Shown here in pieces: positions 1-32,567 of a stretch of 32,567 nucleotides of DNA. The position numbers and the translations under genes are program-made. Source of the DNA: a virus; IMG/VR virus record IMGVR_UViG_3300005618_000041, positions 1 through 32,567 of that record, one strand, 5' to 3'. The notes beneath the pieces were generated by a model, which did no database searches, had not been told where the DNA came from, and saw only the letters and a program-made list of their open reading frames with translations. How positions within the stretch are numbered: the first letter of the stretch is position 1; each line of letters begins with the position of its first letter.

Positions 1-669
1 AACGGTAGGAGCTATTGGCATCACTTTTCTATGTTCTTCATAGCTGAAGTAAGTTGATTGAGCATGAGTAATTGTCAATCCATATTTCCAAATAAGCGCA
101 CTCATTATACTTTGATCGTGCCGGTGGCCTCTTACTCTCATATCTTTACTCTCAGATCGCGTTGAATTATCCCACTCCCCTTTGTAAAGCGTTTCTGATA
201 AGTCTAAATATTCTTGAAAGACTTGTTTTACTTTTTCGTTGTTGAAATCAAATCCCATCACACATGCCATTATCATGGGAATATTCCAAGCCTCTTCTCT
301 CGAAATACCAAAATAATCAAGTGTCTTGTCGTTCGTATAATCGCCCAAACTAAAGCCGATATTATCAAAGAACAAATAACCGTGAGTAGCAATATGCTCA
401 AAAACAGAATGTATATTATGCTTTGCGTAAACCACGCTATCGCACCAAAGAACAATATCCGCATGTTCCGAAGCTTTCTTGATTGCGTAAGGTTTGAATT
501 GATAAGGTATTGATCCACTCCCTCGGTGAGGTTTACAGCCTATAATTTCAGTAGAATTAAATCCAACGAAAGCACCATTGAATCCGGTGTCTTTTAAAGA
601 GTTCTCAAGACGTTTCATCTTTTGGGCATATGAGCCGGTCGAGTCTGCGAATGATACTACTGAATTCAT
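1..669 (-). CDS. Glycosyltransferase-like protein, partial (runs off left edge)
   Basis: An open frame of 223 codons starts at 669 and stays open to position 1, so the 3' end lies outside the window. Its ATG overlaps the stop of the upstream methyltransferase gene (ATGA), as in the rest of this gene chain. The protein begins MNSVVSFADSTGSY. It has an early acidic motif after a hydrophobic strand (IVLWCDSVVY, about residues 82-91) and a late RGHRHDQSIMSALIWKYG motif. Both resemble GT-A-fold, nucleotide-sugar-dependent glycosyltransferases. With the neighbouring transferases it probably adds sugars to a phage or host-surface glycan. The donor and acceptor cannot be told. That this is a gene is quite certain; the exact family is not. 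Confidence 0.75.
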   Translation of the reverse strand, partial: MNSVVSFADSTGSYAQKMKRLENSLKDTGFNGAFVGFNSTEIIGCKPHRGSGSIPYQFKPYAIKKASEHADIVLWCDSVVYAKHNIHSVFEHIATHGYLFFDNIGFSLGDYTNDKTLDYFGISREEAWNIPMIMACVMGFDFNNEKVKQVFQEYLDLSETLYKGEWDNSTRSESKDMRVRGHRHDQSIMSALIWKYGLTITHAQSTYFSYEEHRKVMPIAPTV

Positions 670-1322
670 TTAGTATAAGTTGTTGGATAAAATTCTCTTT
701 TAACAAATCTGTCTGAAGTTTTTTGCATTACACAAATGACATTCCACCCATCGGTAGTATTACCCATTGCTGGCCATTCTTCTATATGTAAAATTGTATA
801 ACCAACTTTATAAGCCAGTTCTTCATAAAAAACTTGATCTAAATAATGATAACAATGCCCCGGCCAATTACCCATTTTAGGATTTTCATGAATCATTATA
901 CCGCCCATCTTAGTCAAATCGTGAATATTTTTAAAGCATTGGTAATGATCTTTGACGTGTTCACTGGTGCCGTAGTCCATGACGAAATCAAATTCACGAG
1001 TCGTCTTCAATGGTTCAGATAAATCCCATTGCACCGAATCATTATGTCCCTGAGTATCTATAGCCATGTATTCTATTCCGCATCGTTCCCACATTTCAGA
1101 AGCAAAAGGATATGAATAATTTGGCAGTCCACTATGATAAAGATTTCTTATCCCTAATCTTTCAATCCATTGCTTAGACTCCTTTAAATTATCTTCTGGA
1201 TCATTGCCATAAAAAATTCTATCACAATAAAGATTTTGCGCTCCTAAATCGCATACACTTTTAGGAGTGTACTTTTCAATAAGAGGCTTCAGAATATGTA
1301 TCGACTTGCTTGTTAGTCCCAT
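666..1322 (-). CDS. SAM-dependent methyltransferase (type 11-like)
   Basis: This is a 218-residue class I SAM methyltransferase. A glycine-poor motif I (SVCDLGAQ, about residues 22-29) is followed by an acidic post-motif region (YMAIDTQGHND), then FDFVMDYGTSEHV and LTKMGGIMIHENP. The last two match the motif IV/V pattern of small-molecule or sugar methyltransferases. The gene lies between glycosyltransferase genes, which suggests O- or N-methylation of a sugar in the assembled glycan. The stop overlaps the next ATG. The start overlaps the preceding 63-codon frame by 47 bases, which is unusual in this tight operon, so either that small frame is spurious or its end is extended. The substrate is unknown. 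Confidence 0.75.
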   Translation of the reverse strand: MGLTSKSIHILKPLIEKYTPKSVCDLGAQNLYCDRIFYGNDPEDNLKESKQWIERLGIRNLYHSGLPNYSYPFASEMWERCGIEYMAIDTQGHNDSVQWDLSEPLKTTREFDFVMDYGTSEHVKDHYQCFKNIHDLTKMGGIMIHENPKMGNWPGHCYHYLDQVFYEELAYKVGYTILHIEEWPAMGNTTDGWNVICVMQKTSDRFVKREFYPTTYTK

Positions 1323-1467
1323 TTTTTGAGCGTTTAAAAATTGCTATTTCTTTACCTAATTCATTTCTTGTTCTTGAAAACATTATTATTGCATTTAGTC
1401 TAGGATCGAAAGAATATGATATAAGCCTATCTGCAATTTGTATTTTTATATATGGTCGAATAATCAT
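1276..1467 (-). CDS. Small protein of unknown function in the glycan operon
   Basis: This 63-codon frame begins with an ATGA overlap on the upstream TylF-like gene, the same arrangement used by every other junction in this operon. That overlap is the main support for it being real. It begins MIIRPYIKIQIADRLISYS, is basic, and has no recognised domain, membrane segment or signal peptide. Its last 15 codons overlap the start of the next methyltransferase, and this tail (NKQVDTYSEASY) looks like out-of-frame sequence. A stop may therefore have been lost. Without this frame there would be an empty gap of about 140 bases. Confidence 0.45.
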   Translation of the reverse strand: MIIRPYIKIQIADRLISYSFDPRLNAIIMFSRTRNELGKEIAIFKRSKNGTNKQVDTYSEASY

Positions 1468-2096
1468 TTTTGAAAATAAACTGGGTTACCACATTCGAAA
1501 ACTTTTGTTGGTTGTTTGTGTTCCAAGAAATAATTAAAAAAAGCCTGTTGGCATCCTTTAAGATTCCAGTCATCAATAATTAAAATGCCTCCTTTGGAAA
1601 GTTTAGGATAAAGATATTGAAGCGGAATTAAAGTAGATTCATATAGATCACCATCGAGTCTAAGCACTGAAATCTTTTTAATCTTCCTTGCTTTCTTTTT
1701 AATCGTATTCTGAAACCAACCTTTTACAAATTCGTAATCAGTTATACCCCAGCGCTTCATATTTATTTGAGCATCTTCCAATGAATGAACTGTAACACCT
1801 GAAGAGCTTAATCCGGTATTTGAAGTTTTACCTCCTTCAAATCCTGGCTGGCAATCGTCTTCCTCGGTAGCCCAAGGTATACCTTCGAAAGAATCAAATC
1901 CCCATCCTTTACGTCCAGCGAGACACATTGCCGCAAAATTATTTCCACAAGCCACCCCACATTCTACCACGTCCCCTTCTATCCCTCTATCTATTGCGTC
2001 TTTGGTGAATTGATAACTTAATTCAATAGTCTGCCAACTTGAATAATTTGGTTCTATTCGCAATGAAATGTTTTTAACTGAAGGGATTTGAATCAT
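1464..2096 (-). CDS. TylF/macrocin-type O-methyltransferase
   Basis: This 210-residue protein has the hallmarks of the TylF (macrocin O-methyltransferase) family. They are VVECGVACGNN (SAM-binding motif I), GFDSFEGIP (post-I), SVLRLDGDLYESTL (metal- and substrate-proximal motif) and GGILIIDDW (late strand). TylF-family enzymes methylate sugar hydroxyls with SAM and a divalent metal. Position within a run of glycosyltransferases fits methylation of a sugar on a phage-made or host glycan. It overlaps both neighbours by ATGA. Length agrees with the family. The exact sugar cannot be inferred. Confidence 0.85.
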   Translation of the reverse strand: MIQIPSVKNISLRIEPNYSSWQTIELSYQFTKDAIDRGIEGDVVECGVACGNNFAAMCLAGRKGWGFDSFEGIPWATEEDDCQPGFEGGKTSNTGLSSSGVTVHSLEDAQINMKRWGITDYEFVKGWFQNTIKKKARKIKKISVLRLDGDLYESTLIPLQYLYPKLSKGGILIIDDWNLKGCQQAFFNYFLEHKQPTKVFECGNPVYFQK

Positions 2097-2668
2097 TTTT
2101 GCGTTAAGTATATGTAATGGTAAAGCTGCTTATAAATATGAATCTCGGTCTTAAGTAAATTTCTATCTCGTATTTCTTTACTCCACTTATAGTCTTCGCC
2201 TTGCCAAATAGGTTCGAACTTAACTGAAGTAGCAATTTCTTTTTTCATTGCTGTTAAGTGATTAGGCCAACGGAAAAACATATATTTTCCACCGCTTGTA
2301 GCATCGTGACGGGCTTCATATTTCTCTCCTAATTTAATAACCCAATCCACATGATTTCTTCCATTCTCAGTATACCATCCATCGAAAGTAACTACATCAG
2401 GCATGTTGTTTTTGATCGCTATTAGAATGTCTTCGCAATAAGTAGGAGCTATCCAATCGTCACAGTCTACTGAACAAACGTAAAGCCCCTTAGCTTTGGC
2501 ATACATATCGTTTCTTTTCGTTCCTGTTGAAACGTGTCTTCCTCGGTCGTCTGTTACTATTTCAATTTCATCGGTCAATTGTGGGGCAATCAATGATTTA
2601 ATATTTGCAAAATGAGCTATGCTCTTTGATTCTTGTAAGTAGGGAATGCAGATTGAAAGATATATCAT
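2093..2668 (-). CDS. Glycosyltransferase family 2
   Basis: This 191-residue GT-A-fold glycosyltransferase starts with the family 2 pattern (MIYLSICIPY). A strand ending in VCSVDCDDW (about residues 64-72) carries the DxD-type motif that binds the nucleotide-sugar diphosphate through a metal ion. A later acidic motif, WQGEDYKWS, sits where the catalytic base is usually found. No membrane segment is visible, so it is likely cytoplasmic. It is translationally coupled to both neighbours by ATGA overlaps. The sugar donor is unknown. Confidence 0.8.
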   Translation of the reverse strand: MIYLSICIPYLQESKSIAHFANIKSLIAPQLTDEIEIVTDDRGRHVSTGTKRNDMYAKAKGLYVCSVDCDDWIAPTYCEDILIAIKNNMPDVVTFDGWYTENGRNHVDWVIKLGEKYEARHDATSGGKYMFFRWPNHLTAMKKEIATSVKFEPIWQGEDYKWSKEIRDRNLLKTEIHIYKQLYHYIYLTQK

Positions 2669-3288
2669 GGGAATCCAGCGCCTCTTCGCTGATTAAAAAA
2701 CTCCTTACCTTGATTCCAATTTCTTGCGCTTGCTTGATAAGTTGAATCGTCCCCATCTTTCTTATGAAGATGTGGAAACTTCAAATGTTCTGAAAACTTC
2801 AATGCTCCAAGCCTTCGCGCTGTCCAATAAAGATCTTCGTCAACGAACATACTTTTGTATCCTGGATGCCAGAAATACCCTAGTTTTTCATAAAGCTGTC
2901 TGTTCATTATAGGAATAGTGAGTATATTAGTTCCTAAAGGTTGAAAGCAATCATCTACTTTTATAACTAAGGGTCTATCTTCTTGGTAGAACTCTTTTAA
3001 AACCATTGGCCCCCACAAAGGAGGACAGTCGAAGTCATCTGATAGGTAAAGTAAAATATCACCTTTAGATTGCTTGGCTGCATGATTAGTAGCTTCTACT
3101 ACTGATTTATTTTTATTTATTATTCTTTTAGTAGTTGGCCAAAATAATATTTCATATCCCTCAACATTATCATCACTATCCAAACTCAAAATATATTCAA
3201 CATCACAGCCGGCATTATCTAGCCATTTCCTAGCTGTTTCATAAGCCTTTTGAGGACGGCCACGCGATGGATGCAAAATACTTATCAT
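2665..3288 (-). CDS. Glycosyltransferase (GT-A fold, family 2-like)
   Basis: This 207-residue protein starts MISILHPSRGRPQKA, a family 2-like N-terminus. YILSLDSDDN (about residues 32-41) lies in the nucleotide-binding half, and ILLYLSDDFDCP (about 78-89) supplies the DxD-type metal and donor motif. FVDEDLYWTARRLG further on may hold the catalytic acidic residue. The C-terminus is basic (NQRRGAGFP). It lies in an unbroken chain of overlapping transferase genes, so the products probably build one oligosaccharide stepwise. Assignment to the fold is fairly firm; the sugar is not known. Confidence 0.78.
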   Translation of the reverse strand: MISILHPSRGRPQKAYETARKWLDNAGCDVEYILSLDSDDNVEGYEILFWPTTKRIINKNKSVVEATNHAAKQSKGDILLYLSDDFDCPPLWGPMVLKEFYQEDRPLVIKVDDCFQPLGTNILTIPIMNRQLYEKLGYFWHPGYKSMFVDEDLYWTARRLGALKFSEHLKFPHLHKKDGDDSTYQASARNWNQGKEFFNQRRGAGFP

Positions 3289-3944
3289 AAATAAACAACC
3301 TTATAATCAAATTGGTCTATCCACAAACTAAAACATCTTTCTAAAAGAAAAGGATGAAGAGGCACATAGTCAGTACCCAAAAAGTTCTTCACCCTTTCCA
3401 TATTCACCGGCACATTCAGGATTGTCCTAGTATATCCTGAGTTCTTCCAACACAAATTCTTAATTTCTTCGTCATTAGTCATCAAATCAATAGCCGGTTG
3501 TAGAAATTCTTCCACATATTGCTTATAAATCTCAGTTTTTGCACAAAAAGCATTGCAGTAGATGGGATATTTTGGTTTTTTTACCATTTTATGTCCTAGT
3601 CGATCGAAAATTTCCCTCAAAACAAGCGAAGATCCGAAATGCCAAGCGTCTAACGCCCCCAACATGTCATGATCGGGTGCATTTTTGGTAAAACTCATAA
3701 TGTCAAAGTCCTCTTCAAACACTTCTGAAGTCAAATCCCTGCGAGGTGGTATCCTTCCGTTCATTTTATGTTTAAGCGCCCATGAACAAACAGCAATTTT
3801 ATCCGCTTTAGTAGTTAAAACCTTGTCGGCTATGATAGTATTCTCAAAAAATGGTGTAAGAGTCTCATTATAGTAAGGAATGGCAAATGGGAATAAATGA
3901 GCCTTTTGATTTTCCTCATAATAAATCTGATGGAGTTCAATCAT
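3285..3944 (-). CDS. Putative glycosyltransferase or glycan-related protein
   Basis: This 219-residue protein has an N-terminal MIELHQIYYEENQ and a segment IYCNAFCAKTEIYKQYVEEF (about residues 127-146). The latter resembles the acceptor-side segments of phage and capsule transferases. The early part is reminiscent of a GT-A strand and helix order, but I see no clear DxD motif. The call therefore leans on context: ATGA overlaps tie it to two recognisable glycosyltransferases. It could also be a non-catalytic partner of the cluster. Confidence 0.55.
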   Translation of the reverse strand: MIELHQIYYEENQKAHLFPFAIPYYNETLTPFFENTIIADKVLTTKADKIAVCSWALKHKMNGRIPPRRDLTSEVFEEDFDIMSFTKNAPDHDMLGALDAWHFGSSLVLREIFDRLGHKMVKKPKYPIYCNAFCAKTEIYKQYVEEFLQPAIDLMTNDEEIKNLCWKNSGYTRTILNVPVNMERVKNFLGTDYVPLHPFLLERCFSLWIDQFDYKVVYL

Positions 3945-4117
3945 TTAAGAAGCCATGTTTTTACCTTATAAAAACAATTACCACAACTGAATGATACTTC
4001 AAAATCTCGTGTCTCTGACTTGTAAAGCTCGAAGGCTTCTTCCCAAAGCGGTGTCCTTTTAGGCCTTTCAAGCTCCCCTGAAACTAGCATTTTATCTCGT
4101 AATTCTGTGCGAGTCAC
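3941..4117 (-). CDS. Small phage protein with a CxxC motif
   Basis: This is a small protein whose C-terminal FSCGNCFYKVKTWLLK holds a possible zinc-binding CxxC pair. The longest frame begins at a TTG at 4153 inside the U-tract of the upstream terminator, which is an unlikely start. I prefer GTG at 4117, giving (M)TRTELRDKML and 58 residues. ATG at 4090 would give 49. Small proteins of this shape (an ELR start, then PLWEEAFELY, then CxxC) are, from memory, common next to Bacteroidota phage structural genes, but their role is unknown. It is the first gene after the terminator and overlaps the glycosyltransferase-like gene by ATGA. Confidence 0.6.
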   Translation of the reverse strand: MTRTELRDKMLVSGELERPKRTPLWEEAFELYKSETRDFEVSFSCGNCFYKVKTWLLK

Positions 4118-4151
4118 GGATGTAAAAATAGTATTTTTTAAATTTAAAAAC

Positions 4152-4177
4152 AAAAAGCCTGAATTTTATTTCAGGCT
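4152..4177 (-). terminator. Rho-independent terminator of the late operon
   Basis: An 8-bp perfect stem (agcctgaa / ttcaggct, 4156-4163 with 4170-4177) with a 6-base loop is followed, in the minus-strand reading direction, by TTTTTG then more T. It lies 22 bases past the stop of the tail-tube-like gene. The glycan genes begin at once after it with no room for an obvious promoter, so they are probably transcribed by readthrough. Confidence 0.85.
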
Positions 4178-4199
4178 CTAAGAAAGGGAGAAGAGAATA

Positions 4200-4772
4200 T
4201 TAGTTGAAGCTACTTGCGTTCAAATACGCTAATGTGGCCGCGATTGCTGTAGGGTCGCTGGCGCTTGATCCCTGGCGTAAAAGTCGTTTATAAACTGTTT
4301 GTTCGATTCCTGTAAGTGTTAAATCGGTGGTTGAATCATCCCCCGGCTTTTTCCCTGACTTTAACTTTGCCTCTGTGGCACTCATGCCATTCTGAGCGCC
4401 CAAAATCAAGAATTCTAGGTTATTAGTCTGAACTATTGCCCCGAATTCACCTATAGCGAAAGTTTCCAAAGTAGTATCCTCGGTTGGGTCAGTATTGAAA
4501 ACTTTAAGCATAAGCTTATGTTCCCACTGAACATTACCTGATTCTGTCACCTGCTGGCTAACCTCGAAAGAGTGAGCGAACTTAGCCGCTTCAATCTTAT
4601 AAAGTGTCCGGTAGGTAGCCAATGGGATATTTGTGATAAACCCTGATTGTGTCGCTACTATCGCTGTTGAAAGATCATCGATGTTAAAAAGCCAAAGCCG
4701 TTTGTTAAGACCGCCGGATCTTTTTAAATCACCACATGTAATATTTATTCCATTCGTTATGGTACAAGCCAT
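4200..4772 (-). CDS. Probable major tail (tube) protein
   Basis: This 190-residue protein begins MACTITNGINITCGDLKRSG. The pattern is MAC, then a short stretch, then C-x-D-x-x-x-x-GG. As I recall it, this marks a family of abundant structural proteins in Bacteroidota phages, usually taken to be the tail tube or major tail protein. The middle is beta-rich (SFEVSQQVTESGNVQWEHKL), as expected of a tail-tube fold, and no membrane segment is seen. It follows the major capsid gene after 10 bases and precedes the operon's terminator, so it is expected to be highly expressed. A head-decoration role is the main alternative. Confidence 0.55.
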   Translation of the reverse strand: MACTITNGINITCGDLKRSGGLNKRLWLFNIDDLSTAIVATQSGFITNIPLATYRTLYKIEAAKFAHSFEVSQQVTESGNVQWEHKLMLKVFNTDPTEDTTLETFAIGEFGAIVQTNNLEFLILGAQNGMSATEAKLKSGKKPGDDSTTDLTLTGIEQTVYKRLLRQGSSASDPTAIAATLAYLNASSFN

Positions 4773-4782
4773 AGTCTATATT

Positions 4783-5934
4783 TTAATCGTAGAAACAAGT
4801 AAGATCACACTGGATGAAGTTAGTACCGAACCGGCTTTCATGTTGTGCGAAAGTGGTCTTAGTTCTTTGATCGTAGAACATGTCTATTCTGTCGAGATCG
4901 CTTGAACTTTCAGTACCGATTACAAGGTTTGCAAACTTGCTATTTCCTGTAGTTGTATAGATGGCGAAGTTTGCCAAAGATCCAAACCATGGGTTGTTAG
5001 AGTCAGCCAAGTAGTTATCAGCGATGTAAAGCGGAACTACTGGAATTCCTCTATAGTATAGAACTGGAACATTAAACGAAGCAGGGGTTGAATCTGATCC
5101 GGTTCCGGCCAATCCCAAAGAATCTGCTGAACTAAATCTTCCTCCCAAAGCTCCTGCTCCTTTACCAACTTGTAAGTCGAATTGTAATTGGATCGCTCCA
5201 GGAGTCTTACTTTCATAAGAAGCTAAAAGGTTCTCATACATCGACCCAGTAACCCAGAACACTTTCTGAGTTATATCCAACTGTTTAAGAGTAGGATGTG
5301 CCTGAGTATGGCAAGTCTTAAGTGCGTTAAGGGCTTGATCTGTTGTTAAAACTGCTGCTGTCGTATTAGGAAGGTCATTTCCTACCCTCTTCACGCAATA
5401 AGAAGCAAACGCATCATATAGTTTTACAAAAAGACCATTGATTACGTTATAATCTGCATTTCCAGAAGCAGTATTACCAAAAAGTACAATTCTCCAAATA
5501 TCCCTGCGGATAGCGTCAATCATTTCTGACATCCAAACGTCTCTAACTTGAGCGCTTGCATTATAACCATCCAATCCGTTCTTCACGAAAGTTGGATCGT
5601 TAGTTAATGCTGAAGCGGTAGCGATGAAGTCAGACTTACACCACTGCATATTGGCTTCAAACTTACCTACCGTAATCTTACGATCGGTGAAAGTACCGCC
5701 AGTTGAATATGTAGGACTACAACCTGTAGTAGCTTTTAGAATCTTTTCAAGGTTACCAACCAAGATTAGAAACTCATCAGTACGAATCCCCTGCCTTAGC
5801 GTGAACATATCACTAATAGGCGGTGTGCCTATAGTGTTCTTTCTGAAAAGCTCTAGCGGAAGGTTACCAGGGAAGGTATAACCTGGGCTATAAGTATAAG
5901 AACTGGCGTTCTGAAATTTCTGAATTTTTTCCAT
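4783..5934 (-). CDS. Major capsid protein (HK97-fold type)
   Basis: This 383-residue protein follows the protease-scaffold gene directly, which is the classic place for the major capsid protein. A longer frame begins at 5976, but that stretch overlaps the protease gene. ATG at 5934 (MEKIQKFQNASSYTY) starts one base after the protease stop and is preferred. The protein is rich in beta and helix mixtures with a long central helix (DVWMSEMIDAIRRDIWRIVL) resembling the HK97 spine region, and a late segment VPLYIADNYLADSNNPW. About seven cysteines are present, a high number for a capsid protein. It assembles into the icosahedral head. Confidence 0.75.
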   Translation of the reverse strand: MEKIQKFQNASSYTYSPGYTFPGNLPLELFRKNTIGTPPISDMFTLRQGIRTDEFLILVGNLEKILKATTGCSPTYSTGGTFTDRKITVGKFEANMQWCKSDFIATASALTNDPTFVKNGLDGYNASAQVRDVWMSEMIDAIRRDIWRIVLFGNTASGNADYNVINGLFVKLYDAFASYCVKRVGNDLPNTTAAVLTTDQALNALKTCHTQAHPTLKQLDITQKVFWVTGSMYENLLASYESKTPGAIQLQFDLQVGKGAGALGGRFSSADSLGLAGTGSDSTPASFNVPVLYYRGIPVVPLYIADNYLADSNNPWFGSLANFAIYTTTGNSKFANLVIGTESSSDLDRIDMFYDQRTKTTFAQHESRFGTNFIQCDLTCFYD

Positions 5935-5935
5935 G

Positions 5936-7117
5936 TTAGTTTCTGTTAAATGATCTTGAGGTAAGCCAAGCGTCACCTAAATCTCCACCCATTTGCATAA
6001 GCATTGGATCGTCAGTAGGAACTTCTTTTTTATCGGCTCTGAATTTTGTATCGTTTTTAATCTTTGAATCATCACCGAAGGTCTTTGATTTAAGATCATC
6101 GAATTCTTTCTTGATGGCTTTGAATCCTTCTTCGGTAGCTTTAGCTTCTGCCTCAAGTTTGGCTTTAGCTTCAATCGCTTCTTTAGCTTCATTCTTAGCA
6201 GCGCCTAGTTGAGATTTAATCTCATCGATAGCGGCTTGCATTGCTGCCATTTGCTTTTGCATATCTGGTGCTCCAGGCTTTGCTGCTGGTGTTGTTTTAT
6301 CATTCATAAGTGGGTCATAAGCTGTTACTACTCCTCCTGCTACTTGCATTTCAAATCCGTCCTGCGTTTCATAATCTCCATCAGCTAAAGGCGCTCCTGT
6401 AGCATCTGTTACATTTGAATTAAGAATACCCGAAGGATCGGCAGCATCAGAAGTTACCGGCGTGCCGTCTGCTAGTACTATATCTAAGTTTTTAGGTTTA
6501 AAAGACGCTTTGAATAGTTTGTCTATCTTGTTTCCAAGAGCTTCAAACATTCCTTTGGCTTCTTCTTTGGTTATATGTTCCATATTAATTTTTTGGTTGA
6601 ATTTTGCAACGGCTTTTAACTTTTCCCGCACAGTATCTACGAAGCCCATTGCTTCAGCTTCGCTGGGGCTCATATCTGTTTCTTTGTCTAGCATTGCATG
6701 AACTTGCTCTAATGTCACGCCCTTTTTTGCTACCCTCTTCATGTAACGTGCGGCTAATTCATTCTTAATGCGGTCGAGTCGCTCGGCTCCGCGCTTAAGA
6801 TCGTTAGAGTTGCCACTTACAGTTCCTGTAGGCAAATGTATCATGAAGCTCCCAGCTGGGCCTATCGTGATATGGTCACAACAATGAGCGCAGTATGTTG
6901 CTATCGAAGCACATAAAGCACCTATATTGGCAGTAGTATTTTTTAAGTTTGAAAGTATTGCTCCTATTGCATATCCGGTATCTACATCGCCACCAGGGGA
7001 GTCAATATGTATGATCCAATCAGAAGCATTTGGATATCTAGACATATCATCACGAACTGAATCTATCGTGACTCTATCGCCTACTTCACCTTCTAGATAA
7101 ATATGCCCTGTCATCAC
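5936..7117 (-). CDS. ClpP-like prohead protease fused to scaffold
   Basis: This 393-residue, two-part protein carries a ClpP/S14 fold at the N-terminus (about residues 1-170). The active-site pieces are DSPGGDVDTG near 39-48, the nucleophile in ALCASIATYC (Ser71) and the histidine in SFMIHLPTG (His94). An acidic residue in DKETDMSPSEAEAMGFVD (144-161) would complete the triad. The C-terminal part is charged and helical, with an Ala/Lys/Glu-rich coiled coil at about 285-345 and a basic tail, as expected of a head scaffold. It would guide capsid assembly and then digest itself and the scaffold. ATG at 7114 is a possible alternative start. The gene ends one base before the capsid start. Confidence 0.85.
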   Translation of the reverse strand: MMTGHIYLEGEVGDRVTIDSVRDDMSRYPNASDWIIHIDSPGGDVDTGYAIGAILSNLKNTTANIGALCASIATYCAHCCDHITIGPAGSFMIHLPTGTVSGNSNDLKRGAERLDRIKNELAARYMKRVAKKGVTLEQVHAMLDKETDMSPSEAEAMGFVDTVREKLKAVAKFNQKINMEHITKEEAKGMFEALGNKIDKLFKASFKPKNLDIVLADGTPVTSDAADPSGILNSNVTDATGAPLADGDYETQDGFEMQVAGGVVTAYDPLMNDKTTPAAKPGAPDMQKQMAAMQAAIDEIKSQLGAAKNEAKEAIEAKAKLEAEAKATEEGFKAIKKEFDDLKSKTFGDDSKIKNDTKFRADKKEVPTDDPMLMQMGGDLGDAWLTSRSFNRN

Positions 7118-7162
7118 ATGTAAAAATGCGAAGCAAGAATTTAAAAAATGTTCGGTAAATTC

Positions 7163-7366
7163 TTAACAATTGAACTGGTGAACAATCTCCCATACTCTTG
7201 TGCGGGAAATATTAAATTCATCAGCAGTTTTTTGAAGGGATTGTGATTTTTTATAATGATAAACTATCTCATGATACATGGGCATAGAGCATGATATAAT
7301 ACCATCTTTTATCATCATTTTTATAGTCTCTTCGGATACTCCATATTTATCGGATAGATGACTCAT
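7163..7366 (-). CDS. Small helix-turn-helix protein within the late operon
   Basis: This 67-residue protein (MSHLSDKYGVSEETIKMMIKDG) contains a likely HTH in its C-terminal half: SLQKTADEFNISRTRVWEIV. Here A-x-x-F-x-x-S-x-x-x-V is the typical turn and recognition-helix spacing, as in sigma-70 region 4-like folds. It overlaps the tape-measure stop by ATGA and is followed by about 45 bases before the protease gene. A DNA-binding protein between tail and head genes could be a late regulator or a DNA-handling factor, but this is inference. Confidence 0.65.
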   Translation of the reverse strand: MSHLSDKYGVSEETIKMMIKDGIISCSMPMYHEIVYHYKKSQSLQKTADEFNISRTRVWEIVHQFNC

Positions 7367-9288
7367 CTGGATGTTGCTGATTCTTTAGCTTTAATTCTTC
7401 TATCTAGTTGAGTAAACTCTTTCCATGAACTAACAGGAGTAGGCATGTTTTTGATAATATCAGCAATCAATAAACTTTGATCGGTTAAAGATGTTCCTTG
7501 ATTTGTTGAATATCCACCATCGGAGATTACTGTTCCTCCCCCAGCTAAAGCTATCATTCCACTGAATGGATTAATAGTAGTTTTACCTTTACCGCTTATT
7601 GGAGTAACGTCTATTCTCTCAACACCGCCAGGATTATCACCAACTAACAAAGTAGTTGGCCCCGATGTTAAAAAAGATCCACCGCCAGCCGCAGCATTCA
7701 TTTGAGATATTGCCCCTGCTGTTTTAGTGCCAACGATGCCAGCCTGAATTATCCTAGTTATCGTAGCGAATGGTTCTATGAAAGGAACTGCTGGCGCTGA
7801 GAATATTCTAGTAATAGCAAGACCTGCATCAGCAACAGCTAACCCAACTTGAGTTGATTTACTTTTACCTGCAAATGTTGTTAATGCAGTGCTCAAAGCT
7901 GAATATGTTGTATTACTAAGTTCTTTCTTAGCTTTTTGTCGTACTTGTTCTCTATTAAAATCTTCTTGGGCTTGCTGATCTATAGCCTCATTAGCAGCTT
8001 TAGCGTTTGCTACTTTCTCCTCCCATTCTGCTTTATCAGCTGCCAATCTTTGTTTTTGCAATTCATCAGCTTCTTTTTTCTTATCCTGTTCTTCCTTCTG
8101 ATCTAATGCCTCAAATTGTTTTCTTAATTTAAATGCTTCAGTATAGCGTTGTGACTCAGCCTCAACTACAGCCGCAGTAGCTTCAGCAACTTTTAATTTA
8201 GCTTCTTTATCATCTCCATTAGCTTTAAGTTCTAATTGTGCTTGTTCTAATAATCTTTGCTTCTGCAATACTTCAGCATCCGATAAAGCTTGAATTAAAT
8301 TAATTGCTTGTGTTATTGTCTCTTTTCTTTTAGATGACTCTTGTGTTAAAGCTTCTTCTCTAAGTTTAGCAACATCCCTATCAGTGGTAGCGCGTTGAAC
8401 TATTAACTGTCTTTCGGTTGCATCTAATTGTTTTTGAAGTTCTGCTAGTCTTTTTCCATCAGCTACAGCGCCATTGAATGATTCTGCAACTTTATTGCCA
8501 AATTCAACGAATAAATTAGTCGCATTTTCTACCCCTAGTACTACTTTGCCAACTGCATCACCGGCTACTGTCGCGGCCTCTGACCATTTGCCTTCAAATA
8601 AAAGTTTAACAGCATCTCCTAATTTAGGTATAAGCTCAAAAAATCCTACAAAACGATTTATAATTTGGCCCTGTAAAAAGTTACCGAAATCAATAAGAGC
8701 CTGCTTAGGATTAGTGAAAGCATTATAAATAGCTTCTCCTGCATCCTCAACAATATTTTTAAGTTGCTCTAGTATTGTTTTAAAAATTAAAGTAATCTTA
8801 TTTAATCTATTCTGCCCTTCTTCACTTGATTTAAAATATGCTATCAATGCGCCTAGAGCAGCACCAACAGCGGCAATAACAGCACCCCATCCAGTGGCTA
8901 TGAATGCCAAAGATGCTTTAGTCATAGAAGCGATGCTATTCGCAGCACTTAATGCTCCCCCTGTAATTGCATCAAGTGCAGGAGTAGCAGCGCCCATCTT
9001 TTGCCCTAGTCCGTTAATTGACTCTTGTAATTTATCAAAAGGACTTTTTACTCCTGTTACCTGTTTTTGAAGCTCATTATATTGTGATGATTGTTTCTTT
9101 ACATTAGCCTCGTTCCTTACTATCTCTTCTGAAAATTCTTTTAATGTAATACTACCTTCCTTAAAAGCTTGCTTAAGTGCTGCCTGTTGATTTTTATTAT
9201 CAATGATAGCAGCTTTTATATCGGCTAACTTCTTGAAATTATCCTCAGCTTCTATTTCTATTTTTACTATCCGTGTTTCGTCAGCCAT
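7363..9288 (-). CDS. Tail tape-measure protein
   Basis: This is a 641-residue protein with the make-up of a tape measure. It has an N-terminal coiled coil (about residues 15-95), a hydrophobic Ala/Gly-rich segment (about 127-152, SLAFIATGWGAVIAAVGA), a long central Glu/Gln/Lys-rich coiled coil (about 290-460) and a Gly-rich C-terminus. Tape-measure proteins set tail length and help DNA or the tip cross the host envelope. At roughly 1.5 Å per residue a tail near 100 nm would be expected. It lies two bases after the preceding tail gene and overlaps the small HTH gene by 4 bases. It confirms a long, probably non-contractile tail. Confidence 0.88.
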   Translation of the reverse strand: MADETRIVKIEIEAEDNFKKLADIKAAIIDNKNQQAALKQAFKEGSITLKEFSEEIVRNEANVKKQSSQYNELQKQVTGVKSPFDKLQESINGLGQKMGAATPALDAITGGALSAANSIASMTKASLAFIATGWGAVIAAVGAALGALIAYFKSSEEGQNRLNKITLIFKTILEQLKNIVEDAGEAIYNAFTNPKQALIDFGNFLQGQIINRFVGFFELIPKLGDAVKLLFEGKWSEAATVAGDAVGKVVLGVENATNLFVEFGNKVAESFNGAVADGKRLAELQKQLDATERQLIVQRATTDRDVAKLREEALTQESSKRKETITQAINLIQALSDAEVLQKQRLLEQAQLELKANGDDKEAKLKVAEATAAVVEAESQRYTEAFKLRKQFEALDQKEEQDKKKEADELQKQRLAADKAEWEEKVANAKAANEAIDQQAQEDFNREQVRQKAKKELSNTTYSALSTALTTFAGKSKSTQVGLAVADAGLAITRIFSAPAVPFIEPFATITRIIQAGIVGTKTAGAISQMNAAAGGGSFLTSGPTTLLVGDNPGGVERIDVTPISGKGKTTINPFSGMIALAGGGTVISDGGYSTNQGTSLTDQSLLIADIIKNMPTPVSSWKEFTQLDRRIKAKESATSR

Positions 9289-9289
9289 T

Positions 9290-11491
9290 TTAAAGCATAT
9301 AAAAATTTACTTCAACGGGTGTACTCGAATCAACAAAATCATCTATAGTATCTACTAAAAAATATCCTATTAAATCTTTTGTTTTTAAATATACAAATTT
9401 ATCATACTTATAGGATTGATAAATAGATTCAGGCAAAAGCATGGTTGCTTTTATAATAGGATTGTTAAAAATATTTGAAATCCTATTTTGATAAATGTTT
9501 TTAATATCAGGATCAAATACACCTGGGATATTTGGATTCTCTAAGGCAAGATTATTTTTATTATTATCGATATTTAATCCGGTCTTAAATTTAGTGAAAT
9601 ATGCATAATCATTAGTAGCCTTTCTGTTATCAACTGATGTAGATGCATCTACATAACCAAATGTAGAATAACCAGGATATAAGTCACTAGCATTAATAGT
9701 TGAATTGGTCAATAAACAAAATCCAACTTCATTGTATTTAATTGTTTGCGTAATTATAAATCCTGTGTCTGTCCCATAAAAAGGGAAAAATAATAATGCT
9801 TTAGTAGAATTTGTTCCGCCTATTCTAAATAACCCGAAATCTACTCCTGAAGAATTAATTACCCTAACGATTTGGCCTCTCTCGAAAACAACTCCACTCG
9901 CAGATGTATCGAATAAACGATATCCAGCTCCTGAGTCTGTTATTGAAGTAAATGCCACTCTTTGATTATCTGTCAATTCAACTAAAGGAACTCTAGCCTG
10001 GTATGAATTATCTATTTCCTTATCGAAGAACAAAGAAGCAAAAGGTAAATTGATAGCAATATTTTTATCGATTAGATTATTATTGGTCACTACGTCTAAA
10101 GATCCGAATGGAGTATTATTTACATTGTTATAAGTAGTTATTTTATTATCAAAAGATAATTGCTTTAAATTAACATAATTATGAGTAGCCGTATTTGAAG
10201 TATAATTATTTACATGTGATATATAATAATTGCTCCAATCTTCAGCATCCTCTAATTTGTATTTACCTATTATATTTAATGTTAATGTCTTTGAATTATT
10301 ATCGAAAGAAGAAACACATCCGAATGTGCTAATCAGGCATTTTATTAAATCAACGCATTTTATTTTAGGAAGAAAATCCGATGGGCTTAAATAATTATCA
10401 TAGGAAACGAAACTTTGTTCCTCTATAGTCCAATTGAGATTTACTGTCGTGGTCGCGCTATCTATTACAATAGTTAATGTATCTCCTTTTAAGACATCGA
10501 CATAACTAATGTATGTAAATGCTGATGTTAATAAGGTTGGCCCATATACATTTGATCCATTTTTTTTTATTGAAAATGTTGGTGTTGATGTAAATGAGTT
10601 AACCGTAATTGTACTTTTTACAGTGCATACTCTATCAGAAGTAAATATCCCTGAAGAAACAAGATTATTATTATCATTTACTTCCGTAAAAGAAGTGTAG
10701 TTACTTGGTATCGATGCTATGACTTGATTTTGACCGGTTAACTTTATAGGCCCGAATCTATTCGGTTTACCTATTAATCCATTAGTAGGAGTTATTATTA
10801 ACGATTTATAAAGGCCATCTTGTAGTAATGTCCCATTAATTTTTATGTCAGTTTGACAACTTATCTCATCAAGAATAGTGCTTAAATAAAAACATGGGTA
10901 AAAATCAAATACTGGTTTAGAGTAAAACTCTGGCGATGAAGGAGCGACACCGCCTACAGTTCCAGGCGCGCTGAATTTACCGCTATACATTATGCTAGTA
11001 GAATTATAAACTGAAAGTCCACGCTCATAATTTGACCACCAATCTACCAACGGGAATACTATTCCATAAGTTTGTCCTGTTGAAGCATTGACATATGTAT
11101 CATTCATCTTAACTGTATAATTTCGTGAAGATGTAACGCCAGTATAATCTAAGTCAGTTATATAAATATCCAATCCTTGTATCCAATCACTATTCCCAGA
11201 AATATAGTAGCAATTTAAAGTATCAGTATCTTCTTGAATTACTATAAATCCACGATCTATGATATTCCCATCCTTAACCCTATTGAAAGCTTGTTTAGTG
11301 GCGGCTATTTGATTTATCATCATAGGCCCATTATAACCAAGAATTTTACGATTTACTGAGTTATTATCTAATGAAAAATTAATGGATGTATCTCCCCGTA
11401 CGGTTCCATCGAATAATGAAATGGATCTTTTCGTAATAGCAAATTCGCCATCAAAATTTAAAGTATCTCCATTGTCATTTATGAATGTCAT
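9290..11491 (-). CDS. Large tail or baseplate structural protein
   Basis: This 733-residue, beta-rich protein (many Asn, Ser, Thr, Tyr and Ile) starts MTFINDNGDTLNFDGEFAIT. Such proteins next to the tape-measure gene in Bacteroidota phages form the distal tail or baseplate. It lacks membrane segments and catalytic motifs that I can recognise. It overlaps the 581-residue gene by ATGA and stops just before the tape-measure start, so the three are co-translated. The N-terminal region could be the conserved tail-attachment part and the rest host-facing; this is a guess from composition. Confidence 0.6.
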   Translation of the reverse strand: MTFINDNGDTLNFDGEFAITKRSISLFDGTVRGDTSINFSLDNNSVNRKILGYNGPMMINQIAATKQAFNRVKDGNIIDRGFIVIQEDTDTLNCYYISGNSDWIQGLDIYITDLDYTGVTSSRNYTVKMNDTYVNASTGQTYGIVFPLVDWWSNYERGLSVYNSTSIMYSGKFSAPGTVGGVAPSSPEFYSKPVFDFYPCFYLSTILDEISCQTDIKINGTLLQDGLYKSLIITPTNGLIGKPNRFGPIKLTGQNQVIASIPSNYTSFTEVNDNNNLVSSGIFTSDRVCTVKSTITVNSFTSTPTFSIKKNGSNVYGPTLLTSAFTYISYVDVLKGDTLTIVIDSATTTVNLNWTIEEQSFVSYDNYLSPSDFLPKIKCVDLIKCLISTFGCVSSFDNNSKTLTLNIIGKYKLEDAEDWSNYYISHVNNYTSNTATHNYVNLKQLSFDNKITTYNNVNNTPFGSLDVVTNNNLIDKNIAINLPFASLFFDKEIDNSYQARVPLVELTDNQRVAFTSITDSGAGYRLFDTSASGVVFERGQIVRVINSSGVDFGLFRIGGTNSTKALLFFPFYGTDTGFIITQTIKYNEVGFCLLTNSTINASDLYPGYSTFGYVDASTSVDNRKATNDYAYFTKFKTGLNIDNNKNNLALENPNIPGVFDPDIKNIYQNRISNIFNNPIIKATMLLPESIYQSYKYDKFVYLKTKDLIGYFLVDTIDDFVDSSTPVEVNFYML

Positions 11492-13233
11492 AGCGATTGA
11501 GAAGGTATTTCATCGGTATATGAAATAGATAACGAAATGGACAATGATTTATCTTTATCTTGCCTTACATAAAGGCTATTATTAGAAACTAAAACAGTTT
11601 GTCTATCATATTGACTTGTGCAAATCTGCACTAATGGTGAGCTTGTTATTAATTTAATAGCATCCTCTTGGGCCGATGTTAGAAGCTGGCTCGTTAAAGC
11701 TATTTTATTTTTACTTCTCCGTTTAGTCTGCTTTGTAATTGAATCGGCAAATTCACCATAACTATTTGGCCAATTATTGTAGATATTTACGTCTTGTGTC
11801 TTATTTTCTAAAATATCTATAGAATATTTTTTCCCTTTCTTAGCATTGAAGTTCCAATAATTGTAACCTCCTAGATAGTTCAACCATACTAGATAGAAGT
11901 CATTAAATGAACAATGGTTATTAACATCAATTATCATGGTAGTTGATAATTGATTATCAGATGAATCATATATAGTAATATCTATTCTATCCTCAAGATT
12001 TATACTTTGAGAAATGGCGTATCTATTTATCCCATAAACACTACTTGATACCGTATCTCTGATAGAGGATATTAAAGAATAATTACCATTTGATAATCTA
12101 TATAAATCCCGTTTAATGTATTGACTTGTTCCAGTATTATTTATATAGCTTACATCAAAATATTTTCCTGGGAATAATGTAGGTCTTGTGAAATCAGTTA
12201 GCCAAAGTTGTTGTGTAGCAGAAGTGCCTCCATAAATATATTTGCTCAATGTACCTTGGGATTGAGTTTTAAAAGGAAGTTTAGCATTTATCGCATAATA
12301 TTCAGATCCAAAAGCAGGCGAATCGGATGTGTAAGAACTTACATATTCAGAAACAGTATACATATTAGAATCATCATAACTTTCCGCATAAGTTATATAG
12401 AAATTAGTCCAAGCATCAATATTACATGGATAACTATCTAATAATGAATTATTACTTATTATTTCTATTTTACTTTTTATGAATTCAGAAATATTTAGAG
12501 TGATTATTCCTGAAGAATCAGGTATCAATTTAATTTCAGTTATTAATTCTGTTGGCTTTATTGTATTAAAAGGATGGAATGAGGATAATCCAGCATAAAT
12601 TTTAATCCTTGCGCAATAGTTGAAATAATAATATTGTACTGTTCCTGAACTCAATACGTTCCCGGCGGAATAAGGCAGGTTTATTACAAAGTTTGTATCT
12701 GAAAACCATTGGATAATTTTGTATACTCCATCTACTGAAGTACCAGAAAGTATTACTTGTTCAAATGCTGATGCTGTTCCAGTAGTCTTTATATCACCGC
12801 TTGCATTGATATAAGTATAACCATTATAGTTTGAAAATGTAGTTATAGATCTAGCTATATCACTGCCATTTGTAGGCCAAATATCAGATTTAAGTTTATA
12901 GACTATCGGAAGATGAACACAATTCCAATTATGTGTTAATACTGATTTATAATATGTAATAGTATATGTTGCTGTGCCTAACGGTATAAAAGCAATATTC
13001 GTTGCCGAGGAATATTCTCTTATGAAGAAATTATTTACATTTGATTTTATAACATACCAATATCCATTATAAGAAGAAAAAGTGGAATATATATAAATGA
13101 AATCCCCAGTGTTTAAACCATGTGAATTTTTAGTAAATATCGCATCAGGAGAATTATCAGAAACCGTAACGCCTGTTACTTGTGTGGAATCTAAAACATA
13201 ACCTTGTGGCCTTTTAATTACCGTTAGAGACAT
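11488..13233 (-). CDS. Large tail protein, possibly distal tail or fibre-like
   Basis: This 581-residue, Ser/Tyr/Asn-rich protein is dominated by predicted beta strands. Two stretches share a plan: a 'can-be-reached, has-this-value' type repeat with SHGLNTGDFIYIYSTFSSYN near residues 37-56, and a similar module near 145-195 (SAFEQVILSGTSVDGVYKII). Such repeats are seen in phage tail fibres and tip proteins. The C-terminal third (about 470-575) contains SKNKIALTSQLLTSAQEDAI and YDRQTVLVSNNSLYV, a pattern I associate with Bacteroidota phage baseplate proteins. It overlaps the upstream gp10-like gene by 20 bases and the next gene by ATGA. Confidence 0.55.
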   Translation of the reverse strand: MSLTVIKRPQGYVLDSTQVTGVTVSDNSPDAIFTKNSHGLNTGDFIYIYSTFSSYNGYWYVIKSNVNNFFIREYSSATNIAFIPLGTATYTITYYKSVLTHNWNCVHLPIVYKLKSDIWPTNGSDIARSITTFSNYNGYTYINASGDIKTTGTASAFEQVILSGTSVDGVYKIIQWFSDTNFVINLPYSAGNVLSSGTVQYYYFNYCARIKIYAGLSSFHPFNTIKPTELITEIKLIPDSSGIITLNISEFIKSKIEIISNNSLLDSYPCNIDAWTNFYITYAESYDDSNMYTVSEYVSSYTSDSPAFGSEYYAINAKLPFKTQSQGTLSKYIYGGTSATQQLWLTDFTRPTLFPGKYFDVSYINNTGTSQYIKRDLYRLSNGNYSLISSIRDTVSSSVYGINRYAISQSINLEDRIDITIYDSSDNQLSTTMIIDVNNHCSFNDFYLVWLNYLGGYNYWNFNAKKGKKYSIDILENKTQDVNIYNNWPNSYGEFADSITKQTKRRSKNKIALTSQLLTSAQEDAIKLITSSPLVQICTSQYDRQTVLVSNNSLYVRQDKDKSLSISLSISYTDEIPSQSL

Positions 13234-13705
13234 TTACATTCCATGTTTTAACCATATTATCTAAAAACTCATCTGCTACTTCTTTAGCTATAGCCGCACC
13301 TATCGAGTCGATAAATCCATCTATCTCGTTAGAGTAAATATCTTTACGTCCTCCCTTTTGAAATAGCTCTGTCCCTTTATTTTGTATGTTAGTAGCAATC
13401 GCCCAAACTGCTGATTCTGGTTTCCCTACCATATTAACCCAAGCTGTGATATTATCAATCATCGCCCGTGAAGGCTTCTTATCAGGCGTGGCCTTTCGTC
13501 CTGTTTCTACTGTTGCGAAATAAGGTCTAGCGCCTATTACTTCTACCGTTATTTTATCGCCATGATCTGACTCGGTGAACTTGTAATAAATAGATCCAGC
13601 ACTCTTACCGCTCTTTGTCGTGCCAGTGGATTCAAGATTGTTTCTTATCTTCTGTATGAAAGAGTTGCTTTGCTCGTTCAATATGGAAAGTATCGCGCTA
13701 TTCAT
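13214..13705 (-). CDS. HK97 gp10-like tail-completion / neck protein
   Basis: This 163-residue protein starts from ATG 13705 (MNSAILSILNEQSN). The frame extends to 13723, but the 13705 start overlaps the upstream stop as ATGAATAG, which suits this operon. It has the central pattern of HK97-gp10-type proteins: IGARPYFATVETGRKATPDK, then a conserved helix and a basic tail. These proteins sit at the head-tail joint or help complete the tail. It is followed by a large tail gene. The call is moderately firm on motif and on position near terminase. Confidence 0.65.
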   Translation of the reverse strand: MNSAILSILNEQSNSFIQKIRNNLESTGTTKSGKSAGSIYYKFTESDHGDKITVEVIGARPYFATVETGRKATPDKKPSRAMIDNITAWVNMVGKPESAVWAIATNIQNKGTELFQKGGRKDIYSNEIDGFIDSIGAAIAKEVADEFLDNMVKTWNVNVSNGN

Positions 13706-14195
13706 ACATAGAACAATAATCAAAAGAATCTGGCACTATTAAATCCATCTGTAAAATAAATCCTGTAGCAATATCAGCAGTTACTTTTATTACTGGTTCC
13801 TTTCTCACATTAGTAATCTCAACCGTCTGAGTATTTATATCGTCAGTGTTATCCTTGTCCAGTAAAATGTCATTGAGTTTATTTAAAAATTTATCAGAAA
13901 GCAGATCAGTTTCGTCAAGTATTTTTGCGGTAGCATCCTCCGCCCCTTGCTTGTCGTCCAATTGATAAAATACCATGCCGACTTGATAAGTCTTAGTAAA
14001 TCCAAATCCGTTTTCGATTGGATCGATCTTCTGTTTGAGTGGATCAAGACAAACTCTTTTATCTAGTTTCTTGCCTAAAGCGTTGAAATCAGAAGCCCTA
14101 GCGTAAGCGTAAAGTATTGAGTCGTCTATTGATTTAACCGTGTCACTGATAAGTGTACGTACCGCGAGATGTGAAGATTTTAAAGGATTGCTCAC
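13698..14195 (-). CDS. Putative tail terminator / neck protein
   Basis: This 165-residue protein begins MSNPLKSSHLAVRTLISDTV. It has a mixed alpha-beta pattern and a C-terminal strand set (VIKVTADIATGFILQMDLIV followed by PDSFDYC). Its length and position beside a gp10-like protein match the tail-terminator/neck-protein slot. No sequence motif proves it. The gap to the chaperone gene is 14 bases and its stop overlaps the next start. Treat the name as a placement-based guess. Confidence 0.5.
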   Translation of the reverse strand: MSNPLKSSHLAVRTLISDTVKSIDDSILYAYARASDFNALGKKLDKRVCLDPLKQKIDPIENGFGFTKTYQVGMVFYQLDDKQGAEDATAKILDETDLLSDKFLNKLNDILLDKDNTDDINTQTVEITNVRKEPVIKVTADIATGFILQMDLIVPDSFDYCSMYE

Positions 14196-14209
14196 GAATA
14201 CAAAATAAC

Positions 14210-14482
14210 CTATTTATTCTTATTATTCATAATCCTGTTGTATTCCTTTTGAGCATGTGATTTCCAGGCCATTAATTTTAACTTTGTATAGAACTCTCCC
14301 GCACTCCATTTGAGGACTTCTTTGTCTGTTTCATTGACATACCGTGCGACCGAATCCAAAGTGGAATAGAAGCCAAACGTTTCAGCAATATTTTTAAACC
14401 CTGCCTGTTCTTCTTCATCTGTATATTCTGACGTAGGAAGCTCATCGTTTTGCCGCTTTGCATACTCAAGCACTTGGCTTGA
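14210..14482 (-). CDS. Frameshifted C-terminal extension of the tail assembly chaperone
   Basis: This is the -1 frame after the slippery heptamer. Reading from codon 14482 (TCA) gives 90 residues: SSQVLEYAKRQNDELP, then an acidic stretch (TSEYTDEEEQAG) and a helical part ending KSHAQKEYNRIMNNKNK. It looks like real protein, unlike the zero-frame tail over the same DNA. Joined to the first 164 codons it makes a 254-residue product. That is the gpG/gpGT arrangement used by siphovirus tail chaperones, in which the longer form recruits tube subunits to the tape measure. An in-frame ATG at 14515 allows an independent start, but that stretch lies in the upstream part of the overlap. A homopolymer sequencing error at seven T's is the alternative. 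Confidence 0.7.
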   Translation of the reverse strand, partial: SSQVLEYAKRQNDELPTSEYTDEEEQAGFKNIAETFGFYSTLDSVARYVNETDKEVLKWSAGEFYTKLKLMAWKSHAQKEYNRIMNNKNK

Positions 14483-14973
14483 AAAAAAGAACCGGCAGCC
14501 AAGACCTCCAAGCAAGGCAATTCTAAGAAAGTCTTAGCTAAAAAACGGGCCTTTTCACTATCGTAAGGCTCTTTTTGTCCCTGACAATATATGGCCGCAT
14601 AGTAAGCCAAAGCCTCTGATTGCTCCTGTAAACTTTCCGATTGCCTTACTTTATCTATTTCTGAGCATACATCTTGAAACTGTTCTATAGTTTCAAAAGT
14701 CACATTTTTAGGGAAATAGTACTCACCAAGTTTATCAGGGTTAGGATCAATTATAGGGGTATTGTCTAGGAATACTGAGGCTGAAAGTATAGACTCAAGG
14801 TTTTCAATTTTGTCTCCGGGATGTAATTCAACGCCTATTTCTTCTAATATTACCTTGATTGCATCAATCTTTTTAAGATTTAAATCTATCAAACGTAGGA
14901 ATGTATTAAACTTAACATCATCCCATCGGGTAGGATATTCGTATTTCTTTCCTTTTACTTTTATGGTTATCAT
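14278..14973 (-). CDS. Tail assembly chaperone, zero-frame product
   Basis: The 231-codon frame starts by ATGA overlap on the large-terminase stop. The first ~164 residues look genuine: MITIKVKGKKYEYPTRWDDV, then acidic helical sequence, matching the 'PxxWdev' opening seen in chaperone-type genes of Bacteroidota phages. After residue 164 (…AAGSFF) the zero frame turns into Lys/Arg/Ser-rich sequence with the look of out-of-frame translation, so this tail is probably not important or not made in quantity. Chaperones of this kind usually lie just before the tape measure. Here the gene lies just after terminase, with four genes in between. Confidence 0.6.
   Translation of the reverse strand: MITIKVKGKKYEYPTRWDDVKFNTFLRLIDLNLKKIDAIKVILEEIGVELHPGDKIENLESILSASVFLDNTPIIDPNPDKLGEYYFPKNVTFETIEQFQDVCSEIDKVRQSESLQEQSEALAYYAAIYCQGQKEPYDSEKARFLAKTFLELPCLEVLAAGSFFQAKCLSMQSGKTMSFLRQNIQMKKNRQGLKILLKRLASIPLWIRSHGMSMKQTKKSSNGVRESSIQS
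14482..14488 (-). other. Slippery heptamer for -1 ribosomal frameshift
   Basis: The minus strand reads TCT TTT TTT CAA in the zero frame. The heptamer T_TTT_TTT sits exactly at codon boundaries and is the canonical X_XXY_YYZ type. Just after it CAAGC-CAAGT-GCTTG can form a 5-bp stem (14467-14481). Shifting -1 continues straight into the 90-residue frame. A phase count from the start at 14973 confirms the register. It could instead be a seven-base homopolymer error. Confidence 0.65.
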
Positions 14974-16397
14974 ATTCCAGGTTTTTTAGTGTAGCTCTTC
15001 ATTGTCTGAGGTAAAAATGCATGTGTCTTTCTAATCCCTAAAGTGACATAAGGATAACGGGCAGCATCGATTAAGTGATTGAAAGCGTCAATTGGCTCAT
15101 CTGTTATCTTCCCGTTATGCGTCATCCATGTATAATTGTTCAATTCGGTCTTTAGGTTATGGCTCCATCGGGTAACGTGTATCTTACATTCGTTCATCTT
15201 CCCTAATCCGAACGAAATAGAATCCTTGCCTTTTATTGCCGGTTGTGCGTTAAGTCCATTATCTGAAAGGTCTTTAATACTTCTTGGTTCGGCACTATCA
15301 CAAACGTAAGGGCGAGACAAATTTAACTTTTTAGCCTTCAATGTTCTAACTATTTCTGCGTTAGTTGGATTGGTTTGATCGTAAAGGATCTCGTTTAAAT
15401 ACAAGTTATTGTTATGCCACTGTACCTCAACTATTGCAGTGGGAAACCCGAAATCTATCCCATAATAGCTTTGATAGTTAGGCATTTCGTCTATCTCTTC
15501 CCACTCCGGAAAGACCAAAATCTCTTTATTAGCTCTCGGTTCTTGTTGATAAAGACTGTTAAACGTTATTGGTGTATCCTGCTTAATTTTTAAAAGTCTT
15601 TCCAGCGAATGTTTCTCTGGCCAAAGAGCTTCGCCTATTTGTCTTGGATCATCTTTGCTTTCTCGTTCTTTTATAGCCTGAAAAGTCACGACTTCCCAAT
15701 CGTTATCAGTTTGTAGTATACGCCCAGCTAAATCGTCCTGATGCCACCTGGTCATAATTAAAAGCTGCTGGCTATCATTGTGTAGTCGAGTTGAGAAAAC
15801 GTCTGTATACCAATTATAGACCTTTTCACGTATGGTATTACTCATGGCCTCCTCGCGATCTTTAAATGGATCGTCTATAATCCCGATATCCACCGGCGTT
15901 CCTGTTAAAGATCCCCCAACCCCTACAGTTTTAACGAATCCAGTATGGCCTATGATCTCGAAAGTCTCTGAATTACGTAGGTAAGTGTTCTTTGAAGGGT
16001 TTATGGCTGAATTCTCATTAAGAGTCGTCTTAGGGAAGACTTCTGAATAAGGTTTGTCGTCTATTATCCTTTGAATATCTCGGTTGAAACTGCTTGCCAT
16101 TGTAGCAGAATATGAACAAATGGCTATTTTATTATCCGGGTTACGCCCTAACATGAAAGCCGGTAGTCTACGGGTGGAAAGTTCACTCTTACCATGCTGC
16201 GGAGGAACAAAAAGCATTAGTTTCTTAATGTTGCCTAATGCAAACTGCTCTAGTTTATTAGTTATTGCCTCATGATGCCAATTGAAATGATATTCTGGCT
16301 TAGTATAAAGTATGAAGTCTTTGAAATTACGCCTTGCAAGCTCAGACTCAAGTATTTTCTCTTCTTCTAGCGTTAAGCAATTCTCTGATTGTATCAT
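14970..16397 (-). CDS. terL: Terminase large subunit
   Basis: This is the 475-residue DNA-packaging motor. The ATPase half has a Walker A variant, VPPQHGKSE (residues 64-72), a Walker B, IGIIDDPFKD (171-180), and a coupling motif, LIMTRWHQDD (213-222). The nuclease half (about 305-450) has acidic residues in YYGIDFGFP (Asp315), VCDSAEP (Asp367) and DAFNHLIDAARY (437-448), as in RNase-H-like terminase nucleases. It drives genome translocation through a portal, which is not seen in this window, and cuts concatemers. Its start overlaps the small-subunit gene by about 50 bases; the stop overlaps the chaperone start by ATGA. Confidence 0.93.
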   Translation of the reverse strand: MIQSENCLTLEEEKILESELARRNFKDFILYTKPEYHFNWHHEAITNKLEQFALGNIKKLMLFVPPQHGKSELSTRRLPAFMLGRNPDNKIAICSYSATMASSFNRDIQRIIDDKPYSEVFPKTTLNENSAINPSKNTYLRNSETFEIIGHTGFVKTVGVGGSLTGTPVDIGIIDDPFKDREEAMSNTIREKVYNWYTDVFSTRLHNDSQQLLIMTRWHQDDLAGRILQTDNDWEVVTFQAIKERESKDDPRQIGEALWPEKHSLERLLKIKQDTPITFNSLYQQEPRANKEILVFPEWEEIDEMPNYQSYYGIDFGFPTAIVEVQWHNNNLYLNEILYDQTNPTNAEIVRTLKAKKLNLSRPYVCDSAEPRSIKDLSDNGLNAQPAIKGKDSISFGLGKMNECKIHVTRWSHNLKTELNNYTWMTHNGKITDEPIDAFNHLIDAARYPYVTLGIRKTHAFLPQTMKSYTKKPGI

Positions 16398-16644
16398 TTG
16401 AAAGCTTACTTGGATCTAAAGTAACTGTCTGCATTTCGCCTTGTACGTCAACATCTATAGTTTCTGTAGGTTTACCGAAATAGTATTCAAAGTAAAGTTT
16501 AATGTATTGGAAATCGCCTTTATCTAGCCCAAGCTTAAGCTTTTCTAAGGCTATAATTTCCATTGGGCCAAGCTTTTCAATTAGTTTAAGCTCCTCCGCT
16601 TTGCTCTTACGGCCCGCTCCTGGTCTTGCTCCACCGTTAGCCAT
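16348..16644 (-). CDS. terS: Terminase small subunit (putative)
   Basis: This 98-residue protein begins MANGGARPGAGRKSKAEELK. The G-A-R-P-G-A-G-R-K start is typical of a short DNA-binding class of phage small terminase proteins. The rest is helical and basic at the end (LLNARRRENT). It directly precedes and overlaps the large terminase gene, which is the strongest support. It would bind the packaging site and present DNA to the large subunit. The short length leaves room for a variant role. Confidence 0.7.
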   Translation of the reverse strand: MANGGARPGAGRKSKAEELKLIEKLGPMEIIALEKLKLGLDKGDFQYIKLYFEYYFGKPTETIDVDVQGEMQTVTLDPSKLSNDTIRELLNARRRENT

Positions 16645-16675
16645 GATTAAAAGTGATTATTCAGTTTCAAATTTA

Positions 16676-16891
16676 CTAAAATTTTATCTTTTCCCGTTTA
16701 TACTGCTTGCTAAGATTAAATTTAGGCAATCCATGGATATTGAGTCTCTTAGGGTAATAAGCAGGCTCTAAGTTACCGTAAACATAACCTAAATCACGAC
16801 CAGATGTGCATGATGAAAGTGTTAAAAAGAGCGCCCACACAAAGACGCTCCAAACCTTAACACCACTACCAAATAAACTATGAAATTTCAT
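16676..16891 (-). CDS. Small lipoprotein
   Basis: This 71-residue protein has a lipoprotein signal: a basic start, a hydrophobic core (VWSVFVWALFLTL) and a lipobox, LSSC, at about residues 26-29, cut before the cysteine. The mature part is about 43 residues and basic (YYPKRLNIHGLPKFN, then KQYKREKIKF). An exported lipoprotein next to the terminase genes could be an outer-membrane spanin partner or a superinfection-exclusion factor, but I cannot choose between them. It overlaps the zinc-finger microprotein gene by 14 bases. Confidence 0.75.
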   Translation of the reverse strand: MKFHSLFGSGVKVWSVFVWALFLTLSSCTSGRDLGYVYGNLEPAYYPKRLNIHGLPKFNLSKQYKREKIKF

Positions 16892-17024
16892 AATGCTTTT
16901 TTTCTAATTCTGATAATAATTGCCCACAATGAATGCATTTTGGATCGATTGATAATTTAACAACATCTTCCAATTTGAATCTATGTTTACACCGTAATCC
17001 TAATATTTTCCTTAACCATTTCAT
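16878..17024 (-). CDS. Zinc-finger microprotein (48 residues)
   Basis: This is a 48-residue frame, too short for most gene callers. It begins MKWLRKILGLRCKHRFKLED and carries CKH and, further on, CIHCGQLL. The three cysteines and histidine form a plausible zinc site of the type used by small phage zinc-ribbon proteins. ATG at 17024 (ATGAAATGG) is followed by a clean frame to TAG at 16878. The frame is basic at the N-terminus, so DNA or RNA binding is possible. The function is unknown. Confidence 0.7.
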   Translation of the reverse strand: MKWLRKILGLRCKHRFKLEDVVKLSIDPKCIHCGQLLSELEKKHYEIS

Positions 17025-17032
17025 TTCCTTAA

Positions 17033-17191
17033 TCAGTTACCCTTTTCTAAAGCCTTAGCCTTCTCAATCAACTTCCCATACTCCTTGAATGCTTTTGTTG
17101 CCTCTCTGAGTTGTTCCTTAGCTTCATTTATTGTTGTATTCAAAAATTGAATTTTTTTAATTAACTCATCTTGTTTCTCTTGTAATTCCAT
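17033..17191 (-). CDS. Coiled-coil microprotein (52 residues)
   Basis: This 52-residue protein begins MELQEKQDELIKKIQFLNTT and is highly charged. Heptad-like spacing over most of its length predicts one coiled-coil helix. It starts 3 bases after the RyR gene stop and ends 8 bases before the zinc-finger gene, so it fills the gap exactly as a real gene would. It may be a subunit or adaptor. No family is recognised. Confidence 0.6.
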   Translation of the reverse strand: MELQEKQDELIKKIQFLNTTINEAKEQLREATKAFKEYGKLIEKAKALEKGN

Positions 17192-17194
17192 AAA

Positions 17195-17545
17195 TTAACT
17201 TAAATAAGATTTTAGACTATGAATTGTCTGCCTAAAAATATAATCTTTAGCCTTTTGATCCGTTGGTAACTGTTCATAAGGAAGAAAGCATGGATGTTCT
17301 TTAGTTTCTGGATTCTTAACCGCGCCATATTTCCAACCTTCTTCAGTCTTTTGCTTTAACCATGATTCATGGGATGCGGATGGTAATGCATTTGGGTTTA
17401 ATAAATGAAAATTAACCCCATTGATTGCTGATGATTTTTGCCATTCTGGGGCATTATTCCAGTCTGGTTGTGAATTATCACCTATGCTCTCACAATAGGC
17501 TTTATTCAATTCATGTGCGATTTGTGCTATGTTTTCTATAGTCAT
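17195..17545 (-). CDS. RyR-domain protein
   Basis: This 116-residue protein matches the RyR domain (ryanodine-receptor-type repeat) found alone in many bacterial and phage proteins. Key stretches are IAQIAHELNKAYCESIGDNS at the start, EWQKSSAINGVNFHLLNP in the middle, and SHESWLKQKTEEGWKYG, then PYEQLPTDQKAKDYIFR near the end. The conserved HEL-AYC and W/Y aromatics are in place. RyR domains in bacteria and phages are usually taken to bind a small nucleotide-like ligand, and some associate with defence or counter-defence genes, but the ligand here is not known. It probably starts a short transcript running into the zinc-finger and lipoprotein genes. Confidence 0.85.
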   Translation of the reverse strand: MTIENIAQIAHELNKAYCESIGDNSQPDWNNAPEWQKSSAINGVNFHLLNPNALPSASHESWLKQKTEEGWKYGAVKNPETKEHPCFLPYEQLPTDQKAKDYIFRQTIHSLKSYLS

Positions 17546-17572
17546 ATTTTTTTTAAATTTTGTTGCTTTTAT

Positions 17573-17596
17573 AAAACCGCCCTACCTGATAGGCGG
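17573..17596 (-). terminator. Probable rho-independent terminator
   Basis: The stem ccgcc / ggcgg (17577-17581 with 17592-17596) has a short loop and, on the minus strand, is followed by TTTTATAAAA. The stretch 17546-17661 has no supported gene. It also holds an 18-codon minus-strand frame (17582-17638) whose stop lies within this hairpin, which I do not call a gene. The terminator would close the 17662-18879 operon and separate it from the RyR transcript. Confidence 0.6.
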
Positions 17597-17661
17597 CAGA
17601 CTCCTAAACTTTTCCATGTAAACTACTCTATGAATCATATAGATGAACGTGTTCAGATAAT

Positions 17662-17871
17662 TCAATATTTAATTTTTTGCTCCTTATTATACCAATCAAT
17701 CATCTTATTGAATGATTTTTTGGATATCGTCACCCATCCTCCCGGCATTGTTGAATCAGGCCAAATAGCAACTCTATCCTCGTGAACCAAAATGTCTGAT
17801 TCGCCAGCTTGAATATTATCGCGCAAAAGCCTACTTAATTTTTTATCGGTATTCGCTTTTCTTGGTGACAT
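17662..17871 (-). CDS. Hypothetical small protein
   Basis: This 69-residue protein (MSPRKANTDKKLSRLLRDNI) starts at ATG 17871, sharing a base with the preceding stop (TGATG). A TTG one codon earlier is open, but the ATG is preferred. The N-terminal half is basic. The C-terminal half (GWVTISKKSFNKMIDWYNKE) has amphipathic helices. No family is recognised. It is last in an accessory operon of four genes and is followed by a terminator. Confidence 0.6.
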   Translation of the reverse strand: MSPRKANTDKKLSRLLRDNIQAGESDILVHEDRVAIWPDSTMPGGWVTISKKSFNKMIDWYNKEQKIKY

Positions 17872-18056
17872 CAATTCAAACAGTTATGACCATTAATCTT
17901 CTTTCCGTTCAAAGTCCTATAAGTCCAAGAATTATAAATTAAGCATTCTGAATAATCCCATTTAGATTCTCCACCAAACCAAATATCTAAAGTAAGTATT
18001 ATTGGCGCTGGTGAATACATAACCGTCATTGGGTGTTCCACTTTATGAGAGGTCAT
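17871..18056 (-). CDS. Hypothetical small protein
   Basis: This 61-residue protein begins MTSHKVEHPMTVMYSPAPII. It is rich in Tyr and Trp (FGGESKWDYSECLIYNSWTY) and ends GHNCLN. It starts by ATGA overlap on the alanine-repeat gene. There is no signal peptide and no clear motif. A possible alternative start is the Met at residue 10. It is a phage accessory gene of unknown role. Confidence 0.55.
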   Translation of the reverse strand: MTSHKVEHPMTVMYSPAPIILTLDIWFGGESKWDYSECLIYNSWTYRTLNGKKINGHNCLN

Positions 18057-18697
18057 GCTTCATCTAGTAAATACAAATATTCACAACCAGGAGACTTCAT
18101 TTCCTTAAGAACTTCAAGACAAAGATCAGCCGCTTGAATTAGAATTGAATCATTGGCGTACTTGGCGGCGGACTCGGCGGCGGACTTGGCGGCGGACTCG
18201 GCGGCGGACTTGGCGTACTCGGCGGCGGACTCGGCGTACTCGGCGGCGAGTTGTTCACATAAAATTATCGAATCTGGAATATTATCAACTTTTGAAAGTT
18301 TTTCTTTCAGCTCTCCATTAGCTAAATTAGCAGTGATTTTATTGATTATCTTTAATGTGATCTTCGTCGAAAATTCGATTTGATCCAAAACATTTGAGTT
18401 CAATTGTGCAATACCGATTGCTCGCATCCCTTTTGCCCTAGCTTGATTGGAAGACCAATTAGCATCATTTAATCGTATTTTAAAACCTCTTACTGATGAG
18501 CCGACACAGGGAGGATTGTCAGAATGAGGAAGCCCGTAAGCGTAGCAGACAGCAGCTTCGATGCACATTTCACCCGGAACCGGATTACCCATTCCTGATG
18601 AAAGACCACAATCAATTGTCTCTTTTACTTTAGATGCTATTTCTTTAGTTAATTCCATAGGGGTAGTTTGTTTATGAGATATGAATATAGTTTCCAT
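18053..18697 (-). CDS. Alanine-repeat protein with conserved N-terminal domain
   Basis: This 214-residue protein has an N-terminal domain (about residues 15-140) with EMCIEAAVCYAYGLPHSDNP and PCVGSSVRGFKIRLNDANWS. Both are found, as I recall it, in many unrelated phage proteins that also carry alanine repeats. Residues 151-181 are a low-complexity Ala-rich repeat (AAEYAESAAEYAKSAAES and so on), coded by a 12-base unit. Ala-rich helices of this kind also occur in Imm5-like immunity proteins, so a protective or binding role is possible but unproven. It starts by TAATG coupling to the 60-residue gene. A Met at residue 14 is an alternative start. Confidence 0.7.
   Translation of the reverse strand: METIFISHKQTTPMELTKEIASKVKETIDCGLSSGMGNPVPGEMCIEAAVCYAYGLPHSDNPPCVGSSVRGFKIRLNDANWSSNQARAKGMRAIGIAQLNSNVLDQIEFSTKITLKIINKITANLANGELKEKLSKVDNIPDSIILCEQLAAEYAESAAEYAKSAAESAAKSAAESAAKYANDSILIQAADLCLEVLKEMKSPGCEYLYLLDEA
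18153..18250 (-). repeat. Tandem 12-base repeat encoding the Ala-rich segment
   Basis: On the plus strand the unit is gacNcggcggcg-like (gactcggcggcg / gacttggcggcg alternating, with tac replacing gac at some ends). About eight copies or part copies are seen. Because the unit is a multiple of three, frames stay open on both strands, so an overlapping plus-strand frame (18153-18383) looks open but is a shadow. Confidence 0.8.
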
Positions 18698-18879
18698 TAA
18701 GCCACTCGTTCGATAAAAATTTTTTTATTTTCTTCTACTATTGAGAAAGTTTTTTCAGGTTCGCGGTTCCTGATCGCATATAAATACTGATCGCTGTATT
18801 TCGCGGCTTTACCTAAAAGCTGTATTTTCTGGCCTATTTTAAGGCTTTTTGAATCATATATTGGTTTCCGTCCTGCCAT
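18697..18879 (-). CDS. Small basic phage protein
   Basis: This 60-residue protein begins MAGRKPIYDSKSLKIGQKIQ and ends KKIFIERVA. Its plan is a start of small basic residues, GQKIQLLGKAAKYSDQYLYA, then a strand FSIVEENKK and FIERVA. It looks like the compact nucleic-acid-binding proteins common in flavobacterial phages. It is the first gene of the leftward accessory operon, and its start is close to a promoter-like TATGTTTG on the minus strand. Confidence 0.65.
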   Translation of the reverse strand: MAGRKPIYDSKSLKIGQKIQLLGKAAKYSDQYLYAIRNREPEKTFSIVEENKKIFIERVA

Positions 18880-18883
18880 GTGG

Positions 18884-18891
18884 CAAACATA
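18884..18891 (-). promoter_or_regulatory. Bacteroidota-type -7 promoter box (candidate)
   Basis: The minus strand reads TATGTTTG, matching the TAnnTTTG consensus of Bacteroidota -7 elements. It ends 4 bases before the start codon of the 60-residue gene, so the transcript would be leaderless or nearly so. I do not see a clear TTTG -33 partner, so this is a weak call. Confidence 0.35.
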
Positions 18892-18976
18892 CGTATAAAA
18901 TAATTATAAAAAAAATAGGTGACTGATTAGGAAACTAAAAAAATTAGGTGTTACTTTCGGAATAATTAATCAAAAC

Positions 18977-18996
18977 AACGAAACGCCATGAAAACT
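18977..18996 (+). promoter_or_regulatory. Shared leader motif, copy 1 (translation start region)
   Basis: The 20 bases from 18977 (aacgaaacgccatgaaaact) match 24882-24901 at 19 of 20 positions. Both run into ATG AAA AC. Both lie at the start of a rightward transcript with no gene just upstream. This suggests a shared 5' untranslated region, such as a ribosome-binding or translational-control site. Confidence 0.5.
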
Positions 18997-19260
18997 ATAT
19001 GGAAATTTCAATTAGGCATGACTGACAATCAAATTGTTAAAATGCCAAAAGATGCGGAAATACTTTGCGCTCAAGTTCAAAACGGTAACCCACACTTATG
19101 GGCTTTAGTTGAATCTGAAAATCAAGAAGAAGAAAGGTTCATCGAGATATATGGAACTGGCCATAAAGTTAATGGCTTAGGTGAAAGGAAATATATATCT
19201 ACCTTCCAATTAGAAGGCGGTTCACTTATTTTTCATGTTTTTGAATACTTAGGCATTTAA
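18988..19260 (+). CDS. DUF7352-like phage protein
   Basis: This 90-residue protein begins MKTIWKFQLGMTDNQIVKMP, continues AEILCAQVQNGNPHLWALVE, and includes a later IYGTGHKVN. The order W-K-F, then MPKDAEIL, then PHLWAL, then GTGHK is a common small phage protein pattern, filed as DUF7352 as far as I recall. Such genes usually open early phage operons, and this one is the first gene after the divergent promoter region. The function is not known. Confidence 0.7.
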   Translation: MKTIWKFQLGMTDNQIVKMPKDAEILCAQVQNGNPHLWALVESENQEEERFIEIYGTGHKVNGLGERKYISTFQLEGGSLIFHVFEYLGI

Positions 19261-19305
19261 TCCCCTCATTAATCCCCTCCACCCAAATAATAAACACCCA
19301 ACAAA

Positions 19306-19530
19306 ATGATCGCAAGAAAATCAACAACTAAACCAAGAAAATCAAAGGACAAAGGAAAAAACTGGTCTATACTAGTGCTCATTGATATTGATGGATGGCG
19401 TAAAAATTTCCGTACTGGATTCTATAGTTTTTGTGCAAAGAGATGGTTTTTATTGCCACTAGGAACAGGAGAAAAGGTTAACATTCGCGAAATGCGGTGG
19501 TTTTATATTGAACAATTAGACGAAGATTAA
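19306..19530 (+). CDS. Hypothetical small basic protein
   Basis: This 74-residue protein begins MIARKSTTKPRKSKDKGKNW. The first 20 residues are strongly basic, as in nucleic-acid-binding tails. The rest contains a hydrophobic strand (WSILVLIDIDGW) and a Trp/Phe-rich end. There is no recognised family. It is separated from the first early gene by about 45 bases with a Ctaatcccctc-type direct repeat and no clear promoter. Confidence 0.5.
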   Translation: MIARKSTTKPRKSKDKGKNWSILVLIDIDGWRKNFRTGFYSFCAKRWFLLPLGTGEKVNIREMRWFYIEQLDED

Positions 19531-19564
19531 ACCGGGGACAGGGTTAGCTGAACAGATAATGTTT

Positions 19565-19990
19565 ATGGAAAAATCAATTTTAACAACACCATCGAAACTC
19601 CAAGTAGGAGAAGATGCGTATCTCTATGTTGCCTTTGATAAGGATGTGGAGTTACGAATTATGCCGCTATCTGTTAATTGGCTCTTTTTGCCATGCAAGA
19701 TAACGGCAGTGAAATTTACACCAAGCAAGGTGTATTACGATCTGGCTCTCAGTGTAGAATTACCAGACGAAGAAAGCAGGAACATAAGACTACACAGCGT
19801 AGATTCTGCTTTATTATTCACAATTGATGAATATGTTAAACGAACAAAAGAGGACTTCAATCAAGTGGGATTACTTGTAAATCTACTGCATGAGTTCTGG
19901 AATCAATCATCTGATTCATGTCCATTGGAGGCTCATGAACAAGAGGAGCAAGAGAAGAAGTGGAAAGTTTTTATCGAATCTAAATTTTAA
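19565..19990 (+). CDS. Hypothetical protein
   Basis: This protein has 141 residues from ATG 19565 (MEKSILTTPSKLQVG). An earlier in-frame ATG at 19559 is also possible. The N-terminal two-thirds are beta-rich (DAYLYVAFDKDVELRIMPLS). The C-terminus is acidic and helical (EAHEQEEQEKKWKVF). There is no recognised domain. It lies between small early genes, and a hairpin follows it. Confidence 0.55.
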   Translation: MEKSILTTPSKLQVGEDAYLYVAFDKDVELRIMPLSVNWLFLPCKITAVKFTPSKVYYDLALSVELPDEESRNIRLHSVDSALLFTIDEYVKRTKEDFNQVGLLVNLLHEFWNQSSDSCPLEAHEQEEQEKKWKVFIESKF

Positions 19991-20010
19991 AACGGTTTAA
20001 ATTTTTAATT

Positions 20011-20029
20011 GGGGGACTAATAATCCCCC
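20011..20029 (+). terminator. Possible terminator or hairpin
   Basis: The stem ggggga (20011-20016) / tccccc (20024-20029) has a 7-base loop (ctaataa) and is followed by tcttaa, which is a weak T run. It lies in a 66-base gap between two early genes. It may end transcription partially or mark a processing site. Confidence 0.35.
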
Positions 20030-20056
20030 TCTTAACACACCTTAAAAAATAAAGAT

Positions 20057-20536
20057 ATGAAATTAGCAGAACACGTTGAACAAGAATACAAAAGACTTCT
20101 CGAAGAAAACGAAAGCCTTAAAGCAAAGAATAAATATTTACAAAACGCTCTTGACCTTAAAAATGGTGGAGAAAGTAGGCAAATATTAATGATTGATTCA
20201 CTGAAGCGCATTATTGATTTACAGAATGCAATCAGAAAAATTATTTCCTCTTGGTATGATTATTCGGAAAGCAATGATGAAATACCAAATCAATGGTTAG
20301 TCGATATTGCTAACATCGCAGAACAGGCATTAGAAAAAAGTACTGAGGTTGATTATGAATTTGAGATCCGAAAAGAGGTTAAGGAGTTGGAAGCAATTAA
20401 TAAACAACTTCTGGAAGCCCTCGGAGAATCAGCCGAAATAATTAAACATGATTTGAATGATTGGATAATGCCCACAGACAGAAAAGAACGATGTTTAAAT
20501 TACCTGTCTCTACTTATTAACAATACCAAGTTATGA
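20057..20536 (+). CDS. Coiled-coil hypothetical protein
   Basis: This 159-residue protein has two helical, coiled-coil-prone regions: residues about 5-50 (EHVEQEYKRLLEENESLKAK) and about 112-140 (VKELEAINKQLLEALGESAE). Its charged, Leu-spaced sequence suggests a structural or adaptor role. No domain is recognised. It overlaps the next gene by 4 bases (ATGA). Confidence 0.6.
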   Translation: MKLAEHVEQEYKRLLEENESLKAKNKYLQNALDLKNGGESRQILMIDSLKRIIDLQNAIRKIISSWYDYSESNDEIPNQWLVDIANIAEQALEKSTEVDYEFEIRKEVKELEAINKQLLEALGESAEIIKHDLNDWIMPTDRKERCLNYLSLLINNTKL

Positions 20537-20832
20537 AAACAAACGACTCATCACACTACAGCCCGATAAATCCTACACTTGGTAATCCCTACCACAATAC
20601 CAAAGGGGGCTCTGATATCCTTGAAGTAGTTTTCTTTTGCGAGGGTGAGATTGTTTCGGAGTACGAAGATAAGAAATATTTACCTTATTCATTCTTGGAA
20701 GTCGGGCCTTCAAGTGTTGAAATAACAATGGTTAAACCAGAAGTTACAAACTGTTTCGCGATCGAGGAAGACATACATACGGCACTTAGAAAACAATTCG
20801 GAAGAGACTACACACTAAATTTTACAAAATGA
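20533..20832 (+). CDS. Hypothetical protein
   Basis: This 99-residue protein begins MKTNDSSHYSPINPTLGNPY and is acidic in the middle (VVFFCEGEIVSEYEDKKYLP). The end is a mixed strand-helix (HTALRKQFGRDYTLNF). It overlaps both neighbours by ATGA. I do not recognise a family. Confidence 0.55.
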   Translation: MKTNDSSHYSPINPTLGNPYHNTKGGSDILEVVFFCEGEIVSEYEDKKYLPYSFLEVGPSSVEITMVKPEVTNCFAIEEDIHTALRKQFGRDYTLNFTK

Positions 20833-21014
20833 TACACTTAAAAATAAGAATAACAAATTCAATTCTAGGAACATGGGCTTGCGAAGAATTAAAAGAAGAG
20901 CATGATATGAACGACCCATTGGCAATTAATAAATCTATCCCAGAAGCTATAGAGGACTTTCTTTATGCCTATAAAGTTTTCAATGGCTTCACTCCTAATT
21001 ACAAATGGTCTTAA
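20829..21014 (+). CDS. Hypothetical small protein
   Basis: This 61-residue protein starts MIHLKIRITNSILGTWACEE and has a mixed strand and helix pattern (KSIPEAIEDFLYAYKVF). It is coupled to the previous gene by ATGA and ends 13 bases before the alanine-repeat gene. No function can be assigned. Confidence 0.5.
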   Translation: MIHLKIRITNSILGTWACEELKEEHDMNDPLAINKSIPEAIEDFLYAYKVFNGFTPNYKWS

Positions 21015-21027
21015 ACTAAAATAAACT

Positions 21028-21735
21028 ATGAAAGGAAAATTAATTGCATTCCACGGAAAGCCAGAAATCAAAGAAGAATATTTGAATCGAATTCGAATGC
21101 ACAAAGCTGCCGATCAAATTGTTCACGGACAATATTGGGAAGATGGTAAAGGTTGCGCAGTCGGATGCACTATTCACGGCAATCAACACTATCGATATGA
21201 AACAGAATTAGGCATCCCAAGACATTTAGCTTATCTAGAAGATTCAATTTTTGAAGGACTTTCAAATGGTAATTCGTTAAATTTTCCAGAACAATTTTTA
21301 TCGGCCATTAAAGTTGGTGCTGACCTTTCTTTAGTTTACCATAAATTCATGGTGTGGATGCTTATTCATCCATCGCAGGGGGTTTTAAGATTCGCTGATG
21401 AGTGTGGATCGATAGCAATTAAACGAGTAGCCGAACTTCATCAATTGGAAATTAATGGGGCTGCCGCTGGGGCTGCCGCTTGGGCTGCCGCTAGGGCTGC
21501 CGCTGGGGCTGCCGCTGGGGCTGCCGCTTGGGCTGCCGCTAGGGCTGCCGCTTGGGCTGCCGCTAGGGATGCCGCTTGGGATGCCGCTGGGGCTGCCGCT
21601 TGGGCTGCCGCTAGGGCTGCCGCTTGGGCTGCCGCTTGGGATGCCGCTAGGGATGCCGCTTGGGATGCCGCTGGGGCTGCCGCGCGAATTCAACAACGCG
21701 ATCAATTACTTAAACTTTTATCGGAGGCTATCTAA
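21028..21735 (+). CDS. Alanine-repeat protein with an N-terminal domain
   Basis: This 235-residue protein has an N-terminal domain of about 140 residues. It contains FHGKPEIKEEYLNRIRMHKA, then QIVHGQYWEDGKGCAVGCTI and HYRYETELGIPRHLAYLEDS. Residues 144-219 are 19 tandem four-residue units of the form G/W/R-A/D-A-A, which would make an extended helix. The plan (small conserved domain plus Ala-rich helix) recurs in phage proteins and in Imm5-type immunity proteins, but the role is not known. The C-terminus after the repeat (RIQQRDQLLKLLSEAI) is basic then amphipathic. It is a different domain from the leftward alanine-repeat gene. Confidence 0.7.
   Translation: MKGKLIAFHGKPEIKEEYLNRIRMHKAADQIVHGQYWEDGKGCAVGCTIHGNQHYRYETELGIPRHLAYLEDSIFEGLSNGNSLNFPEQFLSAIKVGADLSLVYHKFMVWMLIHPSQGVLRFADECGSIAIKRVAELHQLEINGAAAGAAAWAAARAAAGAAAGAAAWAAARAAAWAAARDAAWDAAGAAAWAAARAAAWAAAWDAARDAAWDAAGAAARIQQRDQLLKLLSEAI
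21457..21684 (+). repeat. 19 tandem 12-base units (NGG-GMT-GCC-GCT)
   Basis: There are nineteen units of twelve bases. The first base of the NGG codon varies as g, t or a (Gly, Trp or Arg). The second codon is gct or gat (Ala or Asp). The other bases are nearly fixed; the last unit ends gcg. With no stop in any frame, two shadow frames (GLPLGLPL on plus, SGSPSG on minus) look open. Confidence 0.92.
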
Positions 21736-21748
21736 TGCTTAATACCCT

Positions 21749-22735
21749 ATGGAAACACAACTCCAAATAACACAAAAAGAATTTTACAACAATATCCGCC
21801 CGATGTGGATAGAACAATCTGGCTTAGATGATTCAGCATTCGCCAGGGAAATTTCTTTTGCAATTCAACACGCGACCAAAAATCCTTATCTGAAACAATG
21901 CACACAAAATTCAGTTCTTAGGGCTGTCATGAATGTGGCTCAAGTAGGGTTAACGCTCAATCCAGTTTCAAAATACGCTTATCTTATCCCGCGCTACAAC
22001 GGACAAAGTAAAGAGCTTGAATGCGTTTTAGATCCGTCATATATCGGACTTGCAAAGCTACTTACTGATTCAGGTTCCGTTACTTCGATTGAATGTCATA
22101 TTATCCATGAAGGTGACGATTGTTTAGTTGATTTAGCTTGCGAGCAAAAGATACTTAAACATACTCCATACTTTTTAAACAAGAAAGTTAAGGGTGGAAT
22201 ACTTGGAGTCTATTCGGTTGCCATTCTTCCCGATAAATCGAAGCACGTTGAGGTTATGTCCTTTGTCGAGCTAAATGAAATACGCGACCGTAGCGAGTCT
22301 TACAAGGCATTCAAGGATAATAAAATAAAGGCTTGCACATGGGTAACCGATGAGGGTGAAATGTGCCGAAAGACTGTTATCAAAAGACATTCAAAATACT
22401 TGCCTAAATCTGAACGAACGGCTAAATTAGAAAGGGCAATTGAACTCGATAACGAAACAAACGGATTCAGAGAACCTATGGATTTCGGAATGTTACAGTT
22501 CCTTGAAACTTCGATCGATAGATCGACAATTGATCCCGACCGTAAAGCAAAGCTAAAGGTTCAAATGAGTAAATGGGAATACAAATCTGATGCCTATGAA
22601 CTCATGAAAGAACTTGGCGAATCAATGCCTATCATCGGAGTTCATACTACACCGCATACAGTTTCAGAAATAGGTGAGGCCGCAAGGAACGCTGCCGACC
22701 GTGATGATTATTATGTAGACCAAAGAAAGAAATGA
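21749..22735 (+). CDS. recT: RecT-family single-strand annealing protein
   Basis: This 328-residue protein begins METQLQITQKEFYNNIRPMW. It matches the RecT/Redβ-type recombinase family by IQHATKNPYLKQCTQNSVLR, VAQVGLTLNPVSKYAYLIPR, VLDPSYIGLAKLLTDSGSV and GGILGVYSVAILPD. It pairs complementary single strands and supports recombination and replication restart in the phage. No exonuclease partner (RecE or Cas4-like) is recognised in the neighbouring genes. It overlaps the next small gene by ATGA and opens a run of tightly packed genes up to 24792. Confidence 0.92.
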   Translation: METQLQITQKEFYNNIRPMWIEQSGLDDSAFAREISFAIQHATKNPYLKQCTQNSVLRAVMNVAQVGLTLNPVSKYAYLIPRYNGQSKELECVLDPSYIGLAKLLTDSGSVTSIECHIIHEGDDCLVDLACEQKILKHTPYFLNKKVKGGILGVYSVAILPDKSKHVEVMSFVELNEIRDRSESYKAFKDNKIKACTWVTDEGEMCRKTVIKRHSKYLPKSERTAKLERAIELDNETNGFREPMDFGMLQFLETSIDRSTIDPDRKAKLKVQMSKWEYKSDAYELMKELGESMPIIGVHTTPHTVSEIGEAARNAADRDDYYVDQRKK

Positions 22736-23088
22736 ACGGGTTAACCTTAGCTTGCGAAATTAAGAATATTTACACTCTAGTCGATGGCGGTGTAACTGTT
22801 AAACTTGAATTGCCTGAACTTTCAGCCGAACAGATAGGCGCTTTATACGGATTCAGGAAACAAGCTATCGCAGTTTATTTCTCCCCTAAAGGGATAACAA
22901 AAGGAGAGATTGACAAAGTTGACACAATCAGCCCAGATTTAGGCGGCAAAAGTCAATCGCAAAGAATCAGGAATACGCTTTATAAATTGTTTGATTCTAG
23001 CGATCATGGATTAAAAACGTTCGATGAGTTCTACAAAGAGAAAACAGAAAAGTATATTGAATTTCTTAAATCAAAAATTGAATCATGA
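22732..23088 (+). CDS. Hypothetical protein coupled to RecT
   Basis: This 118-residue protein begins MNGLTLACEIKNIYTLVDGG. The N-terminal half is strand-rich (VTVKLELPELSAEQIGALYG); the C-terminal half is basic and helical. It often sits just after RecT in Bacteroidota phages, as far as I recall, so it may help recombination or annealing. ATGA overlaps couple it to RecT and to the zinc-finger gene. Confidence 0.55.
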   Translation: MNGLTLACEIKNIYTLVDGGVTVKLELPELSAEQIGALYGFRKQAIAVYFSPKGITKGEIDKVDTISPDLGGKSQSQRIRNTLYKLFDSSDHGLKTFDEFYKEKTEKYIEFLKSKIES

Positions 23089-23468
23089 ACTGTTCAATAG
23101 AGGATTGCGATAATCCACAAGAAGGAACCACTGGCTTTTGTGCGAGTCACAACCATCAAATGCGAAAGGCAGAACGTGACGCTAAGAAGATTAAAATTGC
23201 AAAGCCAGTTAATAAAGTTTCAGAGAAAAGAGCCGATGAACTTTTACAATATCCAAAGCTTAAGAAACAATATTTAGAGTTTAAAATGGCATGTGAAATG
23301 AAATTTCAAGGATGCTCGATTACAGCAACGGATATCCATCATATAAGTTTATCAGCTACAAACTTTTTGAATACTGATACGTGGGTTAGTTGCTGTCGAT
23401 TTTGCCACTCGGTTTGTGAAAATATGCCAGCAGAAGAAAGACGAAGATTAGGACTATTAACAGACTAA
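23085..23468 (+). CDS. Zinc-binding HNH-like protein (NinG-like)
   Basis: This 127-residue protein has N-terminal cysteines in MNCSIEDCDN and TTGFCASHNH (a likely zinc site). A C-terminal core includes ITATDIHHISLSATNFLNTD (two adjacent histidines) and WVSCCRFCHSVCENMP. This His/Cys arrangement is close to that of NinG-like recombination endonucleases, which act on branched DNA. The N-terminal zinc finger and a basic middle (RKAERDAKKIKIAKP) fit DNA binding. It is placed next to RecT, which suits recombination. Confidence 0.7.
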   Translation: MNCSIEDCDNPQEGTTGFCASHNHQMRKAERDAKKIKIAKPVNKVSEKRADELLQYPKLKKQYLEFKMACEMKFQGCSITATDIHHISLSATNFLNTDTWVSCCRFCHSVCENMPAEERRRLGLLTD

Positions 23469-23480
23469 AATAAAATACCT

Positions 23481-23678
23481 ATGAGCCAGAATCAAAAGAT
23501 AATTTCCTATTTAACTCCTCCGGGAAGGACGATAACTACATATCAGGCTTTCATTAAATTCAGAATAACACGTCTTGCCAGTAGGATTAACGAGATCAAA
23601 AAGACACATTCAGTTAGAAAGGAATTGATTTGGGATAAAAAGAATAAGATTCATTATACAAAATATAGCCTTTCATGA
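23481..23678 (+). CDS. HTH_39-type helix-turn-helix protein
   Basis: This 65-residue protein has the sequence pattern YLTPPGRTITTYQAFIKF, then RITRLASRINEIKKT, as in the small phage HTH family known as HTH_39 (the IxxYLxxxGRTIT signature). It would bind DNA as a regulator or a replication-related factor. It starts 12 bases after the preceding stop and is followed by an ATGA-coupled MerR-like gene. Confidence 0.75.
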   Translation: MSQNQKIISYLTPPGRTITTYQAFIKFRITRLASRINEIKKTHSVRKELIWDKKNKIHYTKYSLS

Positions 23679-23962
23679 TATTAAAACAAAATCATGTTCG
23701 TCAAAATCTATTTAAAAGCGAAAAGCCAATACCTAAATATTATTTTACTACTAAAGAAGTTTCAGAAATAATAGGGGTTCGCATGTGTACAATAAGATTT
23801 TGGACAAAGACATTTAATATCTATAAAAAATTAACTGTTTATAAAGAACAATGGATGTTCCCCCGTAAATCTGTGGCTAAATTTTATCATGTAAAAAGAT
23901 TGCTCAGAGAAGAACACTTTACAATAGAAGGCGCTAAATTGAAACTTAAAATTATTGAATAA
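23675..23962 (+). CDS. MerR-like helix-turn-helix protein
   Basis: This 95-residue protein has the MerR-type winged HTH order: KYYFTTKEVSEIIGVRMCTI, then RFWTKTF and WMFPRKSVAKFYHVKRLLRE. The first helices and the wing (W-x-F-P-R) are clear, but no ligand-binding domain follows. A DNA-binding accessory regulator is most likely. It overlaps the next start by one base. Confidence 0.7.
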   Translation: MILKQNHVRQNLFKSEKPIPKYYFTTKEVSEIIGVRMCTIRFWTKTFNIYKKLTVYKEQWMFPRKSVAKFYHVKRLLREEHFTIEGAKLKLKIIE

Positions 23963-24153
23963 TGAGACACATTAACAACGCAAGCTCATCAGGGGATACC
24001 AGCAGGATTCATCCATATTTAACTCAATCAGGCTGGCTTAGTCGGCTCCATGACTTTGAACGCGAAGGCAAATCAGAGGCTTTAAAATCAAGAGTTAAGG
24101 CTATAATAGAAGGCTTTAGAGACATTCCTAATTACTTACCATCAAACAAATGA
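23962..24153 (+). CDS. Hypothetical small protein
   Basis: This 63-residue protein begins MRHINNASSSGDTSRIHPYL and has a basic helix (GKSEALKSRVKAIIEGFRD). Its start overlaps the preceding stop by one base and its end overlaps the DUF551 start by ATGA. No family is recognised. Confidence 0.5.
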   Translation: MRHINNASSSGDTSRIHPYLTQSGWLSRLHDFEREGKSEALKSRVKAIIEGFRDIPNYLPSNK

Positions 24154-24383
24154 AATGGATAAGCGTCAAAGACAGACTACCTGAAATAATTCAGGATCAT
24201 GAAAAAGAAATTTCAGAATCAATACCATGTATTGTGCTTCTTTCAAATAGAGAAGTTTATAAAGCAAGATTAGCGCATTGGTTTGAGGATGATTTCGTCA
24301 AAGAAAAATTCTATTGGTATTTTACTGATTCGTATGAAACAGCTGATACAGTTACGCATTGGACTGAATTTAAATTACCATGA
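24150..24383 (+). CDS. DUF551 protein, copy 1
   Basis: This 77-residue DUF551 protein has an N-terminal MKWISVKDRLPEIIQDHEKE, an internal VLLSNREVYKARLAHWFED and a C-terminal TVTHWTEFKLP. All are standard for the family. DUF551 proteins are small and common in phages and prophages, and their function is not established. A second member lies at 29733-29945, so the window holds two diverged paralogues. It is coupled to both neighbours by ATGA. Confidence 0.85.
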   Translation: MKWISVKDRLPEIIQDHEKEISESIPCIVLLSNREVYKARLAHWFEDDFVKEKFYWYFTDSYETADTVTHWTEFKLP

Positions 24384-24592
24384 TTAAGCCATATCTTTTA
24401 ACATCGACACTGAAAAAAGCCATTGAGCAAAATAGATTCATTTTAGTAAGACATTTTAATGGATACTTGTACGGAATAAATTGTAAAATTCCTTTTCGGT
24501 GGCTACAAGATAATGAAGAAACAGTTATCATTGGCTGGCGATCTTGTTCCTTTCATGAATATTTAACTTACAAAATACCATTCACAAAATGA
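24380..24592 (+). CDS. Hypothetical small protein
   Basis: This 70-residue protein begins MIKPYLLTSTLKKAIEQNRF and includes HFNGYLYGINCKIPFRWLQD. It is rich in aromatic residues. It has no clear domain and is coupled by ATGA to both neighbours. It may form part of the same functional set as the DUF551 protein, but that is a guess from position only. Confidence 0.5.
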   Translation: MIKPYLLTSTLKKAIEQNRFILVRHFNGYLYGINCKIPFRWLQDNEETVIIGWRSCSFHEYLTYKIPFTK

Positions 24593-24792
24593 CCCCATTG
24601 ATTAACTCTACCCCTCATCAAGACCTAAGAGATTGGAGAGAACTCGATAAAAGAGTCCGCACATTTAAAGAATCACAGTGGCAGAAAAATTTTAACTTCA
24701 ATCCGCTAATTGCTTTTGTTTTTACTTGCTTAGTAGGGGCAATGTTTGCTATAGCACTTCTTTTTTTAACTAGCTTAATTGTTGTGAAATAG
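24589..24792 (+). CDS. Small membrane protein
   Basis: This 67-residue protein has one C-terminal membrane segment of about 25 residues (LIAFVFTCLVGAMFAIALLF, residues about 40-59 and beyond) after a soluble, charged N-terminal half (LRDWRELDKRVRTFKESQWQ). It probably inserts with the N-terminus in the cytoplasm. It could interact with a cytoplasmic partner or act as a small host-inhibiting protein, but there is no direct support. Confidence 0.65.
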   Translation: MTPLINSTPHQDLRDWRELDKRVRTFKESQWQKNFNFNPLIAFVFTCLVGAMFAIALLFLTSLIVVK

Positions 24793-24859
24793 CCCAAATT
24801 AGCCTAAAAACAGCCATAAAAATAAATCTTGAAATTTGTAACATAATTCAAAAAGAATC

Positions 24860-24870
24860 GTTTATATTTA
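24860..24870 (+). promoter_or_regulatory. Candidate phage promoter box, copy 1
   Basis: GTTTATATTTA occurs here and at 29502-29512 and 29948-29958, each time upstream of a gene after a gap. The core TATATTTA fits a Bacteroidota -7 box (TAnnTTTG) apart from the last base. A TTTG at 24834-24837 could be a -33 element, though the 25-base spacing is wide. Confidence 0.45.
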
Positions 24871-24881
24871 CATAACAATTA

Positions 24882-24901
24882 AACGAAACGTCATGAAAAC
24901 T
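24882..24901 (+). promoter_or_regulatory. Shared leader motif, copy 2
   Basis: This matches the leader at 18977-18996 at 19 of 20 bases (aacgaaacgtcatgaaaact). The ATG of the zinc-ribbon gene is inside it. The gap 24793-24892 otherwise holds the promoter box just upstream. Confidence 0.5.
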
Positions 24902-25180
24902 CAAATCACCAAATTAAGAAATACAGAAGGTAAAATTTGCACTTGCGCTAATTGCGGACGCGAAATTACTAATCTATTCCAAGTTGGAACTAAGATTTAC
25001 GGTTCAGAATGCGTTATATCTCTTTTTGGTGCTTTCGGTGAAAATCAAGTTAAATCACAAAATTTATTAGCTAAGAAATATAATGGTATTTCAGAGGCTA
25101 CTAAAAGCAGATCAATGAACATTTTAAATATTACTGAAGATCAATATTTCACAAGATTCATAACAACGGGGCAATTTTAA
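24893..25180 (+). CDS. Zinc-ribbon protein of a single-gene transcript
   Basis: This 95-residue protein begins MKTQITKLRNTEGKICTCAN. Cysteines at CTCANCGREI and a later YGSECVISLF could bind zinc, as in small zinc ribbons. The rest is helical and basic (SEATKSRSMNILNI). It has its own upstream promoter-like box and leader motif and a terminator that overlaps its stop codon, so it is probably transcribed alone. This suggests high or independently timed expression. The function is unknown; an inhibitor or a regulator is plausible. Confidence 0.7.
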   Translation: MKTQITKLRNTEGKICTCANCGREITNLFQVGTKIYGSECVISLFGAFGENQVKSQNLLAKKYNGISEATKSRSMNILNITEDQYFTRFITTGQF

Positions 25181-25195
25181 AGCCCCCCTTTTTTT
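25168..25195 (+). terminator. Rho-independent terminator overlapping the stop codon
   Basis: The stem ggggc / gcccc (25168-25172 with 25182-25186) is followed by ccttttttttatt. The stop codon of the zinc-ribbon gene is in the loop. The next gene starts at 25201, right after the T run, so it is probably reached only by readthrough or controlled by antitermination. Confidence 0.85.
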
Positions 25196-25200
25196 ATTCC

Positions 25201-25431
25201 ATGATTTCATTCAAACAATATTCAAATGCCTTTTATGATGGATATCATGTAAAATGTGATGAAATAAAAGGCATTATCAGTTCAGGAAGATGTAAACAAA
25301 TTTATGATGAAATGAAAAAAAAGCAACACGGAGGCAAGCGTAAAGGCTCAGGCCGACCAAAGAAAGAAAAGACGGTGGTGATGCGTATTCCTAAATCAAA
25401 AGTTAAAGAAATTAAAGCATTGATAAAATGA
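25201..25431 (+). CDS. Basic DNA-binding-type protein (AT-hook-like)
   Basis: This 76-residue protein has a C-terminal basic stretch, HGGKRKGSGRPKKEKTVVMR, which includes a GRP core of AT-hook type. It is followed by IPKSKVKEIKALIK, which resembles a ribbon-helix-helix half. The N-terminal part (MISFKQYSNAFYDGYHVKC) is not recognised. It follows a terminator and overlaps the next short frame by ATGA. A DNA-binding role is likely from the basic content. Confidence 0.6.
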   Translation: MISFKQYSNAFYDGYHVKCDEIKGIISSGRCKQIYDEMKKKQHGGKRKGSGRPKKEKTVVMRIPKSKVKEIKALIK

Positions 25432-25469
25432 GGCTTCGTAATAACACCATACTCCCCAACCTAAAATGA
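25428..25469 (+). other. Mini-ORF MRLRNNTILPNLK, N-terminal copy of gene 25992-26267
   Basis: This is a 13-residue frame (MRLRNNTILPNLK, then TGA) with ATGA overlaps at both ends. The same 13 residues open the 25992-26267 gene, but 11 of 39 bases differ, all at silent or same-residue codon changes. It may be a leftover of a gene split by insertion of the methyltransferase gene, or a short leader peptide. Too short for a gene caller. Confidence 0.6.
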
Positions 25470-25990
25470 GTCATCAAAATCAATTGAAGCCAGAAGATAA
25501 CAAATTCCATAAAGGAAATGGAGTTGATAAGAAGCACTATTGGCTCACTCCACCCAAATTAATGGAATCAATGCAGCTTGAATTTCAATTCGATGCTGAT
25601 GCATGTCCATATCCTAAGCCAGAAAATTTTGACGGGCTTACTGATAATTTCGAAGGTAAAAAATGTGTGTACATGAATCCTCCGTTTGGGTCAATAATTC
25701 ATAAAGGTAAAAAGAAAGGCCCTACAGCATGGGCAAGACAAGCGATTAGACTTAAAGAGAATGGTATTAAAGTGGTTATGGTTTATCCGATTGATAAATG
25801 GATTCTAATGATGATAGCCAATGGCGCAAAGATTACAAATCTAGGCGATGTTAAATGGTGCGCCACTGAAGACGGATCGGCAGGAAAAGGAACCGGAAGA
25901 CATATTGCACAATTTGTTTTGGATCCAAAATCAACACATGAAACAGTTTTGGATGAATTACTAGATTCTAATGATACTATTATCGGATGA
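25466..25990 (+). CDS. Phage DNA N6-adenine methyltransferase (Dam-like)
   Basis: This 174-residue protein begins MSHQNQLKPEDNKFHKGNGV. YWLTPPKLMESMQLEFQFDA and CVYMNPPFGSIIHKGKKKGP contain the catalytic NPPF motif (residues about 71-74), as in phage N6-adenine methyltransferases of the Dam family. Later, VVMVYPIDKWILMMIANGAK and HIAQFVLDPKS complete the fold. It likely protects phage DNA from host restriction or controls phage genes. The gene has no cognate nuclease nearby. It is flanked by two copies of the same 13-residue coding sequence. Confidence 0.85.
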   Translation: MSHQNQLKPEDNKFHKGNGVDKKHYWLTPPKLMESMQLEFQFDADACPYPKPENFDGLTDNFEGKKCVYMNPPFGSIIHKGKKKGPTAWARQAIRLKENGIKVVMVYPIDKWILMMIANGAKITNLGDVKWCATEDGSAGKGTGRHIAQFVLDPKSTHETVLDELLDSNDTIIG

Positions 25991-25991
25991 T

Positions 25992-26267
25992 ATGCGATTA
26001 AGAAATAATACTATTTTGCCCAACCTAAAAAGAAAGGCTATGACTCCGGTAATTTATGAACGTATCGATAGTAACAATGTGAGGATAGGAACGAAGTGGT
26101 TTTGCTATAGGCGCGGCATTGATATTTTAAACCCGATGAAACCAGGAGTAATGATTTTTGACGGCCAAGACAAACGCTTTGTTTCGAATGATTGGTATAA
26201 TCTAAACACCTCAGGAACATACGAAGAATTTGAAAGGTCTTTTGAATTATGGATTAAAAGTTTATAA
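25992..26267 (+). CDS. Hypothetical protein with the MRLRNNTILPNLK start
   Basis: This 91-residue protein is called from ATG 25992 (MRLRNNTILPNLKRKAMTPV). A longer frame starts at 25971 inside the methyltransferase gene, but the repeated MRLRNNTILPNLK fixes the start. It has a middle NVRIGTKWFCYRRGIDILNP and VMIFDGQDKRFVSNDWY, a compact mixed fold with no recognised family. It is the possibly restored full-length version of the short copy at 25428-25469. Confidence 0.6.
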   Translation: MRLRNNTILPNLKRKAMTPVIYERIDSNNVRIGTKWFCYRRGIDILNPMKPGVMIFDGQDKRFVSNDWYNLNTSGTYEEFERSFELWIKSL

Positions 26268-26270
26268 AAA

Positions 26271-26615
26271 ATGGATTACATAAAAAAGCCATGCAAACAT
26301 TGTCCTTATAGAAATGACGTTAAACCATTTCTTACTTTGGAACGAACTGAGGAACTTGCTTACCTACCTCAAAATCCCTATAACGAATTCTATTGCCATA
26401 AAACTATAGAATACGATGGCGAAGAAGATCATCAGGGCCGACCAACTGGCGATTATTCGGAAACAAAAATATGCGCTGGCTTTTTAACACTTCGCGCTCA
26501 AATGGGATTAGAATTACCCGAAGGATTTGAGCCATCATGGGATATTTGCTACATCGATGAATGGGATATGATAGGAGCAAGGGAAAGTTTGGATGAAGAA
26601 ATTGAAAGATTATGA
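26271..26615 (+). CDS. DUF6283-like cysteine-rich protein
   Basis: This 114-residue protein has an N-terminal CKHCPYRNDVKPFLTLERTE, then YCHKTIEYDGEEDHQGRPTG and, later, KICAGFLTLRAQM. The cysteine pairs and His are in the order of a family recalled as DUF6283, probably zinc-binding. Its role is not known, but such genes sit among early phage genes. It overlaps the cytosine methyltransferase start by ATGA. Confidence 0.7.
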   Translation: MDYIKKPCKHCPYRNDVKPFLTLERTEELAYLPQNPYNEFYCHKTIEYDGEEDHQGRPTGDYSETKICAGFLTLRAQMGLELPEGFEPSWDICYIDEWDMIGARESLDEEIERL

Positions 26616-27187
26616 GAGTATTAGTTGCATGTGAAGAAAGCCAAGTAGTTTGCAAAGCCTTTCGAGAAAGAGGGCATGAGGCCTACTCATGTGATATATT
26701 ACCGACTTCTGGAGATCATTCAGAGTGGCATATCAAAGACGATGTAAGGAATATTTTGAGACACGATTTAGGCAGCGAACCTGAATGGGATATGGTTTTA
26801 GCGTTCCCGCCGTGTACTGATCTTGCCGTGAGTGGGGCAAAGCATTTTTGGTGGAAACGAGAAAACGGACAACAACAAAAAAGTATTTTGTTCTTTGAGT
26901 TTTTTACATATCTCAAAACTCCATTTGTTTGCATTGAAAACCCAATTGGAATCATGAGCACGCTTTACAGGAAACCAGATCAAATAATTCAACCTTGGCA
27001 ATTTGGACATGGGGAAGTCAAAGCAACATGTTTATGGCTTAAAGGATTGCCTCTACTGAAGCCTACTGATTTAGTTGAAGGACGCGATCCTAAAGTTTGG
27101 AAAATGCCGCCATCTAAGGATAGGGCCAAATTAAGAAGTAAGACTTATCTAGGAATAGCAAAAGCAATGGCAGAACAATGGGGTTAA
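26612..27187 (+). CDS. Cytosine-C5-type DNA methyltransferase, short
   Basis: This 191-residue protein begins MRVLVACEESQVVCKAFRER (SAM-binding motif). VLAFPPCTDLAVSGAKHFW (about residues 62-80) has the PPC catalytic motif of C5-methyltransferases. VCIENPIGIMS (about 107-117) is a variant of the ENV motif. The protein is much shorter than typical C5-methyltransferases and has no clear target-recognition domain, so it may act with unusual specificity or be a derived form. It and the adenine methyltransferase lie close together with no restriction nuclease. Confidence 0.75.
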   Translation: MRVLVACEESQVVCKAFRERGHEAYSCDILPTSGDHSEWHIKDDVRNILRHDLGSEPEWDMVLAFPPCTDLAVSGAKHFWWKRENGQQQKSILFFEFFTYLKTPFVCIENPIGIMSTLYRKPDQIIQPWQFGHGEVKATCLWLKGLPLLKPTDLVEGRDPKVWKMPPSKDRAKLRSKTYLGIAKAMAEQWG

Positions 27188-27390
27188 AAATTTTCTCCTT
27201 ACTTCAGGCATGGTTTTTACAGTGAAAAAAAATATTTTAGATAAACGATGATTTTGTATTGGGGATTTATTAAGTTTGTTTTGTCAAAGTGAATTTGATG
27301 CGTGATGTCCGGCACGGAAAAAGAAATTTAAAAGCCTTTTGAGGCCAAACCTGCGGACACGGGGGCGGCATCAAGAGGCATTTTTGTTTT
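27188..27390 (+). promoter_or_regulatory. GC-rich structured leader region
   Basis: There is no gene here. The first half is AT-rich and includes a possible promoter (tttgttttgtc to gaatttg). The second half is GC-rich and can fold: gatgc (27297-27301) with gcatc (27368-27372), nested around tgtccg (27306-27311) with cggaca (27354-27359), and an inner gcct / aggc hairpin (27334-27345). It precedes a replication-type operon and may be a 5' leader RNA or part of an origin. Confidence 0.4.
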
Positions 27391-27666
27391 ATGGAGATTA
27401 ATATCAATGAAAAGAAAATCGTGAATGCAAAGAAATTATGCGTTCACCTGAAAGTTTCTGATTGCTTCGATGCCATTCTTGAAGATGAAGACGGAAATGA
27501 ATTAAAAGATTACAGCGATTACGTTCCTAACTTTATGCCGGGCCAACATTTTGGCGATTACGTGATACTGGATATTGACATTGATACTGGCCAAATAACT
27601 AATTGGGAAAAGCCTTCTAAAAAACAGATAGAAGATTTTATTGGCGGCATTAATGATGAGGATTAA
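27391..27666 (+). CDS. Hypothetical acidic phage protein
   Basis: This 91-residue protein begins MEININEKKIVNAKKLCVHL and includes YVPNFMPGQHFGDYVILDID followed by DTGQITNW. This order is common to an acidic phage protein family I recognise only by pattern. It has no predicted membrane or HTH region. It is the first gene after the structured leader, two bases before the DUF1376-like gene, and may be co-regulated with replication. Confidence 0.6.
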   Translation: MEININEKKIVNAKKLCVHLKVSDCFDAILEDEDGNELKDYSDYVPNFMPGQHFGDYVILDIDIDTGQITNWEKPSKKQIEDFIGGINDED

Positions 27667-27668
27667 AA

Positions 27669-28313
27669 ATGGCTAAGGCTGATTTTTGTTTTACTTACTA
27701 TGATGGTGATGCTGCCCGAGATATGGCTCACATGAATAGGTTAGAGCGCGGAGCCTACTCGGATATTATCATCAGCCAGCGCAAGTTTGGACACCTTACA
27801 AAAGATCAGATTAAAAAAATTCTTGGTAAAGATTTTGACGAATGTTTTGGGGCTATTGAACTTGTCCTGAAACGGGACGAAAATCAGCGTTTTTTTGTAG
27901 AGTGGTTAGAGTTTTCTGAAAAAAAGGCCAAATTACATTCTAAAAGGCAATCTGAAAACAGAAATGGTAAAACCAAAAATAACCAAACAACAACCAAACA
28001 ACAACCAAATTCTATTTTGGTCACACCTTTAGGAGATGGAAATGGAGATGATAATGGAAATGAATTTGAATTAAATTATAAAAGTGCCTTCGATGAAATT
28101 TACATTGACCAACTTGGAATGAAATTCAAAGGCATAGACCTAACCAAAGAACTTGCCGACTTCCGGTTTAAATGCGATAGCGCCCCGACTGAATACCATT
28201 GCCGCGACCGTGATGGCCTAAGGCTTGGATTTCTTGCACAGTTGAAGAACACATGGTTATCTAATACAAAAGTTAACGGACACAAAGAGAAAGTTAAACA
28301 CGAACTGAAATAA
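27669..28313 (+). CDS. DUF1376-like replication initiator/organiser protein
   Basis: This 214-residue protein begins MAKADFCFTYYDGDAARDMA, then HMNRLERGAYSDIIISQRKF. This is the start of DUF1376-like phage replication proteins (F-Y-x-x-D, then R-x-x-RGAY). The middle is a Gln/Asn/Thr-rich linker (NQTTTKQQPN) and the C-terminal part is basic and helical. Such proteins bind origin DNA and load helicase. It has no neighbour recognised as a DnaB-type helicase, although the gene at 28829 could be its partner. Confidence 0.65.
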   Translation: MAKADFCFTYYDGDAARDMAHMNRLERGAYSDIIISQRKFGHLTKDQIKKILGKDFDECFGAIELVLKRDENQRFFVEWLEFSEKKAKLHSKRQSENRNGKTKNNQTTTKQQPNSILVTPLGDGNGDDNGNEFELNYKSAFDEIYIDQLGMKFKGIDLTKELADFRFKCDSAPTEYHCRDRDGLRLGFLAQLKNTWLSNTKVNGHKEKVKHELK

Positions 28314-28333
28314 TAACTAAACAATTAAAAATT

Positions 28334-28666
28334 ATGGGACACCACGCAAGCGATTTGCCATTTCAAGACTTTAATGATGATGAAGCAAGACGGCAATTCA
28401 ACAAATTAGCTGAAGAATTAAATGTTAAAAAACAGCCTAAAAACCCATTAGATTTAGGGCCAACCGGAACTTATCCAGATGGAAAGATAGCCGACAATGA
28501 TGAAGGTGCTATACAATACGGAATCACAACAATGAACAATCGGATAGTATTTGACTTTGGTAAACCGATTAGAACAATTGGATTAACCCAAAAACAGGCC
28601 TGGGAAATGGCCGAAGTATTAACAAGGCGCGCTAATCAATTAGACCCTGAAAATGGAAAAGGATAA
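28334..28666 (+). CDS. Hypothetical protein
   Basis: This 110-residue protein begins MGHHASDLPFQDFNDDEARR, continues FNKLAEELNVKKQPKN, and includes IRTIGLTQKQAWEMAEVLTR. The upstream aaaaattatgg is typical of Flavobacteria-like translation starts. It is mostly helical. No family is recognised. Its stop overlaps the next 59-codon gene. Confidence 0.55.
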   Translation: MGHHASDLPFQDFNDDEARRQFNKLAEELNVKKQPKNPLDLGPTGTYPDGKIADNDEGAIQYGITTMNNRIVFDFGKPIRTIGLTQKQAWEMAEVLTRRANQLDPENGKG

Positions 28667-28832
28667 ACTTCGCTTCGATGTTGAATTAGATTCGGCCGAA
28701 TTGGAAAAGCTGGATTCAATTTTGGAAAAATGCTATCGAAGCAGAAAAAATTTTGCTGAGGCTTTGATTAAACTTGTAATTCAATCCGATGGCGTGAACG
28801 TAGATTTAACAAAACTTGGCATTATAAAATGA
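28653..28832 (+). CDS. Ribbon-helix-helix-like microprotein (59 residues)
   Basis: This is a 59-residue frame missed by length cut-offs. It begins MEKDKLRFDVELDSAELEKL with a strand (LRFDVEL) followed by two helices (SAELEKLDSILEKCYRSRKN and FAEALIKLVIQ). This order is typical of Arc/CopG-like ribbon-helix-helix DNA-binding proteins. It overlaps the preceding gene by 14 bases and the next by ATGA. It probably regulates transcription. Confidence 0.75.
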   Translation: MEKDKLRFDVELDSAELEKLDSILEKCYRSRKNFAEALIKLVIQSDGVNVDLTKLGIIK

Positions 28833-29500
28833 GAACCTTCTTTGTCTCTCTTTTAAAGGATCTTAAGCGTCTAACAGGAGTTAAGCAGTACGAAGAGATA
28901 GCTTCTAACCCCAACGGAAAGGAAGCCGCTCAGGCTGAACTAGACGCACTATTAGAACCCATGATCGAAGTATGCAATCAATACTCCTACATCTCAGACG
29001 AGGACAAAATGAAGATCATAAAGGCTGCTATAATCAATGCTAAAGAGTTTTACGGGCTAAATGCCAGGTTTGTAAGGTTGGCTTTGGAGGCTGTGAAGGA
29101 TATTTACTTTAAGGAATCGGGATACTTGGAAACAAATGCTCTTTTAAACGCTAAAGAAAGTAATGCAGTGCCTTTAGAAGAATGCTCACCTGAAACACAG
29201 GCAATGGTTAAGGAATTTACCGCAAAATTGGCCGTAGGAGGCATCCAAAAAATTACCGATGCCAACGAGCATGAACTTAAATCCATTCAATCTGAGGACG
29301 AATTTAGGGTAAAACCAAAGGCTTACAGCACTTCTTACAAACCATTAAGCGAAAATGAAATTAAAATACGCGATATGCACGTTCAATGGATTAGAGAATG
29401 TATTCACCCGCAGACGAAAGAATTGATTGGACTTGGAGAAACCGAGTGGCTTTTAGATAAAGGCTACTTTATTGAAAATGGAGAAATAAAAGAATTGTGA
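28829..29500 (+). CDS. Hypothetical protein, possible replication partner
   Basis: This 223-residue protein is mainly helical: MRTFFVSLLKDLKRLTGVKQ at the start, then YSYISDEDKMKIIKAAIINA and FYGLNARFVRLALEAVKDIY. The C-terminal third has a basic part and a Trp-rich end (MHVQWIRECIHP). Similar proteins next to DUF1376-like proteins in Bacteroidota phages, as I recall it, could be helicase-loader-like. No ATPase motif is seen, so it is not itself a helicase. Confidence 0.5.
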   Translation: MRTFFVSLLKDLKRLTGVKQYEEIASNPNGKEAAQAELDALLEPMIEVCNQYSYISDEDKMKIIKAAIINAKEFYGLNARFVRLALEAVKDIYFKESGYLETNALLNAKESNAVPLEECSPETQAMVKEFTAKLAVGGIQKITDANEHELKSIQSEDEFRVKPKAYSTSYKPLSENEIKIRDMHVQWIRECIHPQTKELIGLGETEWLLDKGYFIENGEIKEL

Positions 29501-29501
29501 A

Positions 29502-29512
29502 GTTTATATTTA
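29502..29512 (+). promoter_or_regulatory. Candidate phage promoter box, copy 2
   Basis: GTTTATATTTA appears in the 24-base gap upstream of the 75-residue gene. It is preceded by tgaa and followed by aacac. The context agrees with copy 3 (gaagtttatatttaaa in both), which makes it a good candidate for a shared control site. Confidence 0.45.
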
Positions 29513-29524
29513 AACACAAAAATT

Positions 29525-29752
29525 ATGGAAACAGTACAAGTCGGATTCCAGATTAACATTCAGATTAATTGTGAGACTGAGCAGGAAATTTTAACGCATC
29601 TATCGGTGATTAGAAGCAACTTGAAAAAGTATATCAATCGTGGTGATGTGGCTGGCGAAATTTCAGTTGTGCCAGTTCATTTCGAAGATGAGAATTGTTA
29701 CGGTTCACACGAAGTAAATATTATCGCTGATTATGGAATGGATAAGCATTAA
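29525..29752 (+). CDS. Hypothetical small protein
   Basis: This 75-residue protein begins METVQVGFQINIQINCETEQ and has a beta-alpha-beta plan (strand, helix QEILTHLSVIRSNLKKYINR, strand). There is no recognised family. Its end overlaps the second DUF551 gene by 20 bases. Confidence 0.55.
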   Translation: METVQVGFQINIQINCETEQEILTHLSVIRSNLKKYINRGDVAGEISVVPVHFEDENCYGSHEVNIIADYGMDKH

Positions 29753-29945
29753 AGAAAGATTGCCAGAAGAGAATGTTTATGAAGTATTGGTTAAGGTGGA
29801 TGAACCATTTTTTGGCACATCTACTCCACGGGCGATTGTAGCTTATTATTCTGAAGAATTTTCGCAGTGGAGATGTGAATTAACCTCAAAAGAAGTTTAT
29901 CATGTTACCCATTGGATGTATTTACCAGATTTCCCGAAAGGTTAG
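29733..29945 (+). CDS. DUF551 protein, copy 2
   Basis: This 70-residue protein has the same family signature as the 24150 gene (MEWISIKERLPEENVYEVLV, then HVTHWMYLPDFPK). It has the start MxWISxKxRLP and end THWMYLP of DUF551. The paralogue is diverged from copy 1. It is separated from the next gene by a gap that holds a third copy of the promoter-like box. Confidence 0.85.
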   Translation: MEWISIKERLPEENVYEVLVKVDEPFFGTSTPRAIVAYYSEEFSQWRCELTSKEVYHVTHWMYLPDFPKG

Positions 29946-29947
29946 AA

Positions 29948-29958
29948 GTTTATATTTA
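29948..29958 (+). promoter_or_regulatory. Candidate phage promoter box, copy 3
   Basis: GTTTATATTTA lies 6 bases before the ATG at 29965, again within gaagtttatatttaaa. If it is a -7 box the transcript would be leaderless; if not, it may be a translation-level site. Confidence 0.4.
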
Positions 29959-29964
29959 AAGATT

Positions 29965-30312
29965 ATGAAAACAAAAACCGATGGAAACATTATTCAATTC
30001 TTGAATGGTTCGCATTCATTAAAAGGGATTTGGTTTGGTGAAGAACATCCTAAGACGGGAGCACCTTTTTGGTGGCGTAATGATTTGGATGAATATAAAA
30101 ATGAACATGAAAAATTAATAGAAGTTGTAAAAGTTGCTAATCAAATGCTTAACTGTTTAATGACCGAACAGGAAATTAGACTTTGGCGGCATTGGAGAAG
30201 TTGGGGTAAAATAGCATCATGGAGAGAACAGGCATTGGCTCAGATAGAATTATTTCAAAAATTGAATAAAGAGTTAACCCTTACTTTGTTGGAAAATAAA
30301 TCATGCCAATAG
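29965..30312 (+). CDS. Hypothetical Trp-rich protein
   Basis: This 115-residue protein is called from ATG 29965 (MKTKTDGNIIQFLNGSHSLK). The longer frame to 29902 overlaps the DUF551 gene. It contains WFGEEHPKTGAPFWWRNDLD and RLWRHWRSWGKIASWREQAL, which are Trp/Arg-rich, and a helical end. The last codons (LLENKS) are part of a 19-base repeat found again at the end of the next gene. Confidence 0.55.
   Translation: MKTKTDGNIIQFLNGSHSLKGIWFGEEHPKTGAPFWWRNDLDEYKNEHEKLIEVVKVANQMLNCLMTEQEIRLWRHWRSWGKIASWREQALAQIELFQKLNKELTLTLLENKSCQ
30285..30303 (+). repeat. 19-base direct repeat, copy 1
   Basis: tttgttggaaaataaatca at 30285-30303 is identical to 30665-30683. It encodes the end of the upstream gene in frame (LLENKS) and touches the first base of the HNH gene start. 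Confidence 0.85.
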
Positions 30313-30689
30313 ATTACAAAAGATACCCACCTAACTGGAAAACCGAAATTGTTCCTGCCGTTTTAAAACGTGCAAATGATCGGTGCGAATGCTGTGGACT
30401 TCAAAACGGTTGGACTGTGTGGTCTATTCATCTGCCAGTTAGGCAAGATGGTAGATATAAACAAAGATCAATTTGGTTCAGAATTAAAGAGGATGCAGTA
30501 CGAGAGGCACTAATTCCACAATTAATTAAAGAAGTTACTGTAGTTTTAACTGTTGCTCATCTTGATCACGATGAGGAAAACCATGAGGTTAAATTGGAAC
30601 GACTGAAAGCACTTTGTCAATTGTGCCACTTGCGATATGATGCCAAAGAAAAATATAGAAGAAGTTTGTTGGAAAATAAATCACTATAA
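30303..30689 (+). CDS. HNH-type endonuclease-like protein
   Basis: This 128-residue protein has DRCECCGLQNGW (residues about 26-37), a central basic loop (DGRYKQRSIWFRIKED) and VAHLDHDEENHEVKLERLKA, then LCQLCHLRYDA (about 104-114). The C-x-C-C and later C-x-x-C-H plus H-L-D-H, N-H core suits an HNH/zinc fold that nicks or cuts DNA. It is flanked by 19-base direct repeats, which suggests an acquired or inserted gene. Its ATG overlaps the end of the previous gene. Confidence 0.75.
   Translation: MPIDYKRYPPNWKTEIVPAVLKRANDRCECCGLQNGWTVWSIHLPVRQDGRYKQRSIWFRIKEDAVREALIPQLIKEVTVVLTVAHLDHDEENHEVKLERLKALCQLCHLRYDAKEKYRRSLLENKSL
30665..30683 (+). repeat. 19-base direct repeat, copy 2
   Basis: This is identical to 30285-30303 and lies in the same codon frame (LLENKS), at the end of the HNH gene. 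The spacing between copies is 380 bases, almost exactly the length of the HNH gene. Confidence 0.85.
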
Positions 30690-30690
30690 T

Positions 30691-30999
30691 ATGAAAACAG
30701 GAATCGAAGCAATTCAACAAGAACGCAATGAGCAAATTCACAAACACAATAGGCAAGTTGAAGATGATTTAAAATATAATTCAAATTTTCCTTTAGCTCT
30801 CACAAAAGCCGCATCATCATTGACCATGCAACCCATTGGACTTGCATCTGATTTTGGAAAGCCTGAAGGATGGGATGAAGAACTTTGGCAAAAAATGTGT
30901 CGAAAGCCATATAAGGAAAGACTTGCCATTGCGGGCGCATTAATAGCAGCAGAATATGATCGTATATCTCTTGAAGAATTAAAAAGGGGGATGAATTGA
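30691..30999 (+). CDS. Hypothetical phage protein
   Basis: This 102-residue protein is called from ATG 30691 (MKTGIEAIQQERNEQIHKHN), because the longer frame to 30637 overlaps the HNH gene. It includes SDFGKPEGWDEELWQKMCRK and YKERLAIAGALIAAEYDRIS, seen in a group of small phage proteins of unknown function with a helical ERxxQ start. It is the last supported gene of the rightward early region. Confidence 0.6.
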   Translation: MKTGIEAIQQERNEQIHKHNRQVEDDLKYNSNFPLALTKAASSLTMQPIGLASDFGKPEGWDEELWQKMCRKPYKERLAIAGALIAAEYDRISLEELKRGMN

Positions 31000-31089
31000 A
31001 ACAGTTATGAAAACAAATAACGAATTAATTGCTTTTGGAGTCAGGTTGCATATTAGCAATCTTTGTCTCGAAATCATTGTATTGTCCTA

Positions 31090-31109
31090 AATCCTGATTA
31101 GTGAGGATT
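31090..31109. terminator. Weak hairpin between converging operons
   Basis: The stem aatcct / aggatt (31090-31095 with 31104-31109) has an 8-base loop in the 140-base gap between the early and lysis genes. Neither side has a strong T run. The gap also has a 27-codon plus-strand frame (31007-31090) that I do not support as a gene. A bidirectional stop of the two convergent transcripts would be expected here. Confidence 0.35.
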
Positions 31110-31139
31110 AAGGAATCCAATTAATAGGAGGCGGTAAGA

Positions 31140-31643
31140 CTATTTAGTCGTTGAAAGCTTATCTATAAGTTTTTGCTTATCTTCAGAACCCCTAGAGCTT
31201 CCGCGATGGAATGAAAGCACTTGTGTAAAAACCCCAGTAACAGCCCCCCAAACTGCCGTGACAGCGGTGTAATCAACGTTAACATCCTTTCTTACTAGGT
31301 TCAACATTATCATCATTAGGTAGGCAGTAAGCCCTCCCCAAAGAATTGTAACGAATAGATCAATTAGATATGCTATGTTCTTGCTCATCCAAGAAGCATT
31401 CGCGCTATCCTGAATTTTAACATTTGCGTTTCTTGAATCGGAAACATCTTGCAAATATGACTTTTCAATATCAGAAGCATTGTTTAAAAGTACTTCTTGA
31501 TGCCTATCTAACTCTTGCTGTAGTGCTAGGTTAGCTCTATCTTTTTCTTCCTTTGGAGCGTTAATAGAGTCGATTACTGATTTAGCTGCATCGCCTATTC
31601 CTTTTATCCCTCCATGTATTAAGTCTGATATAATTCCCGGCAT
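31140..31643 (-). CDS. 3TM-type holin (GTA_holin_3TM-like)
   Basis: This 167-residue protein begins MPGIISDLIHGGIKGIGDAA. Two membrane segments are clear (about residues 90-114, NIAYLIDLFVTILWGGLTAY, and about 127-145), and the N-terminal part may associate with the membrane. DSRNANVKIQDS lies before the first and HRGSSRGSEDKQKLI after the second. This plan matches 3TM phage holins. Holins make lesions in the inner membrane that let the endolysin out. It lies two bases downstream of the endolysin stop. Confidence 0.75.
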   Translation of the reverse strand: MPGIISDLIHGGIKGIGDAAKSVIDSINAPKEEKDRANLALQQELDRHQEVLLNNASDIEKSYLQDVSDSRNANVKIQDSANASWMSKNIAYLIDLFVTILWGGLTAYLMMIMLNLVRKDVNVDYTAVTAVWGAVTGVFTQVLSFHRGSSRGSEDKQKLIDKLSTTK

Positions 31644-31645
31644 AA

Positions 31646-32125
31646 TTAAAAAAGATCAAATGGTAGATATCTTGGATTACCTTCCTGATCGTGATAAGCT
31701 CTTAAAACTTCGCCACGATTTTTATTTAAAGACTTACTAACGTGTACCCATGCCGGTTCTGACTTGTCCCCGAATTCCCATATTATTTGATCGAATCCGA
31801 AAACTTCTTTTTGGCTTAGGACATATTTAAAAAGCTCTGCATTTCTCCCTAGTAAAGACATATCTATAGCTTCTCCTTTCATATGGCTACTAGTCTTGCT
31901 TGATCCTGGTGTTGAATTATTGAGCGCTGGCGACCTGAAAAAAGAGTTAATATGTATAGGCCCGAAATGATCTCTCAAAGGATCGTAAATTTGTAAAGCA
32001 GCATATTTCATCGCTGATAGTTGATGTTCATCCGGAGTATTAGGAATGTCCAAGCGTGATGCAGTTTCACTACGAATAGCTTCTCCATAACTAACCCATT
32101 TAGAAATAAGATCGGTTAAGTTCAT
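31646..32125 (-). CDS. Endolysin, M15 peptidase (D-Ala-D-Ala type)
   Basis: This 159-residue protein has the M15 zinc-peptidase motif: INSFFRSPALN near residues 59-69, then SSHMKGEAIDMS (His81 and Asp88) and AWVHVS (His128). A candidate catalytic acid lies in IIWEFGD (about 114-120). It would cut D-amino-acid peptide links in the cell wall. No signal peptide is seen, so it needs the holin. The start is coupled by ATGA to the upstream small membrane protein gene. Confidence 0.88.
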   Translation of the reverse strand: MNLTDLISKWVSYGEAIRSETASRLDIPNTPDEHQLSAMKYAALQIYDPLRDHFGPIHINSFFRSPALNNSTPGSSKTSSHMKGEAIDMSLLGRNAELFKYVLSQKEVFGFDQIIWEFGDKSEPAWVHVSKSLNKNRGEVLRAYHDQEGNPRYLPFDLF

Positions 32126-32370
32126 AGCTTTTTAGTTCGTTCAAGAAATGTTGAATTCAATCCCTTTTGTTCTTCCACAAATGAATGAAAGTCTTGTTTA
32201 ATTTGCTTCACATCATCCTTTATCGAATTAATACTTGAAAGTATAAACCCGAAAATTACACTTACTAATGTAGTACAAAGCCCTATCACTAGATAAAGTG
32301 TAAAATCGGCAGAAAGGCCACCGTCTTTAGTGATTGCCTCTACTAGTAAGGTAAGTATATTGTGCAACAT
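32122..32370 (-). CDS. Small membrane protein in the lysis module
   Basis: This 82-residue protein begins MLHNILTLLVEAITKDGGLS, then has a membrane segment (FTLYLVIGLCTTLVSVIFGF, about residues 23-42) and a charged helical tail (INSIKDDVKQIKQDFHSFVE) with coiled-coil tendency. It is ATGA-coupled to the endolysin. Such proteins in lysis modules act as holin-like, antiholin or spanin-type factors; I cannot decide which. Confidence 0.65.
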   Translation of the reverse strand: MLHNILTLLVEAITKDGGLSADFTLYLVIGLCTTLVSVIFGFILSSINSIKDDVKQIKQDFHSFVEEQKGLNSTFLERTKKL

Positions 32371-32488
32371 CTTTTTTAAATTTTCGTAGTTCTTTCTTTA
32401 AATTTTTAATTACTGATAAAAGTCTTACAATCACAGTCCCCATGAACATTACTGAGATAACACATATAATTATTATCGCACTAATCAT
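32327..32488 (-). CDS. Possible small membrane protein (53 residues)
   Basis: This frame, below the size of most callers, begins MISAIIIICVISVMFMGTVI with one membrane segment, followed by a Lys/Arg-rich tail (NLKKELRKFKKDVAQ). It overlaps the next small membrane protein gene by 44 bases, which is long, so it may be a minor or dual-start product. The plan suits a small holin-like or anchor protein. Upstream (32489-32567) I see only a small inverted repeat (agtca / tgact) and no gene. Confidence 0.4.
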   Translation of the reverse strand: MISAIIIICVISVMFMGTVIVRLLSVIKNLKKELRKFKKDVAQYTYLTSRGNH

Positions 32489-32567
32489 AGCATCTATAAG
32501 CGAAAATTATTGTAGTCACTATATGACTTGAGAACCCACTATACCTATCATCATATCCTAAATTAAT

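Follow-up and report, generated by a model that had tools for sequence, protein, structure and literature searches.

A conserved mini-cistron in a hypervariable phage locus and its possible role as a translational leader

In lambdoid phages, short conserved stretches of DNA, known as boundary or linker sequences, border exchangeable modules. In the usual bicistronic design of synthetic biology, a Shine-Dalgarno (SD) sequence lies inside the leader. Leaders of this kind are short cistrons that are set before different genes for reliable initiation (PMC5995908). In class 1 integrons, a constant 11-codon ORF of attI1, ORF-11, drives the expression of first-cassette genes, with a stop that is determined by the cassette (PMC8876359). 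Moreover, measurements in Haloferax and E. coli have shown that ATGA stop/start overlaps couple translation (PMC6728339). How newly acquired phage genes are expressed immediately in hosts without SD pairing is an open question, and a short constant cistron that is kept while both of its neighbours change would, if true, be a natural and testable answer. In the current study, a virus record of 32,567 bases (hereafter the window, meaning the whole stretch analysed) was found to contain a conserved coding mini-cistron within a hypervariable phage locus, and this is a real, non-trivial feature. Such a cistron would also be a warning that mini-ORFs of 12-14 codons, which are missed at the usual length cut-offs, can belong to the best-conserved parts of a variable phage locus.

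Two copies of a 13-codon module

As listed in Table 1, the peptide MRLRNNTILPNLK is coded twice in the window, once by a short frame closed by TGA (copy A) and once at the start of a longer gene (copy B, gene B). Codon by codon (A/B), the two copies read AGG/CGA, CTT/TTA and CGT/AGA at codons 2 to 4 and AAC/AAT, ACC/ACT, ATA/ATT and CTC/TTG at codons 6 to 9; they share the ATG, the AAT at codon 5 and the closing CCC AAC CTA AAA, after which copy A has TGA and copy B continues with AGA AAG. Thus, 11 of 39 bases are unlike and 0 of 13 residues, all changes being silent, and the stretches of exact homology are short (12-13 nt). When 11 random changes were dealt over codons 2-13, the probability of an unchanged peptide was 1.1e-8, which rules out chance as the source of the likeness between A and B (p about 1e-8). 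A preliminary description of this DNA had located both copies, had reported 11 changed bases with full protein identity and had argued that chance could not give such silent divergence; each of these points was borne out.

Table 1. Features of the locus in the window
Feature	Coordinates	Strand	Basis or remark
Small membrane-protein-like gene, upstream anchor of the slot	24589..24792	+	Present in all relatives
Upstream ORF with GSGRPKK motif	25201..25431	+	TGA stop supplied by the ATGA of copy A
Copy A, 13-codon mini-cistron MRLRNNTILPNLK plus stop (putative leader module)	25428..25469	+	Kin of A in four further phages
Gene X of the window, Dam-like DNA adenine methyltransferase	25466..25990	+	PF05869 and phrog_111 matches
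Second module copy (copy B), in frame with gene B	25992..26030	+	Sequence comparison
Gene B, orphan 91-aa protein MRLRNNTILPNLKRKAMTPVIYERI...	25992..26267	+	Homologues in L004 and L071; decayed remnant in L080
Non-coding element, downstream border of the slot	27264..27333	.	Partial match in the window

Because ATGA overlaps chain it to its neighbours at both ends, copy A stands as a separate 13-codon cistron. Its AGG codon is partly forced, since the upstream ORF takes its TGA stop from the ATG together with the AGR codon behind it. At its other end, the TGA of copy A is overlapped by the ATG of the methyltransferase at 25466. This gene X of the window was matched by PF05869 with an E-value of 5.7e-5, which is below the curated cut-off, and by phrog_111 (E=7.8e-11).

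Gene B has an open frame from as far upstream as 25971, but 25992 is the start that it has in common with its relatives. No Pfam, PHROG or NCBIfam match was obtained for gene B in the window. Its assignment to PHROG 18539 was considered and rejected: the match was weak and came from one homologue only, the others failed to reproduce it, and the same PHROG also scored in unrelated control genomes. Comparison of gene B with Campylobacter phage gave best matches of only E=3, a profile search of genome contigs yielded no relative, and one further contig (L001) had only the seed peptide in common with it. The AlphaFold model had a mean pLDDT of 53.6 (below 50 for residues 1-14), and Foldseek returned nothing under 0.3. 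With respect to initiation context, the ATG at 25992 was poor (7th percentile) compared with an internal ATG at 26040 (MTPVIYERI), which was good (71st percentile), so that the module may have a partial leader role at gene B as well.

Conservation and borders of the module in related phages

The module was found in five distinct phages only, counting that of the window. L071 (G001; IMGVR_UViG_3300005841_000018) and L080 (G003; IMGVR_UViG_3300044983_000039) were found by pattern scans, and L110/L111 were reached via the small membrane-protein-like anchor gene; L110 and L111 come from separate metagenomes and are identical in sequence in the slot region. L004 (G002; IMGVR_UViG_3300012984_000030) has the closest relative of the window methyltransferase (76% identical). 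An additional contig, L112, stops short of the slot. The exact 13-residue peptide had no match elsewhere in viral contigs, and the 28 pattern matches in genome contigs were without gene context and chance-like. Parts of the window terminase are nearest to Flavobacterium and other Bacteroidetes phages, and the host group of these phages is probably Bacteroidetes.

Three of the related contigs share one order, namely a gene, a short MRLRN mini-ORF (A), a gene X, and the copy that starts B. In L004, a methyltransferase is followed by A (MRLRNESITLNL, then stop), by a 110-aa gene whose 3′ end overlaps codons 1-4 of B, which forces part of the recoding there, and by B (MRLMNNTITLNLKRKSLPPVLYERIDSNNVRIGTKWF...). 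The corresponding order in L071 is a C5 methyltransferase, A (MRLRNESITLNLKK, then stop), a 71-aa gene and B (MRLRNDLLTLNLKRKSLPPVLYERI...), and that in L080 is an N4/N6 methyltransferase, A (MRLRNESITLNLNK, then stop), an 85-aa gene and a decayed B that retains only its start and end. In L110/L111, a methyltransferase precedes a single module copy in frame with an unrelated 159-aa gene (MRLRNDSITLKPKEETMKTIYNCLIL...), and the stretch covered has no B; compared with the other phages, the module tail has one extra base there, and the frame is shifted by it. Gene X was therefore unrelated across all five phages (the methyltransferase, genes of 110, 71 and 85 aa, and the 159-aa in-frame fusion), and the genes preceding A were likewise unrelated and of different kinds. 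An empty site, that is B without A and X, was not found among the five phages.

Copy A was identical at 36 of 36 nt in G001, G002 and G003, among which the nearby anchor gene is 80-91% identical. When the loci were compared by BLAST, A appeared as an island of 46-59 nt flanked by unrelated stretches, and where the upstream genes were unrelated, DNA identity opened exactly at the ATG of A. The A-type codons AGR CTT CGN were found at the A position in 5/5 phages, which indicates that A is older than its present neighbour; as A-type and B-type copies keep their codon signatures and order, the A/B duplication is also older than the present X genes. On the sequences compared, A is an old mini-cistron that stays fixed while the slot around it is hypervariable, and we infer from the five arrangements that X was swapped while A and B stayed. 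The identity of A in G001, G002 and G003 could nevertheless come from recent exchange, not selection.

At the protein level, the A and B peptides of the relatives were unlike at 3 of 11 residues. Residues 9-10 of A and B agreed genome by genome, being LP in both copies of the window and TL in both copies of L004 and of L071, and A stopped after codon 12, 13 or 14, depending on the phage. Given these differences between A and B, the variable peptide end, and the silent sites common to three phages, no single constraint fits every copy. That the window peptide was kept through 11 silent changes points either to a functional peptide or to two copies that were both full-gene starts until recently.

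Downstream, the slot is bordered by an element of 44-60 nt that is 100% identical among four relatives (G001 33974-34031; G002 5071-5114; G003 10899-10956; L110 4540-4599) and has a promoter-like TAnnTTTG end in the relatives.

Several other observations were made in these phages. The GRPKK gene at 25318-25431 of the window has 84% DNA identity to G001 32098-32211, up to the exact ATGA junction; past 25431, the window continues into copy A and G001 into the membrane-protein-like gene. The final 14 nt are common to the unrelated C5 (L071, G001 33005-33022) and N4/N6 (L080, G003 10317-10334) methyltransferases, whose proteins close with QLSLI, resembling a tail that binds the sliding clamp; in L110, the last residues of the methyltransferase are SQLKLFA. 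Short tandem-repeat genes that code for Ala-rich or Ser/Val/Asp-rich proteins were seen in the window (21458-21683, 18155-18248) and in L004 (1-949, 4965-5090). The repeat unit in the window is 12 bp, with about 19 copies, and similar short repeats occur in several phages of the group. Lastly, the proteins of window positions 24150-24383 and 29733-29945 have nearly the same first 12 residues (MKWISVKDRLPE and MEWISIKERLPE) and are dissimilar over the rest in an ungapped comparison; we presume that they are possibly DUF551-like paralogues.

A putative leader cistron and alternative readings

The ATG of A overlaps the upstream stop as ATGA in 5/5 phages. The stop of A overlaps the start of X in three of the four phages that have one and lies 3 nt before X in the other, the fifth phage having the in-frame fusion. 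Four genomes were examined for coding-strand mini-ORFs of 12-14 codons that link two genes in this manner, and in each it was A. When 228 gene starts were examined, SD-like motifs preceded only 7.5% of them, and the nucleotide A was enriched at positions -13 to -11, -5 and -3. A-enriched initiation positions have been measured for Flavobacterium, and the start-context pattern found here agrees with those initiation rules (PMC6847099). The starts of X within the module fell at the 45th-91st percentile of gene starts for context. ATGA overlaps were frequent throughout the whole operon, so that coupling is not special to A. A programmed frameshift that would fuse A with X was rejected, because the slippery codon is not conserved among members (AAA TGA is possible in the window and L071 and is absent in L080, with AAC AAA TGA, and L004, with CTT TAA). 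A conserved RNA structure or attenuator was likewise rejected, as folds were unlike between phages (z from -1.7 to +0.5), and an Rfam search gave no match.

The ATGA chaining, the bridging mini-ORF, the SD-poor starts, and the ordinary context that X receives from the tail of A led us to read A as a leader. We give an even chance to the reading that copy A is a reusable leader cistron coupling translation into the slot gene, its translation and the coupling being deduced from the arrangement of the genes. A constant leader of 12-14 codons would head a hypervariable accessory-gene slot in an early operon. Ribosomes ending the upstream gene would reinitiate at A via the ATGA overlap and, once A had been translated and its stop reached, would do so again at the ATGA-overlapping start of the resident X, while the A-rich 3′ end of A would also provide the initiation context used by SD-poor phages. 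Fused in frame, the same segment begins gene B, as well as a different gene in L110/L111. The duplication of A and B is old; X would have been exchanged several times with A and B retained, and leader function would presumably be the reason for keeping A. Besides the frequency of ATGA overlaps in the operon, the small number of phages and the possible recent exchange among G001, G002 and G003, two findings weigh against this reading: a leader does not need a particular peptide, yet A and B of the window share 13 residues despite 11 silent changes, and the L110 module is in frame, without a stop. A broader proposal, which we consider unlikely, is that SD-poor Bacteroidetes phages carry an "expression socket", a constant mini-cistron under both DNA- and peptide-level constraint that would serve the immediate translation of exchanged genes and perhaps also as an exchange joint, like an integron leader without the integron.

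As an alternative, A could be a functional micropeptide acting in trans like the N-terminus of B, for example by binding the same partner or by competing with B. All 11 A/B differences in the window are silent and residues 9-10 covary within genomes (LP/LP; TL/TL), as such a peptide would predict; we nonetheless regard it as unlikely, because A and B are 3/11 unlike in the relatives, the end is variable (the stop comes after codon 12, 13 or 14, and the frame is shifted to TLKPK in L110), and even the silent sites of A are common to three phages. Equally doubtful in our judgment is that the module acts chiefly as a joint for recombination, its short boundary homology being retained for its use in exchange. 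The 36-59 nt island of near-identity with unrelated genes on either side, the match of the GRPKK gene that also breaks exactly at ATGA, and a putative RecT-like gene in the window (21749-22735, judged by its sequence) are consistent with such a joint, whereas the island is bordered by a start codon and mostly by a stop-start overlap, the frame is kept, and A and B have diverged within the genome to an exact homology of 12-13 nt in the window. A recombination joint could also act together with the leader. We think it quite improbable that A is a passive relic, left as the 5′ end when X took the place of the body of a tandem paralogue of B (or of an L110-like fused gene). An A-type start is indeed fused to a whole gene in L110, B is decaying to its start and end in L080, and purely silent divergence in the window would be expected had the two copies both begun genes until recently; however, a relic should drift, yet three phages whose neighbouring genes are unrelated carry an identical A, and in 4/4 phages having a stop, that stop is tied to the start that follows.

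The preliminary description had proposed that the methyltransferase landed behind codon 13 of gene B, bringing or rebuilding its start in other codons, a reading that we now find barely credible. The arrangement in the window, taken alone, suits it, and a foreign gene does lie between two copies of a gene start. The methyltransferase is not the cause of the duplication, however, because its homologue lies upstream of A in L004 and the relatives have the duplication around other genes, L071 and L080 with yet other genes between the copies. That the methyltransferase carries the module with it was also rejected: 63 viral loci were matched, none with the module in front, and only L004 has it, behind the gene. 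The suggestion that recoding allowed an escape from re-cutting, as for homing-type elements with a site-specific nuclease, found no support, the slot occupants being a methyltransferase and small unknown proteins, none of them an endonuclease. Related copies unlike in protein had been named as evidence against insertion, and this was seen in part (3/11 residues in the relatives). The alternative of a conserved short leader used twice, also given in the preliminary description, agrees with our preferred reading of A as a leader, and the general idea of gene exchange between two copies of a gene start is retained.

Comparison with known systems

Nothing comparable to a phage mini-cistron linker emerged from literature searches, and profile scans of the slot genes revealed nothing integron-like. 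The lambdoid boundary sequences differ in that the phage module is itself a reading frame, bordered at its own start codon. In termination-reinitiation coupling, the same kind of start/stop overlap is present (here ATGA at the start of A in 5/5 phages and at its end in 3/4 with a stop), but there two ordinary genes are coupled (PMC6728339), whereas here a reused mini-cistron would link changing genes. The bicistronic-design leaders likewise consist of a short leader cistron ahead of different genes; they are engineered, whereas the phage module is natural and SD-poor (PMC5995908). If true, the leader module would be a natural counterpart of the engineered one.

The closest resemblance is to ORF-11 (and ORF-18) of class 1 integron attI1, likewise a constant mini-ORF, about a dozen codons long, ahead of a slot of changing genes (PMC8876359); in the phages, a constant short ORF precedes five unrelated X genes in five phages. 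In both cases, the inserted gene determines the stop, which makes the length variable, the downstream gene is near or overlapping (an overlap, 3 nt, or the fusion in L110), and genes with weak initiation signals are, or in the phages would be, served. This is a likeness rather than membership, because no integrase or attC was seen among the slot genes scanned. Unlike ORF-11, the phage module is without an SD motif, a further copy of it is fused to gene B, and its reuse is presumed.
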